Assembly (NCBI RefSeq): GCF_001488575.1
Contig: NZ_LN831302.1
Span: forward strand, 2,232,001 to 2,296,000
Reading direction: 5' to 3'
From: Halobacterium hubeiense
GTDB lineage: Archaea; Halobacteriota; Halobacteria; Halobacteriales; Halobacteriaceae
Length of the DNA: 64,000 nucleotides
Under the pieces are notes generated by a model that searched no databases, had not been told where the DNA came from, and worked only from the letters and a program-made list of their open reading frames with translations. Positions within the stretch are counted from its first letter, which is position 1. Every line of letters starts with the position of its first letter. A program made the translations under genes and the position numbers. Below, piece after piece: positions 1-64,000 of this stretch.

Positions 1-64
1 GGTACGCGCCGAACAACGCCACCAGTACGAGGACCGCCAGCCCGACCTCCAGCATCGTTGGCAT
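1..64 (-). CDS. 5' fragment of a small membrane protein (runs off window)
   Basis: Reading leftwards from an ATG at 64-62, the frame gives MPTMLEVGLAVLVLVALFGA before the window edge. This is a short leader followed by a hydrophobic stretch, so a membrane protein beginning with a transmembrane helix is likely. Too little is present to name a family. It is divergent from the tRNA gene at 157. Confidence 0.45.
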   Translation of the reverse strand, partial: MPTMLEVGLAVLVLVALFGAY

Positions 65-156
65 ACCTCTCGCTGTGTCCCCCACCGCGAAAGTCGTTGT
101 GGCGCCAGCCCGCCGAACGAAACCCTTACGCCGTCCCCGGCGGTACGTCTACATGC

Positions 157-229
157 GGGACCGTGGGGTAGCTTGGTATCCTTTCGGCCTTGGGTGCCGA
201 TAACCCCGATTCAAATTCGGGCGGTCCCA
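157..229 (+). tRNA. tRNA-Pro (anticodon TGG)
   Basis: The 7-bp acceptor stem pairs GGGACCG (157-163) with CGGTCCC (222-228) and is followed by an unpaired A. The anticodon stem TCGGC/GCCGA encloses the loop CTTGGGT, which gives anticodon TGG. The T-arm is CCCGATTCAAATTCGGG. No CCA is encoded and no intron is seen. tRNA genes are common integration sites in haloarchaea, and the next gene encodes a nuclease-like protein. Confidence 0.93.
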
Positions 230-312
230 CTCCAACACTTTCCTAACGCGTAGCCGCGCCGCTGCTTTCATCCTCAATTAAGATTACGTCGGTTCGCGAC
301 CTGATAGCAGTT

Positions 313-1110
313 ATGCAAAGCCACCGAAAAGGGGATTTAACGGAGGCGATCGCCATCGCGGAGGTGAAGCGCCGCGGGATACCGGTCTCAGTCCCGTTCG
401 GAGACAACGAACGGTATGACCTAATTCTCGAATCCGAAGCCGGCCTCTATCGGGTGCAAGTGAAAACCGGAACGTTCGACGGGGAAACGGTGCGGTTCAA
501 GGGCTACTCGATACACACGAATTCGGAGGGAAACGTCCACAATGCGTACGACGGGGACGTTGACTACTTCCTCGTGTACTGTCACGACTTGGAGACGATG
601 TACCTTGTCGCGGAGGAGGCTGTGACGTCAAACATGCGCCTTCGCGTCGAGGACCCCGAAGTCGAGCAGCCGAGCATCAACTGGGCCGCCGACTACGAGT
701 TCGACGAGCAATGGCCGCCCGAGAACGGCACTGACGACGCCACGGACGACCGCGAGGCCATCATCAAGACGCTGCGTGACCGCGGCGTGGACGTTATCGA
801 CGCAATGGACAGCGACGCGCCCTACGACGTCATCCTGCGGACGCCCGCGGACGACCTCCTGCGAGCGGCGGTCCGCCGGGGCTCGGTGACGAACGGCCGG
901 ATTCGATTCGACACGAGTCAGACCGTTCCCGGACCCGGCGATATCGAGTACGTGGTCGTGGACTGCGCGGAGCGCGGCGAGCAGTATCTCATCGAGCGCG
1001 CGAGCTACGAGCACACGATGAGTCTGCGAGTGAGCGAGCCCGAGCAGACGCAGCCGTCGATAAACTGGGCTGCCGACTACGAGTTCGACGAGCAGTGGCC
1101 GCCGAGATAG
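313..1110 (+). CDS. PD-(D/E)XK-like nuclease with internal tandem duplication
   Basis: 265 aa. Residues 1-135 look like the small PD-(D/E)XK proteins related to group I intron-associated endonucleases and Holliday-junction resolvases: an N-terminal helix (KGDLTEAIAIAEVKRRG), then RYDLILES and RVQVKTG, which place an Asp and a Q-x-K where the active site is expected. Residues 140-265 repeat the same fold and end in the identical 18-residue tail QPSINWAADYEFDEQWPP (118-135 and 247-264). In the second copy the catalytic strand reads LRAAVRRG, so the Gln and Lys are gone and this half is probably inactive. The gene starts about 80 bp after tRNA-Pro. DNA-related function is inferred from the fold only. 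Confidence 0.7.
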   Translation: MQSHRKGDLTEAIAIAEVKRRGIPVSVPFGDNERYDLILESEAGLYRVQVKTGTFDGETVRFKGYSIHTNSEGNVHNAYDGDVDYFLVYCHDLETMYLVAEEAVTSNMRLRVEDPEVEQPSINWAADYEFDEQWPPENGTDDATDDREAIIKTLRDRGVDVIDAMDSDAPYDVILRTPADDLLRAAVRRGSVTNGRIRFDTSQTVPGPGDIEYVVVDCAERGEQYLIERASYEHTMSLRVSEPEQTQPSINWAADYEFDEQWPPR

Positions 1111-1301
1111 ATGTTCCACAAGCGGGTCGAGGTCGTGGCCTCAACCCCGAGACTGTCGCTAACCGGCTTGACTTCTCGCTCTCGGAGGTCTACCACGCGC
1201 TGGCGTACTACCACGACCACCCCGAGGAGATGCGGGCGGTCGAGGAGGACCGCGAGCGCGTCCGTGAGATGGTAGTAGCGTTCTCAAATCCAATCCTCTA
1301 G
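1110..1301 (+). pseudogene. 5'-truncated DUF433-like fragment
   Basis: The frame reads GLNPETVANRLDFSLSEVYHALAYYHDHPEEMRAVEEDR, recognisable as the helical C-terminal half of DUF433 proteins (often antitoxin-like partners). The N-terminal half is missing. The frame enters directly from the 3' end of the upstream nuclease gene, and the end (FSNPIL) also looks altered. Only ATGs overlapping the upstream gene are available as starts. A short expressed protein is possible, but a remnant is more likely. Confidence 0.5.
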
Positions 1302-1366
1302 TACATCCATGGTCCCAATTCCACCCGGGGAGAATACCTTTCCCACTACCCCACCAACACGTACGC

Positions 1367-1639
1367 ATGAGCGACCTGTCCCCGACTGACGTGGCACCGG
1401 CGTGGGTGTGGCTCTCGACGGCCGCGAGCGGCGTACTCGCGGCTGGCATACACGTCGCGGGCGGCGCGGCCTACGAGTCCGCTGTCGGCGTACTGACCGC
1501 CGGCGCGGTCGTCGGCGTGCTGTACCTGCTCTACCAGTGGGGACAGATTCGGGAGAAGCCGACCAGCGAGACGAGCGACCGCGAGAAGGAGATGCAAGCG
1601 GAGGCTGGCGGCTACGGCGGCAACAGCGGCGGTGGCTAG
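1367..1639 (+). CDS. Small two-helix membrane protein
   Basis: 90 aa with two hydrophobic helices (about residues 10-33 and 38-57), a charged segment and a Gly/Ser-rich tail. No enzymatic motif is visible. The ATG at 1367 lies about 30 bp after an AT-rich stretch (aataccttt), suitable for a leaderless archaeal start. It converges with the gene at 1645. Function unknown. Confidence 0.65.
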   Translation: MSDLSPTDVAPAWVWLSTAASGVLAAGIHVAGGAAYESAVGVLTAGAVVGVLYLLYQWGQIREKPTSETSDREKEMQAEAGGYGGNSGGG

Positions 1640-1644
1640 CCCAC

Positions 1645-1935
1645 CTACTCCACGCTAACCACGTCGTAGACCCCGACCATCTCCGTCTCCTCGACGCGCG
1701 CTGTGAACTCCTCACCCTCTGCGGGCGCGTCGTCGGCGACGAGCGTGATGGCTTCGATGGGGTCGCGCAGCAGGAACGACTTGATGCGTTCGGGCCACGA
1801 CGGCGCGCCGCCCTTCCGGCAGACGAGGACGTACCGCGAGTCCGCGAGGTCACGGAGGGCGGGCTGGAGGTCGTGGTCGTCGACGTCCTCCGGTGGGACG
1901 ACGGCGAGCACTTGCGTGTGGAGCGTTTCGGGCAC
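1645..1935 (-). CDS. Conserved hypothetical protein (~96 aa)
   Basis: The frame is strongly acidic and codon-biased, with no hydrophobic helix. It contains DLQPALRDLADSRYVLVCRK, then ERIKSFLLRDPIEAITLVAD, and ends TEMVGVYDVVSVE. No ATG is available; the best start is GTG at 1935, since the sequence upstream of it becomes Arg-rich noise. It is divergent from the transporter-like gene at 2013 with about 77 bp between them. I do not recognise a family. Confidence 0.55.
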   Translation of the reverse strand: MPETLHTQVLAVVPPEDVDDHDLQPALRDLADSRYVLVCRKGGAPSWPERIKSFLLRDPIEAITLVADDAPAEGEEFTARVEETEMVGVYDVVSVE

Positions 1936-2012
1936 ACGCGACCCGAGGGGTTCGACCGGAATGAGTCTTGCTCGAACGCGACGTTTTTCCGGCGCACGCG
2001 AAACGCACCGGT

Positions 2013-2426
2013 ATGGTCGGGTCGTCGGTGTTAATCGCGGTCGTGGCGCTGGTGTTGTACGGCGCGTGGGCAGTGACGGCTGGCGTGGCGACGCGCAGCA
2101 TGGCAGCCGTGAACGCGGTGTTCGTCTCGTACGTCGCGGGCATCGCGGTCGCGGGCGGGTACGCGCTCTGGACGCGCCAGCCGGTGACGGGCTCGCGCGT
2201 GGACCTCGCGTTCGCGGCGGTCTCGGGCGTCTGTCTGGCCGCCGGGACCATCGGCTTCTACGCGGCGCTGGCGCGCGGGAACATGGCCGTTGTCTCCGCC
2301 ATCGTCGCACTGTACTTCGTGATCCCCGCGGTCGTCGGCGTGCTCTACTTCGACGCGGCGCTGTCCGCGACGAACGTCGCGGGGCTCGCGCTCGCGGTCG
2401 TCGCGGTCGTCCTCGTGGCGTCCTGA
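2013..2426 (+). CDS. Short EamA/DMT-like membrane protein
   Basis: 137 aa and almost entirely hydrophobic, with four to five predicted helices, including the motif GLALAVVAVVLVAS at the C-terminus that resembles the last helix of EamA (drug/metabolite transporter) domains. It is the size of a single EamA repeat, so it would need to dimerise. I start at ATG 2013 (MVGSSVLIAVV), because the 15 residues upstream are charged and overlap the divergent gene's promoter region. Substrate unknown. Confidence 0.65.
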   Translation: MVGSSVLIAVVALVLYGAWAVTAGVATRSMAAVNAVFVSYVAGIAVAGGYALWTRQPVTGSRVDLAFAAVSGVCLAAGTIGFYAALARGNMAVVSAIVALYFVIPAVVGVLYFDAALSATNVAGLALAVVAVVLVAS

Positions 2427-2625
2427 ACGGTTTCGACTTCGCTCGGCGACCCCCTTATACCGGCCTCCGAACATCATCCGGCTAACTCCCAGTTCGTGGG
2501 AACGAGGGTGGCGGTTCTTTGAAAACGCGCGTACAGCCCCGGCTGACGGTCGAGTAACGCGAGAAACGAGAAAAAGCGGCGACGGCGGCGACCGTCGCCG
2601 CGCGCACAGACGGAGGCTGACAGGA

Positions 2626-3849
2626 ATGCCAAATCCAGACGACGACATCCCCACATCGTTCGACGACGACGAGGAGGAACGCATGGAGCGCCTGCTCGAC
2701 GACACCGAGTACGACACGGAGCTCGGCGTCGAGATGGCGAAAGACGCCCAGCGCGTCGCCGCGGGCGAGCTCTCGGAGGCGGAGTTCTACCGCCAGTACC
2801 ACGAGGACGTCCTCGAGGAGTTCGGCGAGGACGACCGCGAAATCTCGGGGCTGCTCGACGACGCGGGCGGCGACGGGTTCGCCGACCGGCTCTCCGGGCT
2901 CGCCGACGACGAGGGGCTCTCCCGCCGTGAGGTGATGAAGAAGGGCGGCGCCGCGGCGGTCGCGCTCGGGCTGTTCGCGAGCGTGGACAGCGAGACCGCG
3001 GCGGCCCAGGAGGGCGAGGACGGCGACGGGACGCGCTACGGGATGACCATCAACCTCAACAACTGCGACGGCTGTCTCGCCTGCGTCGTCGCGTGCAACG
3101 AGGAACACGGCACGTCCGGGGGCGCGAACTGGATGTACGTGTTCACGTACGAGGACGAGGACCAGGAGGACGAGAACTTCCTCGTGCGGCCGTGCCAGCA
3201 CTGCACGGACTCGCCGTGTACGAAGGTGTGTCCGGTCGGCGCGCGCCACACCCGCGAGCAGGACGGCCTCGTGCTCACGGACTACGACATCTGCATCGGC
3301 TGCCGGTACTGCGAGGTGTCGTGTCCGTACGGCGTCAACTACTTCCAGTGGGGCGAGCCCGACGTCCCGGACAGCGAGATTCCCGACGAGAACCAGTACG
3401 ACGAGCGCGGCCGCTGGGTGGGCGCGCGCCCGCCGAAGGGCGTGATGGGCAAGTGCACGTTCTGCGTCGACCGGCAGGACGGCGCGATGGGCGAGGAGAA
3501 AATCGGCACCACCGCCTGCGAGGAGGCGTGCGCGATGGACGCCATCCACTTCGGGGACCTGAACGACCCCGAGAGCGCGCCCAACCAGCATCTCCGCGAG
3601 TACCGCGAGAGCCAGGAGAACGACACCGAGCAGTTCCCGAACCGCAAGGAGCACACCGTCTCCACGTTCAAGCTCATGGAGGAGCGCGGCACGGACCCGA
3701 ACGTCCACTACATCGGCAACGAGCCGTCGCCGCACGCCGAACAGGTCGAGGGGCCCGTGAGCTACGACGACATGGGCATCGTGGACAACCGCAAGGAGGA
3801 GGGGCTCGACAACGGCGCGATGGCCAACAAGGAGGGCGAAGAGGCATGA
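2626..3849 (+). CDS. Tat-exported 4Fe-4S electron-transfer subunit (PsrB/DmsB/TtrB-like)
   Basis: 407 aa. After an acidic ~95-residue extension comes an internal twin-arginine signal (SRREVMKKGG, then a hydrophobic stretch ending ETAAAQE, about residues 101-130). Four cysteine groups typical of the ferredoxin-like B subunits of molybdopterin oxidoreductases follow: CDGCLACVVAC, CQHCTDSPCTKVC, CIGCRYCEVSC, and CTFC ... CEEAC, enough for four [4Fe-4S] clusters. It would carry electrons between the NrfD membrane subunit encoded just downstream and a catalytic subunit. No molybdopterin subunit is encoded nearby, which is odd. The stop overlaps the next start (ATGA). Confidence 0.9.
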   Translation: MPNPDDDIPTSFDDDEEERMERLLDDTEYDTELGVEMAKDAQRVAAGELSEAEFYRQYHEDVLEEFGEDDREISGLLDDAGGDGFADRLSGLADDEGLSRREVMKKGGAAAVALGLFASVDSETAAAQEGEDGDGTRYGMTINLNNCDGCLACVVACNEEHGTSGGANWMYVFTYEDEDQEDENFLVRPCQHCTDSPCTKVCPVGARHTREQDGLVLTDYDICIGCRYCEVSCPYGVNYFQWGEPDVPDSEIPDENQYDERGRWVGARPPKGVMGKCTFCVDRQDGAMGEEKIGTTACEEACAMDAIHFGDLNDPESAPNQHLREYRESQENDTEQFPNRKEHTVSTFKLMEERGTDPNVHYIGNEPSPHAEQVEGPVSYDDMGIVDNRKEEGLDNGAMANKEGEEA

Positions 3850-3938
3850 CTGCCGACACCGACCGCGAGCGCACCGAGCGCACCGACTGCGGGGCGGGAA
3901 CGCGGCGCGTCACCGCGAAGGGGGGTGAGCGCCCGTGA
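3846..3938 (+). CDS. 30-aa peptide coupled between the Fe-S and NrfD genes
   Basis: A 30-codon frame begins with the ATG overlapping the stop of the Fe-S gene (ATGA at 3846-3849). It ends with the TGA overlapping the GTG start of the NrfD gene (GTGA at 3935-3938). The peptide is charged (MTADTDRERTERTDCGAGTR) with one Cys and no membrane helix. The double overlap suggests translational coupling. It could be a real microprotein or only a relay for ribosomes; conservation is unknown. Confidence 0.4.
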   Translation: MTADTDRERTERTDCGAGTRRVTAKGGERP

Positions 3939-5260
3939 GCGTCGACGTCACCGGGGTCGGCCGCGACACGCTCGTGCGGCCGATTCAGACGTTCTCGAAG
4001 AAGTACGTCGCCGTCTTCCTGCTGGCGCTGGCGGGCGTCGGCGTGTGGCTGTTCTTCTACGTCCAGCAGCTCGAACACGGCCTCATCGTCACCCACCTCG
4101 GCGACTGGGGCTCCGGCGGCGGCGTCCCGTGGGGTCTCTACATCGGCGCGTTCATCTGGTGGGTCGGCATCGCCCACGGCGGCATCATCCTCTCGGCGGC
4201 GGTGCGGCTGCTCGGGATGGACGACTACCAGCCGGTCGCCCGCATGGCGGAACTGCTCACCATCGCCGCGCTGACCTGCGCCGGCCTCTACATTCTCATC
4301 CACGTCGGCCGGCCGGACCGCCTCGTCACGAGCGTGCTGCCCGCGTGGCCGACCCGCGTCCAGTGGTCGCCGCTCGTCTGGGACGTCACCGTCATCACGG
4401 CGTACTTCGTGCTGACGGCGACGTACCTGCTGTTGACGATTCGCTACGACGTCCACCGGCTGCGCGACCGCCTCCCCGACCGCTTCGAGCCGCTGTACAA
4501 GGCGCTGCTGGTCGGGTACAGCGAGAAGGAGGATGCGGTCGTCGAGCGCATGGTGTGGTGGCTCGCGTTCGCCATCATCATCATGGCGCCGCTGCTGCTC
4601 CACGGCGGCGTCATCCCGTGGCTGTTCGCGCTGCTGCCGTCGATGGCCGGCTGGGCGGGCGGCGTTCAGGGACCTTCGTTCCTCTCCATCGCGCTGACCT
4701 CTGCGGTCAGCGGCATCATCATCGTCGCGGCGGCGTTCCGCTACGCCTACGACTGGGAGGAGCTCATCCCCGTGCAGGTGTTCTACGGGCTCTCGAAGTG
4801 GCTGGGCTTCTTCGGGCTCATCTTCCTGTGGCTGCAGCTCCAGCAGGTCATCACCGGCATCTTCGCCGCGCCGACCACGCTCCAGCACGCCACCGAAGTC
4901 AAGATTTCGACGCCCATCTACTGGGTCGCCATCGGCCTCGTCGTCGCCGCGGAGCTGTACGTCTTCGCGGCCGCGCTGAAGTCGTCGCTGTTCTCGATTC
5001 CGCGCATCGTCGCGGTCTCCCTGCTGGTGCTGGTCGGCACGCTCATCGAGAAGACGCTGTTCGTCGTCGAGGGGCTCCAGCACGCGCACTTCCAGCTCTA
5101 CGACGGCGTTCCCGGCGCGTACGTCCCGTCGCCCGTGGAGCTGTCCTCGCTCGTGGGCGCGGTCGGCATCGTCGTGCTGTTCTTCCTCGCCGTCTCGAAG
5201 GTGATTCCGGTGGTGGAACTGCACGCCATCGAGGACGACCACGAGGAGGTGAGTGAGTGA
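3935..5260 (+). CDS. nrfD: NrfD/PsrC-type polytopic membrane subunit
   Basis: 441 aa, highly hydrophobic, with about nine to ten transmembrane helices. NrfD-family features include the early helix pair (VPWGLYIGAFIWWVGIAHGG), ILIHVGRPDR after the third helix and a conserved-looking VWDVTVITAYF. These proteins exchange electrons with quinone and pair with four-cluster ferredoxin subunits such as the preceding gene. The start is GTG 3935, set by the overlap with the upstream 30-codon frame. The product probably anchors a membrane redox complex whose external partner is not encoded here. The stop overlaps the next ATG (TGATG). Confidence 0.9.
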   Translation: MSVDVTGVGRDTLVRPIQTFSKKYVAVFLLALAGVGVWLFFYVQQLEHGLIVTHLGDWGSGGGVPWGLYIGAFIWWVGIAHGGIILSAAVRLLGMDDYQPVARMAELLTIAALTCAGLYILIHVGRPDRLVTSVLPAWPTRVQWSPLVWDVTVITAYFVLTATYLLLTIRYDVHRLRDRLPDRFEPLYKALLVGYSEKEDAVVERMVWWLAFAIIIMAPLLLHGGVIPWLFALLPSMAGWAGGVQGPSFLSIALTSAVSGIIIVAAAFRYAYDWEELIPVQVFYGLSKWLGFFGLIFLWLQLQQVITGIFAAPTTLQHATEVKISTPIYWVAIGLVVAAELYVFAAALKSSLFSIPRIVAVSLLVLVGTLIEKTLFVVEGLQHAHFQLYDGVPGAYVPSPVELSSLVGAVGIVVLFFLAVSKVIPVVELHAIEDDHEEVSE

Positions 5261-5493
5261 TGCTGCCGCTGTCGTCGGCCCCGTACACGCTGCCGTTCGT
5301 CGGCCCGGGCACGTACCTCATCTTCGGCATCGTGCTCGCGCCCGTCTACGTGATGGTGGCCGCGTGGTACCTCGGCGACCCCAGCGACGGGAAGACCGCC
5401 GGCCTCGGCGTCGCCTACCTCGCCGGCCTCACGACCGCGCTGTGGGGCGGCCTGTTCGTCGCCACGATGGTCATCAAGTTCGCGTTCTTCTGA
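5260..5493 (+). CDS. Small two-TM protein of the NrfD operon
   Basis: 77 aa with two strongly hydrophobic helices (about residues 15-36 and 48-74). The ATG at 5260 shares its A with the NrfD stop codon, and a GTG directly before it is an alternative. The position suggests an accessory subunit stabilising the NrfD complex, by analogy with small subunits of other quinone oxidoreductases. No cofactor residues are visible. Confidence 0.7.
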   Translation: MLPLSSAPYTLPFVGPGTYLIFGIVLAPVYVMVAAWYLGDPSDGKTAGLGVAYLAGLTTALWGGLFVATMVIKFAFF

Positions 5494-5539
5494 CAGCCAG
5501 CCACCCGCGCCGGGGGGACCCCGGCACCCACTCAAACCA

Positions 5540-6637
5540 ATGACCACTGCACCCGAACTCCGAGCACGACTCGCCGACGTGGAGGACCCGCTGAACGACG
5601 ACGACATCGTCTCGATGGGGCTCGTCAACGACGTCGCCGTCAACGAGGACACCGCCCGCGTGGAGCTGGCGTTCAACGCGCCGTACTCGCCCGCGGAAAT
5701 CGAGATTGGCAACGACATCCGGGACGTCGTCGAGGACGCCAACCTCGAACCCGACCTGCGCGCGAACGTCGGCGAGGAGCACGGCTTCGACGACGAGATT
5801 CTCCCGGGCGTGAAGAACGTCGTCGCCGTCGCCTCCGGGAAGGGCGGCGTCGGGAAGACGACGGTCGCCGCGAACCTCGCGGCCGGCCTCAACGACCGCG
5901 GGGCGCGCGTCGGCATCCTCGACGCGGACGTCCACGGCCCGAACGTCCCCCGCATCTTGCCGACGGAGAACGAGCCCGGCGTCACGCCCGACGGCGACAT
6001 CGTCCCGCCCGCCTCTGAGGGCGTGCGCGTGATGAGCACCGACCACATGATGCCGGACGGCGACGAGCCCGCGGTGATGCGCGGGCCGATGGTGAACAAC
6101 GTGATGATGAAGTTCATCAACGAGGTCCAGTGGGGCCGACTGGACTACCTCGTCGTCGACCTGCCGCCGGGCACGGGCGACGCGTCGCTGAACCTCCTGC
6201 AGACGCTGCCCGTCGCGGGCGTCGTCGTCGTCACCACCCCGCAAGAGATGGCGGTCGCGGACGCCCGGAAGGGCCTGAAGCTGTTCGCCGAGCACGACGC
6301 GCCCGTCCTCGGCGTCGTCGAGAACATGTCGGCGTACCACTGCCCGAACTGCGAGGACACCCACGAGGTGTTCGGCAGCGGCGGCGCCGCCGAAATCAGC
6401 GACGACTACGACGTCCCCGTGCTCGCGGAGCTCCCCGTCCACCCGGACTTCGACAGCGAATCGGGCGGCCCGACGATTCGCGACGAGGACAGCGGCGTCC
6501 GCGAGGACCTCTTCGAGTTCGTCGACGAGACCGCCGACCGCGTCGGCGAAATCAACCGCCGGAAGGTCGCCGAACACCTCGCCGAGCGCGGCGACGACGT
6601 TCCGGAGGAGGCCGACGCCCCCGCCGGGTCGCCCTGA
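5540..6637 (+). CDS. mrp: Mrp/Nbp35-family Fe-S cluster carrier ATPase
   Basis: 365 aa. Residues 1-85 form a MIP18/DUF59 domain; residues ~92-345 form the P-loop domain with the deviant Walker A GKGGVGKTT (about residues 98-106), DADVHGPN (switch/Walker A') and DLPPGTGD. The CxxC pair in YHCPNCEDTHEVFG binds the bridging [4Fe-4S] cluster in this family. The role is assembly or transfer of Fe-S clusters in the cytoplasm. Its place 46 bp behind the Fe-S/NrfD operon fits a maturation role for that many-cluster protein, although Mrp is usually a general factor. It converges with the kinase gene, with a 3-bp gap. Confidence 0.92.
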   Translation: MTTAPELRARLADVEDPLNDDDIVSMGLVNDVAVNEDTARVELAFNAPYSPAEIEIGNDIRDVVEDANLEPDLRANVGEEHGFDDEILPGVKNVVAVASGKGGVGKTTVAANLAAGLNDRGARVGILDADVHGPNVPRILPTENEPGVTPDGDIVPPASEGVRVMSTDHMMPDGDEPAVMRGPMVNNVMMKFINEVQWGRLDYLVVDLPPGTGDASLNLLQTLPVAGVVVVTTPQEMAVADARKGLKLFAEHDAPVLGVVENMSAYHCPNCEDTHEVFGSGGAAEISDDYDVPVLAELPVHPDFDSESGGPTIRDEDSGVREDLFEFVDETADRVGEINRRKVAEHLAERGDDVPEEADAPAGSP

Positions 6638-6640
6638 CGG

Positions 6641-8269
6641 TCAGTCCGCGGCCTCGACGCTCGTTATTTCGAAGCGCGCGCCCGTCGCACTGTGCTCCGC
6701 GTCGGTAGCGGCGACCTCCCAGCCGTGCGCGGACGCGATGGTATCCACGATAGAGAGCCCGAGGCCCGTGCCGTCGCTGGTCGTGTACCCCATCTCGAAG
6801 ATGTCGTCCTGCAGGTCCGCGGGGATGCCTGGGCCGTCGTCCTCGACGTAGAACCCCGACCCGTCCGCGAGCGCGCCGACCCGCACCGTGACGTCGGGGC
6901 CGCCGTGTTCGACAGCGTTCCGAGAGAGGTTCTCCAGGAGCTGGACGACGCGGTCGGCGTCCGCGTCGAACGCGAGGTCACCGTCCACGACGAACGTGGC
7001 GTGCTCGGCGGCGACCGACGCCCACGCCTGCTCGGCCAGCGCCGCCAGCGACACCCGCGAGCGCTCGCCGATGTCCGCGCCCTCGCGCGCGAGCATCAGC
7101 ACGCTCTCGATAATCTGCTCCATGCGGTCCAGCGCCCGTGCCGCCGCGTCGAGGTGCTCGCTTGCGCGGTGGTCGCGCTCCAGGTCCACGCGGCCCGCCG
7201 CGACGTTCAGGGGGTTGCGGAGGTCGTGGCTGACGACGCTGGCGAACTGGCCGAGGCGCTCGTTCTGCCGCTGAATCTGTCGGCGCGCGTCCTCCTCGCT
7301 GGTGACGTCCGTGACGACGACCATCTGCCCGACGCGCGTCCGCCCGAACGTGAACGGCGTCGCCGACACCTGGTAGAACCGCCGCTCGCCGTTCCGCCGG
7401 AGTTCCACGACATCGCGGTCGCCGGCGAGCCGCTCGGCGACGGCCGGCACGGCGTCCGCCAGCGGCCGGCCCGTCGCGCCCGCCAGCGCCGGGAACAGTC
7501 CGCGGGCGCGCTCGTTCGCGTCCCGAATCTCGCCGTCGTCGGTGAGGAAGACGACCGCGTCCCGGACGTCGCCCGCGAGCTGGACCGCCTGGAAGCGGTC
7601 GAGGAAGACGAACAACACCCCGACGGCGAACGCCGCGACGCCCAGCGACTCGTAGCTGAGCTCCGGGAGCGCCGACGTCGAGGCGCCGACGACGTCCGCC
7701 GCCACGGGGAGGCCGGTGACGGCGACGAGCGCGAGCAGCGGGCGCGTGTCGTAGCCCGTCTGCCCGAGCAGCTCGAACAGCATGAAGTAGCCGACGGCGG
7801 CCAGCGCGTACGCCGTCCCCATCACCACCCAGTGGAGGGTGTGGTGGTCCACAGCGAGGTGCGGGAACGGCGCCGACGCCTGCTCGACGCCGAAGTAGAT
7901 GCCGTGGACCGGGTTCGTGACTTTCACCGCGACGACCGCGAGGAACACACCCAGCGCGACGCGGCGGACCGTCGGGTTGCGGTGGAACGCCCGCCCCGTG
8001 TACGCTGAACAGAAGTACAGCCACGCCCCCACGGTGGCGAGCCCGAAGATGAGGCCGCCGGTGTACGCGGCGACCTTGAGCTCCGTCGACGGCACCACGA
8101 GGAAGCCCGCCTGCGCGGCCGCCCAGCCGCCGCTGGTGACGAGCAGCGCGGCGAGCCCGCGGCGCGTCCCCGGGTCCTCGACGCGCCCGACCCGCGACAG
8201 CCCCGCGAGACACGCGAGCGCCGCCACAAAGAACACCGCGACGTAGCCAGCGAACAGCAGTCCTGTCAT
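6641..8269 (-). CDS. 7TM-PAS sensor histidine kinase
   Basis: 542 aa. Residues ~1-215 contain seven hydrophobic helices of the HisKA_7TM sensor type. A PAS domain follows (DAVVFLTDDGEIRDANERAR to about 330), then an H-box FASVVSHDLRNPLN with the phospho-accepting His near residue 348. The HATPase_c domain has N-box ENLSRNAVEHGG, G1 DDGPGIP and G2 GTGLGLS. I start at ATG 8269 (MTGLLFAGYV), just ahead of the first helix. No response regulator is adjacent, so the partner is unknown; haloarchaea often encode such orphan kinases. The ligand is probably hydrophobic or membrane-borne, by inference only. Confidence 0.88.
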   Translation of the reverse strand: MTGLLFAGYVAVFFVAALACLAGLSRVGRVEDPGTRRGLAALLVTSGGWAAAQAGFLVVPSTELKVAAYTGGLIFGLATVGAWLYFCSAYTGRAFHRNPTVRRVALGVFLAVVAVKVTNPVHGIYFGVEQASAPFPHLAVDHHTLHWVVMGTAYALAAVGYFMLFELLGQTGYDTRPLLALVAVTGLPVAADVVGASTSALPELSYESLGVAAFAVGVLFVFLDRFQAVQLAGDVRDAVVFLTDDGEIRDANERARGLFPALAGATGRPLADAVPAVAERLAGDRDVVELRRNGERRFYQVSATPFTFGRTRVGQMVVVTDVTSEEDARRQIQRQNERLGQFASVVSHDLRNPLNVAAGRVDLERDHRASEHLDAAARALDRMEQIIESVLMLAREGADIGERSRVSLAALAEQAWASVAAEHATFVVDGDLAFDADADRVVQLLENLSRNAVEHGGPDVTVRVGALADGSGFYVEDDGPGIPADLQDDIFEMGYTTSDGTGLGLSIVDTIASAHGWEVAATDAEHSATGARFEITSVEAAD

Positions 8270-8391
8270 CAGACGACTCCGCGTTGCCCGCGGGTTCACA
8301 GCGCGGCCGGATAGCTGTTCGGGCGCACGACCACTTCCACCCCGGTTTGCCAAGCTTCTTAGGCGAGCGCGCGCTACTTGTCGTGGACAGA

Positions 8392-11034
8392 ATGGCCCAG
8401 GCCGCAAACCAGGAACTCGTCGACAGGTTCGAGGAGTTCTACCGCCGGTACTACAGCGACGACGTCGCGGAGCTCGCCCGCAAGTACCCCCGCGAGACGA
8501 AGTCACTGCACCTCGACTGGCGGGACCTCTACCAGATGGACCCCGACCTGGCCGACGACTACATCAACCACCCCGACGACCTCCGGGAGGCCGCCGAGGA
8601 AGCACTCCGACTCTACGACCTCCCCGTGGACGTCAGCCTTGGACAGGCCCACGTGCGCGTGTTCGGCCTCGACGAGCACACCGAGATTCGCGAAATTCGC
8701 GCCGAACACCTCAACACGCTCGTCAGCGTGCAGGGGATGGTGCGGAAGGCGACGGACGTCCGCCCGAAGATCGAGCGCGCGGTGTTCGTCTGCCAGCGCT
8801 GCGGCGCCGAGACCGAGGTGCCGCAGGGCGACGCGGGCTTCCAGGAGCCCTACCAGTGCGAGAGCTGCGAGCGCCAGGGCCCGTTCAAGCTCGACCCCGA
8901 GCGCTCGGAGTTCGTCGACTCCCAGAAGCTCCGCATCCAGGAGTCCCCCGAGGGGCTGGCCGGCGGGGAGACCCCACAGAGCATCGACGTGCACGTCTCC
9001 GACGACATCACGGGCGAGGTGACGCCCGGCGACCACGTCACTGTCGCCGGCGTGCTCCGCCTCGACCAGAGCGAGGGCAGCAACGAGTCCCCCGTCTTCG
9101 ACCTCTACATGGAGGGGACGTCGGTCGTCATCGAGGACGAGGAGTTCGAGGAGATGAACATCACCGAGGAGGACAAACAGCAAATCGTCGAGATCTCGAA
9201 CCGCGAGAACATCTACGAGCAGATGGTCGACTCGATGGCGCCGTCCATCTACGGCCACCGGGAGGCCAAGCTCGCGATGATTCTTCAGCTGTTCTCCGGC
9301 GTCACCAAACACCTCCCCGACGAGTCCCGGATTCGGGGCGACCTCCACATGCTCCTCATCGGGGACCCTGGGACGGGGAAGTGCCTCGACGGGGACACGC
9401 ACGTTACGCTCGCGGACGGCACCGAGCGCCCGATTCGGGACATCGTCGAAGAGAACCTCGAAAACCCGAAGCCGGTCGACGACGGCGTGTACGACGACAT
9501 CGACATCGAGCTCCCATCGCTGTCACCTGACGGTACGCTGACACAGCGCCGTGCGACAAGAGTCTGGAAGCGAGAGGCTCCGGAGACGATGTACGAGGTA
9601 CGGACCGAAAGCGCACTTGAGCTCACAGTTACGCCGAGCCACCCACTGTTCATTCACGGGGCTCGCGGACCAGAAGCGGTACGAGCAGAAGACCTCGAAG
9701 AAGGCGAACCGGTCGCGGTAGCTCCAAAGGCATCCCAGACTGGACAGTTCGCAACAGACGGCGGGCGTGTAGTGGAGCAGGTCGACAACAAAATTCGGGC
9801 CGGTTCACCCACTGTGGACTGGGACCGCATCGAATCCATCGAGACCGTTGAACCGGCCGAGGAGTGGGTCTACGACCTCGAAGTCGAAGGGACGCACGCG
9901 TACCTCTCGAACGGCGTCGTCTCCCACAACTCAGCGCTCATCTCCTACGTCCAGAACATCGCGCCACGCTCCGTCTACACCTCCGGCAAGGGTTCGTCCT
10001 CGGCAGGTCTGACGGCGGCCGCGGTGCGGGACGACTTCGGCGACGGTCAGCAGTGGACGCTGGAAGCCGGTGCGCTCGTGCTCGCCGACCAGGGCGTCGC
10101 GGCGGTAGACGAACTGGACAAGATGGCTGCCGACGACCGCTCGGCGATGCACGAGGCGCTCGAACAGCAGAAGATTTCCATCTCGAAGGCGGGCATCAAC
10201 GCCACCCTCAAAGCGCGGTGTTCGCTGCTAGGCGCGGCGAACCCGAAGTACGGCCGCTTCGACCAGTACGAGCCCATCGGCGAGCAGATCGACCTCGAAC
10301 CCGCCCTGATTTCGCGGTTCGACCTCATCTTCACGGTGACCGACGAGCCCGACCCCGAGGAGGACGCCCAGCTCGCCCAGCACATCCTCCAGACGAACTA
10401 CGCGGGCGAGCTCAACACCCAGCAGAACCAGCTCGCGAGCGCGAACCACACCGAGGACGAGGTCAGCGCGGAGACCGACAACGTCGCGCCCGCCATCGAC
10501 GCGTCGCTGCTGCGGAAGTACATCGCGTACTCGCGGCGGAACTGCTACCCGACGATGACCGACGAGGCCCGCGACGCCATCGAGGAGTTCTACGTGGACC
10601 TGCGCGCGGAGGGCCAGGGCGAGGACTCTCCGGTCCCGGTGACCGCGCGCCAGCTGGAGGCGCTGGTGCGCCTCGGCGAGGCGTCCGCGCGCGTCCGGCT
10701 CTCGGACACCGTCGAGAAGGAGGACGCCGAGCGCGTCATCGAGATCGTGCGCTCGTGTCTGCAGGACATCGGCGTCGACCCCGAGACCGGCGAGTACGAC
10801 GCCGACGTCGTCGAGACCGGCCGCTCGAAGACCCAGCGCGACCGCGTGAAGAACGTGAAGGCCATCATCAAGGAAATCGAGGACGAGTTCGACGAGGGCG
10901 CGCCCGTCGAAGAAGTGCTGGACCGCGCCGAAGAAGTTGGGATGGACGCCTCGAAGGCCGAACACGAGATCGAGAAGCTCAAGGAGAAAGGCGAGCTCTA
11001 CCAGCCGAACAAGGACCACCTGCGGGCAATCTGA
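8392..11034 (+). CDS. mcm: MCM replicative helicase, interrupted by a mini-intein
   Basis: 880-aa precursor; about 697 aa after splicing. The N-terminal DNA-binding part has a zinc ribbon (C134, C137, C156, C159). The AAA+ part has Walker A GDPGTGK-S split by the intein, Walker B VAAVDELDKM (about residue 570) and the SRF arginine-finger motif ALISRFDLIF. A winged-helix tail follows. It is the hexameric 3'-5' helicase of archaeal replication forks. The ATG at 8392 (MAQAANQELVDRF) is preferred over an upstream in-frame ATG at 8284, whose residues look non-coding. The protein must splice to regain a working P-loop. Confidence 0.96.
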   Translation: MAQAANQELVDRFEEFYRRYYSDDVAELARKYPRETKSLHLDWRDLYQMDPDLADDYINHPDDLREAAEEALRLYDLPVDVSLGQAHVRVFGLDEHTEIREIRAEHLNTLVSVQGMVRKATDVRPKIERAVFVCQRCGAETEVPQGDAGFQEPYQCESCERQGPFKLDPERSEFVDSQKLRIQESPEGLAGGETPQSIDVHVSDDITGEVTPGDHVTVAGVLRLDQSEGSNESPVFDLYMEGTSVVIEDEEFEEMNITEEDKQQIVEISNRENIYEQMVDSMAPSIYGHREAKLAMILQLFSGVTKHLPDESRIRGDLHMLLIGDPGTGKCLDGDTHVTLADGTERPIRDIVEENLENPKPVDDGVYDDIDIELPSLSPDGTLTQRRATRVWKREAPETMYEVRTESALELTVTPSHPLFIHGARGPEAVRAEDLEEGEPVAVAPKASQTGQFATDGGRVVEQVDNKIRAGSPTVDWDRIESIETVEPAEEWVYDLEVEGTHAYLSNGVVSHNSALISYVQNIAPRSVYTSGKGSSSAGLTAAAVRDDFGDGQQWTLEAGALVLADQGVAAVDELDKMAADDRSAMHEALEQQKISISKAGINATLKARCSLLGAANPKYGRFDQYEPIGEQIDLEPALISRFDLIFTVTDEPDPEEDAQLAQHILQTNYAGELNTQQNQLASANHTEDEVSAETDNVAPAIDASLLRKYIAYSRRNCYPTMTDEARDAIEEFYVDLRAEGQGEDSPVPVTARQLEALVRLGEASARVRLSDTVEKEDAERVIEIVRSCLQDIGVDPETGEYDADVVETGRSKTQRDRVKNVKAIIKEIEDEFDEGAPVEEVLDRAEEVGMDASKAEHEIEKLKEKGELYQPNKDHLRAI
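9382..9930 (+). mobile_element. Mini-intein in the MCM Walker A motif (183 aa)
   Basis: The intein begins with Cys directly after GDPGTGK and ends with His-Asn before the extein Ser. Block A is CLDGDTHVTLADG. Block B contains TVTPSHPLF with the T-x-x-H arrangement. Blocks F/G are EWVYDLEVEGTHAYLSNGVVSHN (nt 9865-9930). At 183 aa there is no room for a LAGLIDADG homing endonuclease, so this is a mini-intein that can splice but not home. Its codon use is less GC-biased than the flanking mcm sequence (for example gcacttgagctcacagtt), consistent with acquisition from elsewhere. Confidence 0.93.
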
Positions 11035-11146
11035 ACCCCGCGCTCTGATGGGCGCAATGGTCCGAGCGGCGGACAGAGCCAAGTCACAGTGATGCGACAA
11101 CCGCCGTCGCCCGGACTCACCGGACCCAGAATGTAGGAGTGACGGG

Positions 11147-11581
11147 TTATTCTTCGCCAGCGCTGTCGGCGATGCTGTCGGCGATGTCGTCGAGTTCGGC
11201 GTCCGAGAGGTCGGGACGCTCGCCGGCGACGGCGTGGACCGGCCGGCCGCCGTCGTCGTCGAAGCGCGGGATGATGTGGCCGTGGACGTGCGGGACTTCC
11301 TGCCCGGCGGCCTCGCCGTTGTTGAACGCGACGTTGCTGCCGTCGGCGCCCACGACGTCCTCAACGATAGGCGTGAGGTAGTGCAGTGCCGCGAACATCA
11401 TCTCGCCGCTCTCCGGCGGCACGTCACCGAGCGTCTCGTGGTGCTCTTTGGGGATGACGAGCGTGTGCCCGGGTGCCAGCGGGTTCGCGTCGAGGAACGC
11501 GAGCACGTCCGCGTCCTCGTAGACGACGCGCGCGGGAATCTCTCCATCCACGATCTGACAGAAGATGCAGTCCTCGGCCAT
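11147..11581 (-). CDS. HIT-family nucleotide hydrolase/transferase
   Basis: 144 aa, full length for the HIT (Hint-like) family. The zinc-site start EDCIFCQIVDGEIP and the catalytic triad HVHGHII (His 98, 100, 102) are intact. Family members hydrolyse nucleoside phosphoramidates or dinucleoside polyphosphates; the substrate here is undetermined. It converges with mcm. It is transcribed in the same direction as the thioesterase-like and glycosylase genes that follow, with short gaps. Confidence 0.92.
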   Translation of the reverse strand: MAEDCIFCQIVDGEIPARVVYEDADVLAFLDANPLAPGHTLVIPKEHHETLGDVPPESGEMMFAALHYLTPIVEDVVGADGSNVAFNNGEAAGQEVPHVHGHIIPRFDDDGGRPVHAVAGERPDLSDAELDDIADSIADSAGEE

Positions 11582-11612
11582 GTGCGGCCCAACACGCGCC
11601 TCGATTAAAAGC

Positions 11613-12056
11613 CTACTCGCGGTTGCCGACGCTGTCGCGGAACTGGTCGCGGTCGACGACGCGCAGCGTCAGGTCCGCGGTAGCCACGGACGCGCCGTCG
11701 GCGCGTTCCGCGCGACAGGCGAACGAGAGGTCGGGGCGGTCGACGGCGACGAGCGTCGCGGACGCGTCGACGGACTCCCCGACGCCGACGGGCGCGAGGT
11801 GCGAGACTGAGGCGCCGCGCGCGACGGCGTGCGTGCCCTCCGGGAGACGGCCGCGGAGCGCGTCGCGGACGGCGACCTCGAACTGCGCGAGCAAGTGCGG
11901 CGTCCCGAGCACGGGGACTGCTTCATCGGCGGCGTCGCCGGACTGGTCGTCGTGTGCGCCGAACGCGACGGTGGCGTCGGCGGCGTCGAGCGTGAACGTG
12001 GTCTCGCCGCGAACGTCGGCGCCGGCGTCGGCGAGCATATCGAAGGCGTCTGGCAT
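11613..12056 (-). CDS. Hotdog-fold thioesterase (FlK-like)
   Basis: 147 aa. Typical single hotdog-domain layout: a VLGTPHLLAQFE segment (start of the central helix), then GTHAVARGASVSHLAPVGVGESV. This resembles the thioesterase group that includes fluoroacetyl-CoA thioesterase FlK. The start is ATG 12056; longer frames upstream are Arg/Ser-rich shadows. It would hydrolyse a small acyl-CoA in the cytosol; the substrate cannot be told from sequence. Confidence 0.75.
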   Translation of the reverse strand: MPDAFDMLADAGADVRGETTFTLDAADATVAFGAHDDQSGDAADEAVPVLGTPHLLAQFEVAVRDALRGRLPEGTHAVARGASVSHLAPVGVGESVDASATLVAVDRPDLSFACRAERADGASVATADLTLRVVDRDQFRDSVGNRE

Positions 12057-12081
12057 ACGTGAGGCGACGACGCTTCGGGTG

Positions 12082-12720
12082 TTAGTCCTGACGGCGCGCC
12101 GCGGCGAGCGCGCCCCGGAGGCCGGCGACGTACTCGTCCCGGGAGAGGTCAAGCCGTGAGAGCCAGACGTCCTCGTAGGAGGGGTGGAGCGCGGGGACGA
12201 GCGCGGCGTCGAAGCCCGGCCAGTCGAGCGGGCATCCCTCGCGTACGCAGTCGCCGACCGTCGAGACGAAGCCATCGAGCCTGCGGTCGGCCAGCGACAG
12301 CAGGCTCGCGGTGGCGTGCTTGCCCGTGGCGAGCACGGCCGCGGGTTCGAGTTCGGCGAGTTCGGTTTCGAGGTGGACGGCGCACGCCTCGCGTTCGTCG
12401 GGCGTGGGGTCGCGGTTCTCGGGCGGGTGGCACTTCACGGCGTTCGTGAAGTACGCGTCCGCGTGGCCGAGGTCGGCGGCGAGGTCGCGGACGCGTCGAC
12501 CCGAGTGGCGGGTCGTGTACGCCATCCCGGTGTAGTTGCCGCCGCGCCACCGCTCGGCGTCCGGATTACCGGCACCGGGCGCCTCGCCGACGACCACGAG
12601 GTCGGCGTCCAGCGGCCCCTGTCCCCACGAGATGCAGTTCCGCGATTCGACCAGCGCCGGACAGCGCTCGCAGTCCGGTTCGAGGACGTGGCGGGTGTCG
12701 GCGTCGGGGAACTCGGGCAC
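12082..12720 (-). CDS. Uracil-DNA glycosylase, family 4-like with [4Fe-4S] cysteines
   Basis: 212 aa. The active-site motif GEAPGAGNPD and late motif HPSYEDVWL match the uracil-DNA glycosylase superfamily. Cysteines in CERC near the N-terminus and in TNAVKCHPPENRDPTPDEREAC match the four Fe-S ligands of family 4 (UDGa) enzymes. It removes uracil arising from cytosine deamination, relevant to high-GC DNA. The GTG at 12720 is chosen because the cluster-binding N-terminus begins just after it; sequence further upstream is noise. The usual family-4 EDxxGxPFVGRAG segment is modified here (RGGNYTGMAY). Confidence 0.85.
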   Translation of the reverse strand: MPEFPDADTRHVLEPDCERCPALVESRNCISWGQGPLDADLVVVGEAPGAGNPDAERWRGGNYTGMAYTTRHSGRRVRDLAADLGHADAYFTNAVKCHPPENRDPTPDEREACAVHLETELAELEPAAVLATGKHATASLLSLADRRLDGFVSTVGDCVREGCPLDWPGFDAALVPALHPSYEDVWLSRLDLSRDEYVAGLRGALAAARRQD

Positions 12721-12743
12721 GCCAGCGTGTCGGGCGGGCGGCG

Positions 12744-13034
12744 TCAATAGCCTTGCGCGCGGGCCGCCGCGAGGAACGCGAGCGCGACGACGGCGAGAAT
12801 CGGAACGAAGACCGTCCACTCGGGGAACTCCCAGTACGCGTCGGCGGCGCCGTACGCGACCAGCACCGCGCCGGCCGCCGCGACGGCGTTACCGGCGTGG
12901 ACCGCGGCGTACTCAGGGTCCGCGCTCTTGTCGTAGTTGGCGAGCAGGTCAGCGCGCCGACGCACGCGGACGAAGAGCGCGACGGCGACGAGCAGGACGC
13001 CGACCGCGGCGAGGACGAGCGAGTCGGTGGGCAC
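12744..13034 (-). CDS. DUF3784-like small membrane protein
   Basis: 96 aa, three hydrophobic helices. After the first helix comes RVRRRADLLANYDKSADPEYAAVHAGN, the basic/tyrosine turn typical of DUF3784 membrane proteins. The start is GTG 13034, whose G overlaps the stop of the upstream 72-aa gene (TAGTG), so the two are translationally coupled. Function unknown. Confidence 0.7.
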   Translation of the reverse strand: MPTDSLVLAAVGVLLVAVALFVRVRRRADLLANYDKSADPEYAAVHAGNAVAAAGAVLVAYGAADAYWEFPEWTVFVPILAVVALAFLAAARAQGY

Positions 13035-13252
13035 TACTCCGTGAGCGGGAGGACGATGCCGAACACGAGCGGGCACAGCAGGATGCCGAGCACGCCCGCG
13101 ACTTCCGCGTCGAACAGCAGCGCCTGCTCCCAGCCGGGCAGCGAACTGCCGGTGAGCGCGAGGCCGAGCGCGCCGACGGCGAACAGCACGAAGCTCGTGA
13201 GCGTGGAGCGTTTCGCGAGCGTCGGGTAGTCGAGGTTACCGTAGCGTCCCAT
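13034..13252 (-). CDS. Small two-TM membrane protein
   Basis: 72 aa. A soluble start MGRYGNLDYPTLAKRST is followed by two hydrophobic helices (about residues 19-36 and 49-68). First gene of a two-gene unit with the DUF3784-like gene. The divergent spacer to the gene at 13307 is only 54 bp and must hold both promoters. Function unknown. Confidence 0.65.
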   Translation of the reverse strand: MGRYGNLDYPTLAKRSTLTSFVLFAVGALGLALTGSSLPGWEQALLFDAEVAGVLGILLCPLVFGIVLPLTE

Positions 13253-13306
13253 GTCCCGAGCACTCGCGTCGTCGCTACTAAGCCTTCTGTCTCGAACAGA
13301 AGGGCT

Positions 13307-13564
13307 ATGAACGACGGCTGGCTACCGCTGGCTATGCTCAACAACGCTGCGGAGCTGTTAGACGTCGCCGCGACACTCGCGTACGCCGTCCTCAGCGCGG
13401 GCTTCGTGGGGGCGGGGGTCCTCACGGAACTGCGGAGCGCCGCCACGCTCGGCGGCGGCGAGACGGTGCTTGGCGTGTGGCTGGCGGTCATGGGCGTCGT
13501 CGCCATCGCCGCCGGCACGATGCTGTTCACGGACAAGGTGCGCGCACGGATTGGCGGCGCGTAA
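13307..13564 (+). CDS. Small membrane protein, divergent from 13252
   Basis: 85 aa with two helices (about residues 15-37 and 51-72), a basic loop at the end (TDKVRARIGGA) and no catalytic motif. An alternative start is ATG 13334 (MLNNAAELL). It ends 57 bp before ileS and may be its upstream co-transcript. Function unknown. Confidence 0.6.
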   Translation: MNDGWLPLAMLNNAAELLDVAATLAYAVLSAGFVGAGVLTELRSAATLGGGETVLGVWLAVMGVVAIAAGTMLFTDKVRARIGGA

Positions 13565-13621
13565 CCCGGGGGCGACTGTACAACCGATTACCCTTTGGGG
13601 GGCGAGCGAGACGGGTACGCC

Positions 13622-16600
13622 ATGAGCCGATTCGCCGACGTACCCGACCAGTACGACCCCGAGGACGTCGAGGACCGGGTGTTCGACTACTGGGAGGCCG
13701 TCGACGCCTACGAGCAGGCCAAACAGCACCGGGCGGACGGCGAGGACTTCTTCTTCGTGGACGGCCCGCCGTACACGTCCGGCGCCGCCCACATGGGGAC
13801 GACGTGGAACAAGACGCTGAAGGACGCCTACATCCGCTACCACCGGATGCAGGGCTACGACGTGACGGACCGCCCGGGCTACGACATGCACGGGCTCCCC
13901 ATCGAGACGAAAGTCGAGGAGGAGCTGGGCTTCGAGTCGAAGAAGGACATCGAGGAGTACGGCGAGCAGAAGTTCATCGAGGCCTGCAAGGAGTTCGCCG
14001 ACCGGAATCTGGAGGGCCTCCAAGCGGACTTCCAGAGCTTCGGCGTCTGGATGGACTGGGAGAACCCTTACAAGACCGTCGACCCGTCGTATATGGAAGC
14101 GGCGTGGTGGGCGTTCGACCGCGTGCACGAGCGGGACCTCGTCGAGCGCGGGAAGCGCTCCATCAGCCAGTGCCCACGCTGTGAGACCGCCATCGCGAAC
14201 AACGAAGTGGAGTACGACGACGTCGAGGACCCCTCCATCTACGTCACCTTCGACCTCGACGACCGTGAGGGGTCGCTGGTCGTGTGGACGACGACGCCGT
14301 GGACGATTCCCGCCAACGAGTACGTCGCCGTCGACGAGGACGGCACCTACCAGCAGGTGCGCGCGACGAAGGACGGCGAAGAGGACGTGCTGTACGTCGC
14401 CGAGGAGTGCGTCGAGGACGTACTGACGGCGGGCCGCTACGACGACTACGAGGTCGTGGAGACGTTCTCCGGAAGCCACATGCTCGGCTGGTCGTACACG
14501 CCGCCGCTCGCCGAGGAAGTGCCCGCGAACCCCGTCGGCGCCGACGGCACCCACGAGGTCTACCACGGCGACTGGGTGGAGGCCGACCGCACGGGCCTCG
14601 TCCACTCCGCGCCCGGCCACGGTGAGGAGGACTTCGCGCGCGGCGAGGAGCTCGGCCTCCCGGTGTTCTGCCCGGTCGGCGAGGACGGCGTCTACACCGC
14701 GGAAGCCGGCGAGTACGAGGGGCAGTTCGTCCGGGACGCCAACGACGACATCATCGACGACCTCTCGGAGAAGGGCGCGCTGCTCGCCGAGGAGACGGTC
14801 ACCCACTCCTACGGGCACTGCTGGCGCTGTGACACCGGCATCATCCAGATCGTCACCGACCAGTGGTTCATCACCATCACCGACGTCAAGGACGAGCTGC
14901 TGGAGAACATGGAGGACTCGGAGTGGCACCCGCAGTGGGCGCGAGACAACCGCTTCCGGGACTTCGTTGAGGACGCGCCGGACTGGAACGTCAGCCGGCA
15001 GCGCTACTGGGGCATCCCGGTGCCCATCTGGACGCCCGAGGACTGGAGCGGCGACATGGACGACGTGCTCGTCGTCGGCACCCGCGAGGAGCTCGCGGAA
15101 CTGGCCGACCAGGACGTCGACCCCGAGACGGTGGACCTCCACAAGGACACCGTCGACGACCTCACCATCACGCACGAGGGGACGACGTACACGCGCGTCC
15201 CGGACGTCTTCGACGTCTGGCTGGACTCCTCGGTGGCGTCGTGGGGCACCCTGAACTACCCCGAGGAGGAGGAAGCCTTCGAGGAGCTGTGGCCCGCCGA
15301 CCTCATCATGGAGGCCCACGACCAGACGCGGGGCTGGTTCTGGTCGCAACTCGGCATGGGCACCGCGGCGATGGGCGAGATTCCCTACGACGAGGTGCTG
15401 ATGCACGGCTACGCGAACATGCCCGACGGCCGCGGGATGTCCAAGTCCAAGGGCATCACCATCGAGCCCAACGAGGTCATCGAGGAGTACGGCGCCGACC
15501 CGATGCGCCTATTCTTGCTGTCGGTGAGCCCGCAGGGCCAGGACATGCGGTTCTCGTGGGACGAGACCGAGAACATGCAGCGGGACCTCAACATCCTCTG
15601 GAACGTGTTCCGGTTCCCGCGGCCGTACATGGCGATGGACGACTTCGACGCGAACGTCCCCGAGCCGTTCGGCGGCGACGGCTCGGGCGTCTCCGTCAAT
15701 GACGTCCACCTCGAAACCGTCGACCAGTGGCTGCTGTCGACGCTCCAGCGCGTGAAGGCCGACGCCACCGACCACTGGGAGGCCTTCGAGCAGCACAAGG
15801 CCCTCGACGAGATTCTGGAGTTCGTCACGGGCGACCTCTCCCGGTACTACGTGCAGGTCGTCCGCGAGCGCATGTGGGAGGAGGGCGACTCCGAGTCGAA
15901 GACCGCGGCGTACGCCACCCTCCAGCGGGCGCTGCTTGAAGTAACTGCGATGCTGGCGCCGTACGCGCCGCTCGTGACGGACGAACTCTACCAGCACCTC
16001 ACGGACGGCGACGCCTACGACACCGTCCACATGTGCGACTGGCCCGAGGTCGAGGAGCGCTACCGCCAGCCCGCGCTCGAAGACGACGTGGCGGCGCTCC
16101 GTGACATCGAGGAAGCCGGCAGTCACGCCCGCCAGCAGGCCGGCCGGAAGCTCCGCTGGCCCGTGACGCGCATCGTCGTGGACGCCGACGACGACCGCGT
16201 CGCGAGCGCGGTCCGCGACCACCCGAGTCTGCTCCGCGACCGCCTGAACGCGCGCCGCATCGAGGTCGTCGACGAGGGCGAAAACTGGGACGAACTGGCG
16301 TTCAGCGCGCGCGCCGACATGAGCGTGCTCGGCCCCGCGTTCGGCGACGACGCCGGCGAGGTCATGCAGGCGCTCAACGACGCCCACGTCGAGTCCGCGG
16401 ACCTCGATGCGCTCGCCGAGCAGGTCAGCGAAGAGCTCGGCCGCGACATCGAACTCACGCCGGAGATGGTGGAGTTCGTGGAGGAAGCGCCCGAGCACGT
16501 CGCCGGCGCGGACTTCGACGGCGGCACCGTCTACGTCGACACCGAACTCGACGAGGACGTCGAGAGCGAGGGGTACGCCCGCGAGGTCATCCGGCGCGTC

Positions 16601-16816
16601 CAGGAGATGCGCAAGGACCTCGACCTCGCGATGGACGCCGAGATTCGCCTAGACGTCGTGGTGTTCGACGACCGCGTCGCCCGGCTGGTCTCCGAGCACG
16701 AGGACCTCATCGAGGAGGAGACCCGCGCCCGCGAGCTCGGCGAAGTCGAGGACGGCTACCGCGAGGAGTGGGACGTCGAGGGCACGAAGATGGCGCTCGA
16801 AATCGAAGAGCTGTAG
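13622..16816 (+). CDS. ileS: Isoleucyl-tRNA synthetase
   Basis: 1064 aa, full length. Class Ia motifs are present: PPYTSGAAHMGT (HIGH motif, about residues 50-61) and GMSKSKG (KMSKS, about 603-609). The CP1 editing domain contains WTTTPWTIPANE. The zinc-like pairs CPRC and CWRC and a long C-terminal anticodon-binding domain (HARQQAGRKLRWPV) follow the archaeal/eukaryotic IleRS type. It charges tRNA-Ile in the cytosol. The ATG at 13622 is preferred over an in-frame start 27 bp upstream. Confidence 0.97.
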   Translation: MSRFADVPDQYDPEDVEDRVFDYWEAVDAYEQAKQHRADGEDFFFVDGPPYTSGAAHMGTTWNKTLKDAYIRYHRMQGYDVTDRPGYDMHGLPIETKVEEELGFESKKDIEEYGEQKFIEACKEFADRNLEGLQADFQSFGVWMDWENPYKTVDPSYMEAAWWAFDRVHERDLVERGKRSISQCPRCETAIANNEVEYDDVEDPSIYVTFDLDDREGSLVVWTTTPWTIPANEYVAVDEDGTYQQVRATKDGEEDVLYVAEECVEDVLTAGRYDDYEVVETFSGSHMLGWSYTPPLAEEVPANPVGADGTHEVYHGDWVEADRTGLVHSAPGHGEEDFARGEELGLPVFCPVGEDGVYTAEAGEYEGQFVRDANDDIIDDLSEKGALLAEETVTHSYGHCWRCDTGIIQIVTDQWFITITDVKDELLENMEDSEWHPQWARDNRFRDFVEDAPDWNVSRQRYWGIPVPIWTPEDWSGDMDDVLVVGTREELAELADQDVDPETVDLHKDTVDDLTITHEGTTYTRVPDVFDVWLDSSVASWGTLNYPEEEEAFEELWPADLIMEAHDQTRGWFWSQLGMGTAAMGEIPYDEVLMHGYANMPDGRGMSKSKGITIEPNEVIEEYGADPMRLFLLSVSPQGQDMRFSWDETENMQRDLNILWNVFRFPRPYMAMDDFDANVPEPFGGDGSGVSVNDVHLETVDQWLLSTLQRVKADATDHWEAFEQHKALDEILEFVTGDLSRYYVQVVRERMWEEGDSESKTAAYATLQRALLEVTAMLAPYAPLVTDELYQHLTDGDAYDTVHMCDWPEVEERYRQPALEDDVAALRDIEEAGSHARQQAGRKLRWPVTRIVVDADDDRVASAVRDHPSLLRDRLNARRIEVVDEGENWDELAFSARADMSVLGPAFGDDAGEVMQALNDAHVESADLDALAEQVSEELGRDIELTPEMVEFVEEAPEHVAGADFDGGTVYVDTELDEDVESEGYAREVIRRVQEMRKDLDLAMDAEIRLDVVVFDDRVARLVSEHEDLIEEETRARELGEVEDGYREEWDVEGTKMALEIEEL

Positions 16817-16925
16817 GCGGCGAGGACGAGCGGCTACTCTCGGGCGTTACCAGTAGTTGTCAATCGGTTCCTCCATGCAGAGTAGTGGATGAAATAGCCG
16901 CGACGTGCAGGGGACGTAGTCACTG

Positions 16926-17108
16926 TTAGGGGGCTTTCCATAATCCATAGCAGAACAGGCCAAGGCCGACTATGAAAATTCCGAGGGTAACTTCCCCCAA
17001 CACAGGGTCGTCAAGCCATGAGATGACACAGCCCACGATAATCGCCATACCGAGGGACGACGACGCAATACTTAGACGTTTCCGATATCTGATATCCTTT
17101 TCATCCAT
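16926..17108 (-). CDS. Small AT-rich membrane protein
   Basis: 60 aa with two hydrophobic helices (LGMAIIVGCVISWL and VTLGIFIVGLGLFCYGLW) and a basic start MDEKDIRYRKR. The gene and its 120-bp upstream region are clearly lower in GC than the neighbouring core genes, suggesting late acquisition. No family is recognised. A non-coding alternative cannot be excluded at this size. Confidence 0.5.
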   Translation of the reverse strand: MDEKDIRYRKRLSIASSSLGMAIIVGCVISWLDDPVLGEVTLGIFIVGLGLFCYGLWKAP

Positions 17109-17237
17109 TATATCGTATAGAATGTATTTTTGATCCTCCTACATAATAGATAGGCTATACGCTGTCCTACGTATCCATTCGCCGCAGTCAATTTCAGAAG
17201 TGGTTCTGAATAAAAGAGATCGCGCTCTCAACAGCTG

Positions 17238-18086
17238 TTACAGCGACTGCAGCGCGTCCGCGACGGCGGGCGCAGCACTGACAGTAGAGACGGCGCGCTC
17301 GATGGTGTCGGTGCCGTAGACGGCTTCGACGCCGGCGTTTGCGAGCTTCAGGCGGGCGTTCCCCGCGAGCAGGGGGTGGACGCAGGTGACGTAGACGCGC
17401 GCAGGGTCGTCGAGTTCGCCGACGGCCTCGCTCATCGTGGAGCCGGTGGCGATGATGTCGTCGACGACCACTACGTCGCGGCCCGAGACGTCGACGTCGC
17501 TGGGCGTGACGGTGACGTCGCTACCGGAGTGACGGTGTTTCTCGAAGTGGTCGGTATCGCCGACGCCGTAGCCGTCCCGGACGGATTGAGCGAGGCCGAC
17601 GGCGCCCTCGTCGGGCGCGAGGAAGACCGGGTCCGCGAGGTCCGCGGGCAGCGGGTTCGCGAGCCGACCGGAAGCGTCCACGCCGGTCGCGGGCACATCG
17701 AAGAAGCCGAGAACGCTCTGCTCGTGCGGGCAGACGGTGAGCACGCGGTCGGTGCCCGTGGAGATGGCGCGCGCCATCGCGCGGGCCGAGACGGGTTCAC
17801 CGGGCTCGAACGCCTCGTCCTGGCGCGCGTATCCCATGTAGGGAATCACAGTAACAATTTCGTCGGCGCCGGCCTCGCGGGCGGCGTCCTGCAGTTGGAG
17901 GAGTTCGACGTGGGCGTCGCTGGAGACCGTGGAGGCGACGACGACGGCGCGACCGTCGATGGGTGGGACGCGGACGATGCGCTCGCCGTCCGGGAACGAC
18001 TCGTACTCGACGCGCGCGAGGTCGTCGCCGAGCTCCGCCGCGAGCGCCGCGGCGAGCTGCTGGGTCGCGGACCCGCTGAGTATCAT
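17238..18086 (-). CDS. prs: Ribose-phosphate pyrophosphokinase
   Basis: 282 aa, the short archaeal form. The PRPP-binding motif VVVVDDIIATGSTM, the flexible-loop/active-site stretch YARQDEAFEPGEPVSA and the N-terminal FPDGERIVRVP are all present. It makes PRPP from ribose-5-phosphate and ATP for nucleotide, His and Trp synthesis and archaeal lipid and NAD pathways. The start is ATG 18086 (MILSGSATQQLA); the longer upstream frame is a shadow of the spacer and next gene. Confidence 0.94.
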   Translation of the reverse strand: MILSGSATQQLAAALAAELGDDLARVEYESFPDGERIVRVPPIDGRAVVVASTVSSDAHVELLQLQDAAREAGADEIVTVIPYMGYARQDEAFEPGEPVSARAMARAISTGTDRVLTVCPHEQSVLGFFDVPATGVDASGRLANPLPADLADPVFLAPDEGAVGLAQSVRDGYGVGDTDHFEKHRHSGSDVTVTPSDVDVSGRDVVVVDDIIATGSTMSEAVGELDDPARVYVTCVHPLLAGNARLKLANAGVEAVYGTDTIERAVSTVSAAPAVADALQSL

Positions 18087-18111
18087 ACCAGACGGGAGGC
18101 CTGCCGGCGGC

Positions 18112-18942
18112 TTACGCGTTTCCCTCGGCGACGACCGCCAGCGCGGACGCCGCGCGCAGCCCGAGGCTGCGGTGCCGGAACCCGTCGCCGGCGTCGGCAG
18201 CGAGCGCGCCGTCGGCGGTAAGCACGACAACCGCGTCGGTCGCGTACGCGACGTCCACCACGGCGTCCTCGACTGGGAGCTCGCGGGCGCGCCACGCGTC
18301 GGCGTCGTCGCCGGGCGCGTGCTCGTACAGCGAGTCCGCGGTCGCGGCGTGCGCGCGCCCCAGTTCGCCCGCGTCGGCGGTCACGGGGTCGCTGGTGGCG
18401 ACCTCGAAGGCGCCCTCGATTGCCTCCATCCAGCCCGCGCCGAGCCGGTAGAGCCCGTCGGGCGTCGCGGCCAGCGGGACGCCGGCGGCCGCGACGTCCT
18501 TCGCGTCGTCCAGTCCGACCGCCGAGAGCCCGTCGTCCGTGAGGCGGTGGACGCCGTCCGCGGCGGCGACGAGGTCGGCATCGAGCGCGCGCACGTCCGC
18601 GACGGTCCCGACGGACTCCCACGAGCCGTCGTAGCGCGCGAGCCGGCCGTCCTTGCCGGCGGCGAGCACGTCGCCATCGTAGCCCGTGACCGCGACCGCG
18701 GGGCCGAAGCCGGTCTCCGCGAAGCCGTCGTCGTCCCCGAGGAGCACGTCCTCGTCTGTTGCTGCGGCGACGCCGCGGGCGGTCGCCGCGACATCCCGGG
18801 CGGTACAGCGCTCGGCGAGGCTGAACTCGCCGATTTTGTCCTGGGAGACGCGCGCGACGGCGACGCCGAGGTCGGCGGCGACGTACGCGTCGACGGTCTC
18901 GGACTGGTCGGTGTAGACGCGCTTCTCGCGGATGGTCGGCAT
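18112..18942 (-). CDS. Beta-propeller protein (haloarchaeal HVO_0234-like)
   Basis: 276 aa with repeated short strands of the type DVLAAGKDGRLARYDG, ADLVAAADGVHRLTDDG and GVPLAATPDGLYRLGAG, about 45 residues apart, as in a beta-propeller. No signal peptide is seen, so it is probably cytosolic. The start is ATG 18942 (MPTIREKRVYTDQSETV). It follows in the same direction as prs with a 25-bp gap. The specific family name is from memory, and the function is unknown. Confidence 0.7.
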   Translation of the reverse strand: MPTIREKRVYTDQSETVDAYVAADLGVAVARVSQDKIGEFSLAERCTARDVAATARGVAAATDEDVLLGDDDGFAETGFGPAVAVTGYDGDVLAAGKDGRLARYDGSWESVGTVADVRALDADLVAAADGVHRLTDDGLSAVGLDDAKDVAAAGVPLAATPDGLYRLGAGWMEAIEGAFEVATSDPVTADAGELGRAHAATADSLYEHAPGDDADAWRARELPVEDAVVDVAYATDAVVVLTADGALAADAGDGFRHRSLGLRAASALAVVAEGNA

Positions 18943-19030
18943 ACGTGAAGGCGTCTCGCGGGCCGGCGTTAGCGTTGCGGTTGCCCGCTGTTCGGGAAAG
19001 CCCTTTGGCGTGGCTGCCGTATGCGGGGCC

Positions 19031-19459
19031 ATGCGACGGCGGACGGTGCTCGCCGCGGTGGCCGCGCTGGCCGCCGGCAGCGGCTGTTCGCGGGTCGTCG
19101 GCGACGACCCAGTGGAGGTCCGGGTGCGGCGCGCCGGCGAGGCCGCCGTCGAGAACGCCGACGTCTACTGCCCGCTGTCCGCGACGTTCCTCGAAGCCCA
19201 CCCCGCCCTGGAGCGCGTGCTGTCGTCGGCGACGACCGCGCCCGACGGCGAGTGGGTCGTCACGGACGTCGACCGGGAGACCGGCGAAGCGCTCCGCGCG
19301 GACCTCCGGGAGCGCTGCGGGCAGGTCGGCGCCGTCTACCGCTACGACGGCGACGAGTACCGGGTGCGCGTGCTGGTCGACGGCCACACCGTGCAGAACC
19401 GGAACAGTTCGGCCAGTTCGGAAGCGATTAGGCGCGGGCGGCCGCAGGAACGCACATGA
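19031..19459 (+). CDS. Putative Tat lipoprotein
   Basis: 142 aa. The N-terminus MRRRTVLAAVAALAAGSGCS has twin arginines, a short hydrophobic core and a Cys at residue 19 suitable as a lipobox, though GSGC is not the classic LAGC. The mature domain is small and acidic with two more cysteines. The last codons overlap the start of the phosphohexomutase gene by 4 nt, indicating coupling. Function unknown. Confidence 0.6.
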   Translation: MRRRTVLAAVAALAAGSGCSRVVGDDPVEVRVRRAGEAAVENADVYCPLSATFLEAHPALERVLSSATTAPDGEWVVTDVDRETGEALRADLRERCGQVGAVYRYDGDEYRVRVLVDGHTVQNRNSSASSEAIRRGRPQERT

Positions 19460-20820
19460 AAGTGTTCGGGTCCAGCGGCACCCGGGGCGTCGCAAACGAG
19501 GAGCTCACCCCCGGGTTCGTGCAGGGGGTGGCGAAGGCCGCCGGGTCGGTGTGGCGGGCCGACCGCGTGGCGGTCGCGCGGGACACGCGGACGACCGGGG
19601 GAATGCTCGTGAACGCCGCGACCAGCGGCCTCCAGAGCGTCGGCGTGGACGTCGACCGGCTCGGCGTGGTTCCGACCCCGGGCCTGCAGGCGTACGCCGA
19701 ACGCGAGGCGATTCCGGCAGTGATGGTGACCGCGAGCCACAACCCCGCCGAGTACAACGGCGTCAAGCTCGTCGGCGCGGACGGCGTCGAGCTCCCCGTG
19801 GACGAGCTCGAGCGCATCGAGCGGAAGTTCCTCACCGAGCAGTTCGACGAGGTGACGTGGGCGGACGTCGGCGCCGACGTCGACGTTGAGTCCGCGCGCC
19901 GCGAGTACGTCGAACAGCTGCTGGAGGCGGTGGACCGGGAGGCCATCGCGGACGCGAACCTCACGGTCGCGCTCGACCCCGGCCACGGCGCGGGCGCGCT
20001 CACCAGCCCCGAGTTCTACCGCCGGCTCGGCTGCAAGGTCGTCACCGTGAACGGCCAGCCCGACGGCCACTTCCCCGGCCGCGACCCCGAGCCGGTCGCC
20101 GCAAACCTCGGCGACCTCGGCGACCTCGTGCGCGCGACCGACGCGGACGTCGGCATCGCCCACGACGGCGACGCCGACCGCGCCATCTTCTTCGACGAGC
20201 GCGGCGACTACGTCGAGGGGGACGCGACGCTGGCGGCGCTCGCGGAAGCCGAACTCGGCGAGGGCGACACGACGGTGTCGGCGGTGAACGTCAGCCAGCG
20301 CCTCGTGGACGTCGCCGAGCGCACGGGCGCGGACCTCGAACTCACGCCCATCGGGAGCACCCAGATTATGACCCGCATCCGCCAGCTCGAGTCCGAGGGG
20401 GAGACCGTGCCGGTCGCCGGCGAGGGCAACGGCGGGGTCATCTTCCCGGGCTACCGGATGACCCGCGACGGCGCGTACACGGGCGCGCGCTTCCTCGAAC
20501 TGCTCGCCGAGCGAACCGCAAGCGAGGTCGTCGCACCGTACAGCGACTACCACAACGTCCGCATCAACGTCGGCTACGACGACGACGCCGAGCGCGAGGC
20601 GCTGCTCGGTGCGGCCGAAGAACAGGCGCTGGACGCCGACGCCGAACGCACTACCATCGACGGCTACCGGCTCGACTACGGCGACGCGTGGGTGCTCGCC
20701 CGGCCCTCGGGGACGGAGCCGGTCGTCCGCATCTACGCGGAGGCCACCAGCGAGGAGCGCGCGCGCTCGCTCGCCGACGAGTTCGCGGCCGCGCTCCGCG
20801 CCGCGAAAGCCGGCGTCTAG
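19456..20820 (+). CDS. glmM: Phosphoglucosamine mutase / phosphomannomutase family
   Basis: 454 aa, full alpha-D-phosphohexomutase layout. Catalytic serine loop TASHNP (Ser94), metal loop DGDADR (about residues 237-242), sugar loop GEGNGG and the C-terminal phosphate-binding RPSGTEPVVRIY are all present. It interconverts hexose-6-P and hexose-1-P, feeding UDP-GlcNAc or GDP-mannose and so S-layer glycosylation. Which hexose is used cannot be told from motifs. Its TAG stop overlaps the stop of the convergent gene within CTAG. Confidence 0.92.
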   Translation: MKVFGSSGTRGVANEELTPGFVQGVAKAAGSVWRADRVAVARDTRTTGGMLVNAATSGLQSVGVDVDRLGVVPTPGLQAYAEREAIPAVMVTASHNPAEYNGVKLVGADGVELPVDELERIERKFLTEQFDEVTWADVGADVDVESARREYVEQLLEAVDREAIADANLTVALDPGHGAGALTSPEFYRRLGCKVVTVNGQPDGHFPGRDPEPVAANLGDLGDLVRATDADVGIAHDGDADRAIFFDERGDYVEGDATLAALAEAELGEGDTTVSAVNVSQRLVDVAERTGADLELTPIGSTQIMTRIRQLESEGETVPVAGEGNGGVIFPGYRMTRDGAYTGARFLELLAERTASEVVAPYSDYHNVRINVGYDDDAEREALLGAAEEQALDADAERTTIDGYRLDYGDAWVLARPSGTEPVVRIYAEATSEERARSLADEFAAALRAAKAGV

Positions 20821-21950
20821 AGTCGGTCGAGGGCGTCCCGGAGCTCCCGCTCGGCCTCGCGGGCCGCTTCGAGGTCGTTGGCGACCCCGGACTCGATGCG
20901 CTGTTTCTCCGCCTCGGTGAGTTCGTGTTCCGCGACGGCGGCCGTCCGCAGCCGCTGGTAGTCGTCGTCTCGGACTCGGCGCCGGACTGCGTGTAGCGCC
21001 GCGAGCACGTCGTCGTCGGCGAACCGCGCGACGACCGAGACGAGTTCCTCTAGGCGGTGCTTTAGTTCCTCGGCGGGCGCGGGCGGCCACCCGACGGTGA
21101 GCGGGTCGGCGTCCAGTCGGTCGAGGTACGTGCGGTTGCCGCCGACCGCGCGCTTCAGGGCGCGGGGTTCGGCGACGTAGTGGTCGAGCTTCGACGGCGA
21201 ATACTCCGCGTACTCCAGCAGCTGCGGGAGCGGTTCGGTGCCGGCCTCGCGGTCCGTGACGAACGCCGCGAGATCCTCGGGCACGGGCTCGAAGCCCACC
21301 AGCGGGTACGACTGCGTCGTCGCCACGAACCCCAGCACGTCGCGAGCGGGCGCGGATTCGCGGAACGACGCGAAGGCCTCGCGCACCCGCTCGTCGTACG
21401 TCTCGATTGGCTCCCGGAGCGTCTCCACAGGCGCGTCGAGGTCGGCGTTCCCGAGCCGCTGGAGGCGTTCTAGCTGTTCGACTTCCTCTGCGTACTCGTC
21501 GGCGCGCGCTTCGAGACGCTGGCGGGTCTTCACATAGTCGTCGCGCGCGGCCTCGAGGTCGTCCAGCCGGCCGACGAGGTCGCGGGCGTCCGCGAGCCGG
21601 TCGCGGGCCTCCGCGAAGTCGCTCTCCGAGAGGCGCTTCTTCTTGAAGAGGTCCAGCAACGACTCGAAGGCTTCCCGCTCCGGGAGGTCGTCGTCGAGGT
21701 CCTCGACGTACGCCACGAGGTCGTCCTGGAAGTCGATGTAGGACTTGAAGTCCCCTGTTCCGGTGGCGTCGGCCTCGTACTGGTCGAACAGCCGTTCGAG
21801 GCCGTCGAGGGCGTCCCGGAGGTCGCGGAGCCGTTCCTTCCCGACGTCCGCGACCGCAGCGCGGGCGTCGTCGCGAGCGTCCCGCGCGGCTTCGAGGTCG
21901 GCGACGAGGCCGGACGGGTCGGTCGTGCGGGCGGCCTGCGCGTCGGACAT
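20817..21950 (-). CDS. Haloarchaeal coiled-coil protein
   Basis: 377 aa, very acidic and mostly helical, with long heptad-like runs at about residues 15-110 and 120-185 (LRDLRDALDGLERLFDQYEA and RLEARADEYAEEVEQLERLQ) and again at the C-terminus. No Walker motif or membrane helix is present, so it is not an SMC ATPase by itself. The start is ATG 21950 (MSDAQAARTTD). A structural or DNA/cell-organisation role is possible but unproven. Confidence 0.75.
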   Translation of the reverse strand: MSDAQAARTTDPSGLVADLEAARDARDDARAAVADVGKERLRDLRDALDGLERLFDQYEADATGTGDFKSYIDFQDDLVAYVEDLDDDLPEREAFESLLDLFKKKRLSESDFAEARDRLADARDLVGRLDDLEAARDDYVKTRQRLEARADEYAEEVEQLERLQRLGNADLDAPVETLREPIETYDERVREAFASFRESAPARDVLGFVATTQSYPLVGFEPVPEDLAAFVTDREAGTEPLPQLLEYAEYSPSKLDHYVAEPRALKRAVGGNRTYLDRLDADPLTVGWPPAPAEELKHRLEELVSVVARFADDDVLAALHAVRRRVRDDDYQRLRTAAVAEHELTEAEKQRIESGVANDLEAAREAERELRDALDRL

Positions 21951-22313
21951 TACGTGAACGGTGGGCGCTCGCGCTGATAGGCTTTCTGTGCGACGCAGGG
22001 CAGCATCGTGGAACACCACGAATGGTCCAGACAGCACCGCCTCGAAAGGGGCGAGGCTCCGTTCAACCCGCCCGTTGCCGGTTGATCAGCCGGTAGCGGG
22101 GTGGACTGAAAGGGGCGGCGGACTCGCGCTCGCGTGGTCGTCTCGCGACGCAAGCACCGCAGGAGCGAGCACAGCGAGTGCGAGGCCGACCAACGGGAGG
22201 CCTCGGAACGTGCGAGCGGTGACCGAAGGGAACCGCGAACGAACGACCGCAAGCCCGCCGGGGCTTTCCGGGTGTCGTGCACGACGAACTGTGGAGGAGA
22301 ACCGAACCCAAGC
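21951..22313. other. Intergenic region rich in GAGCGAGCG-type low-complexity DNA
   Basis: No convincing gene. The stretch from about 22110 to 22270 has repeated purine-rich words (gagcgagcacagcgagtgcgag, gtgcgagcggtgaccgaag) typical of haloarchaeal spacer repeats. These can form weak hairpins. No terminator, tRNA or promoter is clear beyond what the two leftward genes need. Confidence 0.5.
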
Positions 22314-22877
22314 TCACACGACCAGCCGCGCGAGCCACATCGCCGCCGCGGCGCCCAGCGGGATGGAAGCATTATCGTCGATGACGTAGCCGCGGACCAC
22401 TGGGTTGGTGCCGTCGGCGACCGTCGCGGCGAGCGCGCCCGCGGCAGCCGGCACGGGCGCCACGCCGAGCAGGCTCGCGATGGCCATGCAGATGCCGAAC
22501 GTCGCGAGCAACACCCACCCCTGTTTCACTTCGAGCCCGCTGGTCTGGGAGAGCAGGCCGCTGGCGGGGTCCGCCAGCGCCAGCATCAACATCGCGGGCA
22601 CCGCAACCACGGGGGCGAACAGCCACGCGGTCGCCGTCCACGAGAACACGTACAGCGCGTACCCCGCGGGATTGTCCTGCTCGTACTCGCGCGTCAGGCG
22701 GTCGAAGATGCGCCACGAGACGTACCCCGAGAGCCGCAGCGCTTCGAGGGCGGCCGCGACGACCGACCCCGCGACGAGCAGCCACTCGACCGCCGGCCAC
22801 GGCACCACGCCCGCGAGGAACGCCCCGGGGAGGAGTGCGCCGCTGGCGTGGACGAGCCGGCGGTCGAGTTCGCTCAC
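22314..22877 (-). CDS. Dolichol kinase / CTP-dependent lipid kinase-like membrane protein
   Basis: 187 aa with about five to six hydrophobic helices. It has ALEALRLSGYVSWRIFDRLTRE after the second helix and an acidic LADPASGLLS segment where the SEC59/DGK1 family has its conserved D-x-x-A-S motif. It probably phosphorylates dolichol or another isoprenoid lipid for glycan carrier recycling. The start at 22877 lies 2 bp after the glyS stop, so the two genes form an operon with the CBS gene. Confidence 0.75.
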   Translation of the reverse strand: MSELDRRLVHASGALLPGAFLAGVVPWPAVEWLLVAGSVVAAALEALRLSGYVSWRIFDRLTREYEQDNPAGYALYVFSWTATAWLFAPVVAVPAMLMLALADPASGLLSQTSGLEVKQGWVLLATFGICMAIASLLGVAPVPAAAGALAATVADGTNPVVRGYVIDDNASIPLGAAAAMWLARLVV

Positions 22878-22879
22878 CG

Positions 22880-24607
22880 TTACAGGTCCGCGAACTCGCG
22901 GTTGCCGTCGGCGAGCCCCGCCACCACGTCCGCCAGGTCGTCGATGGCCACTCGCACCTGGTCGGTGGTGTCGCGGTCCCGCAGCGTCACCGTGTCGTCC
23001 TCCAGCGAGTCGTAGTCGACGGTCACGCAGTACGGCGTCCCGACCTCGTCCTGCCGGCGGTACCGCCGGCCGATGTTCCCGGAGTCGTCGTACGTCACCG
23101 ACAGCCCGGCCTCGCGGAGGTCCGCCGCGAGGTCGCGGGCGCGCTCGCCGAGGCCGTCCTTGTCCATCAGCGGGAACACGCCCACCGTCGTCGGCGCCAC
23201 TTCCGCGGGCAGCCGCAGCACGTCGCGCGTCTCGCCCTCCACTTCGTCCTCGTCGTAGTTGTGCGCCAGTACCGTGTACACCGCACGGCCGACGCCGAAC
23301 GCCGGCTCGACGACGTGCGGGATAATGTGGCGACCGGATTCGGTCTGCTCCTCGACGGCGAAGCCGGTCTTCTCGGTGGGGACCGTGACCTCGTCGCCGT
23401 CCACCTCGACGGTGACTTCCTCGCCGTCGAACGCCGAGCGGTCGCGCTCCGCGAGCGCTTCGAGGGCGTCCGCGACCGCCGCCGCGTCGCCGCCGAACTC
23501 CGGCCCGAGGTAGGCCATGTCGGGGTCCACGGTCGCGCGCTCGACGGTCTTGGGCTCGTCGTACTGCTTGAAAATCGTGAAGTTGTCGTCGGCGTGCTCG
23601 CTGTGCTTCGAGAGGTCGTAGTCCGTGCGGGAGGCGACGCCCTCCAGTTCAATCCAGTCGCCGCCGACCTCGCCCTCCGCGTCCCAGCAATCGGAAGCGT
23701 AGTGCGCGAGCTCGCCGGGGAGGTGCTGGCGGAACCGGAACCGCTCCATGTCCACGCCGACGCGCTCGAACCACGCCTTCGAGCGCGCGAGGAAGTACGC
23801 CACCCACTCGTCGCCCACGACGCCCTCCTCTAAGGCCTCCTGGGGCGTCAGGTGTTGGTACTCCTCGCCGTCGGACTCCTGGGCGTCGGCCGAGTACAGC
23901 GGCAGTTCGACGTCCGCGACCCGGGAGAGGTCGGGGCCCTCGCCCTCGGGGTCGACGAAGAACTCCAGCTCGGCCATCGTGAACTCCCGGGTGCGCACGA
24001 GCGCGTTCCGCGGGCTGATCTCGTTCCGGTAGCCCGTCCCGATTTGCGCGGCGCCAAACGGCAGCTGGTTGCGCGCGTACTCCTTGAGCCGGGGGAACTC
24101 CGTGAACATCCCCTGCGCGGTCTCCGGGCGCAGGTAGCCCGGCTGGCCGTCGCCCGGCCCGATGGTCGTGTCGAACATCAGGTTGAACTCGTCGACGGAT
24201 TGCCCCGAAAGCGGCGCGCCACACGTCGGACACGCCAGGTCGTGCTCGGCGATGATGTCCTCGACCTGCTCCGTGGGGTAGGTCTCGGCATCCTCGATGT
24301 CCGTGTTGTCCTCGACGACGTGGTCCGCGCGGTGGCTCTCCCCGCACTCCGCGCACTCCACGAGCATGTCGTCGAACCCGTCGAGGTGGCCGGACGCCAC
24401 GAACACCGGCTCGGGCGTGACCGTCGGCGCGTCGATCTCCATGTTCCCCTCGCGCGTGACGAAGCGGTCCCGCCACGTCTCCTCGACGTTCCGCTTCAGC
24501 GCCGCGCCCTCCGGGCCGTACGTGTAGAACCCGGAGACGCCACCGTACGCCTCGTTCGCCTGGAAGAAGAACCCGCGCCGCCGCGCGAGCTCGTCGAGCT
24601 CACTCAT
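22880..24607 (-). CDS. glyS: Glycyl-tRNA synthetase (archaeal dimeric type)
   Basis: 575 aa. Class II motifs are present: motif 2 region (PFGAAQIGTGYRNEISPR) and motif 3 (AFGVGRAVYTVLAH). An insert with CAEC and CPTC pairs probably binds zinc. A C-terminal anticodon-binding domain contains ADLREAGLSVTYDDSGNIGR. It charges tRNA-Gly. The ATG overlaps the end of the upstream CBS gene by 8 nt. Together with ileS it marks this section as conserved core. Confidence 0.96.
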   Translation of the reverse strand: MSELDELARRRGFFFQANEAYGGVSGFYTYGPEGAALKRNVEETWRDRFVTREGNMEIDAPTVTPEPVFVASGHLDGFDDMLVECAECGESHRADHVVEDNTDIEDAETYPTEQVEDIIAEHDLACPTCGAPLSGQSVDEFNLMFDTTIGPGDGQPGYLRPETAQGMFTEFPRLKEYARNQLPFGAAQIGTGYRNEISPRNALVRTREFTMAELEFFVDPEGEGPDLSRVADVELPLYSADAQESDGEEYQHLTPQEALEEGVVGDEWVAYFLARSKAWFERVGVDMERFRFRQHLPGELAHYASDCWDAEGEVGGDWIELEGVASRTDYDLSKHSEHADDNFTIFKQYDEPKTVERATVDPDMAYLGPEFGGDAAAVADALEALAERDRSAFDGEEVTVEVDGDEVTVPTEKTGFAVEEQTESGRHIIPHVVEPAFGVGRAVYTVLAHNYDEDEVEGETRDVLRLPAEVAPTTVGVFPLMDKDGLGERARDLAADLREAGLSVTYDDSGNIGRRYRRQDEVGTPYCVTVDYDSLEDDTVTLRDRDTTDQVRVAIDDLADVVAGLADGNREFADL

Positions 24608-25457
24608 CGCTCAACCCCGCCAGCAGGTCCACGTCCCGCACGATGCCCACGAGGCTGTCGCCGGACACCAGCGGCACCTGCTCGATGTCGTTGGTCAGCA
24701 TCGTCTGTGCAACCTCGCGAGCGGTCCGGCGCTTCGTCACCGTCACCACGTCGCTCGTCATGAACTCCCGCGTCGGCGCCGCGGGAATCTCGACGTTCCG
24801 CGTCGGCAGGTAGCGCGCGCCCACCGCCTTGATGGACTCCCACTTCCAGTCGTCGTCGTCGTCCGCGATCGAATCACCGGTGTCGGCCTCGCCCTCGACG
24901 ACGCGCGCGACCTCGATGACGTCCACTTCCGTCAACATTCCCGCCATCTCGGCGTCGTCGCCCAGCACCACGGTGTAGGGGACGTTCGCGTACGAGATTT
25001 CGCGCTCGGCGACGGTCAGCGGCGTCTCCGCGTACGTCGTGTTCACGTCTTCCCGGGCGAGTTCGCCGACCTCCGTGTCACCGTCCTCCTCGCCATCCGC
25101 GATCGCGCGTACGACGTCCGTGACCGTGATGATGCCTTCGAGGCGGCCGTCCTCGACGACCGGCACGCGCCGCGTCCCCTCGCGGTGCATCAGCGCCGCG
25201 ACCTCACGGACGGTCGCCGCCGTGGTCGTCGTCGGCACGTCCCGCATCAGCATCGCGAGCTGGTCCTCCTCGGGGTGCTCGATGAGGTCGTCCCGGGAGA
25301 CCAGTCCCCGGTACTGTTCGCCGTCATCGCCCGGCTTCACCACGGGCACGGAGGAGAACGCCCGCTCCTGAATGTACTCGAGGATGTCGTCCCGCGTCCC
25401 CGGAAGCTCGACGGTAACCACGTCGTCCCGGGGGGTCATCGCGTCAGCGACGTTCAT
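24600..25457 (-). CDS. Four-CBS-domain protein
   Basis: 285 aa made of four consecutive CBS repeats, each with the expected strand plus Thr/Asp ligand end: RGLVSRDDLIE, GIITVTDVVRA, AGMLTEVDVIE and VGIVRDVDLLA. CBS pairs bind adenine nucleotides or S-adenosyl ligands as energy sensors. No catalytic domain is attached. Its coupling to glyS hints at regulation of translation or of a partner protein, by inference only. The start is ATG 25457. Confidence 0.88.
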   Translation of the reverse strand: MNVADAMTPRDDVVTVELPGTRDDILEYIQERAFSSVPVVKPGDDGEQYRGLVSRDDLIEHPEEDQLAMLMRDVPTTTTAATVREVAALMHREGTRRVPVVEDGRLEGIITVTDVVRAIADGEEDGDTEVGELAREDVNTTYAETPLTVAEREISYANVPYTVVLGDDAEMAGMLTEVDVIEVARVVEGEADTGDSIADDDDDWKWESIKAVGARYLPTRNVEIPAAPTREFMTSDVVTVTKRRTAREVAQTMLTNDIEQVPLVSGDSLVGIVRDVDLLAGLSDE

Positions 25458-26569
25458 GTAGGCGTCGTACTTTCCCCACCCATTTGTAGGCTACGACACC
25501 GTATTACAGAGTTACACCGCCAATTACAGCCGTTCCCAAGTCGATTTCTCCACGTTCCCGGAATGAAATAACTGCGAAACACAGGTGACTGCGACACCGA
25601 CGTCGACACCGGCTTCGGTCGTGCCTGCCTAGACGACCTCGCAGTTGGTCTGCCCGCAAGAATGCTGAGCTATCTCGACCGCTGCTTCGCCGGCCCGTTC
25701 CGGATTTTCGAGACGCCCGATTTCGAAGAGAGTCCACTCTCGGAGCTCATCTGATCCCCTCCCTCCGCCAGTAGTGTCGTTCACGTGAGCGCCGAAATCC
25801 CGTGCTTCAGCCGGTTATACTCTCTGAATTTCTCTGTAGTTTCTGCAGCAACATCATCGAACTGCATCAGATCTGCCGACACTGGGACCCCTATCCGATA
25901 CCGAAATCCGGCCGTATAGGGCCGGATTGAGGGGTTTGCATCTCGGACTCCAATTCAAGCTGAGCGCTCCCGGCGCCGCTTGGACGGTCTGCTCGCCAAC
26001 CAGCTCGAAACTACAGAGACAGAAACATCCGCAATTATCGCAGTAGAGTCCCTCTGTAGCCCGGGCGGGACGTGGCAGTTGCAGGCGATGGCCGGGTGGG
26101 TAGTCACATGCGGTCTCATGTATGCGTTCGCGCGTGGGTGTGGGCGTCGATGTGTTCGGTGATGCGTGCTGTTGGGAGTCGTGGCCTTGTGCCCGGTGGA
26201 TGCGCCGAGCAAGGTACGGTCAGTACTGGTGGCGAGCCCACGGTGAGCGGACGTCGTGTTGTGTCGTGTCGTCCGTTCCGGACAGCGCTATGATTCCGCA
26301 GCGTCGCGTGGTGACGGCGGCGACCGGTCGCTCGTGGGGGTCGTGGACGCGGTCTGCAGTGGCGTCGATAGGTCCCACGGCGCTTGGACAGATGGGGTTT
26401 TTGAGTGGCTGTAACAGTGGTGTGCAGCCGTGTGCTGGTTGCTTACTCGCACAATCATGCTCGTCAGTCGTATTTGGGGGTGGCGTGACCCCCCATGCTC
26501 GGGTCGTGTTCAGAGCTTGGTGAACTGTGTTCTTGCGGATGAGATGGGCTCTGTAGTAGTTGGGGTTGG
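25458..26569. other. 1.1-kb border region without a confident gene
   Basis: This is where core DNA gives way to accessory DNA. Two stretches look like gene ends without starts. On the plus strand, a frame ending at 25752-25754 reads RMLSYLDRCFAGPFRIFETP before stopping after LSELI. On the minus strand, a frame stopping at 25781 includes MQFDDVAAETTEKFREYNRL. From about 26060 to 26570 the top strand is GT-rich and has open frames with implausible composition. No tRNA, integrase or attachment repeat is found. Remnants of insertion sequences are possible but unrecognised. Confidence 0.4.
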
Positions 26570-29500
26570 CTACGTGGGTGGGTCGTCGTCGAGGAGGGTG
26601 TCGCGGGCGTATTCGAAGGTGTAGACGTCAGTCAACCCGGTGGTGTCGAGGCGGTATTGGTGGGGGGCCATGTTCTCGCTGTACGTACGGGGCACACGAG
26701 AGGCACCATCTGGGGGGTCGTGGAGGGCGTGGAGGAGCTGGTGGCCGTCGCCACGAGTTTTGACGAGCCACCACGCCTGCTGGGGGTTGCAGGCGGCCAT
26801 CTTGTCGAAGTCACTCGGAATCGCCTCGTGGCGGTCGTTGTTGATGCGTTCGGCTTCCAACGCGGCAACCACGTTCTCGTCGCCGTCGAGGACGGCCGCG
26901 TCGAGACGACCATCCTCGACACCGTAGTAGCGCTGGACGCGGTCCCCGGGTTTGTTGGGGCCGACCAGCTCTTGGGCGAGGAGGCGGGCGCCGACGTCGA
27001 CCATGGCGACGTGGAGACTGGATTCGGAGAGGTCGCCCGTGCCATCCCCGTGCGCAATCCCGTCGCGGTGGGCGACGCCGATTTCGTCGCGGCCCTCCGG
27101 GGTGACCGTGTACAGCTTGTGTGGACGGCGACAGTCCACGCGCAGTAAGCCGTCGTCGACGAGCTCCTGGACGCCGTCGGCGTCGATGCCGACGTATGCT
27201 TCGAGTTGCATCATGGAGTCGTGGACGAGGTCGAACTCCAGCTGGGGGTCGAAGCGCTGCTGGTGGGCCATGTACACAGCAGCGAGCAGCCGGAGCTGAG
27301 CGTCACTGTACTGGCTGGCGGCGCGTTCGCCGCTGGTGAGCGTGAGATCCAGCGAGCAGATGGGGATGTTCGCGCGGTCAACTTCTTCGAGGGAATGGTG
27401 ACAGTTGATGGCGCGGCGCATCCCGTCGGGCGTCGACGGGTATTTCGTGTCGTCCTCGCAGGTGTCGCAGACGAGCGGGTACGGGGGTTCGTCGATGTAC
27501 GTGAGACAGTCGGGAAAGCGCTCGGTGTGGGGGATGGTGGCGGTGGCGGCGACGAGGGTGGCGATGGAGCCGTCGACGGCGGTGGCGGCCGCGGGCTCCG
27601 TGCTCGTGCTGGCGGCGCGCCCGATTTCGACGCCGTAGGTTTCGCGGGTGCGGGTTTTGGCGGCCTGAACGGCGTCGGTGAACGCGTGCTTGGTGGCGCC
27701 GGTGAGCGGCGCGTCGCTCTCGGGGTGGCCGGCGGGGAGTGGTGGGGAGGCGACGTGGAAGGGGTTGGGCTGGCGTTCGGCGAACGGCGCCGCGGGGCTG
27801 ACCAACCAGTCGCCGCGCTGGAGCGCTCGGAGGCGGGCGGCGACCTGGTCGGGGTCGTGGTCGCTGGTGGCGAGGCGCTCCGTGAGCCGGCGGTCAACGC
27901 CAATCTGGCCGGTGATGATGGTGCCGACGTCGTTCAACAGCTCGGCGTACACCCTGGGGTGGGAGTCGCGGAGCTGGTCGGGGAACTGCATGGCGAGCGT
28001 CACCCCGAGGTCGAAGCCGCGGCCCTGGGAGAGCAGCGTATCCAGAATTCCGGTGGTGGCGAGGTCGGCGGCTTCCTCGATGTAGCAGTTCACGAGCGGG
28101 CGGTCCTGCGCGTTCGTCGTTGTCTGTCGGCGCTGGAGCGCGCGCCACAACTGCGAGAGGATCGCCACCGCGAGCAGCGTCCGTGACCGTTCACCGTACC
28201 CCTGGAGGTCGACGATGATGACGCAGTCGTCGTCGAGGGCCGCGCGGAGGTCGAAGCGGTCGGCCGAGGGGTGCGCTTCGAAGAGGGGCGCGAGGCGAGC
28301 GTCGTTCGTTGCGGTGCCGATGCGGCGGGTGGCGGCGCTCATGATGCTATCGAACGTGTTAGGGTTGTTCGCGGCCGTACTGGCGAGCTGCTGGTGGAGC
28401 CGCCCGTCCGAGACCGGCGGCGGGTTCTTCGTTTCGTGGAACTGCGCGGCCGCCGCCAGTAGTTCTTGCTGGCTGATGCTGTCGGCGCCGTGGACGGGGT
28501 CGAACAGCGCGCGCACGAGCTGCTGGATGACTTCGACGGCGGCCTCAGCACTGTAGAACTGCTCGGGCCCCATCGCCGCCGCGAGCAGGTCGACGTAGTG
28601 TTCGGCGACCGTATTGACAGCCCACTCGCGGTCCAACCCAGCGTCGAGGAGTGGTTCAATCGTCAGGAAGGGGAGTGCGGGCAGGTACTCGGTGCAGTCG
28701 AAGTAGTGGACGTCTTCGAGGGTGTCGTAGCGCGCGTAGTGGGTTTTCGTGTATGCTTCGGGTGCGTCGTCGCCTTTCGCGTCGATGTAGATGGTGGCGC
28801 CGTCCGTCGCAGCGTGATTGGTGAGCTGCATGCGCTGGCCGACGGCGGTTTTGCCGGCGCCGGTCGACCCGAAGATCGCGGTATGGAGTGGCTGCACGGC
28901 TGGTGGCAGTGCAAGTGTCGCGTCCAGGGTGGTGCGGTCACCAGTCCGGGGGTGGCCGACGGTCATCCCCGGCTGGTCGAGGTAGCGCTGGAGGGTGGAG
29001 CGGGGCGGGAGTTCGATGCCCGTACGGTCCTCGGGTGTTGGTTCGAGCGCGCGACTCGCTGCCGGACTCAATGAGGGGCCGTCGACGACGCAGAATGACC
29101 CTACGGCGGCGGGGTCGGCGACGATGGCGGGGCTCGCGTTCTCGACCCACGGCAGCATGTGTTTGCGCCGGCTCGGACTCGTCCTCGTGGTTCGCGTGGA
29201 GATGGTGTCGAGGAGCTCGCGGGCGGCGTCGCTATCTGGTGAGTACGTCGTGGGTGTGACGCGGTAGTGGTCGCCGCGAACTGATTGGAAGCCCGCCGAA
29301 ATCGCGTCAGTGGTGGCGTCGGCGGTCGCTGGGTCGGTGGCGATGGTGATGGCGCGGGCGTTGACGACGAACGACTGCCGCGTGTCGACGGTCTGGATGG
29401 CTTCGATGCGGCGAGCGTTCGACGGCGCGATTGTGGCATCATCGACGCGGCGGCGTGCGTTCCGGCCCGCGGGGGTGTCGGGGTCTCGACGACCGGCGTG

Positions 29501-30202
29501 CTGGCCGGGTTGGGAATCGGTGCGTCGGTACGAGGGAGACCGTGATGTGTCGTGGTCGGTGGCCTCCGTAATCGTGTCCGCGATCCCGCCGAAGATCGCC
29601 TGGCCGAGTTCGTGGCGGCGCAAGTCACCGTTCAACTCTAAGTCGATGATGCGGTCTTCCTTGGTCGTGGTCCAGTCGGCCTTCGGCGTGACCAGAATCT
29701 GGACGAGCACGGGGGCGTCGGTGGTGGCGAGCGCGTCGAGGAGGCCGGCGAGCGGCCAATCACCCTCGTGGTCGCCGGCGAACGACTCTAGGGCAGGGAG
29801 TGGGGTCTGCCAGTCGTCGGGGCGGTCGCCGACGCCCTGCCACTCGACGCCCGCGACCGCGTCGTCATCTGTAGCGTCGTCGGTGTCGGGTTCGAGTGGA
29901 GCGTCGAGCCCGAGTGCCTGCTGGTAGGAGGTTGTGGTTTCGACGAGGTCGACGGACGTCGGAAGGGACTGGCGGAGTGTGCGTTTGACTGGCTGGACCG
30001 TGTTGTCGACGTACCAGTCGATGTGGCGGTCGCCCGTCGGGCCGGTGTCGCCGGTCGCGACGAACAACCACTCGTAGGTCGGCTGGTCCGTCGTGCGATG
30101 GAGGTGCGTGATCGAACGCGCGACGTCACGTGGATGGAGCGGGTCGGTGCTGGGCTGGACGTGGAGGTACTGGCGGTCGGTCGTGAACTGCTCGGGGGGC
30201 AT
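26570..30202 (-). CDS. HerA/TraD-like ATPase with C-terminal winged helix and nuclease-like domain
   Basis: 1210 aa. The N-terminal ~400 residues are haloarchaea-type and unrecognised. The motor domain follows: Walker A FGSTGAGKT (about residues 443-450), YIDAKGD, Walker B CVIIVDLQGYGE (about 660) and YIEEAADLATTG. This resembles HerA/VirB4/TraD DNA pumps of conjugative plasmids. Four cysteines (CDTCEDD ... CHHS ... CSLD) precede a winged helix (DGLLRVDCRRPHKLYTVTPEG). The final ~150 residues have RLDAAVLDGDENVVAALEAER, like a PD-(D/E)XK core but with E-x-E instead of E-x-K. Likely role: DNA transfer or mobilisation of the element. Confidence 0.75.
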   Translation of the reverse strand: MPPEQFTTDRQYLHVQPSTDPLHPRDVARSITHLHRTTDQPTYEWLFVATGDTGPTGDRHIDWYVDNTVQPVKRTLRQSLPTSVDLVETTTSYQQALGLDAPLEPDTDDATDDDAVAGVEWQGVGDRPDDWQTPLPALESFAGDHEGDWPLAGLLDALATTDAPVLVQILVTPKADWTTTKEDRIIDLELNGDLRRHELGQAIFGGIADTITEATDHDTSRSPSYRRTDSQPGQHAGRRDPDTPAGRNARRRVDDATIAPSNARRIEAIQTVDTRQSFVVNARAITIATDPATADATTDAISAGFQSVRGDHYRVTPTTYSPDSDAARELLDTISTRTTRTSPSRRKHMLPWVENASPAIVADPAAVGSFCVVDGPSLSPAASRALEPTPEDRTGIELPPRSTLQRYLDQPGMTVGHPRTGDRTTLDATLALPPAVQPLHTAIFGSTGAGKTAVGQRMQLTNHAATDGATIYIDAKGDDAPEAYTKTHYARYDTLEDVHYFDCTEYLPALPFLTIEPLLDAGLDREWAVNTVAEHYVDLLAAAMGPEQFYSAEAAVEVIQQLVRALFDPVHGADSISQQELLAAAAQFHETKNPPPVSDGRLHQQLASTAANNPNTFDSIMSAATRRIGTATNDARLAPLFEAHPSADRFDLRAALDDDCVIIVDLQGYGERSRTLLAVAILSQLWRALQRRQTTTNAQDRPLVNCYIEEAADLATTGILDTLLSQGRGFDLGVTLAMQFPDQLRDSHPRVYAELLNDVGTIITGQIGVDRRLTERLATSDHDPDQVAARLRALQRGDWLVSPAAPFAERQPNPFHVASPPLPAGHPESDAPLTGATKHAFTDAVQAAKTRTRETYGVEIGRAASTSTEPAAATAVDGSIATLVAATATIPHTERFPDCLTYIDEPPYPLVCDTCEDDTKYPSTPDGMRRAINCHHSLEEVDRANIPICSLDLTLTSGERAASQYSDAQLRLLAAVYMAHQQRFDPQLEFDLVHDSMMQLEAYVGIDADGVQELVDDGLLRVDCRRPHKLYTVTPEGRDEIGVAHRDGIAHGDGTGDLSESSLHVAMVDVGARLLAQELVGPNKPGDRVQRYYGVEDGRLDAAVLDGDENVVAALEAERINNDRHEAIPSDFDKMAACNPQQAWWLVKTRGDGHQLLHALHDPPDGASRVPRTYSENMAPHQYRLDTTGLTDVYTFEYARDTLLDDDPPT

Positions 30203-30552
30203 ACCTAGCGGATGGGGGGACTTGTTTCGTGGGCGATACGTTGCGTGTGTGGGTGTGTGGCACGCAGGTAGTTGTACGTTTGGGCTAGGTGGAATTTAGC
30301 GCATTAACCAACAAAGTCCGTGAAGGGGGCTGTTGGTTAATAGTGTTCGCTGGTTGGCGAACGCCCGCGGCCGCTCGCCATCCCGCGCCCCCGCTGCGCG
30401 CCTCGTCCCTGCGGTGCTTGCGGGGCGGGGGACGACCGAGGCGGCCGCGCCCGTTCGAAGTCCACCCCAGTTATCGGTTGGGTCACCGAGCGAAGAGCAG
30501 TCCTCTGGTGAGTCGTCACGGTTTGCCGCTGCCCAGTGACGTACTGCCCACC
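30203..30552. other. Non-coding spacer with inverted repeats
   Basis: The spacer separates the ATPase gene, which is read away from it on the minus strand, from the 3' end of the DUF262 gene. It holds the TTAACCAACA/TGTTGGTTAA pair (30304-30340), then a perfect small hairpin GTTCGC-TGGTTG-GCGAAC (about 30345-30362), then GC-rich sequence. The promoter of the ATPase gene must lie here. Confidence 0.5.
30304..30340. repeat. Perfect inverted repeat TTAACCAACA-N17-TGTTGGTTAA
   Basis: Left arm 30304-30313, right arm 30331-30340, both ten of ten. It lies about 100 bp upstream of the HerA-like ATPase start. The same arms recur at 47400, 47490, 51530 and, as one arm only, 53164. Spacing here is 17 rather than 21-22. 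Confidence 0.85.
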
Positions 30553-32367
30553 TTATTCCGGGGCCTCATCCACCGGTCCCAGCACCGACTGGAGTTCGCG
30601 TCTGATAAGTTCAGCGCGCTGTTCGATGAACAGGTCGAAGTTCTCCAACTGGTGGGTCTGAGGGTCGGTCGGAATGAGATGAGTGGTGTAGAATGATTGG
30701 TCTCTGCTTTTGATCCACTCCTCAAACGGTTCGTCCTGCTTGGCCTCGTTTTCCCGGCCGGTCAACAACTGCAGGTTCGCGAGGCGGTCGCTTTTTGCCT
30801 CGAATGTCCGAGCGCGGTCGCGGTCGATTCCTTGGTCGACAAGGTAGTCTTCGCTGAGGCGGTTACTCGGGAAAATATGGTCCTGGTGATACTGGATGCT
30901 TCCGAAGTCGATCTGATCGTAGAGGAGCGTCAGCGTCAGGAACGTCCGACTCCCGCCTTTCGTGTATTCGAGGATGTTCTCGATCATCTCCTCGTTGAAC
31001 CCCGTCATTTTGCCGAGGTCAGCGAGTTCCGCTTCGATCGCTTCAACCGGGAACCCGTTTCCAGATTGGTTCTTGAGTATCTCCCGAATCCGTGTCAGAA
31101 CGGAGTCGGCACTGCCGGAGAAGGTGCCATGCAGTAGCGAGGAAATGAACCATCGTTTGATGTCGCGCTTTGTCTCTGCCCGCTTCGTTTCGTCCCGGCG
31201 CAGTTTTTCGGCTGTCAGTCCCGTCTGTTTGAAATAGTACGCGAGCGGGATCACGGCGTTTCGGCTCAGTAGGGTCTTGCCACCGATCCCGAAGTGGTTG
31301 ACGAGGGTGGCGGCCTCCTCGATGGCGCGCCGGATTTCGTCCCACTCTGCTTCCATTTTCGCGACGTTCTCGCGTTTGAACTGACTGACCCTGTATCGGA
31401 CCGGTAAGTCCGCGAGGACGAGCGAGGACTTCAGGAGGAAATCCTTCCCGTAGTTATTCGTCATCGGAAGCTGGGTGTTGAGGTGGTCGACGAACGACGT
31501 GAGCTCCTCCCGAGCATCGTACTCCTGCCAGTTGGCCTGTGCAATCGAGAGCAGTAGGTCCGATTTGCTGAGCTGTGTCCCGCCATCGTTGGTCCGGATG
31601 AAGATCTCGAGAACACGGTCGATGTCCTGGCGCTGTTCCTCGAAGTAGGTGATATACTTCTGATCGTGAATCGCTCGCCTGAGGTCCCGGAGATTCTGCC
31701 CGAATGCTCGCTCGTTTTCGACGTCCCGTTCGGCCGTCTGCTTGCTGATGTAATCCTGAATATCGATCGACTCCGGATAGTTAAGGATCGCTCCTGCACG
31801 AAACCACCAGTCACCGCTTCGCTGGACGAGCCGTTCATCGTATTTGTCGACCGGGAGGAACTTGAACTGGTATCTGGTGTTGCGGTCACCGCCTTCCTCG
31901 GCTTCCGCCCGTGGATCCGAGCTGACGTTGAGATACAGCCGCGATTTCGTCCACGAGCCCGGGTTCCGGTACCACTTGTATGGCTGCTTGTAGGTGTACG
32001 TCCCTTTGAGACCGATATAGAACGAGGAGAGCCGTTGCTGTCCGTCGAGGATAAGCTTCAGATCGCCGGCCCCATCCGGTTTTGCTTTGGAATTACGAGA
32101 CTGCGCGTTGGTCTCGATCCACTTTGTCGAGGTAATGTAGTCCTTGATGAACCCGTACATCGTGTATTCGTCCCAGTTCTCCTCGTGGAGGTCCCAGTAG
32201 AGAAACGTCCCAATTGGATACCCCTGCAGCACGGAGTCGAAGAGATCCGTAATTTGCTCGCGTTCCCAGACGATTTCACGTTGAATCGCCGGCAGCAGGT
32301 AATCCCCGTTCTCGATTCGCCGAACAGCGTCGTGAATCGTCACCCGTTGGTCGTACATTGCGAACAT
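30553..32367 (-). CDS. GmrSD-like DUF262/DUF1524 defence protein
   Basis: 604 aa. The N-terminal DUF262 (GmrS-like, ParB-fold nucleotidase) has LPAIQREIVWEREQITDLFD and the signature LILDGQQRLSS (DGQQR at about 108-112). The C-terminal DUF1524 HNH module has IQYHQDHIFPSNRL (His near 491-496) and ANLQLLTGREN. Fused GmrSD proteins are type IV restriction enzymes cleaving modified phage DNA; related proteins act with phosphorothioate systems. No DNA-modification genes are adjacent, so a stand-alone type IV role is more likely. An alternative start is ATG 32358, better spaced to an upstream ATTATGAAA. Confidence 0.85.
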   Translation of the reverse strand: MFAMYDQRVTIHDAVRRIENGDYLLPAIQREIVWEREQITDLFDSVLQGYPIGTFLYWDLHEENWDEYTMYGFIKDYITSTKWIETNAQSRNSKAKPDGAGDLKLILDGQQRLSSFYIGLKGTYTYKQPYKWYRNPGSWTKSRLYLNVSSDPRAEAEEGGDRNTRYQFKFLPVDKYDERLVQRSGDWWFRAGAILNYPESIDIQDYISKQTAERDVENERAFGQNLRDLRRAIHDQKYITYFEEQRQDIDRVLEIFIRTNDGGTQLSKSDLLLSIAQANWQEYDAREELTSFVDHLNTQLPMTNNYGKDFLLKSSLVLADLPVRYRVSQFKRENVAKMEAEWDEIRRAIEEAATLVNHFGIGGKTLLSRNAVIPLAYYFKQTGLTAEKLRRDETKRAETKRDIKRWFISSLLHGTFSGSADSVLTRIREILKNQSGNGFPVEAIEAELADLGKMTGFNEEMIENILEYTKGGSRTFLTLTLLYDQIDFGSIQYHQDHIFPSNRLSEDYLVDQGIDRDRARTFEAKSDRLANLQLLTGRENEAKQDEPFEEWIKSRDQSFYTTHLIPTDPQTHQLENFDLFIEQRAELIRRELQSVLGPVDEAPE

Positions 32368-32697
32368 CGGCGAGATGGAATTTCATAATGATTTCGGGAA
32401 GGGGTTCAACCGCACTGGATACGGCATCGACCCATCAGCGAAGACCCTTCTCCAGATACCCCACTATCCCCCGTAATCCATCCAGACAGTATTCCCCCAC
32501 TGTGCGCTCGCGGCCCGCCCCGCTCGCCGCGTGCCGCCCGTCGCGTGGTGGCTCCTGGCGCCTGTCTGCGTGTTCCCGTGGCATACGCGGGTGGCGCACA
32601 CGTACCACCGCGTTGCCCGGTCGTTGCGCACGGAGTACGTTTCTCGTGCACCCCGAAAGGCGTGCAGCGCGCAACGATGCGTGCTGCGTGACCCATT
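32368..32697. other. Non-coding spacer with partial copy of the GC-rich dispersed repeat
   Basis: No gene is supported. About 32505-32540 carries cggcccgccccgctcgccg followed by tgccgccc, close to the start of the longer repeats at 34.5 and 36.2 kb. The last 60 bp before 32698 (ending ccattatgg) probably include the promoter for the next small gene. Confidence 0.4.
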
Positions 32698-32988
32698 ATG
32701 GCTGGTCCCGATCCGCACGACGACACGAGTCGCGACTACGAACGGTTCGAGAAGGAACAGCTCGCCCAGGACCGCGACGCCGGCGGCGTTGACACGGCGG
32801 ACGTCGATGACGCGACTGGCCAGAACCTGGTCAACGACCTCGTCGACGCGGACGTCGTCACTCCGGTTCCCAAGGACCAAGTTCTGGTTCACGAGCCGAG
32901 CGGCACCGCGTTCGACTCATCGACGCAGCTGGCCGTCTTCCACCGTGGCTGGACGGCCGGCCGCGACGCCGACCTAGAGGGCAAGTGA
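32698..32988 (+). CDS. Small acidic haloarchaeal plasmid-type protein
   Basis: 96 aa, highly acidic (MAGPDPHDDTSRDYERFEKE ...). It has a central AD(V)TPVPKDQVLVHEPSGTAF segment and FHRGWTAGRDADLEGK at the end. No known domain. The stop overlaps the ATG of the following zinc-ribbon frame (TGATG), so they were one transcription unit. Such short proteins are common on haloarchaeal megaplasmids; function unknown. Confidence 0.65.
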   Translation: MAGPDPHDDTSRDYERFEKEQLAQDRDAGGVDTADVDDATGQNLVNDLVDADVVTPVPKDQVLVHEPSGTAFDSSTQLAVFHRGWTAGRDADLEGK

Positions 32989-33323
32989 TGCAGCAGACCC
33001 TCGTCGGTTGTACGTTCTGCGATGCGCCGCCCGGTACCGAGACTGGCAAGGCACACACCTAGGGGCGGGAAGAACGAGTCACCTACCCGATCTGCATCGA
33101 CTGCGCAATTCAGACGAGGCCGGATCCCGACGAGCGCAATCACGTCGCCTGTGGCGGCTGTGAACTGGTCGTTGACACGCTCGCGGCGCTCACGCGCTTC
33201 CGCGTCGAACTGGGGCATCTGGACGGCCCGTTGCAGCTGTGCGCTCGCTGTAGTCCGGGTGGGCTCGCGACGTACTGGACGCGCGATTTCGAGGAGCATC
33301 TCGTCGCGACGCCGGCAGAGTGA
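32988..33323 (+). pseudogene. Zinc-ribbon protein gene interrupted by an in-frame TAG
   Basis: The frame opens MQQTLVGCTFCDAPPGTETG, meets TAG at 33060-33062 (codon 25), and continues without further stops as GREERVTYPICIDCAIQ ... CGGCELV ... LCARCSPGG to TGA at 33323. Four CxxC-type pairs make two zinc ribbons, and codon bias is preserved on both sides. A single nonsense mutation (Tyr, Gln or Trp codon to amber) is the simplest reading; a downstream restart would lose the first CxxC. Confidence 0.75.
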
Positions 33324-33410
33324 CCATCGCGTATCGGTAGGCACAGAACTAGCCTCACCAACGAGCAAACGAGCCAAATAGCTATGTGCCAACAGTCCCA
33401 ACAGTACCGT

Positions 33411-33770
33411 ATGTCGAACGGCGCCATCGATATCGAGGAGTTCGAGAACGCCGACGGCGACGACTTCGAGGAGCGGACCGACACCGAGCGGATCGTGGTG
33501 TTCCTCGACGAGCACGACGACCGGGCGTGGAAGGCGGCGTCGATCGCGGAGCGACTCGGCCTGGAGACCGACGCTGTCAGTGCGATCCTCTCGCGGCTGA
33601 AGGAACGCGGGCTCGTGCGACACAAGCGCCCGTACTGGGCGATCACGGACGATGAAGAGCGGCTCCAATCCGCGTATCGACTCCACCGCTTCCACGAGAC
33701 GGCCGACGACCAGTACGGCGAGGAGCACCTCGAGGACCTCCAGACTGACGAGCTGGAAGACGTACAGTGA
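33411..33770 (+). CDS. Winged-helix protein, candidate antitoxin
   Basis: 119 aa. An acidic start (SNGAIDIEEFENADGDDFEE) leads into a winged-helix domain (IAERLGLETDAVSAILSRLK ... GLVRHKRPYWAITDDEE), then a flexible acidic tail. The gene overlaps the following PemK-like toxin gene by GTGA. The position and tail fit a DNA-binding antitoxin that represses its own operon, although the fold is not the usual MazE. An in-frame ATG at 33384 is an alternative start. Confidence 0.75.
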   Translation: MSNGAIDIEEFENADGDDFEERTDTERIVVFLDEHDDRAWKAASIAERLGLETDAVSAILSRLKERGLVRHKRPYWAITDDEERLQSAYRLHRFHETADDQYGEEHLEDLQTDELEDVQ

Positions 33771-34105
33771 CGGCGTTCGAAGACCTGAAACGTGGCGACA
33801 TCGTCTGGGCGAGCGACCCGCTCTCAGAGAAAGGCCGCCCGATGCTCGTACTAGGGGCTCCCCAGTTCTCGTCCCATGGTGTGCAGCTCATTGTCCTCAT
33901 CTCCACGAAAACCTATCACGAGGAATCACTCACACTTCGAGATGACGACTACGCGGGCGACCCACTCGGAGAACGAAGTCACGTCCTCCCGTGGTCGCTT
34001 GCGACGCTCACCACTCCGGCAGACATCGACCACTATCTCACCTCGCTCGTCGACGAACGCACCGCGGACGTGACGAACCAGCTGACTGACTACATTTCCA
34101 GCTGA
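33767..34105 (+). CDS. PemK/MazF-type toxin
   Basis: 112 aa. The N-terminal strand FEDLKRGDIVWASDPLSEKGRPMLVLG has the KRGDIVW ... GRPMLVL pattern of the PemK/MazF barrel, in which loops bind and cleave mRNA. HVLPWSLATL matches the later conserved strand. The start is GTG 33767, coupled to the winged-helix gene. Its role is growth arrest on phage attack or loss of the element, by family knowledge. Activity is not proven. Confidence 0.8.
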   Translation: MTAFEDLKRGDIVWASDPLSEKGRPMLVLGAPQFSSHGVQLIVLISTKTYHEESLTLRDDDYAGDPLGERSHVLPWSLATLTTPADIDHYLTSLVDERTADVTNQLTDYISS

Positions 34106-34422
34106 GAACCGCCGCTTATCGTGGCAGCTATTATTGGCGCGTTCGGGTCGCCGTCTGTTCTGAACTCGATGAACTCGAAGTACTCGCCAGGGTGGACGTA
34201 CACGGTCTGGCCCGGTCCGGCTTCCTCGACTGCGGTCTGAATGGCCGCCAACGGCTCCTCTTGTGTCCTTGGGTTCGCGTCGTCACCCTCCATGGCGACG
34301 TGGATCGTGTCCGAAGACGATTCTTGGGACGACGTTGGCGAGTCGGTGTGGGTCGGGGTTGCCTCAGTATCCGTCCTCGACTCCGTCGTTTCCGTCGAGG
34401 TCTCAATCAGCTCCTGTGGACT
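34090..34422 (-). pseudogene. Fragment of a right-handed beta-helix lipoprotein
   Basis: An open minus-strand frame begins in a Ser/Thr-rich linker (ETSTETTESRTDTEATPTHT), as follows a lipobox in haloarchaeal lipoproteins. It continues MEGDDANPRTQEEPLAAIQT and GPGQTVYVHPGEYFEFIEF, the start of a DUF1565/pectate-lyase-like beta-helix. Both the signal peptide and almost all of the helix are missing: a stop lies upstream at 34423-34425 and the frame ends after QLEM inside the 3' end of the toxin gene. Remnant left by rearrangement. Confidence 0.65.
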
Positions 34423-34483
34423 TCAGTACGAAATAGCGGTTCTGATACGGAGGCATACCCGGAGATTCCCTCTTTGCTTACGT

Positions 34484-34614
34484 AACGGCTCGCCCCGCTC
34501 GCCGCTGCCGCCCGCCGCGTCGCTCGCGACCGACCATTCCGGGCATGCGGCTCCCTCGCAGTGCTGGGTCGCCGTTCCGGGCTAAAATGGATGTGCCCTC
34601 GGTGCCAGCGGGAA
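34484..34614. repeat. GC-rich dispersed repeat, copy 1
   Basis: About 130 bp starting ggctcgccccgctcgccgct and including gcgaccgaccattccgggc and ttccgggctaaaatggatg. It aligns along its length with 36176-36310, with a variable middle. It lies in a spacer of about 300 bp downstream of two minus-strand genes. Not coding in any convincing frame. Confidence 0.75.
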
Positions 34615-34717
34615 AGCGTGGGGGGACGGGAGTCAGGCTTGATTCGGTGGGAGAGACCACCCCGAAAAGCCCTCGGCCGCTTGACGGCCTGTTCATTTCA
34701 AGTTGATAAGTGACCGG

Positions 34718-35230
34718 CTACACTAGACTCGGTGCGATTGCCAGTATGGCACCGGCAACAATCGCAGGCCACTCAGTTTGTATATTCCAGTTACGAGATC
34801 CTTGATGAATCAGGAAAATTCCGAGTGCGATGACGGCGCCGGCGGTCTGGATGACGAAATACTCGGTCGCACGCTCAAGAACAGATGGAATTACCTTCGT
34901 GATGATTCCAGACACCACGGTCATCACACCAATTCGGAAGAATAGCGTCCGGTCTTTTGATCCAAACAGATGGCTGGCTGCCTTGGCGTATCTGTTGCCC
35001 TGCTCATATAGGGATTCTGCGACAAAACCGATCAATACTCCTTGGATTCCGAGAATTACTAGCCACTCCAACCCGGATGAGGCCCTTTCGATTGTTCGAA
35101 GCGCAGACGTAATGATTCCGACATTGAAATACAGTCCTAGTCCGCCAAGCGTGGAGGCGGTGAGAAGATAGACCTGCCACGGTTTGTAATTGCTCGCTTT
35201 GATTCGTCGGTGGATCTTTTCCAATCGCAT
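34718..35230 (-). CDS. Four-helix membrane protein of unknown function
   Basis: 170 aa. Basic cytoplasmic start (MRLEKIHRRIKASNYKPW), then hydrophobic helices at about 19-45, 55-75, 95-115 and 128-145, plus a final hydrophobic end. GC is near 48%, well below the core. It is divergent from the membrane-anchored winged-helix gene at 35443 with about 210 bp between them, which suggests that gene regulates it. No family recognised. Confidence 0.65.
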   Translation of the reverse strand: MRLEKIHRRIKASNYKPWQVYLLTASTLGGLGLYFNVGIITSALRTIERASSGLEWLVILGIQGVLIGFVAESLYEQGNRYAKAASHLFGSKDRTLFFRIGVMTVVSGIITKVIPSVLERATEYFVIQTAGAVIALGIFLIHQGSRNWNIQTEWPAIVAGAILAIAPSLV

Positions 35231-35442
35231 TATTTAGTATCGACTCGGTGGATGGTGTCTCTGTTCTGCCCCAGCCAACGCTTCGAATGTGTGGTTGTCA
35301 TCTGTCTCTCGATCAGTACCGTCACGCTACGGGGGGTTATTGCACTCGCTCAGTGGTCGGTTGGTGACCGCAAACCCGTAGTTGGCAACCACCGATTCAC
35401 GAGGAGTTTCAAGAGGACCTTGTTAGTAAAGAACAGTAGCTT

Positions 35443-36036
35443 ATGAGTGACACAGAATTGCCTGAATTCATCAACCAGGACGTCTTGCTTGATATCTCGA
35501 CTGTCGATGTTCCAGATGAAGCACTACTAAGGTGCTTTGTGAACGCGAACAAGCCGTTCCTGAGTAAATCAGCCGTCGCTGAGATGACCGGCCTCAGCGA
35601 TGAGGGAACTCGGAAGCGTCTGAACTCTTTGGTTGATAGAGGAGTACTACTGAGTGCGGAAGCAGGCAGGCAGACGAACATCTACTGGCTCAATGATCCA
35701 CGATCGAGTTGGCCGGTGCCGAGTGATTTAGAACCCTCCTTGTCCGGGATGACTGGCCGGATGGCTGAAACCGTAACGAGGATTCATCGTTTGACTACGT
35801 TCACGATATTGTACGCTGGCACTATTTCCGGGCTGTATCTCCTTGACTGGATGAGCAGTCTGCAGGTGACCGACGGCGTATTTGAACTCTCACTGAACTG
35901 GGCAGTAATGCCCGGACTGGCGTTCGCCCTCCTTAGCGTCTTGTTCTATATTGGATTCCAGACGTCACTGTTGGTTGAAAGCAATCAAGCCTGGTGGCCG
36001 ACCATCAGACAGGTGTATCGAAGGGTCGTACAATAA
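35443..36036 (+). CDS. Membrane-anchored winged-helix protein
   Basis: 197 aa. Residues ~25-85 form a winged helix (FLSKSAVAEMTGLSDEGTRK, then GVLLSAEAGRQTNIYWL). Two hydrophobic helices follow (about 120-138 and 152-178) with a short basic tail. This layout suggests a one-component regulator held at the membrane. Low GC like its divergent neighbour, so the two probably moved together. A TATA-like stretch and the start of translation lie close to ttagtaaagaac upstream. Signal and target unknown. Confidence 0.7.
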   Translation: MSDTELPEFINQDVLLDISTVDVPDEALLRCFVNANKPFLSKSAVAEMTGLSDEGTRKRLNSLVDRGVLLSAEAGRQTNIYWLNDPRSSWPVPSDLEPSLSGMTGRMAETVTRIHRLTTFTILYAGTISGLYLLDWMSSLQVTDGVFELSLNWAVMPGLAFALLSVLFYIGFQTSLLVESNQAWWPTIRQVYRRVVQ

Positions 36037-36175
36037 TCCGGTAGTTGTAACACATCATACACAATACACACCCACGGGATACGTGAATAGACGGTCTGAA
36101 CGGTCACTGAAGGGCGAGAATTATCGCGCTTGGTCGCTGGCCTAGTCGTCTGGAGGCTGCCATTTTCCTGTATAC

Positions 36176-36310
36176 GATACGGCCCGCCCCGCTCGCCGCT
36201 GCCGCCCTCCGCGTCGCTCGCGACCGACCATTCCGGGCATGCGGGCGCTCTCCGCACCGCCCGCGCCTGTTCCGGGCTAAAATGAATGTGCCCTCGGCGC
36301 CAGCACCAAG
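36176..36310. repeat. GC-rich dispersed repeat, copy 2
   Basis: It starts cggcccgccccgctcgccgc, runs through gcgaccgaccattccgggc and ends near ttccgggctaaaatgaatg. By eye it matches copy 1 (34484-34614) closely at both ends. Same orientation, 1.7 kb apart, bracketing the divergent membrane-protein/winged-helix pair. It could have moved as a unit or serve for recombination. Confidence 0.75.
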
Positions 36311-36438
36311 CGCGCTTTCGGTTGCGTCGCCCTCGCTCCCGGTGGTCGCTCGGTTGACGGACACGAAACCGGCTTGCGTGCTGGCCGCTCGCTCCGGGCG
36401 GGTCGGCGCGCGGTGCTGGTTGGGGCCACCTCATGCAG

Positions 36439-36495
36439 GCGCGCTCTCGCTCGCGCCCCGGTGGGGCGCTCGCGAAGGCGCGAGCGAGAGCGCGC
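36439..36495. repeat. Perfect 19-bp inverted repeat (hairpin)
   Basis: The left arm GCGCGCTCTCGCTCGCGCC (36439-36457) and right arm GGCGCGAGCGAGAGCGCGC (36477-36495) are exact complements separated by 19 nt. A stem this long and GC-only would be very stable as RNA or as extruded ssDNA. It stands just upstream of an ssDNA-binding protein gene and may be a terminator, a replication/transfer signal or an insertion scar. Confidence 0.85.
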
Positions 36496-36583
36496 AGATG
36501 GGTCTGTCGGTCGTTGTCGTCGGAAAACCGCGAGTGGAGTCGCGGTGGTGGCGCGTGAGCGCCTTCGGAGTTAGTGAACTCCA

Positions 36584-37441
36584 ATGTCTAGTAACAACGC
36601 TAGTCGCAAGGTCGTTACGGTCGCTGAACAGGCATTCGAGCACCCCGAGGAGCAGGCGGACGCTGAAGACGGCTTCCCGGTCGTCGACGAGACGCCGGAG
36701 TTCGAGGCCGCGGTCGAGCAGGAAACACAAGCGAAGGTGGATGCGAACCACCCGGATGGCATCAAGGAGACGAGCGCCGAGCGGATTCACGGCGTCACCC
36801 TCGAACAGGAGGAACGCATTCTCGGGCGGGAAGCCGAACTCGAACACATCAGTGCCCGTGCTGACTTGGGTCGGCAGAACGGTCGGGAGGAGCGCACGCG
36901 TGACGTGGTCGCCGACCAGTGTGGGCGTGCCGAGCCTGCACGGACGGACCCGCGGGAGCACCTCACAAGAGAGGAACTTGCGGAGGTGAATCGAGAGGCG
37001 ATGCGGATTCAGGACGAAGTGGATTGTGGGTGGACGAGTGCGGCCATCGCGCGGCAGGTAGCCGAGAAGGTTCGTGCCGGCCAGGACGTGACGTCGGCGG
37101 TGTTGGAGCTCGTTGAGGAGGTGAAGGCGGTTCCAGGACGGGTCGTGCCGATTGCGGAGGTGCCGGACGTCCCGGTCGGTGAGGTGACAGTTCAAGGAAC
37201 TGTGCAGACCCTTTGGGAACCGAGCAGTAGCGCGATTCAGCAAGTCGGGCTGATAGCGGATGACAGCGGGAAAATCAAGTTCACCTGCTGGGAGAAATCC
37301 GGGCAGACGGTTGTCCGCGAAGGCCAGACGGTCAGGTTCCGGGCAGCAGCGAAGAACTGGTACGAAGGCCGGTGCTCAATCGCGCTGACCGGGTGGTCCG
37401 ATATCCACTTCCCGGAGCGCGGTCGGTGGTGGGAAGCATAG
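36584..37441 (+). CDS. RPA/SSB-like OB-fold single-strand DNA-binding protein
   Basis: 285 aa. The N-terminal two thirds is acidic and helical. The C-terminal ~100 residues form an OB fold: VTVQGTVQTLWEPSSSAIQQ, then GLIADDSGKIKFTCWEKSGQ and VREGQTVRFRAAAKNWYEGR. This layout matches haloarchaeal plasmid-borne RPA-like proteins, which protect ssDNA during replication or transfer. The ATG at 36584 (MSSNNASRK) is preferred. The hairpin 90 bp upstream is notable context. The partner subunit is unknown. Confidence 0.8.
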   Translation: MSSNNASRKVVTVAEQAFEHPEEQADAEDGFPVVDETPEFEAAVEQETQAKVDANHPDGIKETSAERIHGVTLEQEERILGREAELEHISARADLGRQNGREERTRDVVADQCGRAEPARTDPREHLTREELAEVNREAMRIQDEVDCGWTSAAIARQVAEKVRAGQDVTSAVLELVEEVKAVPGRVVPIAEVPDVPVGEVTVQGTVQTLWEPSSSAIQQVGLIADDSGKIKFTCWEKSGQTVVREGQTVRFRAAAKNWYEGRCSIALTGWSDIHFPERGRWWEA

Positions 37442-37585
37442 CGAGGATGTGGTCTCTTTCTTTTTGTGTGCCAGACCAGACCCAAGCCCCACCGCCCCAC
37501 CCTCCGCTCCCGGCCTCCCTCCGGTCAGCCGGCAGCCACAACCGGAGTCACAGCTTTGGGAGTGGTGGACTCAGAAACAAGACCG

Positions 37586-38071
37586 CTATCGCGACGGAGT
37601 CTGTTCTTGGTCTTCCTCCAACTCCGCGTAATACTCGCGATACTCGCCGATGTCCACAACTAACTCTCCACTCCGCCCATGCCGTAGTGTAAGCAGGTTC
37701 TCGTCGTCACATGCGTCCCACTCGCGTTTCTCATCGCGACGAGAGGTGAGGTTCGCTGTCCACGTCATCGCTCGCTTAATCGTCTCGTTGGGCCACTCAC
37801 TCCGATCCGTCGTCTCCCGAAGAATTGCGCGGACGTCCCCAGAGGATAACACCAGCTGTGATCCGCCCCGGGTTTCGGCGTGTCCGCCAAACTTCGGGAA
37901 GATATCGGCCGCATGGAAATCACCGGGGGTCCCCGAGAGGCGACGCTTCCCACGGTGTTCCGTTGACTCGTGGTCGGAGTCAAGCAGGCAGGGCGGTGGA
38001 CGTGTGCTCGCGTGGAAGGCGTTCCAGTTCGTCACCTTGCGAGAGATACGGGTCGTGTGCTGGGGTCGCAC
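37586..38071 (-). CDS. Hypothetical protein
   Basis: Up to 161 aa. The C-terminal ~100 residues (RGGSQLVLSSGDVRAILRET, WPNETIKRAMTWTANLTSR, LRHGRSGELVVDIGEYREYY) look like a real globular protein. The first ~50 residues are less plausible, and the true start may be internal. No known domain. It is downstream of, and in the same direction as, the winged-helix gene at 38392, with about 30 bp between them. Confidence 0.5.
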   Translation of the reverse strand: MRPQHTTRISRKVTNWNAFHASTRPPPCLLDSDHESTEHRGKRRLSGTPGDFHAADIFPKFGGHAETRGGSQLVLSSGDVRAILRETTDRSEWPNETIKRAMTWTANLTSRRDEKREWDACDDENLLTLRHGRSGELVVDIGEYREYYAELEEDQEQTPSR

Positions 38072-38104
38072 TCGACGTCATCCGGAGGCGTACCCGGCCG
38101 GTGG

Positions 38105-38392
38105 TTACTCATGCGAGGTTACCTCCGCGGCGACGTTTTCGCCAGCGTCAGTCAGCCCGTAAAAGCGCCCCTTCGAGCGCTCTTCGGGGACGAGCAGTTC
38201 GACCACGTCGTGCTCGCGGAGTTCCGTGAGCGTGCGCGAGACGTGCGTAATCTCAAGGCCAGTGCGCTCCCCAAGCGTCGTCGGCGTCGCCGGGCCATCG
38301 TCGTTGAGCGCATTGATGACTGCGCGCCGGTAGTCGGAGGCCACCACGAACCCGAGCACGTCCCAGTCGACGCCGTCGGCGTCCGCAGTCAT
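38105..38392 (-). CDS. Winged-helix transcriptional regulator (MarR/ArsR-like)
   Basis: 95 aa. Compact winged helix: WDVLGFVVASDYRRAVINAL, then TPTTLGERTGLEITHVSRTL and VELLVPEERSKGRFYGLTDA. The start is ATG 38392, sharing one base with the stop of the upstream zinc-ribbon gene (TGATG). A candidate for binding the AGTTTGT half-sites in the promoter region of this operon. Confidence 0.82.
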   Translation of the reverse strand: MTADADGVDWDVLGFVVASDYRRAVINALNDDGPATPTTLGERTGLEITHVSRTLTELREHDVVELLVPEERSKGRFYGLTDAGENVAAEVTSHE

Positions 38393-38586
38393 CACGCATC
38401 GACCTCCGTGCGCGGGAAGTTACGCGCGAGCGTGTCTCCGACTTCGTGACCGCACGTCTGGACCACGACATCGCCCGGGCCGCGTCGTTCGACTGTACGA
38501 ATTAATGCCCTGCAGACCGGGCAGCCGTCGTTCTTGCGGTGCTGTACAACAGAAGGCTCTTGGTCGCTGTCGTTGGATTCGAACAT
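38392..38586 (-). CDS. Small zinc-binding protein
   Basis: 64 aa with CPVC near residue 22 and QTCGH later, a C-x2-C ... C-x-H arrangement suggesting one zinc site. Charged ends, no helix for the membrane. First gene of the operon with the winged-helix regulator. Haloarchaea carry many such one-domain zinc microproteins, often regulatory; the function here is unknown. Confidence 0.6.
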   Translation of the reverse strand: MFESNDSDQEPSVVQHRKNDGCPVCRALIRTVERRGPGDVVVQTCGHEVGDTLARNFPRTEVDA

Positions 38587-38700
38587 GGGCTTCGTACCTT
38601 ATCTACGAGGCCCCACGCGGGCCCGTTGTTCCGAGCAACGGGGTCCGCACCTTCTCATGAAGACCCATCGGGGAGCGACGGGTCCGCCGGAAGCCCCGTT

Positions 38701-38752
38701 ACAAACTGGTTAGTTTGTGAGATACTTGGTTCTTACCCACTATATAGTTTGT
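38701..38752. promoter_or_regulatory. Divergent promoter with repeated AGTTTGT operator half-sites
   Basis: ACAAACT (38701-38707) and AGTTTGT (38712-38718) form a perfect inverted repeat, and a third AGTTTGT lies at 38746-38752 directly after a TATA-like tatata (38741). The site is in the spacer between the leftward zinc-ribbon/winged-helix operon and the rightward winged-helix gene at 38826. Either regulator may bind it. Confidence 0.6.
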
Positions 38753-38825
38753 AAGGACAGCTGTCGAGTTTGCCTGCCTGAATCCATGAAAATAGTAATA
38801 CGGCTCGCGGAAGGTGACCAGTGGT

Positions 38826-39104
38826 ATGGCGACGCCCCGGTTGGCGGATTGGATGACTCCCGTAGATAGAGACATCCTTGAACGTCTCTGGAACGAGCGC
38901 AACCGGGACCTTCAACTCACCCCCTCGATGATTGCTGAGAACGTTGACTGGGGCCATCAAGCGGTTCGAGAACACGTCTTAACGCTACACGAGCACGACC
39001 TGATTGAGTACGCAGACGAAGACCGGGGTGTGTACAAGCTCTCCAAGCGTGGTCGAAAGTGGCTCGAAGGCGAGCTACCGACCGAGGAATTGGAGGACAA
39101 CTAG
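38826..39104 (+). CDS. Winged-helix protein (PhiH1 repressor-like)
   Basis: 92 aa. MTPVDRDILERLWNERNRDL, then LTPSMIAENVDWGHQAVREH and GVYKLSKRGRKWLEGEL. This resembles the small winged-helix repressors of haloarchaeal phages and plasmids typified by the phiH1 repressor. The ATG at 38826 is used; a GTG at 38814 is possible. It lies next to the AGTTTGT operator and divergent from a second winged-helix gene, like a two-repressor switch. Confidence 0.8.
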   Translation: MATPRLADWMTPVDRDILERLWNERNRDLQLTPSMIAENVDWGHQAVREHVLTLHEHDLIEYADEDRGVYKLSKRGRKWLEGELPTEELEDN

Positions 39105-39166
39105 ATCGCCCACTACCGGGACACAATAAACCCTATTTAGACCATGTACCCCGAAGACTGGTCTTG

Positions 39167-39664
39167 GTGCGTTTCGATTACGCACTCCGAGAAAATGCCG
39201 ACGAACTCTTTGAGAATCTCGAGTCTGCATCAGAAAGCCAACCGAACGATTTCACTCGACCCACTGTCAGGGATAATCTTCTACGGGATTATACATTTAG
39301 TTTCGATGGTCATCGAATTTCTCCCCATTTTGAATCCGTCCAGATTCGAGCAGTTGAAGCAAACTATGGATTCGTCGAAGTCGTCTCAGTCGCAGAAGTT
39401 GAGCCATTATCTCTTCTATACCTCGGAATTGGGTCGGATGTAGGCGATCGACATCAACGGAAAGTATACTGGCTTACGCTTGCTGTTACAGTCCTCACCG
39501 TCGTCTTGACCATAGATGCGTTGTTAATCAGAGGGCTTGGTCAATTTATATACAATCTAACCATGAATCGAGTAGGTGCTTCTCCTCAAGTTTGGAATAG
39601 CCTGATGGGTATTCTAGCACTCCTCGTAATCCTACTCTCACCCGCTATCGGGACCAGTAAATAA
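39167..39664 (+). CDS. Two-TM protein with N-terminal soluble domain
   Basis: About 165 aa. The soluble half includes RFDYALRENADELFENLESA and FEVVEVVSVAEVE-like strands. Two hydrophobic helices follow (about residues 100-120 and 140-158). No ATG is in frame; GTG 39167 or TTG 39164 is about 25-30 bp after a TATA-like ctatttag (39132), consistent with leaderless transcription. Low GC. Function unknown. Confidence 0.55.
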   Translation: MRFDYALRENADELFENLESASESQPNDFTRPTVRDNLLRDYTFSFDGHRISPHFESVQIRAVEANYGFVEVVSVAEVEPLSLLYLGIGSDVGDRHQRKVYWLTLAVTVLTVVLTIDALLIRGLGQFIYNLTMNRVGASPQVWNSLMGILALLVILLSPAIGTSK

Positions 39665-39741
39665 TATTCTCTTGGTTGGAGCTATTTCCAGTTCGCTATT
39701 GACGACAAACTACCGGAAAGCGACATCCCATCTTACTTCTC

Positions 39742-40029
39742 GTGGCTACTCCAGCAAAAAACGACCTCTACCAGCTGATTGACCACAGGCGGACGTGGAA
39801 ACGTCGCCGTCGACTGACTCCTCAAGTGAACTTGAGACAACCAACGCCTCGCTGTGATTCTGTTCTTCGGGACGTTCGCGGCGCTATACCTGGTGGTCAT
39901 GAGTTTTCCCGCGGATTTGCAGAATAGAGTGGCTTCACGAATCTCGTCGGCCACGGAGCCGGGTTCTTCACCGGGATGGCGATTCACTACTACCAATCGA
40001 GGTGGGTTCGTAGAATGCCGGTTCAGTAG
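39742..40029 (+). pseudogene. Frameshifted remnant of a membrane-protein gene
   Basis: Three pieces in different frames read as one protein: VATPAKNDLYQLIDHRRTWK from about 39742, then ILFFGTFAALYLVVMSFPAD (a good membrane helix, about 39853), then GFTNLVGHGAGFFTGMAIHY to a TAG at 40027. The frame changes between pieces, so no intact product is possible. Family not recognised. Confidence 0.5.
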
Positions 40030-40153
40030 GTCCACTCGTAAGCCCCCACATACTATATGTGGCCCTTATGCTTAGGAGTATAATCTCAAACAGAAGCATA
40101 GTGTATTTCTCCGCCACTATTATGTGTATAGGAGTAGCATAGAACCTATACGA

Positions 40154-42235
40154 ATGACAGAGGAACAACTAGACCTTGAGGCCGGCGACTCAGCTTCGAA
40201 CGACGAAAAGGACGCGAGAAGCCCTGAGTTCGCAGATGATGCAGAGATTGACCGGGAAGTGCCCGTAGAGCGTGAGAATACCCTAAAACGAGTTCGAGAG
40301 GACTACGACCGGCCATGGATGGGAAGTATTGCTGAGGCAATACAGAATGGCGGAGACGCCTTCGGGACCCACAGGGAGATGGGGGTCCTTGAGGAGGATA
40401 GTACACTTGAGATCGAGATATCGATCGACACCAAGAACGCGACCTATACCTACGAAGACAACGCCGGTGGGATGACGAAGGAGATTCTCGAGGACAATCT
40501 CGTCGGTATAGACACGCCTAACGAAAGTAAGCAAACTGGTACGAAGGCTGGCGCGTACGGCCGCGGATTCTACGTCATCGCCATGTGCGGCGAGGATAAA
40601 ACGTACGTAGAGTCTCGTCAAGGATCGGAACACCACGCGCTGACGATAACACCGGAAGGCAAGTACAGTCGTGCAAAGACTCCAGCAGCGAGCCGCTCGC
40701 AGCTACCAGATGACGTTCAAGGAACGTATATTCACGTCACTGGTGTCCGGGAGAACGACCTCGAGAAGTTGAGCGATTGGGACGAAGTAGAAGATGTACT
40801 CATCCGGAAGTTTACATTTCTACTACTCCGAGATGACGTGAGCGTAAAATACACTATTGACGGAGAGACCCACATCCCAAGTCCTCCGGACGTGAAGGCT
40901 GCACGAGAATCGGATGAACTACTCCACCTCGGCAAACTCCCGAAATTCACTGCAGAGGGTGACGAATATCAGGTAAAGAATCTTGTTGTAGTCGGAACGG
41001 AATCCCTCGACGATTTGCCGTGGAGCGGGGTCGCGATGCTGAAGGGCGATATCGATGGGGATCCGTTCATGTGTGTGAACGACTACAAACCTCATCGTAT
41101 TCCTTCATTGAGGCAGCCAGCGAAGATGATTGGTTGGTGTGACGTCCGTGAGCTTTGCCCGGACTTAGAAAATAACTCCCACACCAACTTCCGCGGCTTC
41201 GAGAGTGATACTGGCATCAAAGAGGAGTTGAGGAAACTGCACGACGAGCACTTCAAGAAAGGGCGGACGACTGAGGAATCGGAAGAGCTCGCGAGTAACA
41301 TCACAGATGAGCTGAACGATCTGCTCACCGATATTGACGACTTTAGCTCGTATCGCTCGTTCGGATCGGGCGTTGAGGTTGATGAAGGGGAAGGCGACGA
41401 AGATGAGGGTGAAACCAAAACCGGAAATGATATCGATATACTCCGTTGTCAGGCTGGTGACCGCGACTTCGAGCCAGGGGAGACCATCCCACTGTCAGTA
41501 ACAGTTAAAAACCCGAAAGATCCCGAGAGTGAGAAGTACGAAATCTACGATATCGAGATTAGCTGTCCAGATAACGATGTCCACCGTGAATTTACCCCGA
41601 AAAAAGTACACGTAGGGGAGAACCAAACTGAAACGTTTGATATTGAGCGCATCCGTCCCTCCGAAGAGGGGATATACGCGTTCAGCGCCTCGGTTCGTTC
41701 TCGTCCGGATGTTATCGGATTGGGTGAGGAAGAGGAGCAGGAAGAACTAGACCGCTCGAAGATTTATATCCGAGTCGGGGACCCAGAAAGATCAACGAAG
41801 ACGAGTAACGGTCCGGTTGATGAAGGGGAAGAAAAGGGAGGTGATGACGGTGACGGGAAAGCCTCTATCGTTCATGCCGTTACGTTCTTCCCTGATGAGG
41901 AGGAGAACTGGAAGGCCCTGACGAGCGAGAACGAGGACGGATTTGAAGTGACGATCAACACGACTCGTCCAGAGTGGCAGAGAGCACTGGCGATTGTCGA
42001 TAACGACGACCTTCGGGATGAGATACAGCTGAAACTCGGCGTCGAGTGGGGTGCCGAAGAACTCATTCTGGAACGTAACTTCGATATGATAGAAGAGTTA
42101 CTAGACGACGATATTACGATCGACGGTGAACGGGCAGCTGATGTACTTCGGCAAGAGCTTACCGATCGGGCAGAACTGTTAGCCGATCTAGAAGCAAAAA
42201 TCGAGCAGCGGCACAACATCGAGTACAGCAATTAA
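40154..42235 (+). CDS. GHKL (Hsp90/MORC-like) ATPase, candidate defence protein
   Basis: 693 aa. The ATP site is clear: N-box EAIQNGGDAFG (Glu61, Asn65, Asp68), G1 EDNAGGM (Asp102, Gly105, Gly106) and the G2 lid KAGAYGRGFYV (Gly133, 136, 138). About 230 residues of transducer-like sequence follow, then an acidic linker (EVDEGEGDEDEGE), an immunoglobulin-like strand region (GETIPLSVTVKNP, about 440-540), a second acidic linker and a helical C-terminus. The closest logic is Hsp90/MORC-type dimerising ATPases. The ATG at 40154 heads a cassette with two further genes in the same direction. Defence function is inferred from neighbours. Confidence 0.75.
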   Translation: MTEEQLDLEAGDSASNDEKDARSPEFADDAEIDREVPVERENTLKRVREDYDRPWMGSIAEAIQNGGDAFGTHREMGVLEEDSTLEIEISIDTKNATYTYEDNAGGMTKEILEDNLVGIDTPNESKQTGTKAGAYGRGFYVIAMCGEDKTYVESRQGSEHHALTITPEGKYSRAKTPAASRSQLPDDVQGTYIHVTGVRENDLEKLSDWDEVEDVLIRKFTFLLLRDDVSVKYTIDGETHIPSPPDVKAARESDELLHLGKLPKFTAEGDEYQVKNLVVVGTESLDDLPWSGVAMLKGDIDGDPFMCVNDYKPHRIPSLRQPAKMIGWCDVRELCPDLENNSHTNFRGFESDTGIKEELRKLHDEHFKKGRTTEESEELASNITDELNDLLTDIDDFSSYRSFGSGVEVDEGEGDEDEGETKTGNDIDILRCQAGDRDFEPGETIPLSVTVKNPKDPESEKYEIYDIEISCPDNDVHREFTPKKVHVGENQTETFDIERIRPSEEGIYAFSASVRSRPDVIGLGEEEEQEELDRSKIYIRVGDPERSTKTSNGPVDEGEEKGGDDGDGKASIVHAVTFFPDEEENWKALTSENEDGFEVTINTTRPEWQRALAIVDNDDLRDEIQLKLGVEWGAEELILERNFDMIEELLDDDITIDGERAADVLRQELTDRAELLADLEAKIEQRHNIEYSN

Positions 42236-42259
42236 GTAGGCGACCGTCTAATCCACACT

Positions 42260-42943
42260 ATGTCCGATTTGTATACTAAGATCGAGGACGGCGAATACTC
42301 CATAGAAATCAAAGAGACTCGTCGGGGTAGGTTTCCGGCTCTCAACAAGGGTGGCGTTCGAACTCTTACTAAGGAAGAGGACGATGAACTGCAGGAGATG
42401 ATGAAGAAGTATAAAGACACAATATTATCCCTGTATGACATAAATGAAGAGTACAGTGGAAATAAGCGAGCTTGGAAGCTCGGAAAAGAGATAGCAAGTG
42501 TGCAAAAAGACGATCAGGCCGATATTCAAGCTCTATTTAAAATCCTCCCAGTCGAGCGCTTTAGTGACTCATCCGCCTACCGATATCGCTTGTTCTACGA
42601 GGCCTTCCCGGACAGCGAAGGAGAAACCCACACAGAGTATAATCCGGAGCACAGGCATACGATTCTGTCTGAGTTGGTACAGAGATCAGAACCTACAGAA
42701 ACAAAGTCGAAATACGAGGTAGCTCGCGACATCTACGATCGTATTCGCCATCAAGATGACCTGTCCCAAGATGAAGTTCGGGCATGGTCCGACATTTCTA
42801 ATGGCGATCGCCAACTAACCGAAGTAGTCACAGCAGTACGAGATAGAGTAGACCAACCGGCGGTTGAGAACGTGATTAACATCTACCAGATGCTCGACGA
42901 AGAGCCTCCAAGCGAGGATCGGATCGAGCAAGAACTCAAGTAA
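42260..42943 (+). CDS. Unrecognised second gene of the GHKL cassette
   Basis: 227 aa, charged and mainly helical, with no membrane helix or catalytic motif that I can identify. Features: an N-terminal strand region (SIEIKETRRGRFPALNKGGV), a lysine-rich helix (DDELQEMMKKYKDTILSLYD) and a C-terminal helical bundle. It starts 24 bp after the GHKL stop and ends 1 bp before the next ATG, so it is part of one operon. It may be an adaptor for the ATPase. Confidence 0.7.
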   Translation: MSDLYTKIEDGEYSIEIKETRRGRFPALNKGGVRTLTKEEDDELQEMMKKYKDTILSLYDINEEYSGNKRAWKLGKEIASVQKDDQADIQALFKILPVERFSDSSAYRYRLFYEAFPDSEGETHTEYNPEHRHTILSELVQRSEPTETKSKYEVARDIYDRIRHQDDLSQDEVRAWSDISNGDRQLTEVVTAVRDRVDQPAVENVINIYQMLDEEPPSEDRIEQELK

Positions 42944-42944
42944 A

Positions 42945-44024
42945 ATGAGGATTCCAGCAGAGGTTGACCCTGATACGTACGAACAAATAAATCAGCTGGT
43001 CAAACAAGGTGCCTACGCCTCGCCAAATCAGTTCATCCGTGTAGCTATCCAGAATCAGCTGGACTTAGAAGAAACAGACATTAATTCATCCGAGATAGGG
43101 AGTCAGGGCGGTTCAGCGGACTCCTTGAGAACGATAACTGGAGATCAGGACGCGACCCGCCCAAGAACCCCAAGTTCTACATTTGAGTGGGGATATCAGG
43201 TTCCCAAAACCATTCCTTTAGAGACTGCGTTCCCGCTAGAACGAGACGATCAACTTCTATTCTCGCAATATTATCGCTTCCTTCCACTGAAGTTTGTACT
43301 GTATGAATTAGCGAAGTTGTACCAATCGAATGATGAAACGATCACTCTCTCTACGTTCCGTTCACATATTAAGAATGCAGTAGAGCCTCTGAGGGATGAG
43401 ATTGTGGCATGGGAAAATGAAGAAAATGTGAAAAAGAAGAACCGGAAATCTGCTGGATTCCCTAAATCAGACTCAAATAATCCAGAGCAGTCAATGAACC
43501 GGTTTCTAAACCATTTCGTAGGGAAAGTCCAGAAAACAAAATCCGAGCCGGCAGGATTTGGTCATGAATTAGGCGTCCTAGCCATCAAAAGAGACGGCGG
43601 CTCCGAATCATGGAGGACCTGGCTAACTGAGAGCGGGGAAGAATTCCTCCGGTACAAGAACCCGCTCCTCGCTCATGGACCCGAGGAACCTGCACTTAGT
43701 GAGTCTGAGCGACGGTTCTTGGTAGACCATATTAGACAAAATATTGATCTAGAATTTGAATTTATGTGTTACATATCAGATATAATTTCGGAAGTTGAAG
43801 GAACATATACATCCCGTATGGAAGACCTTCACCAATTCTTGGCTGCTGAGGATGCACTTGGGGAGGACATCACAGAGAACCAGGTACGCTCCCAAACCGG
43901 TGGTACAATCAGCCGAATGGTTGACTTAGGTATTCTAACTAGAGGTGACAGAAGGGGACACTACAATCTGGAGGAGCACCCGGAAGATTTCCCCGAACCA
44001 TCACCGTCCGGTAAGTTAGAATGA
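42945..44024 (+). CDS. RHH-headed protein, third gene of the GHKL cassette
   Basis: 359 aa. The first ~45 residues look like a ribbon-helix-helix DNA-binding domain (MRIPAEVDPDTYEQINQLVK, ASPNQFIRVAIQNQLDLEE). The middle is unrecognised. Residues ~300-345 look like a winged helix (DITENQVRSQTGGTISRMVD, LGILTRGDRRGHYNLEEHP). Two DNA-binding ends suggest target recognition or operon control for the cassette. Starts 1 bp after the previous stop. Low GC, unlike the methyltransferase that follows. Confidence 0.7.
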   Translation: MRIPAEVDPDTYEQINQLVKQGAYASPNQFIRVAIQNQLDLEETDINSSEIGSQGGSADSLRTITGDQDATRPRTPSSTFEWGYQVPKTIPLETAFPLERDDQLLFSQYYRFLPLKFVLYELAKLYQSNDETITLSTFRSHIKNAVEPLRDEIVAWENEENVKKKNRKSAGFPKSDSNNPEQSMNRFLNHFVGKVQKTKSEPAGFGHELGVLAIKRDGGSESWRTWLTESGEEFLRYKNPLLAHGPEEPALSESERRFLVDHIRQNIDLEFEFMCYISDIISEVEGTYTSRMEDLHQFLAAEDALGEDITENQVRSQTGGTISRMVDLGILTRGDRRGHYNLEEHPEDFPEPSPSGKLE

Positions 44025-44092
44025 ACTTCGCCAAATCACTACTATCAAGAGGGAACAAATCCGATTCACACCAAGTAGACGCATTTGAATAG

Positions 44093-45436
44093 ATGACTGA
44101 GAATCCACACCAGACGACACTTGACACCGCTCTCACCGAGTCGGGACTGGAGGCGGTGAACTGGACGTTCCCGGACGCGGACACGCAGTACCTCACGCAC
44201 GGGCTGCACAACTACCCCGCCCGGATGGTCCCCCAGATTCCCGACCGGCTCCTCTCTTACTATCTCGACGAGGGCGTCCTCGAGGAAGGCGACGTCGTCT
44301 ACGACCCGTTCTCCGGCAGCGGGACGACTGCCGTCGAGGCGCGACGCCACGACTTGAATGCCGAAGCCAACGATATCAACCCGCTCGCGGTATTGCTCAC
44401 GCGAGCAAAGTCGATTCCGCTCGACCCAGAGGAGGTCGAGGCCGCACAGACGACGCTCCTCGACGGGCTGAAGAGCCGGCTAGCAGACGTCGAATCCCAG
44501 TACGAAGCTGGCGAGCCAATCGACGTTGAGGAGCCGGCCGTGCGGGATGGCTGGTTCCCCGAACCACAGCTCACGCAGCTCGCCGTCATTCGGGACCGCA
44601 TTGACGACCTCGAGCGCGAGTACGACCAAGCGCTCGCCCGCTTCTTCCGCGTCGCGCTCTCGCACACGACCCGGAAGGTCAGCTACCAGCGCAACGGCGA
44701 GTACAAGCGGTACCGACTCTCCGAGGAGGACCGCGAGGACCACGACCCCGACGTCTATCCCATCTTCGAACAGAAGGTCCGCGAAAACGTCTCCATGATG
44801 AAAGACTACAGCCGGGAGACGTCACGCGACCAGCAAACACAGGTCCACTACGCGGACTCTCGGGAGGCGGCCGACGTCGAGGACGACAGCGTCGATATCG
44901 TCATCACGTCGCCCCCGTACGGCGACCACGGGACGACCGTCGCGTACGGACAGTTCTCTCAGGACCCCGCCATCGTCTCGTGGGGCCGCGAGTACGACGA
45001 GATGCGCGAGGTCGACAAGACCGGACTCGGCGGGTCGAACCGCGTTCTCGAACCACTCGAAGAGATCGAAGAGTGGTCGGAGGCGCTCTCGGCGACGCTG
45101 GAGACGTTACGCGAGAAGGACGGCCGGTCCGACGACGCGATGGAGTTCTTCCGCGACTACTACGCGGTGATGGAGCAGGTCAAGCGCGTCCTCAAGCCGG
45201 GACAGCCGGTCGCGTGGGTCGTCGCGAACCGGACGATGAGCCGCGTGAACATCCCGACGCACCTCATCACCCAGCAGCTCTGCGAACACCTCGGCTTCGA
45301 ACTGACGCACATGCTCCCCCGGGAGATCCCGAACAAGACGCTCCCCTGGGAGAACGCGCCGGAGAACCAGCCGGGCGTCAAAGGCGACTTGATGGCCAAC
45401 GAGAACATCGTCGTGATGACCGCGCCGGAAGAATAA
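44093..45436 (+). CDS. DNA methyltransferase (amino-methylating, probably N4-cytosine)
   Basis: 447 aa. SAM motif I DPFSGSGTTAVEA (from residue 71) precedes the catalytic motif TSPPYGD (residues 272-278). S-P-P-Y favours N4-cytosine methylation, and motif order I then IV is of the alpha/gamma kind. An upstream LHNYPARMVPQIPD matches motif X. It is GC-rich, unlike the cassette on its left, so the two units probably have separate origins. Convergent (7 bp) with two nuclease-like genes, one of the MvaI/BcnI family, which together make a restriction-modification locus. Confidence 0.9.
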   Translation: MTENPHQTTLDTALTESGLEAVNWTFPDADTQYLTHGLHNYPARMVPQIPDRLLSYYLDEGVLEEGDVVYDPFSGSGTTAVEARRHDLNAEANDINPLAVLLTRAKSIPLDPEEVEAAQTTLLDGLKSRLADVESQYEAGEPIDVEEPAVRDGWFPEPQLTQLAVIRDRIDDLEREYDQALARFFRVALSHTTRKVSYQRNGEYKRYRLSEEDREDHDPDVYPIFEQKVRENVSMMKDYSRETSRDQQTQVHYADSREAADVEDDSVDIVITSPPYGDHGTTVAYGQFSQDPAIVSWGREYDEMREVDKTGLGGSNRVLEPLEEIEEWSEALSATLETLREKDGRSDDAMEFFRDYYAVMEQVKRVLKPGQPVAWVVANRTMSRVNIPTHLITQQLCEHLGFELTHMLPREIPNKTLPWENAPENQPGVKGDLMANENIVVMTAPEE

Positions 45437-45443
45437 TCGCGAT

Positions 45444-46538
45444 TTACGCCTCGTGACCGGGGTCTAAGTCTTGCAGCGTCCCGTGCTCGCGATAGTGTTG
45501 CATATCGGCGGCAAACTCCTCGTTGGAACGAAGGAACAGGAAGTCATCGAACGCTTCCGCTCCGTCGAAGCCCCAGAGGTCGGCGTTCGTTCGATGTTCG
45601 TACGCCTCGTTCCCGTCATCGACTTTCTCGTCGAGAGCCTTTACGTCGGCCAAGGTGGACGGAGGCACGTAGGCCGCAACTGAGGACTCGATCCACCGCG
45701 TCCCTTGGTCGTTGCCGTCGAACATGCCATTCCGTACTTCCTTTTCGTCGTCGAAGAACGAGCAGAGGACCCATGGATTCTTCTCGTCCATCAGCGACCG
45801 ACTGGCACGCTCTCTGGACTTCTCTGACTTCACTTCAGCATTCAAGCAGCCATTCGAGGTCTCGGAGAACACGATCAGGTCCGCGTCGTCGCCCTCCTCC
45901 GAGAATTCGTCGCCGCTAGAGTATCCGATACTCCGCAGACACCGGTTGTATATCTCCTCGTTAGCGTCGCCAGCGATGGATTTCGTGGCCTGATTTATTG
46001 ACTGGACCCGCGACGGTAGTTCGTCGGCGGCGATCATCGCAATCTCACTCATCACTGCGTCGACGACATCTGGTAATCCACCGGTCAAATCCGCTGTCTC
46101 AAGGCTGTTTTCGAGTGAGCGAGCCTGAAACTCCCGCATGCTCGCCTTCGCGTATTCGTCCTTCATCAGATCGCCTTTCTCCGCACACCCTCGCTTCACG
46201 TTGTTCATCGTGGCGCACGTCACGTCTTCCACGTCCACGTGGCGCGCACCGACATCAACCCACGAAACCGCTTTTGGATGCTGCCCGACAATCCAGTCTA
46301 GTAACGCTGGTTTCCAGTCGAAAAGCAGCTTCACTCGCTTCTTGAACGTGTTGTCGCTTCCATCGAAGCCGCGTTCTTCCGCCAATAACTGCACGTGCTC
46401 GAACGCCAGTGGCTCTTCGGCCTCGTTAACGACCTCGATAATCGTTCTGAGGTCGTCGTATGTGTCTTGCTGAACCCTCTTCTGGCCCTTCAGGTCCGCA
46501 AACTCGGCCTTTCCGGGGACTGTAAATTCAGCAGCCAT
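45444..46538 (-). CDS. PD-(D/E)XK-like nuclease or restriction helper
   Basis: 364 aa. A region near residues 218-240, DADLIVFSETSNGCLNAEVK, has an Asp and E-V-K placed as in PD-(D/E)XK nucleases. The N-terminal ~120 residues are helical and may bind DNA (QLLAEERGFDGSDNTFKKRV). It is translated from an ATG overlapping the stop of the MvaI-like gene by one base (TGATG), so both are made together. It could be a second restriction subunit, a nicking partner or a type IV-like cleaver of otherwise modified DNA. Family not identified. Confidence 0.65.
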   Translation of the reverse strand: MAAEFTVPGKAEFADLKGQKRVQQDTYDDLRTIIEVVNEAEEPLAFEHVQLLAEERGFDGSDNTFKKRVKLLFDWKPALLDWIVGQHPKAVSWVDVGARHVDVEDVTCATMNNVKRGCAEKGDLMKDEYAKASMREFQARSLENSLETADLTGGLPDVVDAVMSEIAMIAADELPSRVQSINQATKSIAGDANEEIYNRCLRSIGYSSGDEFSEEGDDADLIVFSETSNGCLNAEVKSEKSRERASRSLMDEKNPWVLCSFFDDEKEVRNGMFDGNDQGTRWIESSVAAYVPPSTLADVKALDEKVDDGNEAYEHRTNADLWGFDGAEAFDDFLFLRSNEEFAADMQHYREHGTLQDLDPGHEA

Positions 46539-47314
46539 CAGAACTCGTCCAGCGTGTTCTGCCCAGTATTCTGGGTTGATTCACTGACTACGTCAGTTGC
46601 TTCCCCATCAAGGAGCGGTGTCCGTTCCTCGAAGGCTTCGTCAAGTCGGCTTTCGTCCATGATGCGCCACGCGGTGCCTCGGTTCCGGATGTTGCCGTTG
46701 TCCTTGATGTGCATCCGGAGGTCGAGCGTGATGACGCCGTCCCGCATCAGCCCGAGGAAGTCGTCACCGTCGAAGCCGTCGAGGTGGTACGCCTCGTTGT
46801 AGTGGAAGTATTCGCGGCCGTCGCGCTTCTCGACGTCCGCGATAACGAGGATAAGCTCGGGGAGCTTCCGTTCGAAGACATCGCGGAGTAGGCTCAACGG
46901 GTACGTTGCACAGATGCCGTAATCGTCGTGGACGACGGAGACGGAATTGTCGTCGTAGTCGAGGTAGAACCCGCGGTTGTTCGACTCGCCGGTTCCGATG
47001 GTGACTTTCAGCGCTTGGCGGTCCTTCGAGTCGACGTATCCGAGTTCCCTGACGAGGTCTTGGTTCCAGAGTTCTCGCTGGTCTCGCGGCGGCTCTTTCG
47101 TGAAGAGCGTCGTGAGGTTGTTCGACTGGCGTCGCGTACTCTTTAGTTCGATGCCCGCGGCGTCCGGGCCTGGGATGTTGTTCTCCTCGATGCCGAGAAG
47201 GTCCTCGAGCGTTTTCCCGATACCCGTGTTGCCAGCGCGGTGAGTCTCGATGAAGCCTTTGGATTCGATCTCTTGGAGGGCGTCGACAAACTCGTCGAAG
47301 CTGTCTACCGGCAT
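46538..47314 (-). CDS. MvaI/BcnI-family restriction endonuclease
   Basis: 258 aa. The N-terminal RAGNTGIGKTLEDLLGIEEN and PDAAGIELKSTRR segments (Asp51, Glu56, Lys58) match the MvaI/BcnI PD-(D/E)XK family, monomeric enzymes cutting CCNGG-type sites. The rest contains strands GFYLDYDDNSVSVVHDDYG and YFHYNEAYHLDGF. Paired with the convergent methyltransferase, whose SPPY motif suits N4-cytosine protection of such a site. The exact recognition sequence is unknown. Confidence 0.85.
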   Translation of the reverse strand: MPVDSFDEFVDALQEIESKGFIETHRAGNTGIGKTLEDLLGIEENNIPGPDAAGIELKSTRRQSNNLTTLFTKEPPRDQRELWNQDLVRELGYVDSKDRQALKVTIGTGESNNRGFYLDYDDNSVSVVHDDYGICATYPLSLLRDVFERKLPELILVIADVEKRDGREYFHYNEAYHLDGFDGDDFLGLMRDGVITLDLRMHIKDNGNIRNRGTAWRIMDESRLDEAFEERTPLLDGEATDVVSESTQNTGQNTLDEF

Positions 47315-47399
47315 CGTCGCCCTAGAATGTAGCCTAGTATTTATCGATAGGGTACTGGATACTTACCAGAGTAAGGAGGGAAAGCTGTCAGTAGTTATA

Positions 47400-47441
47400 T
47401 TAACCAACAGAACTCCCTGAACTCCCACTCATGTTGGTTAA
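47400..47441. repeat. Perfect inverted repeat TTAACCAACA-N22-TGTTGGTTAA
   Basis: Arms at 47400-47409 and 47432-47441, both ten of ten, start-to-start distance 32 bp. It lies 86 bp upstream of the MvaI-like gene start. First of two tandem pairs in this spacer. Confidence 0.9.
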
Positions 47442-47489
47442 CGACAAAAGCAGCCAACCAACACCCGATTCATTCCCACCCCCTCACTG

Positions 47490-47530
47490 TTAACCAACAC
47501 TGACCGAATATAGCGATGCGTGTTGGTTAA
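47490..47530. repeat. Perfect inverted repeat TTAACCAACA-N21-TGTTGGTTAA
   Basis: Arms at 47490-47499 and 47521-47530, distance 31 bp. Second pair of the doublet, 48 bp from the first. A 50-codon frame starts 8 bp after its right arm. Confidence 0.9.
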
Positions 47531-47537
47531 GATAACG

Positions 47538-47690
47538 ATGACCTCAAGCGACGACTCGGACAGTAATCTCGTCCCCCTGAGTAATTGGGCAAGTCCCACC
47601 AGTAATGTGGAACGCGATTTCACCACGCTGAGTAGCCACCATCAGGAACTAGTTGGTTCGCTTGCCGACGCTACATGCACACCACGCTGA
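47538..47690 (+). CDS. Possible 50-aa protein after the repeat doublet
   Basis: MTSSDDSDSNLVPLSNWASP ... ELVGSLADATCTPR, opening 8 bp after the inverted repeat. Acidic start and plausible composition, but no known domain. It overlaps the 38-codon frame at 47675 in another frame, so the two may be one gene split by a frameshift. Confidence 0.35.
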   Translation: MTSSDDSDSNLVPLSNWASPTSNVERDFTTLSSHHQELVGSLADATCTPR

Positions 47691-47791
47691 CCAAGTGGCT
47701 ACTCGGGATCACACGACAGCGGGACGTCGATGGTCCCCTGGTCGTCGAAAGAGACCCCATTCGTCGGTATCGGCGTCATCTTCTTCAGTAA
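47675..47791 (+). CDS. Possible 38-aa basic peptide
   Basis: MHTTLTKWLLGITRQRDVDG, ending ERDPIRRYRRHLLQ. Good codon bias and a natural stop at 47789-47791. It overlaps the end of the preceding frame by 16 nt. It reads like the C-terminus of a longer protein, so a frameshifted remnant is equally possible. Confidence 0.35.
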   Translation: MHTTLTKWLLGITRQRDVDGPLVVERDPIRRYRRHLLQ

Positions 47792-47887
47792 CTATTAGAG
47801 CGGTGGTTGTGCCTGTATGGCAGTACGTCGATTATGTCCTCCACCAGAATTAAATAAATTTACACTAAATATAAGGAGCCTACACTT

Positions 47888-48805
47888 ATGCCCGATTCGG
47901 CGGCCTTGACCGTTCGGTCAACCAAGGACTGGGAATGGCCCAACTCCTACAACATCCAGCTATCCCCGGATACACGCAGAAACAACTTCCCGGCACTCTC
48001 CCACGGAGACCCCCTTAGAATTGAGGCTGAACACAACGGCACCACCTTCGCTATATTCGGTAAAGCCGACCTTAGAAACGTCACTCACTTAGACCCCGGA
48101 GAGATCGGCATCGGGTCGAATTTACGGTACGCACTCGGTGTCCCAACGGGAGAGTCAATTCAAGTTTTCGACAGGACGCCCCCGGACCACCGAACTAAAC
48201 GTCTTGACCATGTTTTCGGCAAACGACCGGTACTCTGTCGTGTCCGGAAAAGCGTTCATCCGGATATCGGATTTAATGTTTGTCGGATTAGCGAGACCAC
48301 GATGGATGCTCTCGGTATCACCGCAGGTGATCGCGTTGTTATCGAATCTGCGGAAGAATCTACGAAGTTGAAGGCATTGCCGTTGCGGGACGAAGTCACC
48401 GGTCGTAAGAACCAACAGATAGAACAGAACCCTGACCGATATCCTGATCCGGTTGACGTTCTGGGTATCAGTGGTCTTGCAGAGACGGACGTTGATATCC
48501 CTGAGATCTACCTTGACGCTGAGCGTCGAAACGAACTCAAACTTGGACAACAAAGCAATGCGGACGATTCAACCCCGCTTGATTCTGGAGTTTGCCAACC
48601 GGTGAAAGTCACACGAAACGCGACGAGCGTCTATATTCGGTCGCTCAACGAGTCCACCGTTCCCGTAATTGCGGGACTGCTCGCGACGATTTTCGTGTTT
48701 GACCCCTGGCTCAATTCTGAAGGCAAAGTGGCTATCGTCGTGTTAGGTGTGCTGTTCATTCTTCTCTCGATCTGGTATCGTGTCCGCCGGCAAACTTTCG
48801 GCTAA
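47888..48805 (+). CDS. CDC48-N-like double-psi barrel protein with C-terminal membrane hairpin
   Basis: 305 aa. Residues ~115-165 (IGFNVCRISETTMDALGITA, GDRVVIESAEESTKLKALPL) match the double-psi beta-barrel of the Cdc48/VAT N-domain. Residues 1-90 may be a divergent second copy (YNIQLSPDTRRNNFPALSHG ... GDPLRIEAE). No AAA+ motor follows; instead a linker leads to two membrane helices (about 255-275 and 280-297). In Cdc48 this barrel binds adaptors or substrates, so the product may be a membrane-bound adaptor. Medium GC, in accessory DNA. Confidence 0.65.
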   Translation: MPDSAALTVRSTKDWEWPNSYNIQLSPDTRRNNFPALSHGDPLRIEAEHNGTTFAIFGKADLRNVTHLDPGEIGIGSNLRYALGVPTGESIQVFDRTPPDHRTKRLDHVFGKRPVLCRVRKSVHPDIGFNVCRISETTMDALGITAGDRVVIESAEESTKLKALPLRDEVTGRKNQQIEQNPDRYPDPVDVLGISGLAETDVDIPEIYLDAERRNELKLGQQSNADDSTPLDSGVCQPVKVTRNATSVYIRSLNESTVPVIAGLLATIFVFDPWLNSEGKVAIVVLGVLFILLSIWYRVRRQTFG

Positions 48806-49127
48806 ACAGTTTCATGGGCCAAATTCGCATATCAAGTGTGTGTGCTTGCGGATGTCACTGGGAGAATGATTTGTCGATAGTTCGGAGGTAGAACGGTTAG
48901 CAGTTGTTCCAAATACGGTTAGTCGAGTTTGGGTGTGGTATTCGCGAATTGGCAGGCACTGTTGAAACGCCAGACCTTCTCACAGGACCGCGTCAGGAAT
49001 GCGATTTTATCAGCGTCAAGGTGTTGATAATCGGCGTCAGCTGCCACACAGTTCGTTTGGGCATCACTCGCGTCAAGCGATTTTGACCCCCGAAGGCTTA
49101 CCACTGTTCTACCGGAACGTCCCCAGT
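48806..49127. other. Spacer without a recognised feature
   Basis: About 320 bp of moderate GC. The last 100 bp must hold the promoter for the quinoprotein-like gene. No repeat arm, tRNA or credible short gene is seen. Confidence 0.4.
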
Positions 49128-50300
49128 ATGCCCTCCCGGACGCGTCGCCAGGTCCTCGCAACAATCGGGACTGCAAGCGCCGCCCTCGCCGGCTGTCTCA
49201 CGCAGTCGCAGCCGTCCGGCGACCTCGGCGACGTCGCGGGCGCGTGGCCGATGGCCGGCCAGAACGCCAGTCACACGCGACAGGTTGACGCGAGCCCGAC
49301 GAACCCTGACTCCGTATGGAAAATCGAACTTGATGCTGCTCGAAGCACTGGCACGCCCGCATTCGCTGGCGGCCGACTGTACGTCCCCGTCGACGCAATC
49401 ACCGAGACCGCACGCCACCGCTACCGGCTCCACGCGCTGTCGGCGGCGACTGGTAGCGAGCGCTGGCAGGTGCCGCTGCGGTCGGAGCCGGTCGGCCCAC
49501 CCGCAGTGAGCGGCGACCACGTCGTCGTCACAGCCAAACGCGCGCTCGAACAGGGCCGCATCGTCGGCTTCGAGACACAGTACGGTGCCGAGGACTGGCT
49601 CGTCGACATCGACGCGCGACTGACTGCGCCACCGACGACCGCGAACGGCGTCGTCTACGTGCCCGACTGGCGTGGCCGCGTCCACGCGCTCCTGGTTGCC
49701 GACGGGACCGAACTGTGGTCACGCGACGTCGACATCGACGGTGGTCGGGGGACGTTCGCCAACGCAGTCGCCGTTAGGGACGGAACGGTCTACGTCGGAT
49801 CGTAGTCGGGCGAGACAGGCCTCGTCGCATTAAACACCCAGACTGGCGACACGCAGTGGACGGCGTCCACGCCGGCAATCACTGGCGGGCCAGTCGTTCA
49901 TTCGAACGGAATCGTCGTCCAGAGTCACCAACTCGTGATCGTGTTCGACCACGAGGGGACGCGCAAGTGGACGTTCAACGTCCGCGGAGACACGCAATGC
50001 CCGCTCGCCGTCGACGACCGCCACGTGTACGCCGCTACGCAGGACGCCCTCTACGCCATCGACCGGACGGGTGAGCAAGCATGGATGCATGAAGTGGCGG
50101 GCGCGCAGTTCGGCGCGTCGACTGTCGCTGGAGACTCGATTCTCGTGCAAGGGGATGGGCAGCTCATCGCGCGTTCGTCCCCGGCGGGCGACGAGCACTG
50201 GACAACCAATGCGAGTGGGCGTGGTCGTGTCATCGTCGCTCCGACTGCTGTCTTCCTTGCTGACGCTGCGACCGTAACCGCGCTCGGCAACCCCGAGTAG
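49128..50300 (+). pseudogene. PQQ-type beta-propeller lipoprotein gene with in-frame TAG
   Basis: The frame starts MPSRTRRQVLATIGTASAAL with lipobox LAGC, then propeller blades of the PQQ/quinoprotein type (RLYVPVDAITETARHRYRLH, NGVVYVPDWRGRVHALLVAD, DGTELWSRDVDI). A TAG at 49803-49805 interrupts it after TVYVGS. The same frame continues with more blades (GETGLVALNTQTGDTQWTA, VYAATQDALYAIDRTGEQAW) to TAG at 50298-50300. Without the stop it would be a full 390-aa propeller. Either half alone would lack blades. A recent nonsense mutation is likely. Confidence 0.8.
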
Positions 50301-50488
50301 CAGTCCTTCAGCGGCGGCCGCTTGCCCGGACGCATCCCAGGTGGTACCGCGACCATCACCAAAGCAGTGGGTTCTCAGCGCGCTCGCCCGTGGAAACCGA
50401 GCTTCTGCACCGCGGCCGGGTTTTTCGACCCCTGAGTGGGTGAGGGGTTCGCCACGATGGCGGACGCCTCGAACTCGGTGAATCAACG

Positions 50489-51406
50489 ATGCCGACGAGT
50501 GACAGCTACGCGCGTGGCTTCGACGAGGACGTACAGACTACTGGTAATCAGTGTCCCGAATGTGGCGGTCGCGTCACTACGAACGTCGTCGAAACAGTCT
50601 GCGAAGACTGCGGACTGGTTATCGACGAACAGCGCATCGACCACGGGCCGGAGTGGCGGTCCTGTACGGACGAGAAACAGCGGACTGGCGGACCACTCAC
50701 GGTTGCACGTCACGACCGTGGGCTCTCGACGGAGATCGGGAAACACACTGATGCGAGCGGGAACACGCTCTCGGGGCGGAAGCGCCGCCAGCTCGGGCGG
50801 CTGCGCCGCGAGCAGTCCCGGGGCCGCTTCCAGTCGAAAGCCGAACGTAATCTCGCACATGGTCTGGGCGAGGTGCGACGCATCAGCAGTGCGCTGGGCC
50901 TCTCGGAGACGCTCCGTGACCAGGCGTGTCAGTTGTTCCGGAGCGCACAGAACGAAGCCCTCCTGCAGGGGCGGTCGATCGAAGGCATTGCCGCGGCGAG
51001 CGTCTACGGCGCGTGTCGCTGTACCGGCCGGTCGCAGACGCTCGACGACGTCACGGTGCCGGCACGCGTCGAGCAGTCTCGCGTCAAGAACGCGTACCAG
51101 ACGCTGAACGCGGAACTTGGCTTACCGGCGAAGCCAGTGCGACCGAGCGCGTTCGTGCCGCGCCTCGCCTCCGAGCTCGCGTGTCCCGACGATGTTCGCC
51201 GACAGGCGCGGACGCTCGCGGAACGCGCCGAGACGGCTGGCGTGACAGCGGGCGTGCATCCAGCCGGCTTCGCCGCGGCGTGCCTCTACGAGGCACTGCG
51301 TGAGCGTGGCCGGCACCCATTGAAAACACGGGTCGCGGAGGCAGCCGACGTCTGTGTTTCGACGGTGCGGACGCATCAACAGACGGTTCGCGAACTGGAA
51401 CTGTAG
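50489..51406 (+). CDS. tfb: Transcription initiation factor TFB (extra copy)
   Basis: 305 aa. The N-terminal zinc ribbon CPECGGRVTTNVVETVCEDC (C22, C25, C38, C41) is followed by a B-reader/linker region (DEKQRTGGP) and two cyclin-like repeats (about 115-205, with GRSIEGIAAASVYGACRCTG; and 210-305, with VHPAGFAAACLYEALRERGR). It recruits RNA polymerase to TBP-bound promoters. Haloarchaea carry several TFBs, and copies on accessory elements may redirect transcription to the element's promoters. Divergent first-cyclin helix sequence compared with a canonical TFB. Confidence 0.93.
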   Translation: MPTSDSYARGFDEDVQTTGNQCPECGGRVTTNVVETVCEDCGLVIDEQRIDHGPEWRSCTDEKQRTGGPLTVARHDRGLSTEIGKHTDASGNTLSGRKRRQLGRLRREQSRGRFQSKAERNLAHGLGEVRRISSALGLSETLRDQACQLFRSAQNEALLQGRSIEGIAAASVYGACRCTGRSQTLDDVTVPARVEQSRVKNAYQTLNAELGLPAKPVRPSAFVPRLASELACPDDVRRQARTLAERAETAGVTAGVHPAGFAAACLYEALRERGRHPLKTRVAEAADVCVSTVRTHQQTVRELEL

Positions 51407-51846
51407 GGTGGTTGCTGGGACCCGTGTTGCTGTCGGCTACCCGACAAACCCGTAGGGAACAGATTGGGCGCCTACGTTCGTTCCGACAACCGGGCGCGGG
51501 TAGCTGCGGTTCGTTCAGCACCCACCATCTTAACCAACACTCGTGGCGATTCACGGCCAGTGTTGGTTAACGCTGGGGACGTGCTGTCGCCAGAACGGCG
51601 TCACCTGCCACGGCGGCGCGCTATTTGAGTATTTGAGCGAGGCCAAATGAGGCCCGCCAGAAGTCAGGGATTCGTGTACACGACGTGGCCTGCCGAGCTT
51701 GGAATGGCGAGACGCCCGTACTAGTCGCTGCTGTTACGCCATTACGCTGCTCTGCAATACCTGTCGACCGTATTCCTCCGTAGCAGTTTTTCGTGCGCCA
51801 CGAGGGGTGCGGCGCGCCTCCTGAGAGGCGGGTCGTGGTGTCCGTG
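51407..51846. other. Spacer with one inverted-repeat pair
   Basis: 440 bp without a credible gene. Contains the TTAACCAACA/TGTTGGTTAA pair at 51530-51570 and the promoter of the ArdC-like gene. Confidence 0.5.
51530..51570. repeat. Perfect inverted repeat TTAACCAACA-N21-TGTTGGTTAA
   Basis: Arms at 51530-51539 and 51561-51570, distance 31 bp, identical spacing to the pair at 47490. Lies 277 bp upstream of the ArdC-like gene. Confidence 0.9.
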
Positions 51847-52770
51847 ATGACGGCTAGTGCCTCGTCGGTCTCCTTCGAGGAGACCGACACGCGATCCGAC
51901 GAGATGCACAGCACCATCGAACAGTGGATCGACGAGCTCGTGGCTGGCGTCGACGACGCGCAAGCCAGCAACGAATTCCAGGACTGGTTGGACGTCCAGA
52001 GTCGCTTCCACGACTACTCGTATCGGAACACGCTCCTGATTAAACGCCAGTACCCGGAGGCGACCCGGGTGGCAGGGTATCGGACGTGGCAGGAGGAGTT
52101 CGACCGCCACGTCAAGGAGGGCGAGTCGGCCATCTGGATCTGGGCGCCGATCATCACCAAGCAGTGTCCGGAGTGCGAGAACTCGCCGAGCTACCACGAG
52201 GACAGTGACTGTGAGTACGACGAGACGCCGCCCGAGGAGTGGTCGAAAGGCCTCGTTGGATTCAACCCGGCGCCCGTCTTCGACGTCTCCCAGACGGAGG
52301 GTGAGCCGCTTCCCGACCTCGACACCGCGGCAACTGGTGACGCCGGCAATCTCGTGCCACGACTCTTGGACATGGCGGATGACCTCGACGTGACGGTGCG
52401 CATCGTTCCCGCGGATGAATGGACGCATGGCGAGGCAAAGGGTGTCTGTGAACGGCTCAGTCCATTGAACGCGCAGCCGGTTGTGGAAGTCCGTGACCGG
52501 GAGAACGACGCGGACCTCGCCCGGACGCTCATCCACGAGTACGCACACGCCCTGCTACACGCTGGCGTGACTGAGACGGCCGAACGGTCGAAACGCGAGG
52601 TCGAGGCAGAGTCAGTCGCGTACATCGTGGGACGGTACTGCGGGCTGGATACGAGCCGGTCGGCGTTCTACCTCGCCGCGTGGGAATCGGACGATCCTGA
52701 GGTCGTTCGCGAGCGACTGGACCGTATCAGCCGGACGGCCGAGGAGCTGATCGAGACGCTGGACGCGTAG
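51847..52770 (+). CDS. ArdC-like antirestriction protein / zincin metalloprotease
   Basis: 307 aa. The N-terminal ~110 residues (FQDWLDVQSRFHDYSYRNTL, ATRVAGYRTWQEEFDRHVKE) resemble the ssDNA-binding domain of ArdC-family proteins. The C-terminal part has a zincin site HEYAHALLH (His about 230 and 234) with a downstream EVEAESVAY Glu. A CPEC pair in the middle may bind zinc. ArdC proteins enter recipients with plasmid DNA and blunt restriction, which fits this element. The start is ATG 51847 (MTASASSVSFEE). Confidence 0.82.
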   Translation: MTASASSVSFEETDTRSDEMHSTIEQWIDELVAGVDDAQASNEFQDWLDVQSRFHDYSYRNTLLIKRQYPEATRVAGYRTWQEEFDRHVKEGESAIWIWAPIITKQCPECENSPSYHEDSDCEYDETPPEEWSKGLVGFNPAPVFDVSQTEGEPLPDLDTAATGDAGNLVPRLLDMADDLDVTVRIVPADEWTHGEAKGVCERLSPLNAQPVVEVRDRENDADLARTLIHEYAHALLHAGVTETAERSKREVEAESVAYIVGRYCGLDTSRSAFYLAAWESDDPEVVRERLDRISRTAEELIETLDA

Positions 52771-52840
52771 GTTCGTGGCCGCGGCCGTGTTTTTCTGCGC
52801 CCGCGGAGCGGTGGAGGCGCACTCGCGTCTCCACTGAATC

Positions 52841-53167
52841 ATGGTTTCCCAGCAACTCAGCGCGGTTCCTGAAACCGTCCCACGGGGCATCGCTCGAACC
52901 GACCTTGAACCACGGACGAAGCGAGCGCTCGAGGAGGCGATGGCCGTCTCCCTGCTGGAAAAAGGCGGCCGCTACGAGGTCCGGACCGCGTCCGGGAGCT
53001 GGTACGAGGTCGACATCGTCGCCGAAGCGTGTACCTGCCCGGATTGGAAGTATCGCACGCCCGAGGGCGGCTGCAAGCATCTACGGCGCGTCGACGTCGA
53101 ACTCAAGCTCGGCCGGGTGCCCCGGCCCGATGGCCGACTCCCGGACCAAGCGCGCCACGAGCCTTAA
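52841..53167 (+). CDS. SWIM zinc-finger protein
   Basis: 108 aa. The SWIM motif C-x-C-x(n)-C-x-H is present as CTCPDWKYRTPEGGCKHLRR (Cys64, Cys66, Cys78, His80). SWIM domains bind DNA or proteins and occur as short proteins on haloarchaeal plasmids. Its TAA stop lies inside the single TTAACCAACA arm at 53164. Follows the ArdC-like gene after 70 bp in the same direction. Confidence 0.85.
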   Translation: MVSQQLSAVPETVPRGIARTDLEPRTKRALEEAMAVSLLEKGGRYEVRTASGSWYEVDIVAEACTCPDWKYRTPEGGCKHLRRVDVELKLGRVPRPDGRLPDQARHEP

Positions 53168-53173
53168 CCAACA
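53164..53173. repeat. Single TTAACCAACA arm
   Basis: A perfect left arm overlapping the SWIM gene stop codon, but no TGTTGGTTAA partner is found in the following 100 bp. A 53-codon frame opens on its last base. It may be the residue of a pair broken when the accessory segment ended here. Confidence 0.7.
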
Positions 53174-53334
53174 TGCGGTTCGTCCAGGGCGCGGTGCCGG
53201 GCAATGAGGGCGCCGGCTTCTCCGAGGCTTTAGTGGGCATCGACGGCGAGTGGCGAGCCATCCAGAGCAAAGCGATGCCCAGGAGAAGCAAGTCATCGAC
53301 TTCGACCCCACCTCACTGCTATGCACGCTGGTGA
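53173..53334 (+). pseudogene. Short fragment MRFVQGAVPG...
   Basis: 53 codons: MRFVQGAVPGNEGAGFSEAL, VGIDGEWRAIQSK, then low-quality Ser/Pro sequence to a stop. Another frame from about 53270 (EKQVIDFDPTSLLCTLVTV) continues plausibly, which suggests a frameshifted, truncated gene. No family recognised. Confidence 0.35.
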
Positions 53335-53530
53335 CTGTTAGGGACAACTTGCTGTGGTCGGGAGTTTGAAGACCTTTCCCCGTCTTCAGCGAAGGGTAGC
53401 TCTCTGGTGACGAATCTGATGGGAGTGCCGTCGTTATCCGATTCAACCCAAATATAAGGTAAAATAATTATGAATGGCGAACGTTGTGTTATTAGTTTCA
53501 AAACAGTCTAAACACACCCATAATCCGTGG

Positions 53531-53650
53531 TTTATAAAATAATCGTTTTCCGATATCCGGGTTCTCTTCGATTATTTACAGGCAATACTTCGGGAAACCG
53601 CCGATTGAAACGATAGCTTTATTGGCGAAGTATTCAACAGACGGTGTGTA
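53531..53650 (+). promoter_or_regulatory. dpp operon promoter with flanking inverted repeat
   Basis: A TATA-like tttataaaat lies at 53531-53540 and a second weaker one (gctttattgg) about 25-35 bp before the ATG at 53651. The perfect 9-bp inverted repeat AATACTTCG (53584-53592) / CGAAGTATT (53626-53634) brackets the second element, as expected for an operator bound by a dimeric repressor or activator. Confidence 0.55.
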
Positions 53651-55474
53651 ATGACGGATGACAATGACATGCAGCGTCGAAGTTTCCTGAAGGCCGCCGG
53701 CGGGACTGCCGCAGCCCTCACTCTGGCTGGCTGTTCCAGTAACGATAACGGCGGTAGCGGGACGACGACGGGTGATTCTGGCGGTGGCGAGACGACGACC
53801 ACGACCGAACAGAGCACCCGGGAAATTGCGAACCTCGCGATCGAGGCTGAGGACGATTACACGTTCTCCATGGAGCTCACTGGGCCGTTCCATCAGGTCA
53901 TGGAGATGCTCTCATACTCCTCGTTCGCTGCAGTTCCGGAGAATTACGTCGACGACCTGCCGGACGTTGACGGTGAAGTCGATCAGTCGACGTTCGGTTC
54001 CGAGGACCCCGTCGGGACGGGCCCCTTCCAGTTCGAGAGCTGGTCTGACGGGACCGCTGTTGACGTTACCGCGTTCGATGACTTCCACGGTGAGGGTCCT
54101 GAACTCGATGCGGTTCACTGGCAGGTCATTCAGGATTCCAACGCGAGCTACCAGTACGGCCAGAACCAGAACTCGGACATCGCGCCAATGCCGACGTCCC
54201 AATACGACCCGGATCTAATCTCCGTCGAGGGGACGGACGACCGTGACCGTGACTACGGCACGTACGGGCCGATGAACAACGGTGAGACGGCCAACTACCT
54301 GCGCGTGCTGTCTGCCGGGACGCAGTACCTGGGGTTCAACGCCCAGCAGGTCGAGAAGCCGGTTCGCCAGGCGGTTGCGTACGTCCTCAACCAGACATCC
54401 ATTGTCGAGGAGGTCTTCAAATCTCGTGGCCTCCCCGCGACGCACCTGACGCCGCCGACACTGTTCGACGGCGGGCAGGACGTCTACGACAGCCACGGCG
54501 AAGACTACCCCTACAGCGTTGACGAAGCGGACCTCGAGTCCGCTCGGCAGATCATGGAGGAGGCGGGCTACGGCCCGAACAACCGCGTGGAGATTACCTT
54601 CGCACACCAGGAGGGGACCTCACAGTACGCTGACGTCGCAAGTCTCCTTGGCGACCAGCTTCAGAGCGTCTACATCGACATCTCCGTCGAACCGACGCCG
54701 TGGTCGACGCTGCTTGAGCGCGGCCGGAACGGGAACCTCGAGATGTTCCTGCTGGGGTGGCTCATGGACTATCCGGATCCGCACAGCTTCATGCAGCTTC
54801 TCAATCCCGACTTCACGAACACCTCCGAGGCCGGCCCGCTTGCCTACACGGACTGGCGGGACACCGAAGCTGCGCAGGCGAACCGTGACGCCTGGGGAGA
54901 GATCACGGACAACCTTCAGCCGACTGACGAGGCCGCGTCCACTCGCCAGGAACGCTACCTCGAGATGGAGGAAAACAACTGGGAAGACGCCGTCATTATC
55001 CCGCTCTACCACCCATACGACGAGCGGATCTCTTACGACACTGTCGACATGCCCCGGTTCGGCAGCGCTGGTCCCAGCCGCCAGAAGCTCAATCAGGTCA
55101 CGAAGTCCGGTGACTCGAACACCTTCCAGGACGTTATGACCGGGTCGATTACGACGTTCGACCCCATCGCTGCCACTGACACGGCGTCCGGTGAAGTCAT
55201 CACCCAGCTGTTCGATGGGCTGATGCAGTATCCCAACGCTGAGGTCACTCCGGAAGGCAATCTTGCGACGGATTACGAGGTGTCCGACGACTACACGTCC
55301 TACACCTTCACGCTCAAGGAGGGTGTGACGTTCCACAACGGGAGTGAATTCACGGCCCAGGATCTGGTGTACTCCTGGAACCGGCTTGCGAACTCCCAGA
55401 ACAGCAACCGGGACTACTTCCTCCTGGACAATCTGGGCGTAGAGTACGAAACCGAAGAAATCGACGTCGAGTAG
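53651..55474 (+). CDS. dppA: Peptide-type ABC substrate-binding lipoprotein with permuted domain order
   Basis: 607 aa. Tat lipoprotein leader (MQRRSFLKAAGG, lipobox LAGC with Cys28), then a Gly/Thr linker. Residues ~58-475 correspond to the middle and C-terminal parts of SBP family 5: EAEDDYTFSMELTGPFHQVM, VGTGPFQFESW, WLMDYPDPHSFMQLL. Residues ~478-607 correspond to the family's N-terminal part: TTFDPIAATDTASGEVITQL, YTFTLKEGVTFHNGSEFTAQ, DLVYSWNRL. So the mature protein is swapped relative to the family while total length is normal. It would bind peptides or similar solutes outside the cell for DppBCDF, if it folds. First gene of the operon. Confidence 0.88.
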   Translation: MTDDNDMQRRSFLKAAGGTAAALTLAGCSSNDNGGSGTTTGDSGGGETTTTTEQSTREIANLAIEAEDDYTFSMELTGPFHQVMEMLSYSSFAAVPENYVDDLPDVDGEVDQSTFGSEDPVGTGPFQFESWSDGTAVDVTAFDDFHGEGPELDAVHWQVIQDSNASYQYGQNQNSDIAPMPTSQYDPDLISVEGTDDRDRDYGTYGPMNNGETANYLRVLSAGTQYLGFNAQQVEKPVRQAVAYVLNQTSIVEEVFKSRGLPATHLTPPTLFDGGQDVYDSHGEDYPYSVDEADLESARQIMEEAGYGPNNRVEITFAHQEGTSQYADVASLLGDQLQSVYIDISVEPTPWSTLLERGRNGNLEMFLLGWLMDYPDPHSFMQLLNPDFTNTSEAGPLAYTDWRDTEAAQANRDAWGEITDNLQPTDEAASTRQERYLEMEENNWEDAVIIPLYHPYDERISYDTVDMPRFGSAGPSRQKLNQVTKSGDSNTFQDVMTGSITTFDPIAATDTASGEVITQLFDGLMQYPNAEVTPEGNLATDYEVSDDYTSYTFTLKEGVTFHNGSEFTAQDLVYSWNRLANSQNSNRDYFLLDNLGVEYETEEIDVE

Positions 55475-55637
55475 CCGTCTGCAACCGCTCCCTTTTTGTA
55501 GGGGAGTGCGAAATTTACCGGTACCCCGTTGCAGGTTTGAACAGGTAGTATGACCCCCACCACCACCCGTTTCCATACATGCGATACGTTTCGATACTTG
55601 CCATGAGAGAACACCACGAGCAGGAGCGTGATCCGTA

Positions 55638-56654
55638 ATGTCACGATGGACCTATCTGGGGAAGCGTCTCATCATGTCCATCCCGGTGATCATTCTGGGA
55701 ACCACACTGACCTTCGTCATCGTCCGCATGGGGCCGTTGAATCCCGTGGGAGCGATTCTTGGTCCCGACGCTAACCCTGCAGCTTACGAAAGCATCGAGC
55801 AACAGCTCGGGTTGAACCAGCCCCTCTGGGCACAATACATCGACTTCATGACTGACCTGTTTACGTTTGACCTCGGTCAGTCCTGGGTTTATAGCCGCGA
55901 CACAGGTACGTACGAACTGCTTGCCACCTACGCCCCCCGTACGATCTGGCTCGGCTTTTGGTCAGTCGTTATCGCGATCTTCATCGGGATTCCACTGGGT
56001 TTCTATGCCGGTCTCAACCCGAACACGTTCTCTGACTACCTTGCTTCCTTCGGCGGCATCGTGTGGCGCGCCATGCCTAACTTCTGGCTCGCGGTTATCC
56101 TGGTGGCCGTCCTTTCCAGTTCTGAAGACCTCCTCTTCGGGTTCGAATGGCAGACGTTCCTCGTCAATACACCAGAGATTGTGACGCCGCCCGACTTGTC
56201 AAACCTGACGGACCCGACGAGCCTGCTGCAGGCAATCAAGAAGATTGCTCCGGCCGCGCTCGTACTCGGCTCTTCGACGATGGGCAACGAAGTCCGACTC
56301 GCGCGAACAGCCGTCCTCGAAACGGTCAACTCGAACTACGTCGAAACCGCGAAGGCGAAAGGGCTACCAGGTCGGACTATCGTCTGGAAACACATCTTCC
56401 GGAACGCGCTGATTCCGCTCATCCCCGTGATTACCAACGAAGTGTTCATCCTCATCGGGGGCTCCGTTCTGGTCGAAACAGTCTTCGCCATCAACGGAAT
56501 TGGCTACCTGTTCTTCCAGGCGACGATTCAGGCTGACCTGCCGTTGGTTGGTTCGCTGATGTTCATCTTCATCCTGCTGATTGTAGGTGTCAACATCCTC
56601 CAGGACATCCTCTACACCATCGTCGATCCACGAGTGGGGTACGACAATGACTGA
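55638..56654 (+). CDS. dppB: ABC permease DppB-type
   Basis: 338 aa with six membrane helices. It has the N-terminal family features GTTLTFVIVRMGPLNP and DLGQSWVY, and the EAA loop NYVETAKAKGLPGRTIVWKH that docks on the ATPases. Forms the membrane channel with DppC. Starts 163 bp after the binding-protein gene and overlaps DppC by 8 nt. Confidence 0.93.
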   Translation: MSRWTYLGKRLIMSIPVIILGTTLTFVIVRMGPLNPVGAILGPDANPAAYESIEQQLGLNQPLWAQYIDFMTDLFTFDLGQSWVYSRDTGTYELLATYAPRTIWLGFWSVVIAIFIGIPLGFYAGLNPNTFSDYLASFGGIVWRAMPNFWLAVILVAVLSSSEDLLFGFEWQTFLVNTPEIVTPPDLSNLTDPTSLLQAIKKIAPAALVLGSSTMGNEVRLARTAVLETVNSNYVETAKAKGLPGRTIVWKHIFRNALIPLIPVITNEVFILIGGSVLVETVFAINGIGYLFFQATIQADLPLVGSLMFIFILLIVGVNILQDILYTIVDPRVGYDND

Positions 56655-58125
56655 CGACACAAGGACGACCGTGCAAGAGGACCTGACTTTCAAGCAACGA
56701 GTGCGGGCGAACCCCCGACCGGCGACTGTCTGGGTTGTGGGTGTCGCGGTTCTGATCGCACTCGAATTCGGCGCAATCTGGAGTACAGTGATGGGACTCC
56801 CGTGGAACGAAGTTGTGGGGGTTCTTCCAGCGGCTCCTGGCGCAAGTGTCCTTGCGGGTATCGGAGACGCCCTTGCCGACCTCCCCACTCTGCTGGACCG
56901 GAACCTCATCTCGAACCAGGGGTATCACGTCCCGGGCGAGGGCTGGCAGCAGACCTTCATGGGTTTGTCACCAGCAGCCGCTTGGGCACTTCGTGTCACT
57001 CTCGTCTACGTGTATGCGCTCGCGTGTATCGCCTGGGTTTGGAAGGGATACCGAACGTTCAGACAGCACTACCGCTACGCATCCTGGACCCCCCGCGACG
57101 ACATGATTGACCGGCTCCGGACGCACCGCTGGGGCCAGTTCGGGCTCGTTATCGTCGCGATGTTCCTGGTCCTTGCGCTGTTCGCTCCGACCATGGGGCC
57201 GACAACCCAGAAAGCGAATATTACTGAGCCCTATTCACACGAGATGCAGTACTACGACTCCGAAAGCGGTGAAGTCGCCACCATGGTGGTCGGCTTCGCG
57301 AACCAGGAGTCCCGGTCCCGTGGCGCAGGCGATTCGAACGTCGCCCCCCTAACCTATGACTCGTTCGATAGATACCATCCATTCGGGACATTACCTAATG
57401 GGAAAGACCTCTTCACATTCCTCGCATACGGGGCTCGTCTCTCCCTCTTTATCGGGCTCGTCTCGATGGGGCTTTCGGGAGCAATCGCGCTTTCCATGTC
57501 CATGATCACGTCGTACTATAAGGGGCTTGCAGACTTGCTGACAGTCGTTACCAGCGACTCGATCATGGCGCTCCCACAGCTCCCGCTCATCATCCTGTTG
57601 ACGCAGGTTCTCAGTGGCAACCCGATCTCGAACTACTACAACGGAGCGCTGCTGTTAGCTCTCATCTTTGCCTTCATGTTCTGGCCACCACTGTGGCGGT
57701 CCTTGCGTGGGCCTGCACTCCAGGTCTCCGAGCAGGAATGGATCGATGCGGCCAAGAGCTTCGGCCAACGCCCACGGACGACGATGCGGAAACACATCGC
57801 GCCCTACGTCCTCGGCTATCTCCTCATCTACGCCTCGATGTCCCTGGGCGGTGTCATCATCTCCACAGCCGGGCTGTCCTTCCTCGGCCTCGGCATCACC
57901 GCGCCGACCCCCGAATGGGGGCGGGCGATCGACCTGGGGCAGGATTACGTGACGACGCAGTCCTGGCATATCTCCCTGCTTCCGGGGATCTTGATCGTAC
58001 TCGTCGTCACGGCATTCAACGCGCTTGGTGACGGTATCCGTGACGCGATCGACCCGCAGAGCGAGGCAGCTGAAAGCGGCGAAAGTGGTGAATCTGGCGC
58101 TGCAGCAACTGGAGGTGGCGCATGA
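56647..58125 (+). CDS. dppC: ABC permease DppC-type with N-terminal extension
   Basis: 492 aa, about 150-180 longer than bacterial DppC. Two extra membrane helices (about 26-46 and 100-122) precede the usual start (HRWGQFGLVIVAMFLVLALF). The canonical part has FGTLPNGKDLFTFLAYGARL and the EAA loop EWIDAAKSFGQRPRTTMRKH. The ATG at 56647 is chosen over the upstream in-frame ATG 56587 because it overlaps DppB naturally. Ends in a Gly/Ser-rich tail overlapping the next start (ATGA). Confidence 0.92.
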   Translation: MTDDTRTTVQEDLTFKQRVRANPRPATVWVVGVAVLIALEFGAIWSTVMGLPWNEVVGVLPAAPGASVLAGIGDALADLPTLLDRNLISNQGYHVPGEGWQQTFMGLSPAAAWALRVTLVYVYALACIAWVWKGYRTFRQHYRYASWTPRDDMIDRLRTHRWGQFGLVIVAMFLVLALFAPTMGPTTQKANITEPYSHEMQYYDSESGEVATMVVGFANQESRSRGAGDSNVAPLTYDSFDRYHPFGTLPNGKDLFTFLAYGARLSLFIGLVSMGLSGAIALSMSMITSYYKGLADLLTVVTSDSIMALPQLPLIILLTQVLSGNPISNYYNGALLLALIFAFMFWPPLWRSLRGPALQVSEQEWIDAAKSFGQRPRTTMRKHIAPYVLGYLLIYASMSLGGVIISTAGLSFLGLGITAPTPEWGRAIDLGQDYVTTQSWHISLLPGILIVLVVTAFNALGDGIRDAIDPQSEAAESGESGESGAAATGGGA

Positions 58126-59213
58126 ACTCTGATACGATGACAACTCCGACCGACGCAGACGACCGCGAGACGCTACTCTCAGTGTCGAACCTTCGTACGT
58201 CGTTCTACACTGACAAAGAAGTGATTCGTGCGGTAGACGGTGTCGACTTCGAAATCCGCGCTGGTGAAACGGTCGGTATCGTTGGGGAAAGTGGGTCTGG
58301 AAAAAGCGTTACTGCTCGGTCGATAATGGGGCTGGTCGAATCCCCCGGTCGTATTGAGCCCGACAGTAGCATTCAATACCGCGGCAACGAGTTGACCACG
58401 AACTCGGAATCCGAATGGCAGGATATCCGGGGCGGGGATATTGCCATGGTCTTCCAGGACCCGCTGACGAGCCTGAACCCGGTCTACACCGTCGGCAACC
58501 AAATCAAGGAAGCACTTCGTCTCCACCAAAATCTCCGTGGGAGCGAGGCAACGAAAGAAGCAACTCGCCTCCTGCAAGAAGTCGGGATTCCGGACGCACC
58601 TCGGCGCCTTCGGGAGTACCCACACCAGTTCTCTGGTGGGATGCGGCAACGGGCCGTTATCGCGATGGCGCTCGCGTGTGATCCGTCAGTCCTCATCTGT
58701 GACGAGCCAACGACAGCCCTCGACGTCACGATCCAGGCACAGATTCTGGAGCTCTTAGATAAGATTCAAGAAGAGGAAGGTATCGGCATCATGTTCATTA
58801 CCCATGACATGGGTGTCATCGCAGAGGTGTCTGACCGCGTGAACGTGATGTACGCCGGCGAGTTCGTCGAGAGTGCTCCTGTCGAGGACCTCTTCGAAAA
58901 CCCGAAACATCCCTATACACAGGGTCTGCTCGAAAGCATCCCGTCGAAAAACGCCGGGAAGCGCCGCCTGGACACAATTGAGGGCGAGGTGCCGACCCCG
59001 ACTGACGACCCGACGTACTGCCGGTTCGCGCCCCGGTGCCCGAAGGCTTTCGACGAGTGTGAGGTAGTCCACCCGGAGTCAGTCCAAGTACAATCGGACG
59101 TCGACCATTCCGCGGCGTGCCTCCTGTACCCGGATGAGCAGTCTACCGAGGAGCGAGTTACGACACACCAAGCAGCAGGTGATGACGCAGCAGAAACGGG
59201 TGAGAGCCAATGA
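58122..59213 (+). CDS. dppD: ABC ATPase DppD-type
   Basis: 363 aa. Walker A GESGSGKS, signature SGGMRQRAVIAMALA, Walker B LICDEPTTALD and the H-loop ITHD are present. The C-terminal oligopeptide-transporter segment YCRFAPRCPKAFDEC ... CLLYP carries the family's cysteines. Energises uptake with DppF. Overlaps both neighbours by ATGA. Confidence 0.94.
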   Translation: MNSDTMTTPTDADDRETLLSVSNLRTSFYTDKEVIRAVDGVDFEIRAGETVGIVGESGSGKSVTARSIMGLVESPGRIEPDSSIQYRGNELTTNSESEWQDIRGGDIAMVFQDPLTSLNPVYTVGNQIKEALRLHQNLRGSEATKEATRLLQEVGIPDAPRRLREYPHQFSGGMRQRAVIAMALACDPSVLICDEPTTALDVTIQAQILELLDKIQEEEGIGIMFITHDMGVIAEVSDRVNVMYAGEFVESAPVEDLFENPKHPYTQGLLESIPSKNAGKRRLDTIEGEVPTPTDDPTYCRFAPRCPKAFDECEVVHPESVQVQSDVDHSAACLLYPDEQSTEERVTTHQAAGDDAAETGESQ

Positions 59214-60535
59214 GCAAGCAACTACACGCAGACGATACGGACGCAACACAGGGTGAGACGCTCGTCAACGTCCAAAATCTCAAGAAATACTACGGTGAGG
59301 ACGGCTTGCTGAGCAAGCCACCGGTCAAAGCCGTTGACGGGGTCAACTTCGAGATTCGACGCGGTGAAACGCTTGGTCTCGTTGGCGAGTCCGGCTGTGG
59401 TAAATCCACTCTCGGTCGCACACTCATCCAGCTCGAACGAGCAACGGAGGGGGTCGTCGAATTCAACGGCGTGGATATTACCACCCTGAAGAAGGATGAG
59501 TTGAAAGAATGGCGCCGCAATGCGCAGATGGTGTTCCAAGACCCGGAATCCAGTCTCAACAATCGGATGACTGTCGGTGAAATCATCCGTGAACCGCTGG
59601 ACGCGCACGACTGGAAGACTCCGCAAGAACGCCGGGAACGTGTCCGTGAGCTACTCGACACCGTCGGCCTCCAGAAGGAGCATTACTTCCGATATCCCCA
59701 CCAGTTCTCCGGCGGCCAACGACAGCGGGTTGGGATTGCTCGGGCGCTCGCCTTAGAGCCGGACTTCCTCGTGCTTGACGAGCCGGTTTCTGCACTCGAC
59801 GTGAGCGTACAGGCGAAGATCCTGAATCTACTGATGGACCTACAGGACGAGTTCGGGCTCACCTACCTGTTCATCGCCCACGACCTCTCTGTCGTCCGCC
59901 ACGTCTGCGACCGAACGGCAGTGATGTATCTGGGGAACATTATGGAGATCGGTGACACGGAGGAGCTCTTCACCGACCCCGCGAATCCCTATACGCATTC
60001 GCTGTTGTCGGCAATCCCGAAACCAGACCCGGGCAGTTCCGCCGACCGGATTACGCTCCGTGGGACCCCACCAAGCCCCCGCGACCCGCCGTCTGGCTGT
60101 CCGTTTAGTACCCGCTGTCCGATGAAAATCCGCCCGGACGAGTACGATGACCTGGATATGGAGGTTTGGCGCGGGATTGACGAGTACCTGACTGTACTGC
60201 GGAGCCGTGCGGATGCCGACCAGTCGCTCACCGAAACTGTCAAGGGGCTGTTGGGGATGGATGTCGGCCAGGAGGATATCGACGACGTCGCTGCTGAAAT
60301 CTTCGAAGACCGCTCGGTGCCCGATAACGTCGAAGGTATCATCAACAAGGCGACGGCGAATGCACAGGCAGATGAATTCGATGCTGCAATCGAGACGCTT
60401 CTCGATAGCTTTGGGAGCATCTGTGACCACGAAATGCCTGAATACCATACTGTTGGCGGGAGAGAGAGTCTTTGCCACCGCCATCAGCAGGAATACACGG
60501 GCACAGCAGAGTATTCGACAATAGTCGACGACTAA
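59210..60535 (+). CDS. dppF: ABC ATPase DppF-type with a long C-terminal insertion
   Basis: 441 aa, about 100 longer than usual. Walker A GESGCGKST, signature SGGQRQRVGIARALA and Walker B LVLDEPVSALD are intact. In the C-terminal segment CPFSTRCPMKIR is separated from CDHEMPEYHTVGGRESLCHR by about 100 acidic helical residues (DEYDDLDMEVWRGIDEYLTV ...), where the family normally has fewer than 15. The inserted part may contact a regulator or stabilise the protein in salt. Stop overlaps the next ATG (TAATG). Confidence 0.92.
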   Translation: MSKQLHADDTDATQGETLVNVQNLKKYYGEDGLLSKPPVKAVDGVNFEIRRGETLGLVGESGCGKSTLGRTLIQLERATEGVVEFNGVDITTLKKDELKEWRRNAQMVFQDPESSLNNRMTVGEIIREPLDAHDWKTPQERRERVRELLDTVGLQKEHYFRYPHQFSGGQRQRVGIARALALEPDFLVLDEPVSALDVSVQAKILNLLMDLQDEFGLTYLFIAHDLSVVRHVCDRTAVMYLGNIMEIGDTEELFTDPANPYTHSLLSAIPKPDPGSSADRITLRGTPPSPRDPPSGCPFSTRCPMKIRPDEYDDLDMEVWRGIDEYLTVLRSRADADQSLTETVKGLLGMDVGQEDIDDVAAEIFEDRSVPDNVEGIINKATANAQADEFDAAIETLLDSFGSICDHEMPEYHTVGGRESLCHRHQQEYTGTAEYSTIVDD

Positions 60536-60960
60536 TGGTTGGGATTCGCGGGCGACAGCTCATAGACGCCGCTGGCTACGCCGTCGCTGTTGTGCTTTCC
60601 GTGTCCGTGTTCAGCCTCCTCATTATGGCTGTGACAGGAACCAGCTTGTTTGTCGCGGAGTTCAGCATGTTTCTCGCCGGCTGGGCGATTATCGCGTACA
60701 GTCTCTTCCTATTGAATCCGGAGGCGCCTTGGACCGTTGACCGAACCGAAGAAGGGCGCTTACGAGTGACGAAAACGGCGAACGAACCAGATCCACCGCG
60801 TGGTGAGACTTGGTTTCAACGAAGCGTCCAACGGTTCCCCCCGATGGTTTGGTATCCCCTATCGCCCGATGACCGGATTTCAACGGGGCTGAAACTGTTC
60901 ATCAGCGGCGTACTCACGCTCGTTGTCTCCTTTATATTTGAACGAACGGTGGTAGTTTGA
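60535..60960 (+). CDS. Small membrane protein at the end of the dpp operon
   Basis: 141 aa with three hydrophobic helices (about 13-35, 38-58 and 118-138) around a soluble loop (PEAPWTVDRTEEGRLRVTKT). Its start codon shares a base with the dppF stop, so it is co-translated with the transporter. Role unknown, perhaps an accessory membrane factor. Confidence 0.75.
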   Translation: MVGIRGRQLIDAAGYAVAVVLSVSVFSLLIMAVTGTSLFVAEFSMFLAGWAIIAYSLFLLNPEAPWTVDRTEEGRLRVTKTANEPDPPRGETWFQRSVQRFPPMVWYPLSPDDRISTGLKLFISGVLTLVVSFIFERTVVV

Positions 60961-60999
60961 CAGGCAAGGCCTATATGCGAATCCAATTAAACCCAACCC

Positions 61000-61524
61000 A
61001 TGGTCGAATACACCGGTACATCTCCCTCTGATGGCCGGAACGGTGCACTCGATGTTCACAAGAGTGCATGGAAGAAGACGCTCCAAGAGTTAGAAGCGCA
61101 GGTTGAGCGTTTGGAGGACGACGGCTGGCAAACGGTGGCTTTCCCGGCTGGACACACAGGCCCGGAAGTCCCAACTGATGGGGATGAGGACAATAATCGG
61201 TTCGGCCTCACGCACATTATTCCGGGAAACAAAGCCGACGAACTTCTAAAGCTTCGTGAGAAGGGGTCGTTCGAAGATTACCAAGTCTTCAAGAATAGCG
61301 TTCATGGGCAGGAGTTCGTTCTCACGGCCATTTTGGACCACCCCACGGAATCGGTCGTCCTGATCGCGGGGAACTACCGCCAACAGCGTGCGGAACCGCT
61401 CAAGGAGATCGCGATGGACGAAGATGTGATGTACAGCCATATCCGGAAACTCGATGGGTCGTATATTGCGACGTTTGAACACGAGGATCCGGCCCACTTC
61501 TTCCCGGAACTGAACGATTCGTAG
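61000..61524 (+). CDS. Conserved haloarchaeal soluble protein
   Basis: 174 aa. Begins MVEYTGTSPSDGRNGALDVH, then a helix (KTLQELEAQVERLEDDGWQT), LTHIIPGNKADELLKL, and strands VLIAGNYRQQRAEPLKEIAM and YIATFEHEDPAHFFPEL. No catalytic motif known to me. A leaderless start is plausible: ctatatgcg lies about 25 bp upstream. The family seems haloarchaea-specific. Function unknown. Confidence 0.75.
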   Translation: MVEYTGTSPSDGRNGALDVHKSAWKKTLQELEAQVERLEDDGWQTVAFPAGHTGPEVPTDGDEDNNRFGLTHIIPGNKADELLKLREKGSFEDYQVFKNSVHGQEFVLTAILDHPTESVVLIAGNYRQQRAEPLKEIAMDEDVMYSHIRKLDGSYIATFEHEDPAHFFPELNDS

Positions 61525-61937
61525 CGTACGAAACTGGGGGTTTGGTGACAGCGATGCCAACACTGGGCAAGTGTCAAATTACGGTTCTTCCTTGAGTCGG
61601 TCATGGCCGTTCCGGTGGCTGTTAGCGGCCGCTTGAGGTACGAACAGAAGCGTACGTCACTCCAACAGTGTGGCAGTCGTCACGTCCACGAAGCCATCCA
61701 AGCAGTCGACTGTAACCAACCCGGAGACGGCGGACACGTCCCCGTAGGTGTGCGCTTGAATCGCGGGCCGGTGAACGTGAACGGCGAGTTCTTCTCCCTC
61801 CTGCGAGCAACCGCCAGAGCGGGAGCCAACGCGAACAGCTCATCTGTGGCGAAGCGAGGGTATCGGTCCGAGCGGAATAGGTCAGGTATCTTACTCCGAT
61901 GCGCTTAAGTATCCCGTGCCACGTTGTATCATACGTC
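61525..61937. other. Spacer; one doubtful open frame
   Basis: 413 bp. A plus-strand frame (61603-61908) contains RLNRGPVNVNGEFFSLLRAT, which reads like part of a protein but lacks a believable start, so it is not called as a gene. Near 61900 ttaagtatcc is a TATA-like box for the 55-aa gene at 61938. Confidence 0.4.
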
Positions 61938-62105
61938 ATGACGACTGACGCCGTGCAGCCGGCGAACGCGTCCGGCACCGACGTGATGGCCTCCCTCGAC
62001 GACGAGGGCCCCGAGTCCCGACTCGTCATCGCGGACATCTCCTGCGACGAGGCGTGGATGTCGGTGACAGCGGACCACGCGACCGCGCTCTCGGCGTGGC
62101 GATAG
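61938..62105 (+). CDS. 55-aa haloarchaeal microprotein (DUF7556-like)
   Basis: MTTDAVQPANASGTDVMASL, ending SRLVIADISCDEAWMSVTAD and a HATALSAWR tail. The VIADIS-x-DEAWLSV core and final W are, to my memory, typical of a widespread haloarchaeal protein of this size. The ATG at 61938 follows a TATA-like ttaagta by about 30 bp, supporting a leaderless start. No membrane helix; function unknown. Confidence 0.75.
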   Translation: MTTDAVQPANASGTDVMASLDDEGPESRLVIADISCDEAWMSVTADHATALSAWR

Positions 62106-62191
62106 GCCGACTGCGGCGGCGTACTAACTGCTCGTAGTTCCGTAGCACCCAGACGGTAGGACTTTTGCTGGCGCGTCCGTTGGGTGCATCC

Positions 62192-62611
62192 ATGAACGTT
62201 CGCGAAGTCTCTGGCGGCCGCGAGTTCGTCGCGCGACTCGACCACGGCGCCGACTGGCGCGAGGAAATCGAGTCGCTGGCTGCCAACAAGGGCATCGACG
62301 CCGCGTGGTTCGTCGGCATGGGCGCGGTGCAGGACGCCGAACTCTGGTACTACGACCAGGACGACTTCGAGTACAAGGCCGCGCGCTTCGAGGAACCCCT
62401 CGAAGTGGCGGCCTGCGTCGGGAACCTTTCCGAGCTAGACGGTGAACCGTTCGCGCACACGCACGTGACCCTCTCGCGGCGGTCCGGGCAGGCGCTTGCG
62501 GGCCACCTCGACCGCGCGACCGTGTTCGCGGGCGAGCTGTACGTCCGCGAACTCGACACCGAGCTGGTCCGCGAGCACGACGACGCCACCGACCTCGACC
62601 TCTGGCTTTGA
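62192..62611 (+). CDS. PPC/DUF296 domain DNA-binding protein
   Basis: 139 aa, a single PPC (DUF296) domain: REFVARLDHGADWREEIESL, AAWFVGMGAVQDAELWYYDQ and the GEPFAHTHVTLSRRSGQALA stretch with the two conserved His. The prokaryotic proteins form trimers and are annotated as DNA-binding by analogy with plant AT-hook proteins. Its TGA stop abuts the end of the TnpB element, which inserted without disrupting the frame. Confidence 0.88.
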   Translation: MNVREVSGGREFVARLDHGADWREEIESLAANKGIDAAWFVGMGAVQDAELWYYDQDDFEYKAARFEEPLEVAACVGNLSELDGEPFAHTHVTLSRRSGQALAGHLDRATVFAGELYVRELDTELVREHDDATDLDLWL

Positions 62612-62851
62612 CATCCTCCCCGCGCTATAGGGCGAGGATTCCCCGAAGGGGATATTCAGGTTGCGCGTTTCCTCGGTTCTCAAGTACGCTTTCGCGTGGA
62701 ACGTCAAAGGTCGCCACCGAGTTGTGACCAACGGTGTGCTTTCCAGCGCGTACAGCCGTGTCAAAGCGGCCTTCCTCCCCGGTCACGCCGGGCGTCGAAG
62801 ACAGCGGGTTCTTCAGTCCGCGAGGCCGCACGGTTCGCGTCAGCCGAACTG

Positions 62852-62860
<9 letters not shown>
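62612..62860 (-). ncRNA. Predicted omega RNA (reRNA) of the TnpB element
   Basis: In IS200/IS605 elements the guide RNA scaffold spans the 3' end of tnpB and the right end of the element, with the guide taken from the flanking DNA. Here the 240 bp between the tnpB stop and the right end are non-coding and end in a stable hairpin. The guide would be read from the reverse complement of the DUF296 gene 3' end. Predicted by position, not by covariance. Confidence 0.45.
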
Positions 62861-63901
<1,041 letters not shown>

Positions 63902-64000
63902 GATTGCAGTTGGTATATCTCTGCCATTAGTGGAAAGGCTTTCGTAGAACCCGCGGGAATATCGGTCTATGCTACCGACTGCGGTTGTGGAATCGGGCTT
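63902..64000. other. Window tail: tnpB promoter region and flank
   Basis: 99 bp upstream of tnpB. On the minus strand agatatacc about 20-30 bp before the GTG is TATA-like. No gene is seen before the window ends. Confidence 0.4.

Follow-up and report, generated by a model that had tools for sequence, protein, structure and literature searches.

The gene at positions 53651-55474 of the window (the whole 64,000-nucleotide stretch of Halobacterium hubeiense DNA that was analysed) very likely encodes a substrate-binding lipoprotein of family 5 (SBP_bac_5, DppA/OppA-type) that is a genuine, natural circular permutant, as judged without reads, expression or protein data for the strain. Rotation of the chain, with three cut loops (A, B and C), has in all likelihood happened at least five times in the orthologous haloarchaeal gene.

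Block order of the window gene

The open reading frame is intact on the forward strand, extending from an ATG at 53651 to a TAG stop at 55472-55474 and encoding 607 aa. It includes the residues quoted in the earlier note, which had described a Tat/lipobox leader followed by the middle, the C-terminus and finally the N-terminus of an SBP family 5 protein. This description held in every detail that was checked, and also the claim of a normal total length held, the standard orthologues being mostly 592-650 aa long. The gene is composed of the following parts:

53651..53734, + strand: Tat leader with lipobox, residues 1-28, MTDDNDMQRRSFLKAAGGTAAALTLAGC; TAT_signal PF10518 at residues 6-26
53735..53815, + strand: Ser/Gly/Thr-rich linker, residues 29-55, between the putatively lipidated Cys and the folded domain
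53816..55105, + strand: blocks M1-M2-C in first place, residues 56-485, corresponding to the middle and the C-terminal part of SBP_bac_5 (Pfam, alignment and block profiles)
55106..55129, + strand: joint, residues 486-493 within QVTKSGDSNTFQDV, where the ancestral C-terminus meets the ancestral N-terminus of the mature protein
55130..55471, + strand: block N in last place, residues 494-607, which is usually the N-terminal part of SBP_bac_5 (profile and alignment)

The export signal was recognised by Pfam (TAT_signal), and the lipobox LAGC is located at residues 25-28, Cys28 being assigned by eye and by pattern. The Pfam model SBP_bac_5 (PF00496) matched the protein with an E-value of 5e-69 in two stretches. 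The better of these, residues 58-385 corresponding to profile positions 62-361, comes first in the protein, and the second, downstream stretch starts at profile position 2. The E-values exclude chance matches, and only SBP_bac_5 (cluster C) families were matched.

When the two parts were aligned separately with a standard haloarchaeal orthologue of 606 aa (S_G046), residues 60-485 corresponded to its residues 179-604 (46%) and residues 494-606 to its residues 64-175 (56%), and the window protein has therefore undergone neither large loss nor duplication. The blocks are not in the usual order N-M1-M2-C but in the order M1-M2-C-N. The protein is a permuted homologue of SBP_bac_5 and not a standard member: it has the same blocks in a cyclic shift, with the ancestral ends joined, the new ends in a loop and no duplication. 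The two pieces of the window protein have the same nearest relative (L157_S), which argues for one rotated gene instead of a fusion of two. A fusion of pieces from two different parents was thus disfavoured for the window.

The SBP gene is adjoined by two permease genes and two oligo_HPY ATPase genes, all intact, as in a Dpp/Opp-type importer operon:

55638..56654, + strand: permease 1 (DppB-like), PF00528 BPD_transp_1 and PF19300
56587..58125, + strand: permease 2 (DppC-like), PF00528 and PF12911 OppC_N
58122..59213, + strand: ATPase 1 (DppD-like), PF00005 and PF08352 oligo_HPY
59210..60535, + strand: ATPase 2 (DppF-like), PF00005 and PF08352
60472..60960, + strand: DUF7555 protein, PF24432; downstream of the operon in several related loci
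61000..61524, + strand: DUF7529 protein, PF24373; close to the operon in most related loci

The true start of permease 2 is likely to be later than 56587, as the homologues align from about residue 20. The DUF7555 and DUF7529 genes (window 60472-61524) have the same relative place in many other loci, and a functional link is possible. Elsewhere in the window, the open reading frames 48999-49805 and 49935-50300, which share one frame, look like a single repeat-rich lipoprotein gene broken by a stop codon (48999-50300).

Four cyclic orders across Halobacteriales

The survey included altogether about 440 sampled Halobacteriales genomes. An alignment running from the ancestral C-terminus into the ancestral N-terminus was searched against 392 of the Halobacteriales genomes, and the result was sharply bimodal: 71 loci matched the full joint (≥191 bits), and the rest matched only the N half (≤182 bits). 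The four blocks were then mapped with profiles in the proteins of these 71 loci and of 24 standard loci. Each block was present exactly once in 95 of the 95 proteins, in four cyclic orders: the standard order N-M1-M2-C (n = 24), type A with M1-M2-C-N (n = 2, the window protein and that of G022), type B with M2-C-N-M1 (n = 27) and type C with C-N-M1-M2 (n = 42). A class-wide search added seven more permuted loci, four of type C and three of type B, bringing the totals to 2, 30 and 46 loci for types A, B and C, respectively, in 77 genomes. Outside the order, no permuted loci of types A, B or C were found in the phylum sample. Since the observed cuts served to define the blocks, the result is that three cuts exist, not that there are four natural units.

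Across the four orders the orthologous SBP is mostly found in the same operon, and the cassette of SBP, two permeases and two ATPases has the same arrangement in related loci as in the window. All four partner genes adjoin the SBP gene in 88 of the 95 loci. In the megaplasmid of Halorubrum ezzemoulense (L174:6863-8653), the gene of the standard-order orthologue WP_049933237.1 is divergent from its permease genes.

A back-translated pattern search of the contigs of other genomes produced only three distant Bacteriovoracia proteins, in which such blocks as could be recognised followed the standard order. One match that seemed to span the joint, on a Thalassococcus plasmid, was rejected: it begins within the dipeptidase gene upstream and extends into an SBP gene that is separate from it. 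Another such match, on a Phyllobacterium plasmid whose record lacks annotation, was left unresolved.

The earlier note had named an assembly error as the main alternative, the window order then being a misjoin of a standard gene arising in sequencing or assembly. No reads are available for this strain to exclude a misjoin, and type A is rare, with two loci only. Against this explanation, the window order is shared by G022 (locus L011), an independent genome that represents a different genus within the same family; the match to it is collinear in one piece over residues 1-607 with 49% identity. Furthermore, 76 other permuted loci with other cuts come from independent assemblies, and the window gene itself has an in-frame reading frame, an intact leader, clean block ends and repeat-free joints, no long repeat able to mislead an assembler being present at the window junctions. 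Assembly error is all but excluded. The haloarchaeal search identified G022 as the only other type A locus. The earlier note's implied picture of an isolated case did not hold: the SBP of this operon occurs in three permuted orders, and there is also a separate permuted SBP_5 class (see below).

Number of permutation events

For the trees, the permuted blocks were restored to the standard order for alignment only, and events were counted as label changes on the trees. The IQ-TREE tree of 54 SBP proteins needs five changes of order, and the FastTree tree of 95 SBP proteins agrees with this number. Also the permease and ATPase trees, which represent an independent data set, need five. Type B forms one clade (100/100). 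Type C is placed in two positions, a large clade that is sister to four standard proteins and, apart from it, G306, whose sister is the standard protein of G046 (99/97). Likewise, type A is placed in two positions: G022 has the standard protein of G018 as its sister (100/93), and the window protein is found elsewhere among the standard proteins, with a long branch and a weakly supported placement. The conclusions on type A rest on these two examples only. The direction from standard to permuted is inferred, because the standard order is general in the family; OppA and DppA, for instance, whose structures are solved, agree in order with the standard orthologue.

Alternatively, there may have been one ancient permutation, with the termini shifted later and the five changes produced by tree error or gene exchange. 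In favour of this are the alike joints of the window, G022 and G306, and the AU test, which did not reject the window protein and G306 as one clade (p = 0.12). The cuts of these two differ, however, and therefore at least two events are needed for them even if they do form one clade. With the SBP proteins, the AU test rejected a single clade of all permutants (p = 1.5e-10), of all type C proteins (p = 8.8e-46) and of the type A pair (p = 4.9e-5), the last of these being rejected also with the partner genes (p = 0.007). The sister relationships of the large type C clade and of G022 to standard proteins likewise speak against a single permutation, and every different cut would still need its own event. 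One ancient permutation is very unlikely, and the reading of at least five separate rotations is retained.

The joints of the window (55100-55150), G022 and G306 (joints of L049 and L150) have a common pattern, T-x-x-x-[IV]-[LM]-T-G-[ST]. This pattern is absent from the aligned standard proteins. The likeness of the joints in these independently placed proteins could be the result of convergence or of an unseen exchange.

Predicted fold and cut sites

The AlphaFold2 model of the window protein was confident (pLDDT 91.1, pTM 0.88), with only residues 1-45 disordered (pLDDT <50). It includes strands at both new ends (residues 55-62 and 599-605), and the residues of the joint, 486-493, are mostly loop. 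The standard orthologue was modelled with a pLDDT of 87.2 and a pTM of 0.84. The alignment used was made of homologue fragments, including the native joints of types B and C, and the window model therefore indicates compatibility with the fold and is not proof of it. Within this limit, the window chain is predicted to close into a two-lobe binding protein.

With Foldseek, which aligns structures in chain order, the best target TM was 0.58 for the permutant and 0.87 for the model of the standard orthologue, as would be expected if the fold were the same and the chain order different. The matches of the permutant to DppA and OppA were partial, as a chain-order alignment must be. When placed on the standard model, all cuts are located in loops: cut A after block N and ahead of the strand pair with which M1 opens, cut B after helix 404-415 and cut C before helix 536-550. 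The loops at cuts A and C differ in length among the standard relatives.

It could also be argued that the rearranged gene is a degenerate, non-functional remnant that is read through without giving a working binding protein. The window protein has a long branch (0.84), and the genome includes an orphan fragment from the N-terminal part of a standard SBP, so that such genes do decay here. Against this are the full-length reading frame, the intact leader and partner genes and the confidently closed predicted fold, as well as the persistence of types B and C across many genera with the operon kept. A remnant is very unlikely, and the order shared with G022, the partner genes and the predicted fold support the earlier claim that the gene is a natural permutant whose operon has intact permease and ATPase genes.

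The orphan fragment (53% identical) is the sole other close piece of the gene in the window's genome. It encodes 131 aa (L058:10346-10741; G000:C1 about 332412-332765, minus strand), comes from a different, standard-order SBP and is near the standard protein of the congener G009, being likely the leftover of a lost gene.

A second permuted class

The genome of the window includes a second permuted SBP_bac_5 protein of 660 aa (L003/L177; G000:C2 about 288196-289866, minus strand), which belongs to a different, distant subfamily. Its order is late M2, C, N, M1, early M2, the cut (cut D) being just past the end of the AGY helix. The joint of this protein has collinear relatives in about 52 of 293 haloarchaeal genomes, and more distant one-piece matches in addition. 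By block position, roughly 14 of ~51 SBP_5 genes in seven genomes have cut D, a count that is approximate as the profiles are weak at that distance.

Cut D was detected also on alphaproteobacterial plasmids, with permease and ATPase genes nearby, in three proteins:

L227:4926-6524, Nitratireductor sp. OM-1 WP_113156578.1: late M2, C, N, M1, early M2
L228:4764-6374, Maritalea WP_117397031.1: late M2, C, N, M1, early M2
L229:4635-6320, Roseomonas WP_237182973.1: late M2, C, N, M1, early M2

In the Nitratireductor protein, residues 211-523 correspond to residues 27-337 of a solved structure and residues 50-173 to its residues 359-477. The alphaproteobacterial proteins are annotated simply as ABC transporter substrate-binding proteins, and no description of the cut-D permutation was found in the open-access literature searched. 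Both the cut-D proteins and the window protein are of the SBP_bac_5 type, and several of the former have their own permease and ATPase genes, but the cut-D proteins differ in representing a distant subfamily with a different cut and in being widespread.

Proposed function and route of permutation

In the proposed scheme, the leader and linker have remained in front while the mature domain has been rotated, the ancestral C- and N-termini being linked by a short loop and the new termini placed in the loop between N and M1. The permuted protein would be exported by Tat and anchored by its lipid, both of which are inferred, and would then capture peptides and pass them to the adjacent DppBCDF-like importer; also binding and transport are inferred. 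The lipid tether would enter the permuted fold at a different point. In the DppABCDF family, the SBP catches the peptide between its two lobes and docks on the permeases (PMC12136057). By analogy, the permuted form is likely to work as an SBP of this type, the tether point aside.

Tat exports folded proteins, and it is possible that this lifts a constraint on chain order. Permuted SBP_5 proteins are, however, present also in alphaproteobacteria, one of them (WP_113156578.1) with a seemingly ordinary Sec leader, as judged by eye, and Tat is therefore probably no general requirement.

The route at the DNA level is undecided between duplication with deletion and fission with fusion. The earlier note had proposed that a tandem duplication combined with deletions, or else the shuffling of a cassette, was responsible, and this was not shown: in the flanks of the 95 loci, no leftover of a duplicated or neighbouring block was found above noise, either past the stop or ahead of the start. 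A Pfam match running on past the window stop was considered as a fossil and rejected, nothing above noise being present in the 95 loci. The survey included no fused double SBP intermediate and no two-gene split form; the 965-aa reading frame of L151, a candidate for a fused double SBP, holds each block only once. RNA structure after the stop codon was no different from that of shuffled sequences.

A possible route, compatible with the permutant itself, is that instead of duplication and deletion there was a fission followed by fusion in reverse order, or a fusion of pieces of two paralogues. The end product would be identical, the flanks lack a duplication remnant and the genome does have an orphan N-terminal piece. 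The nearest relative shared by the window pieces argues against two parents, and the absence of a two-gene split SBP from the survey is likewise against this route.

A bolder reading of the rotations, held with rather more doubt than confidence, is that this SBP is a permutation hot spot, favoured by something, with one order including at least five rotations at three cut loops. Within this reading, a DNA process by which the leader stays in place while the remainder is rotated is conceivable, and so is selection on the entry point of the lipid tether, perhaps made tolerable by the Tat export of folded chains. If the hot-spot reading is true, a further instance would be the second permuted SBP_5 class, which is present both in these genomes and in alphaproteobacteria.

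Relation to known systems

The window protein is homologous to DppA, OppA and MppA (cluster C) over all four blocks, and the operon is of the same type as Dpp/Opp, with partner genes matching DppBCDF-type families. The difference is in the rotated chain (type A, M1-M2-C-N), by which the tether enters elsewhere in the fold. The relatives of this SBP in the PDB are OppA, DppA, MppA and DppE, and a sequence search found no relative with a rotated order there.

Natural permutation of a binding protein is already known. Tp0684/TpMglB-2 of Treponema pallidum ('Cluster Bc') is a naturally permuted ABC-importer binding protein with a solved crystal structure (PMC4990184). It is a lipoprotein that has retained ligand binding and closure, and its authors propose that membrane anchoring may be the reason for the permutation (PMC4990184). 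In contrast to the window protein, which matches cluster C families only, TpMglB-2 belongs to a different fold cluster (type I, cluster B, glucose; permuted N lobe), and the published description is of a single topological class and not of an orthologous gene that was permuted repeatedly. No paper on a permuted SBP_5, DppA or OppA was found in the open-access literature, subscription journals and preprints being outside the scope of the search. As far as searched, the repeated permutation of one orthologous SBP_5 gene is new.

The rearrangements are also in a blind spot of annotation: the Pfam model can match a type C permutant, G306, in a single ordered stretch, and the annotations seen for cut-D proteins omit the permutation. 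Natural circular permutations are usually thought to be rare, and each is typically presented as an old, single event by which protein families became separated. In the present case, the orthologues of one operon coexist in four orders, several of them with close standard relatives, and they form a natural series for asking how permutations originate, which loops tolerate new ends and what the position of the tether means for the importer.
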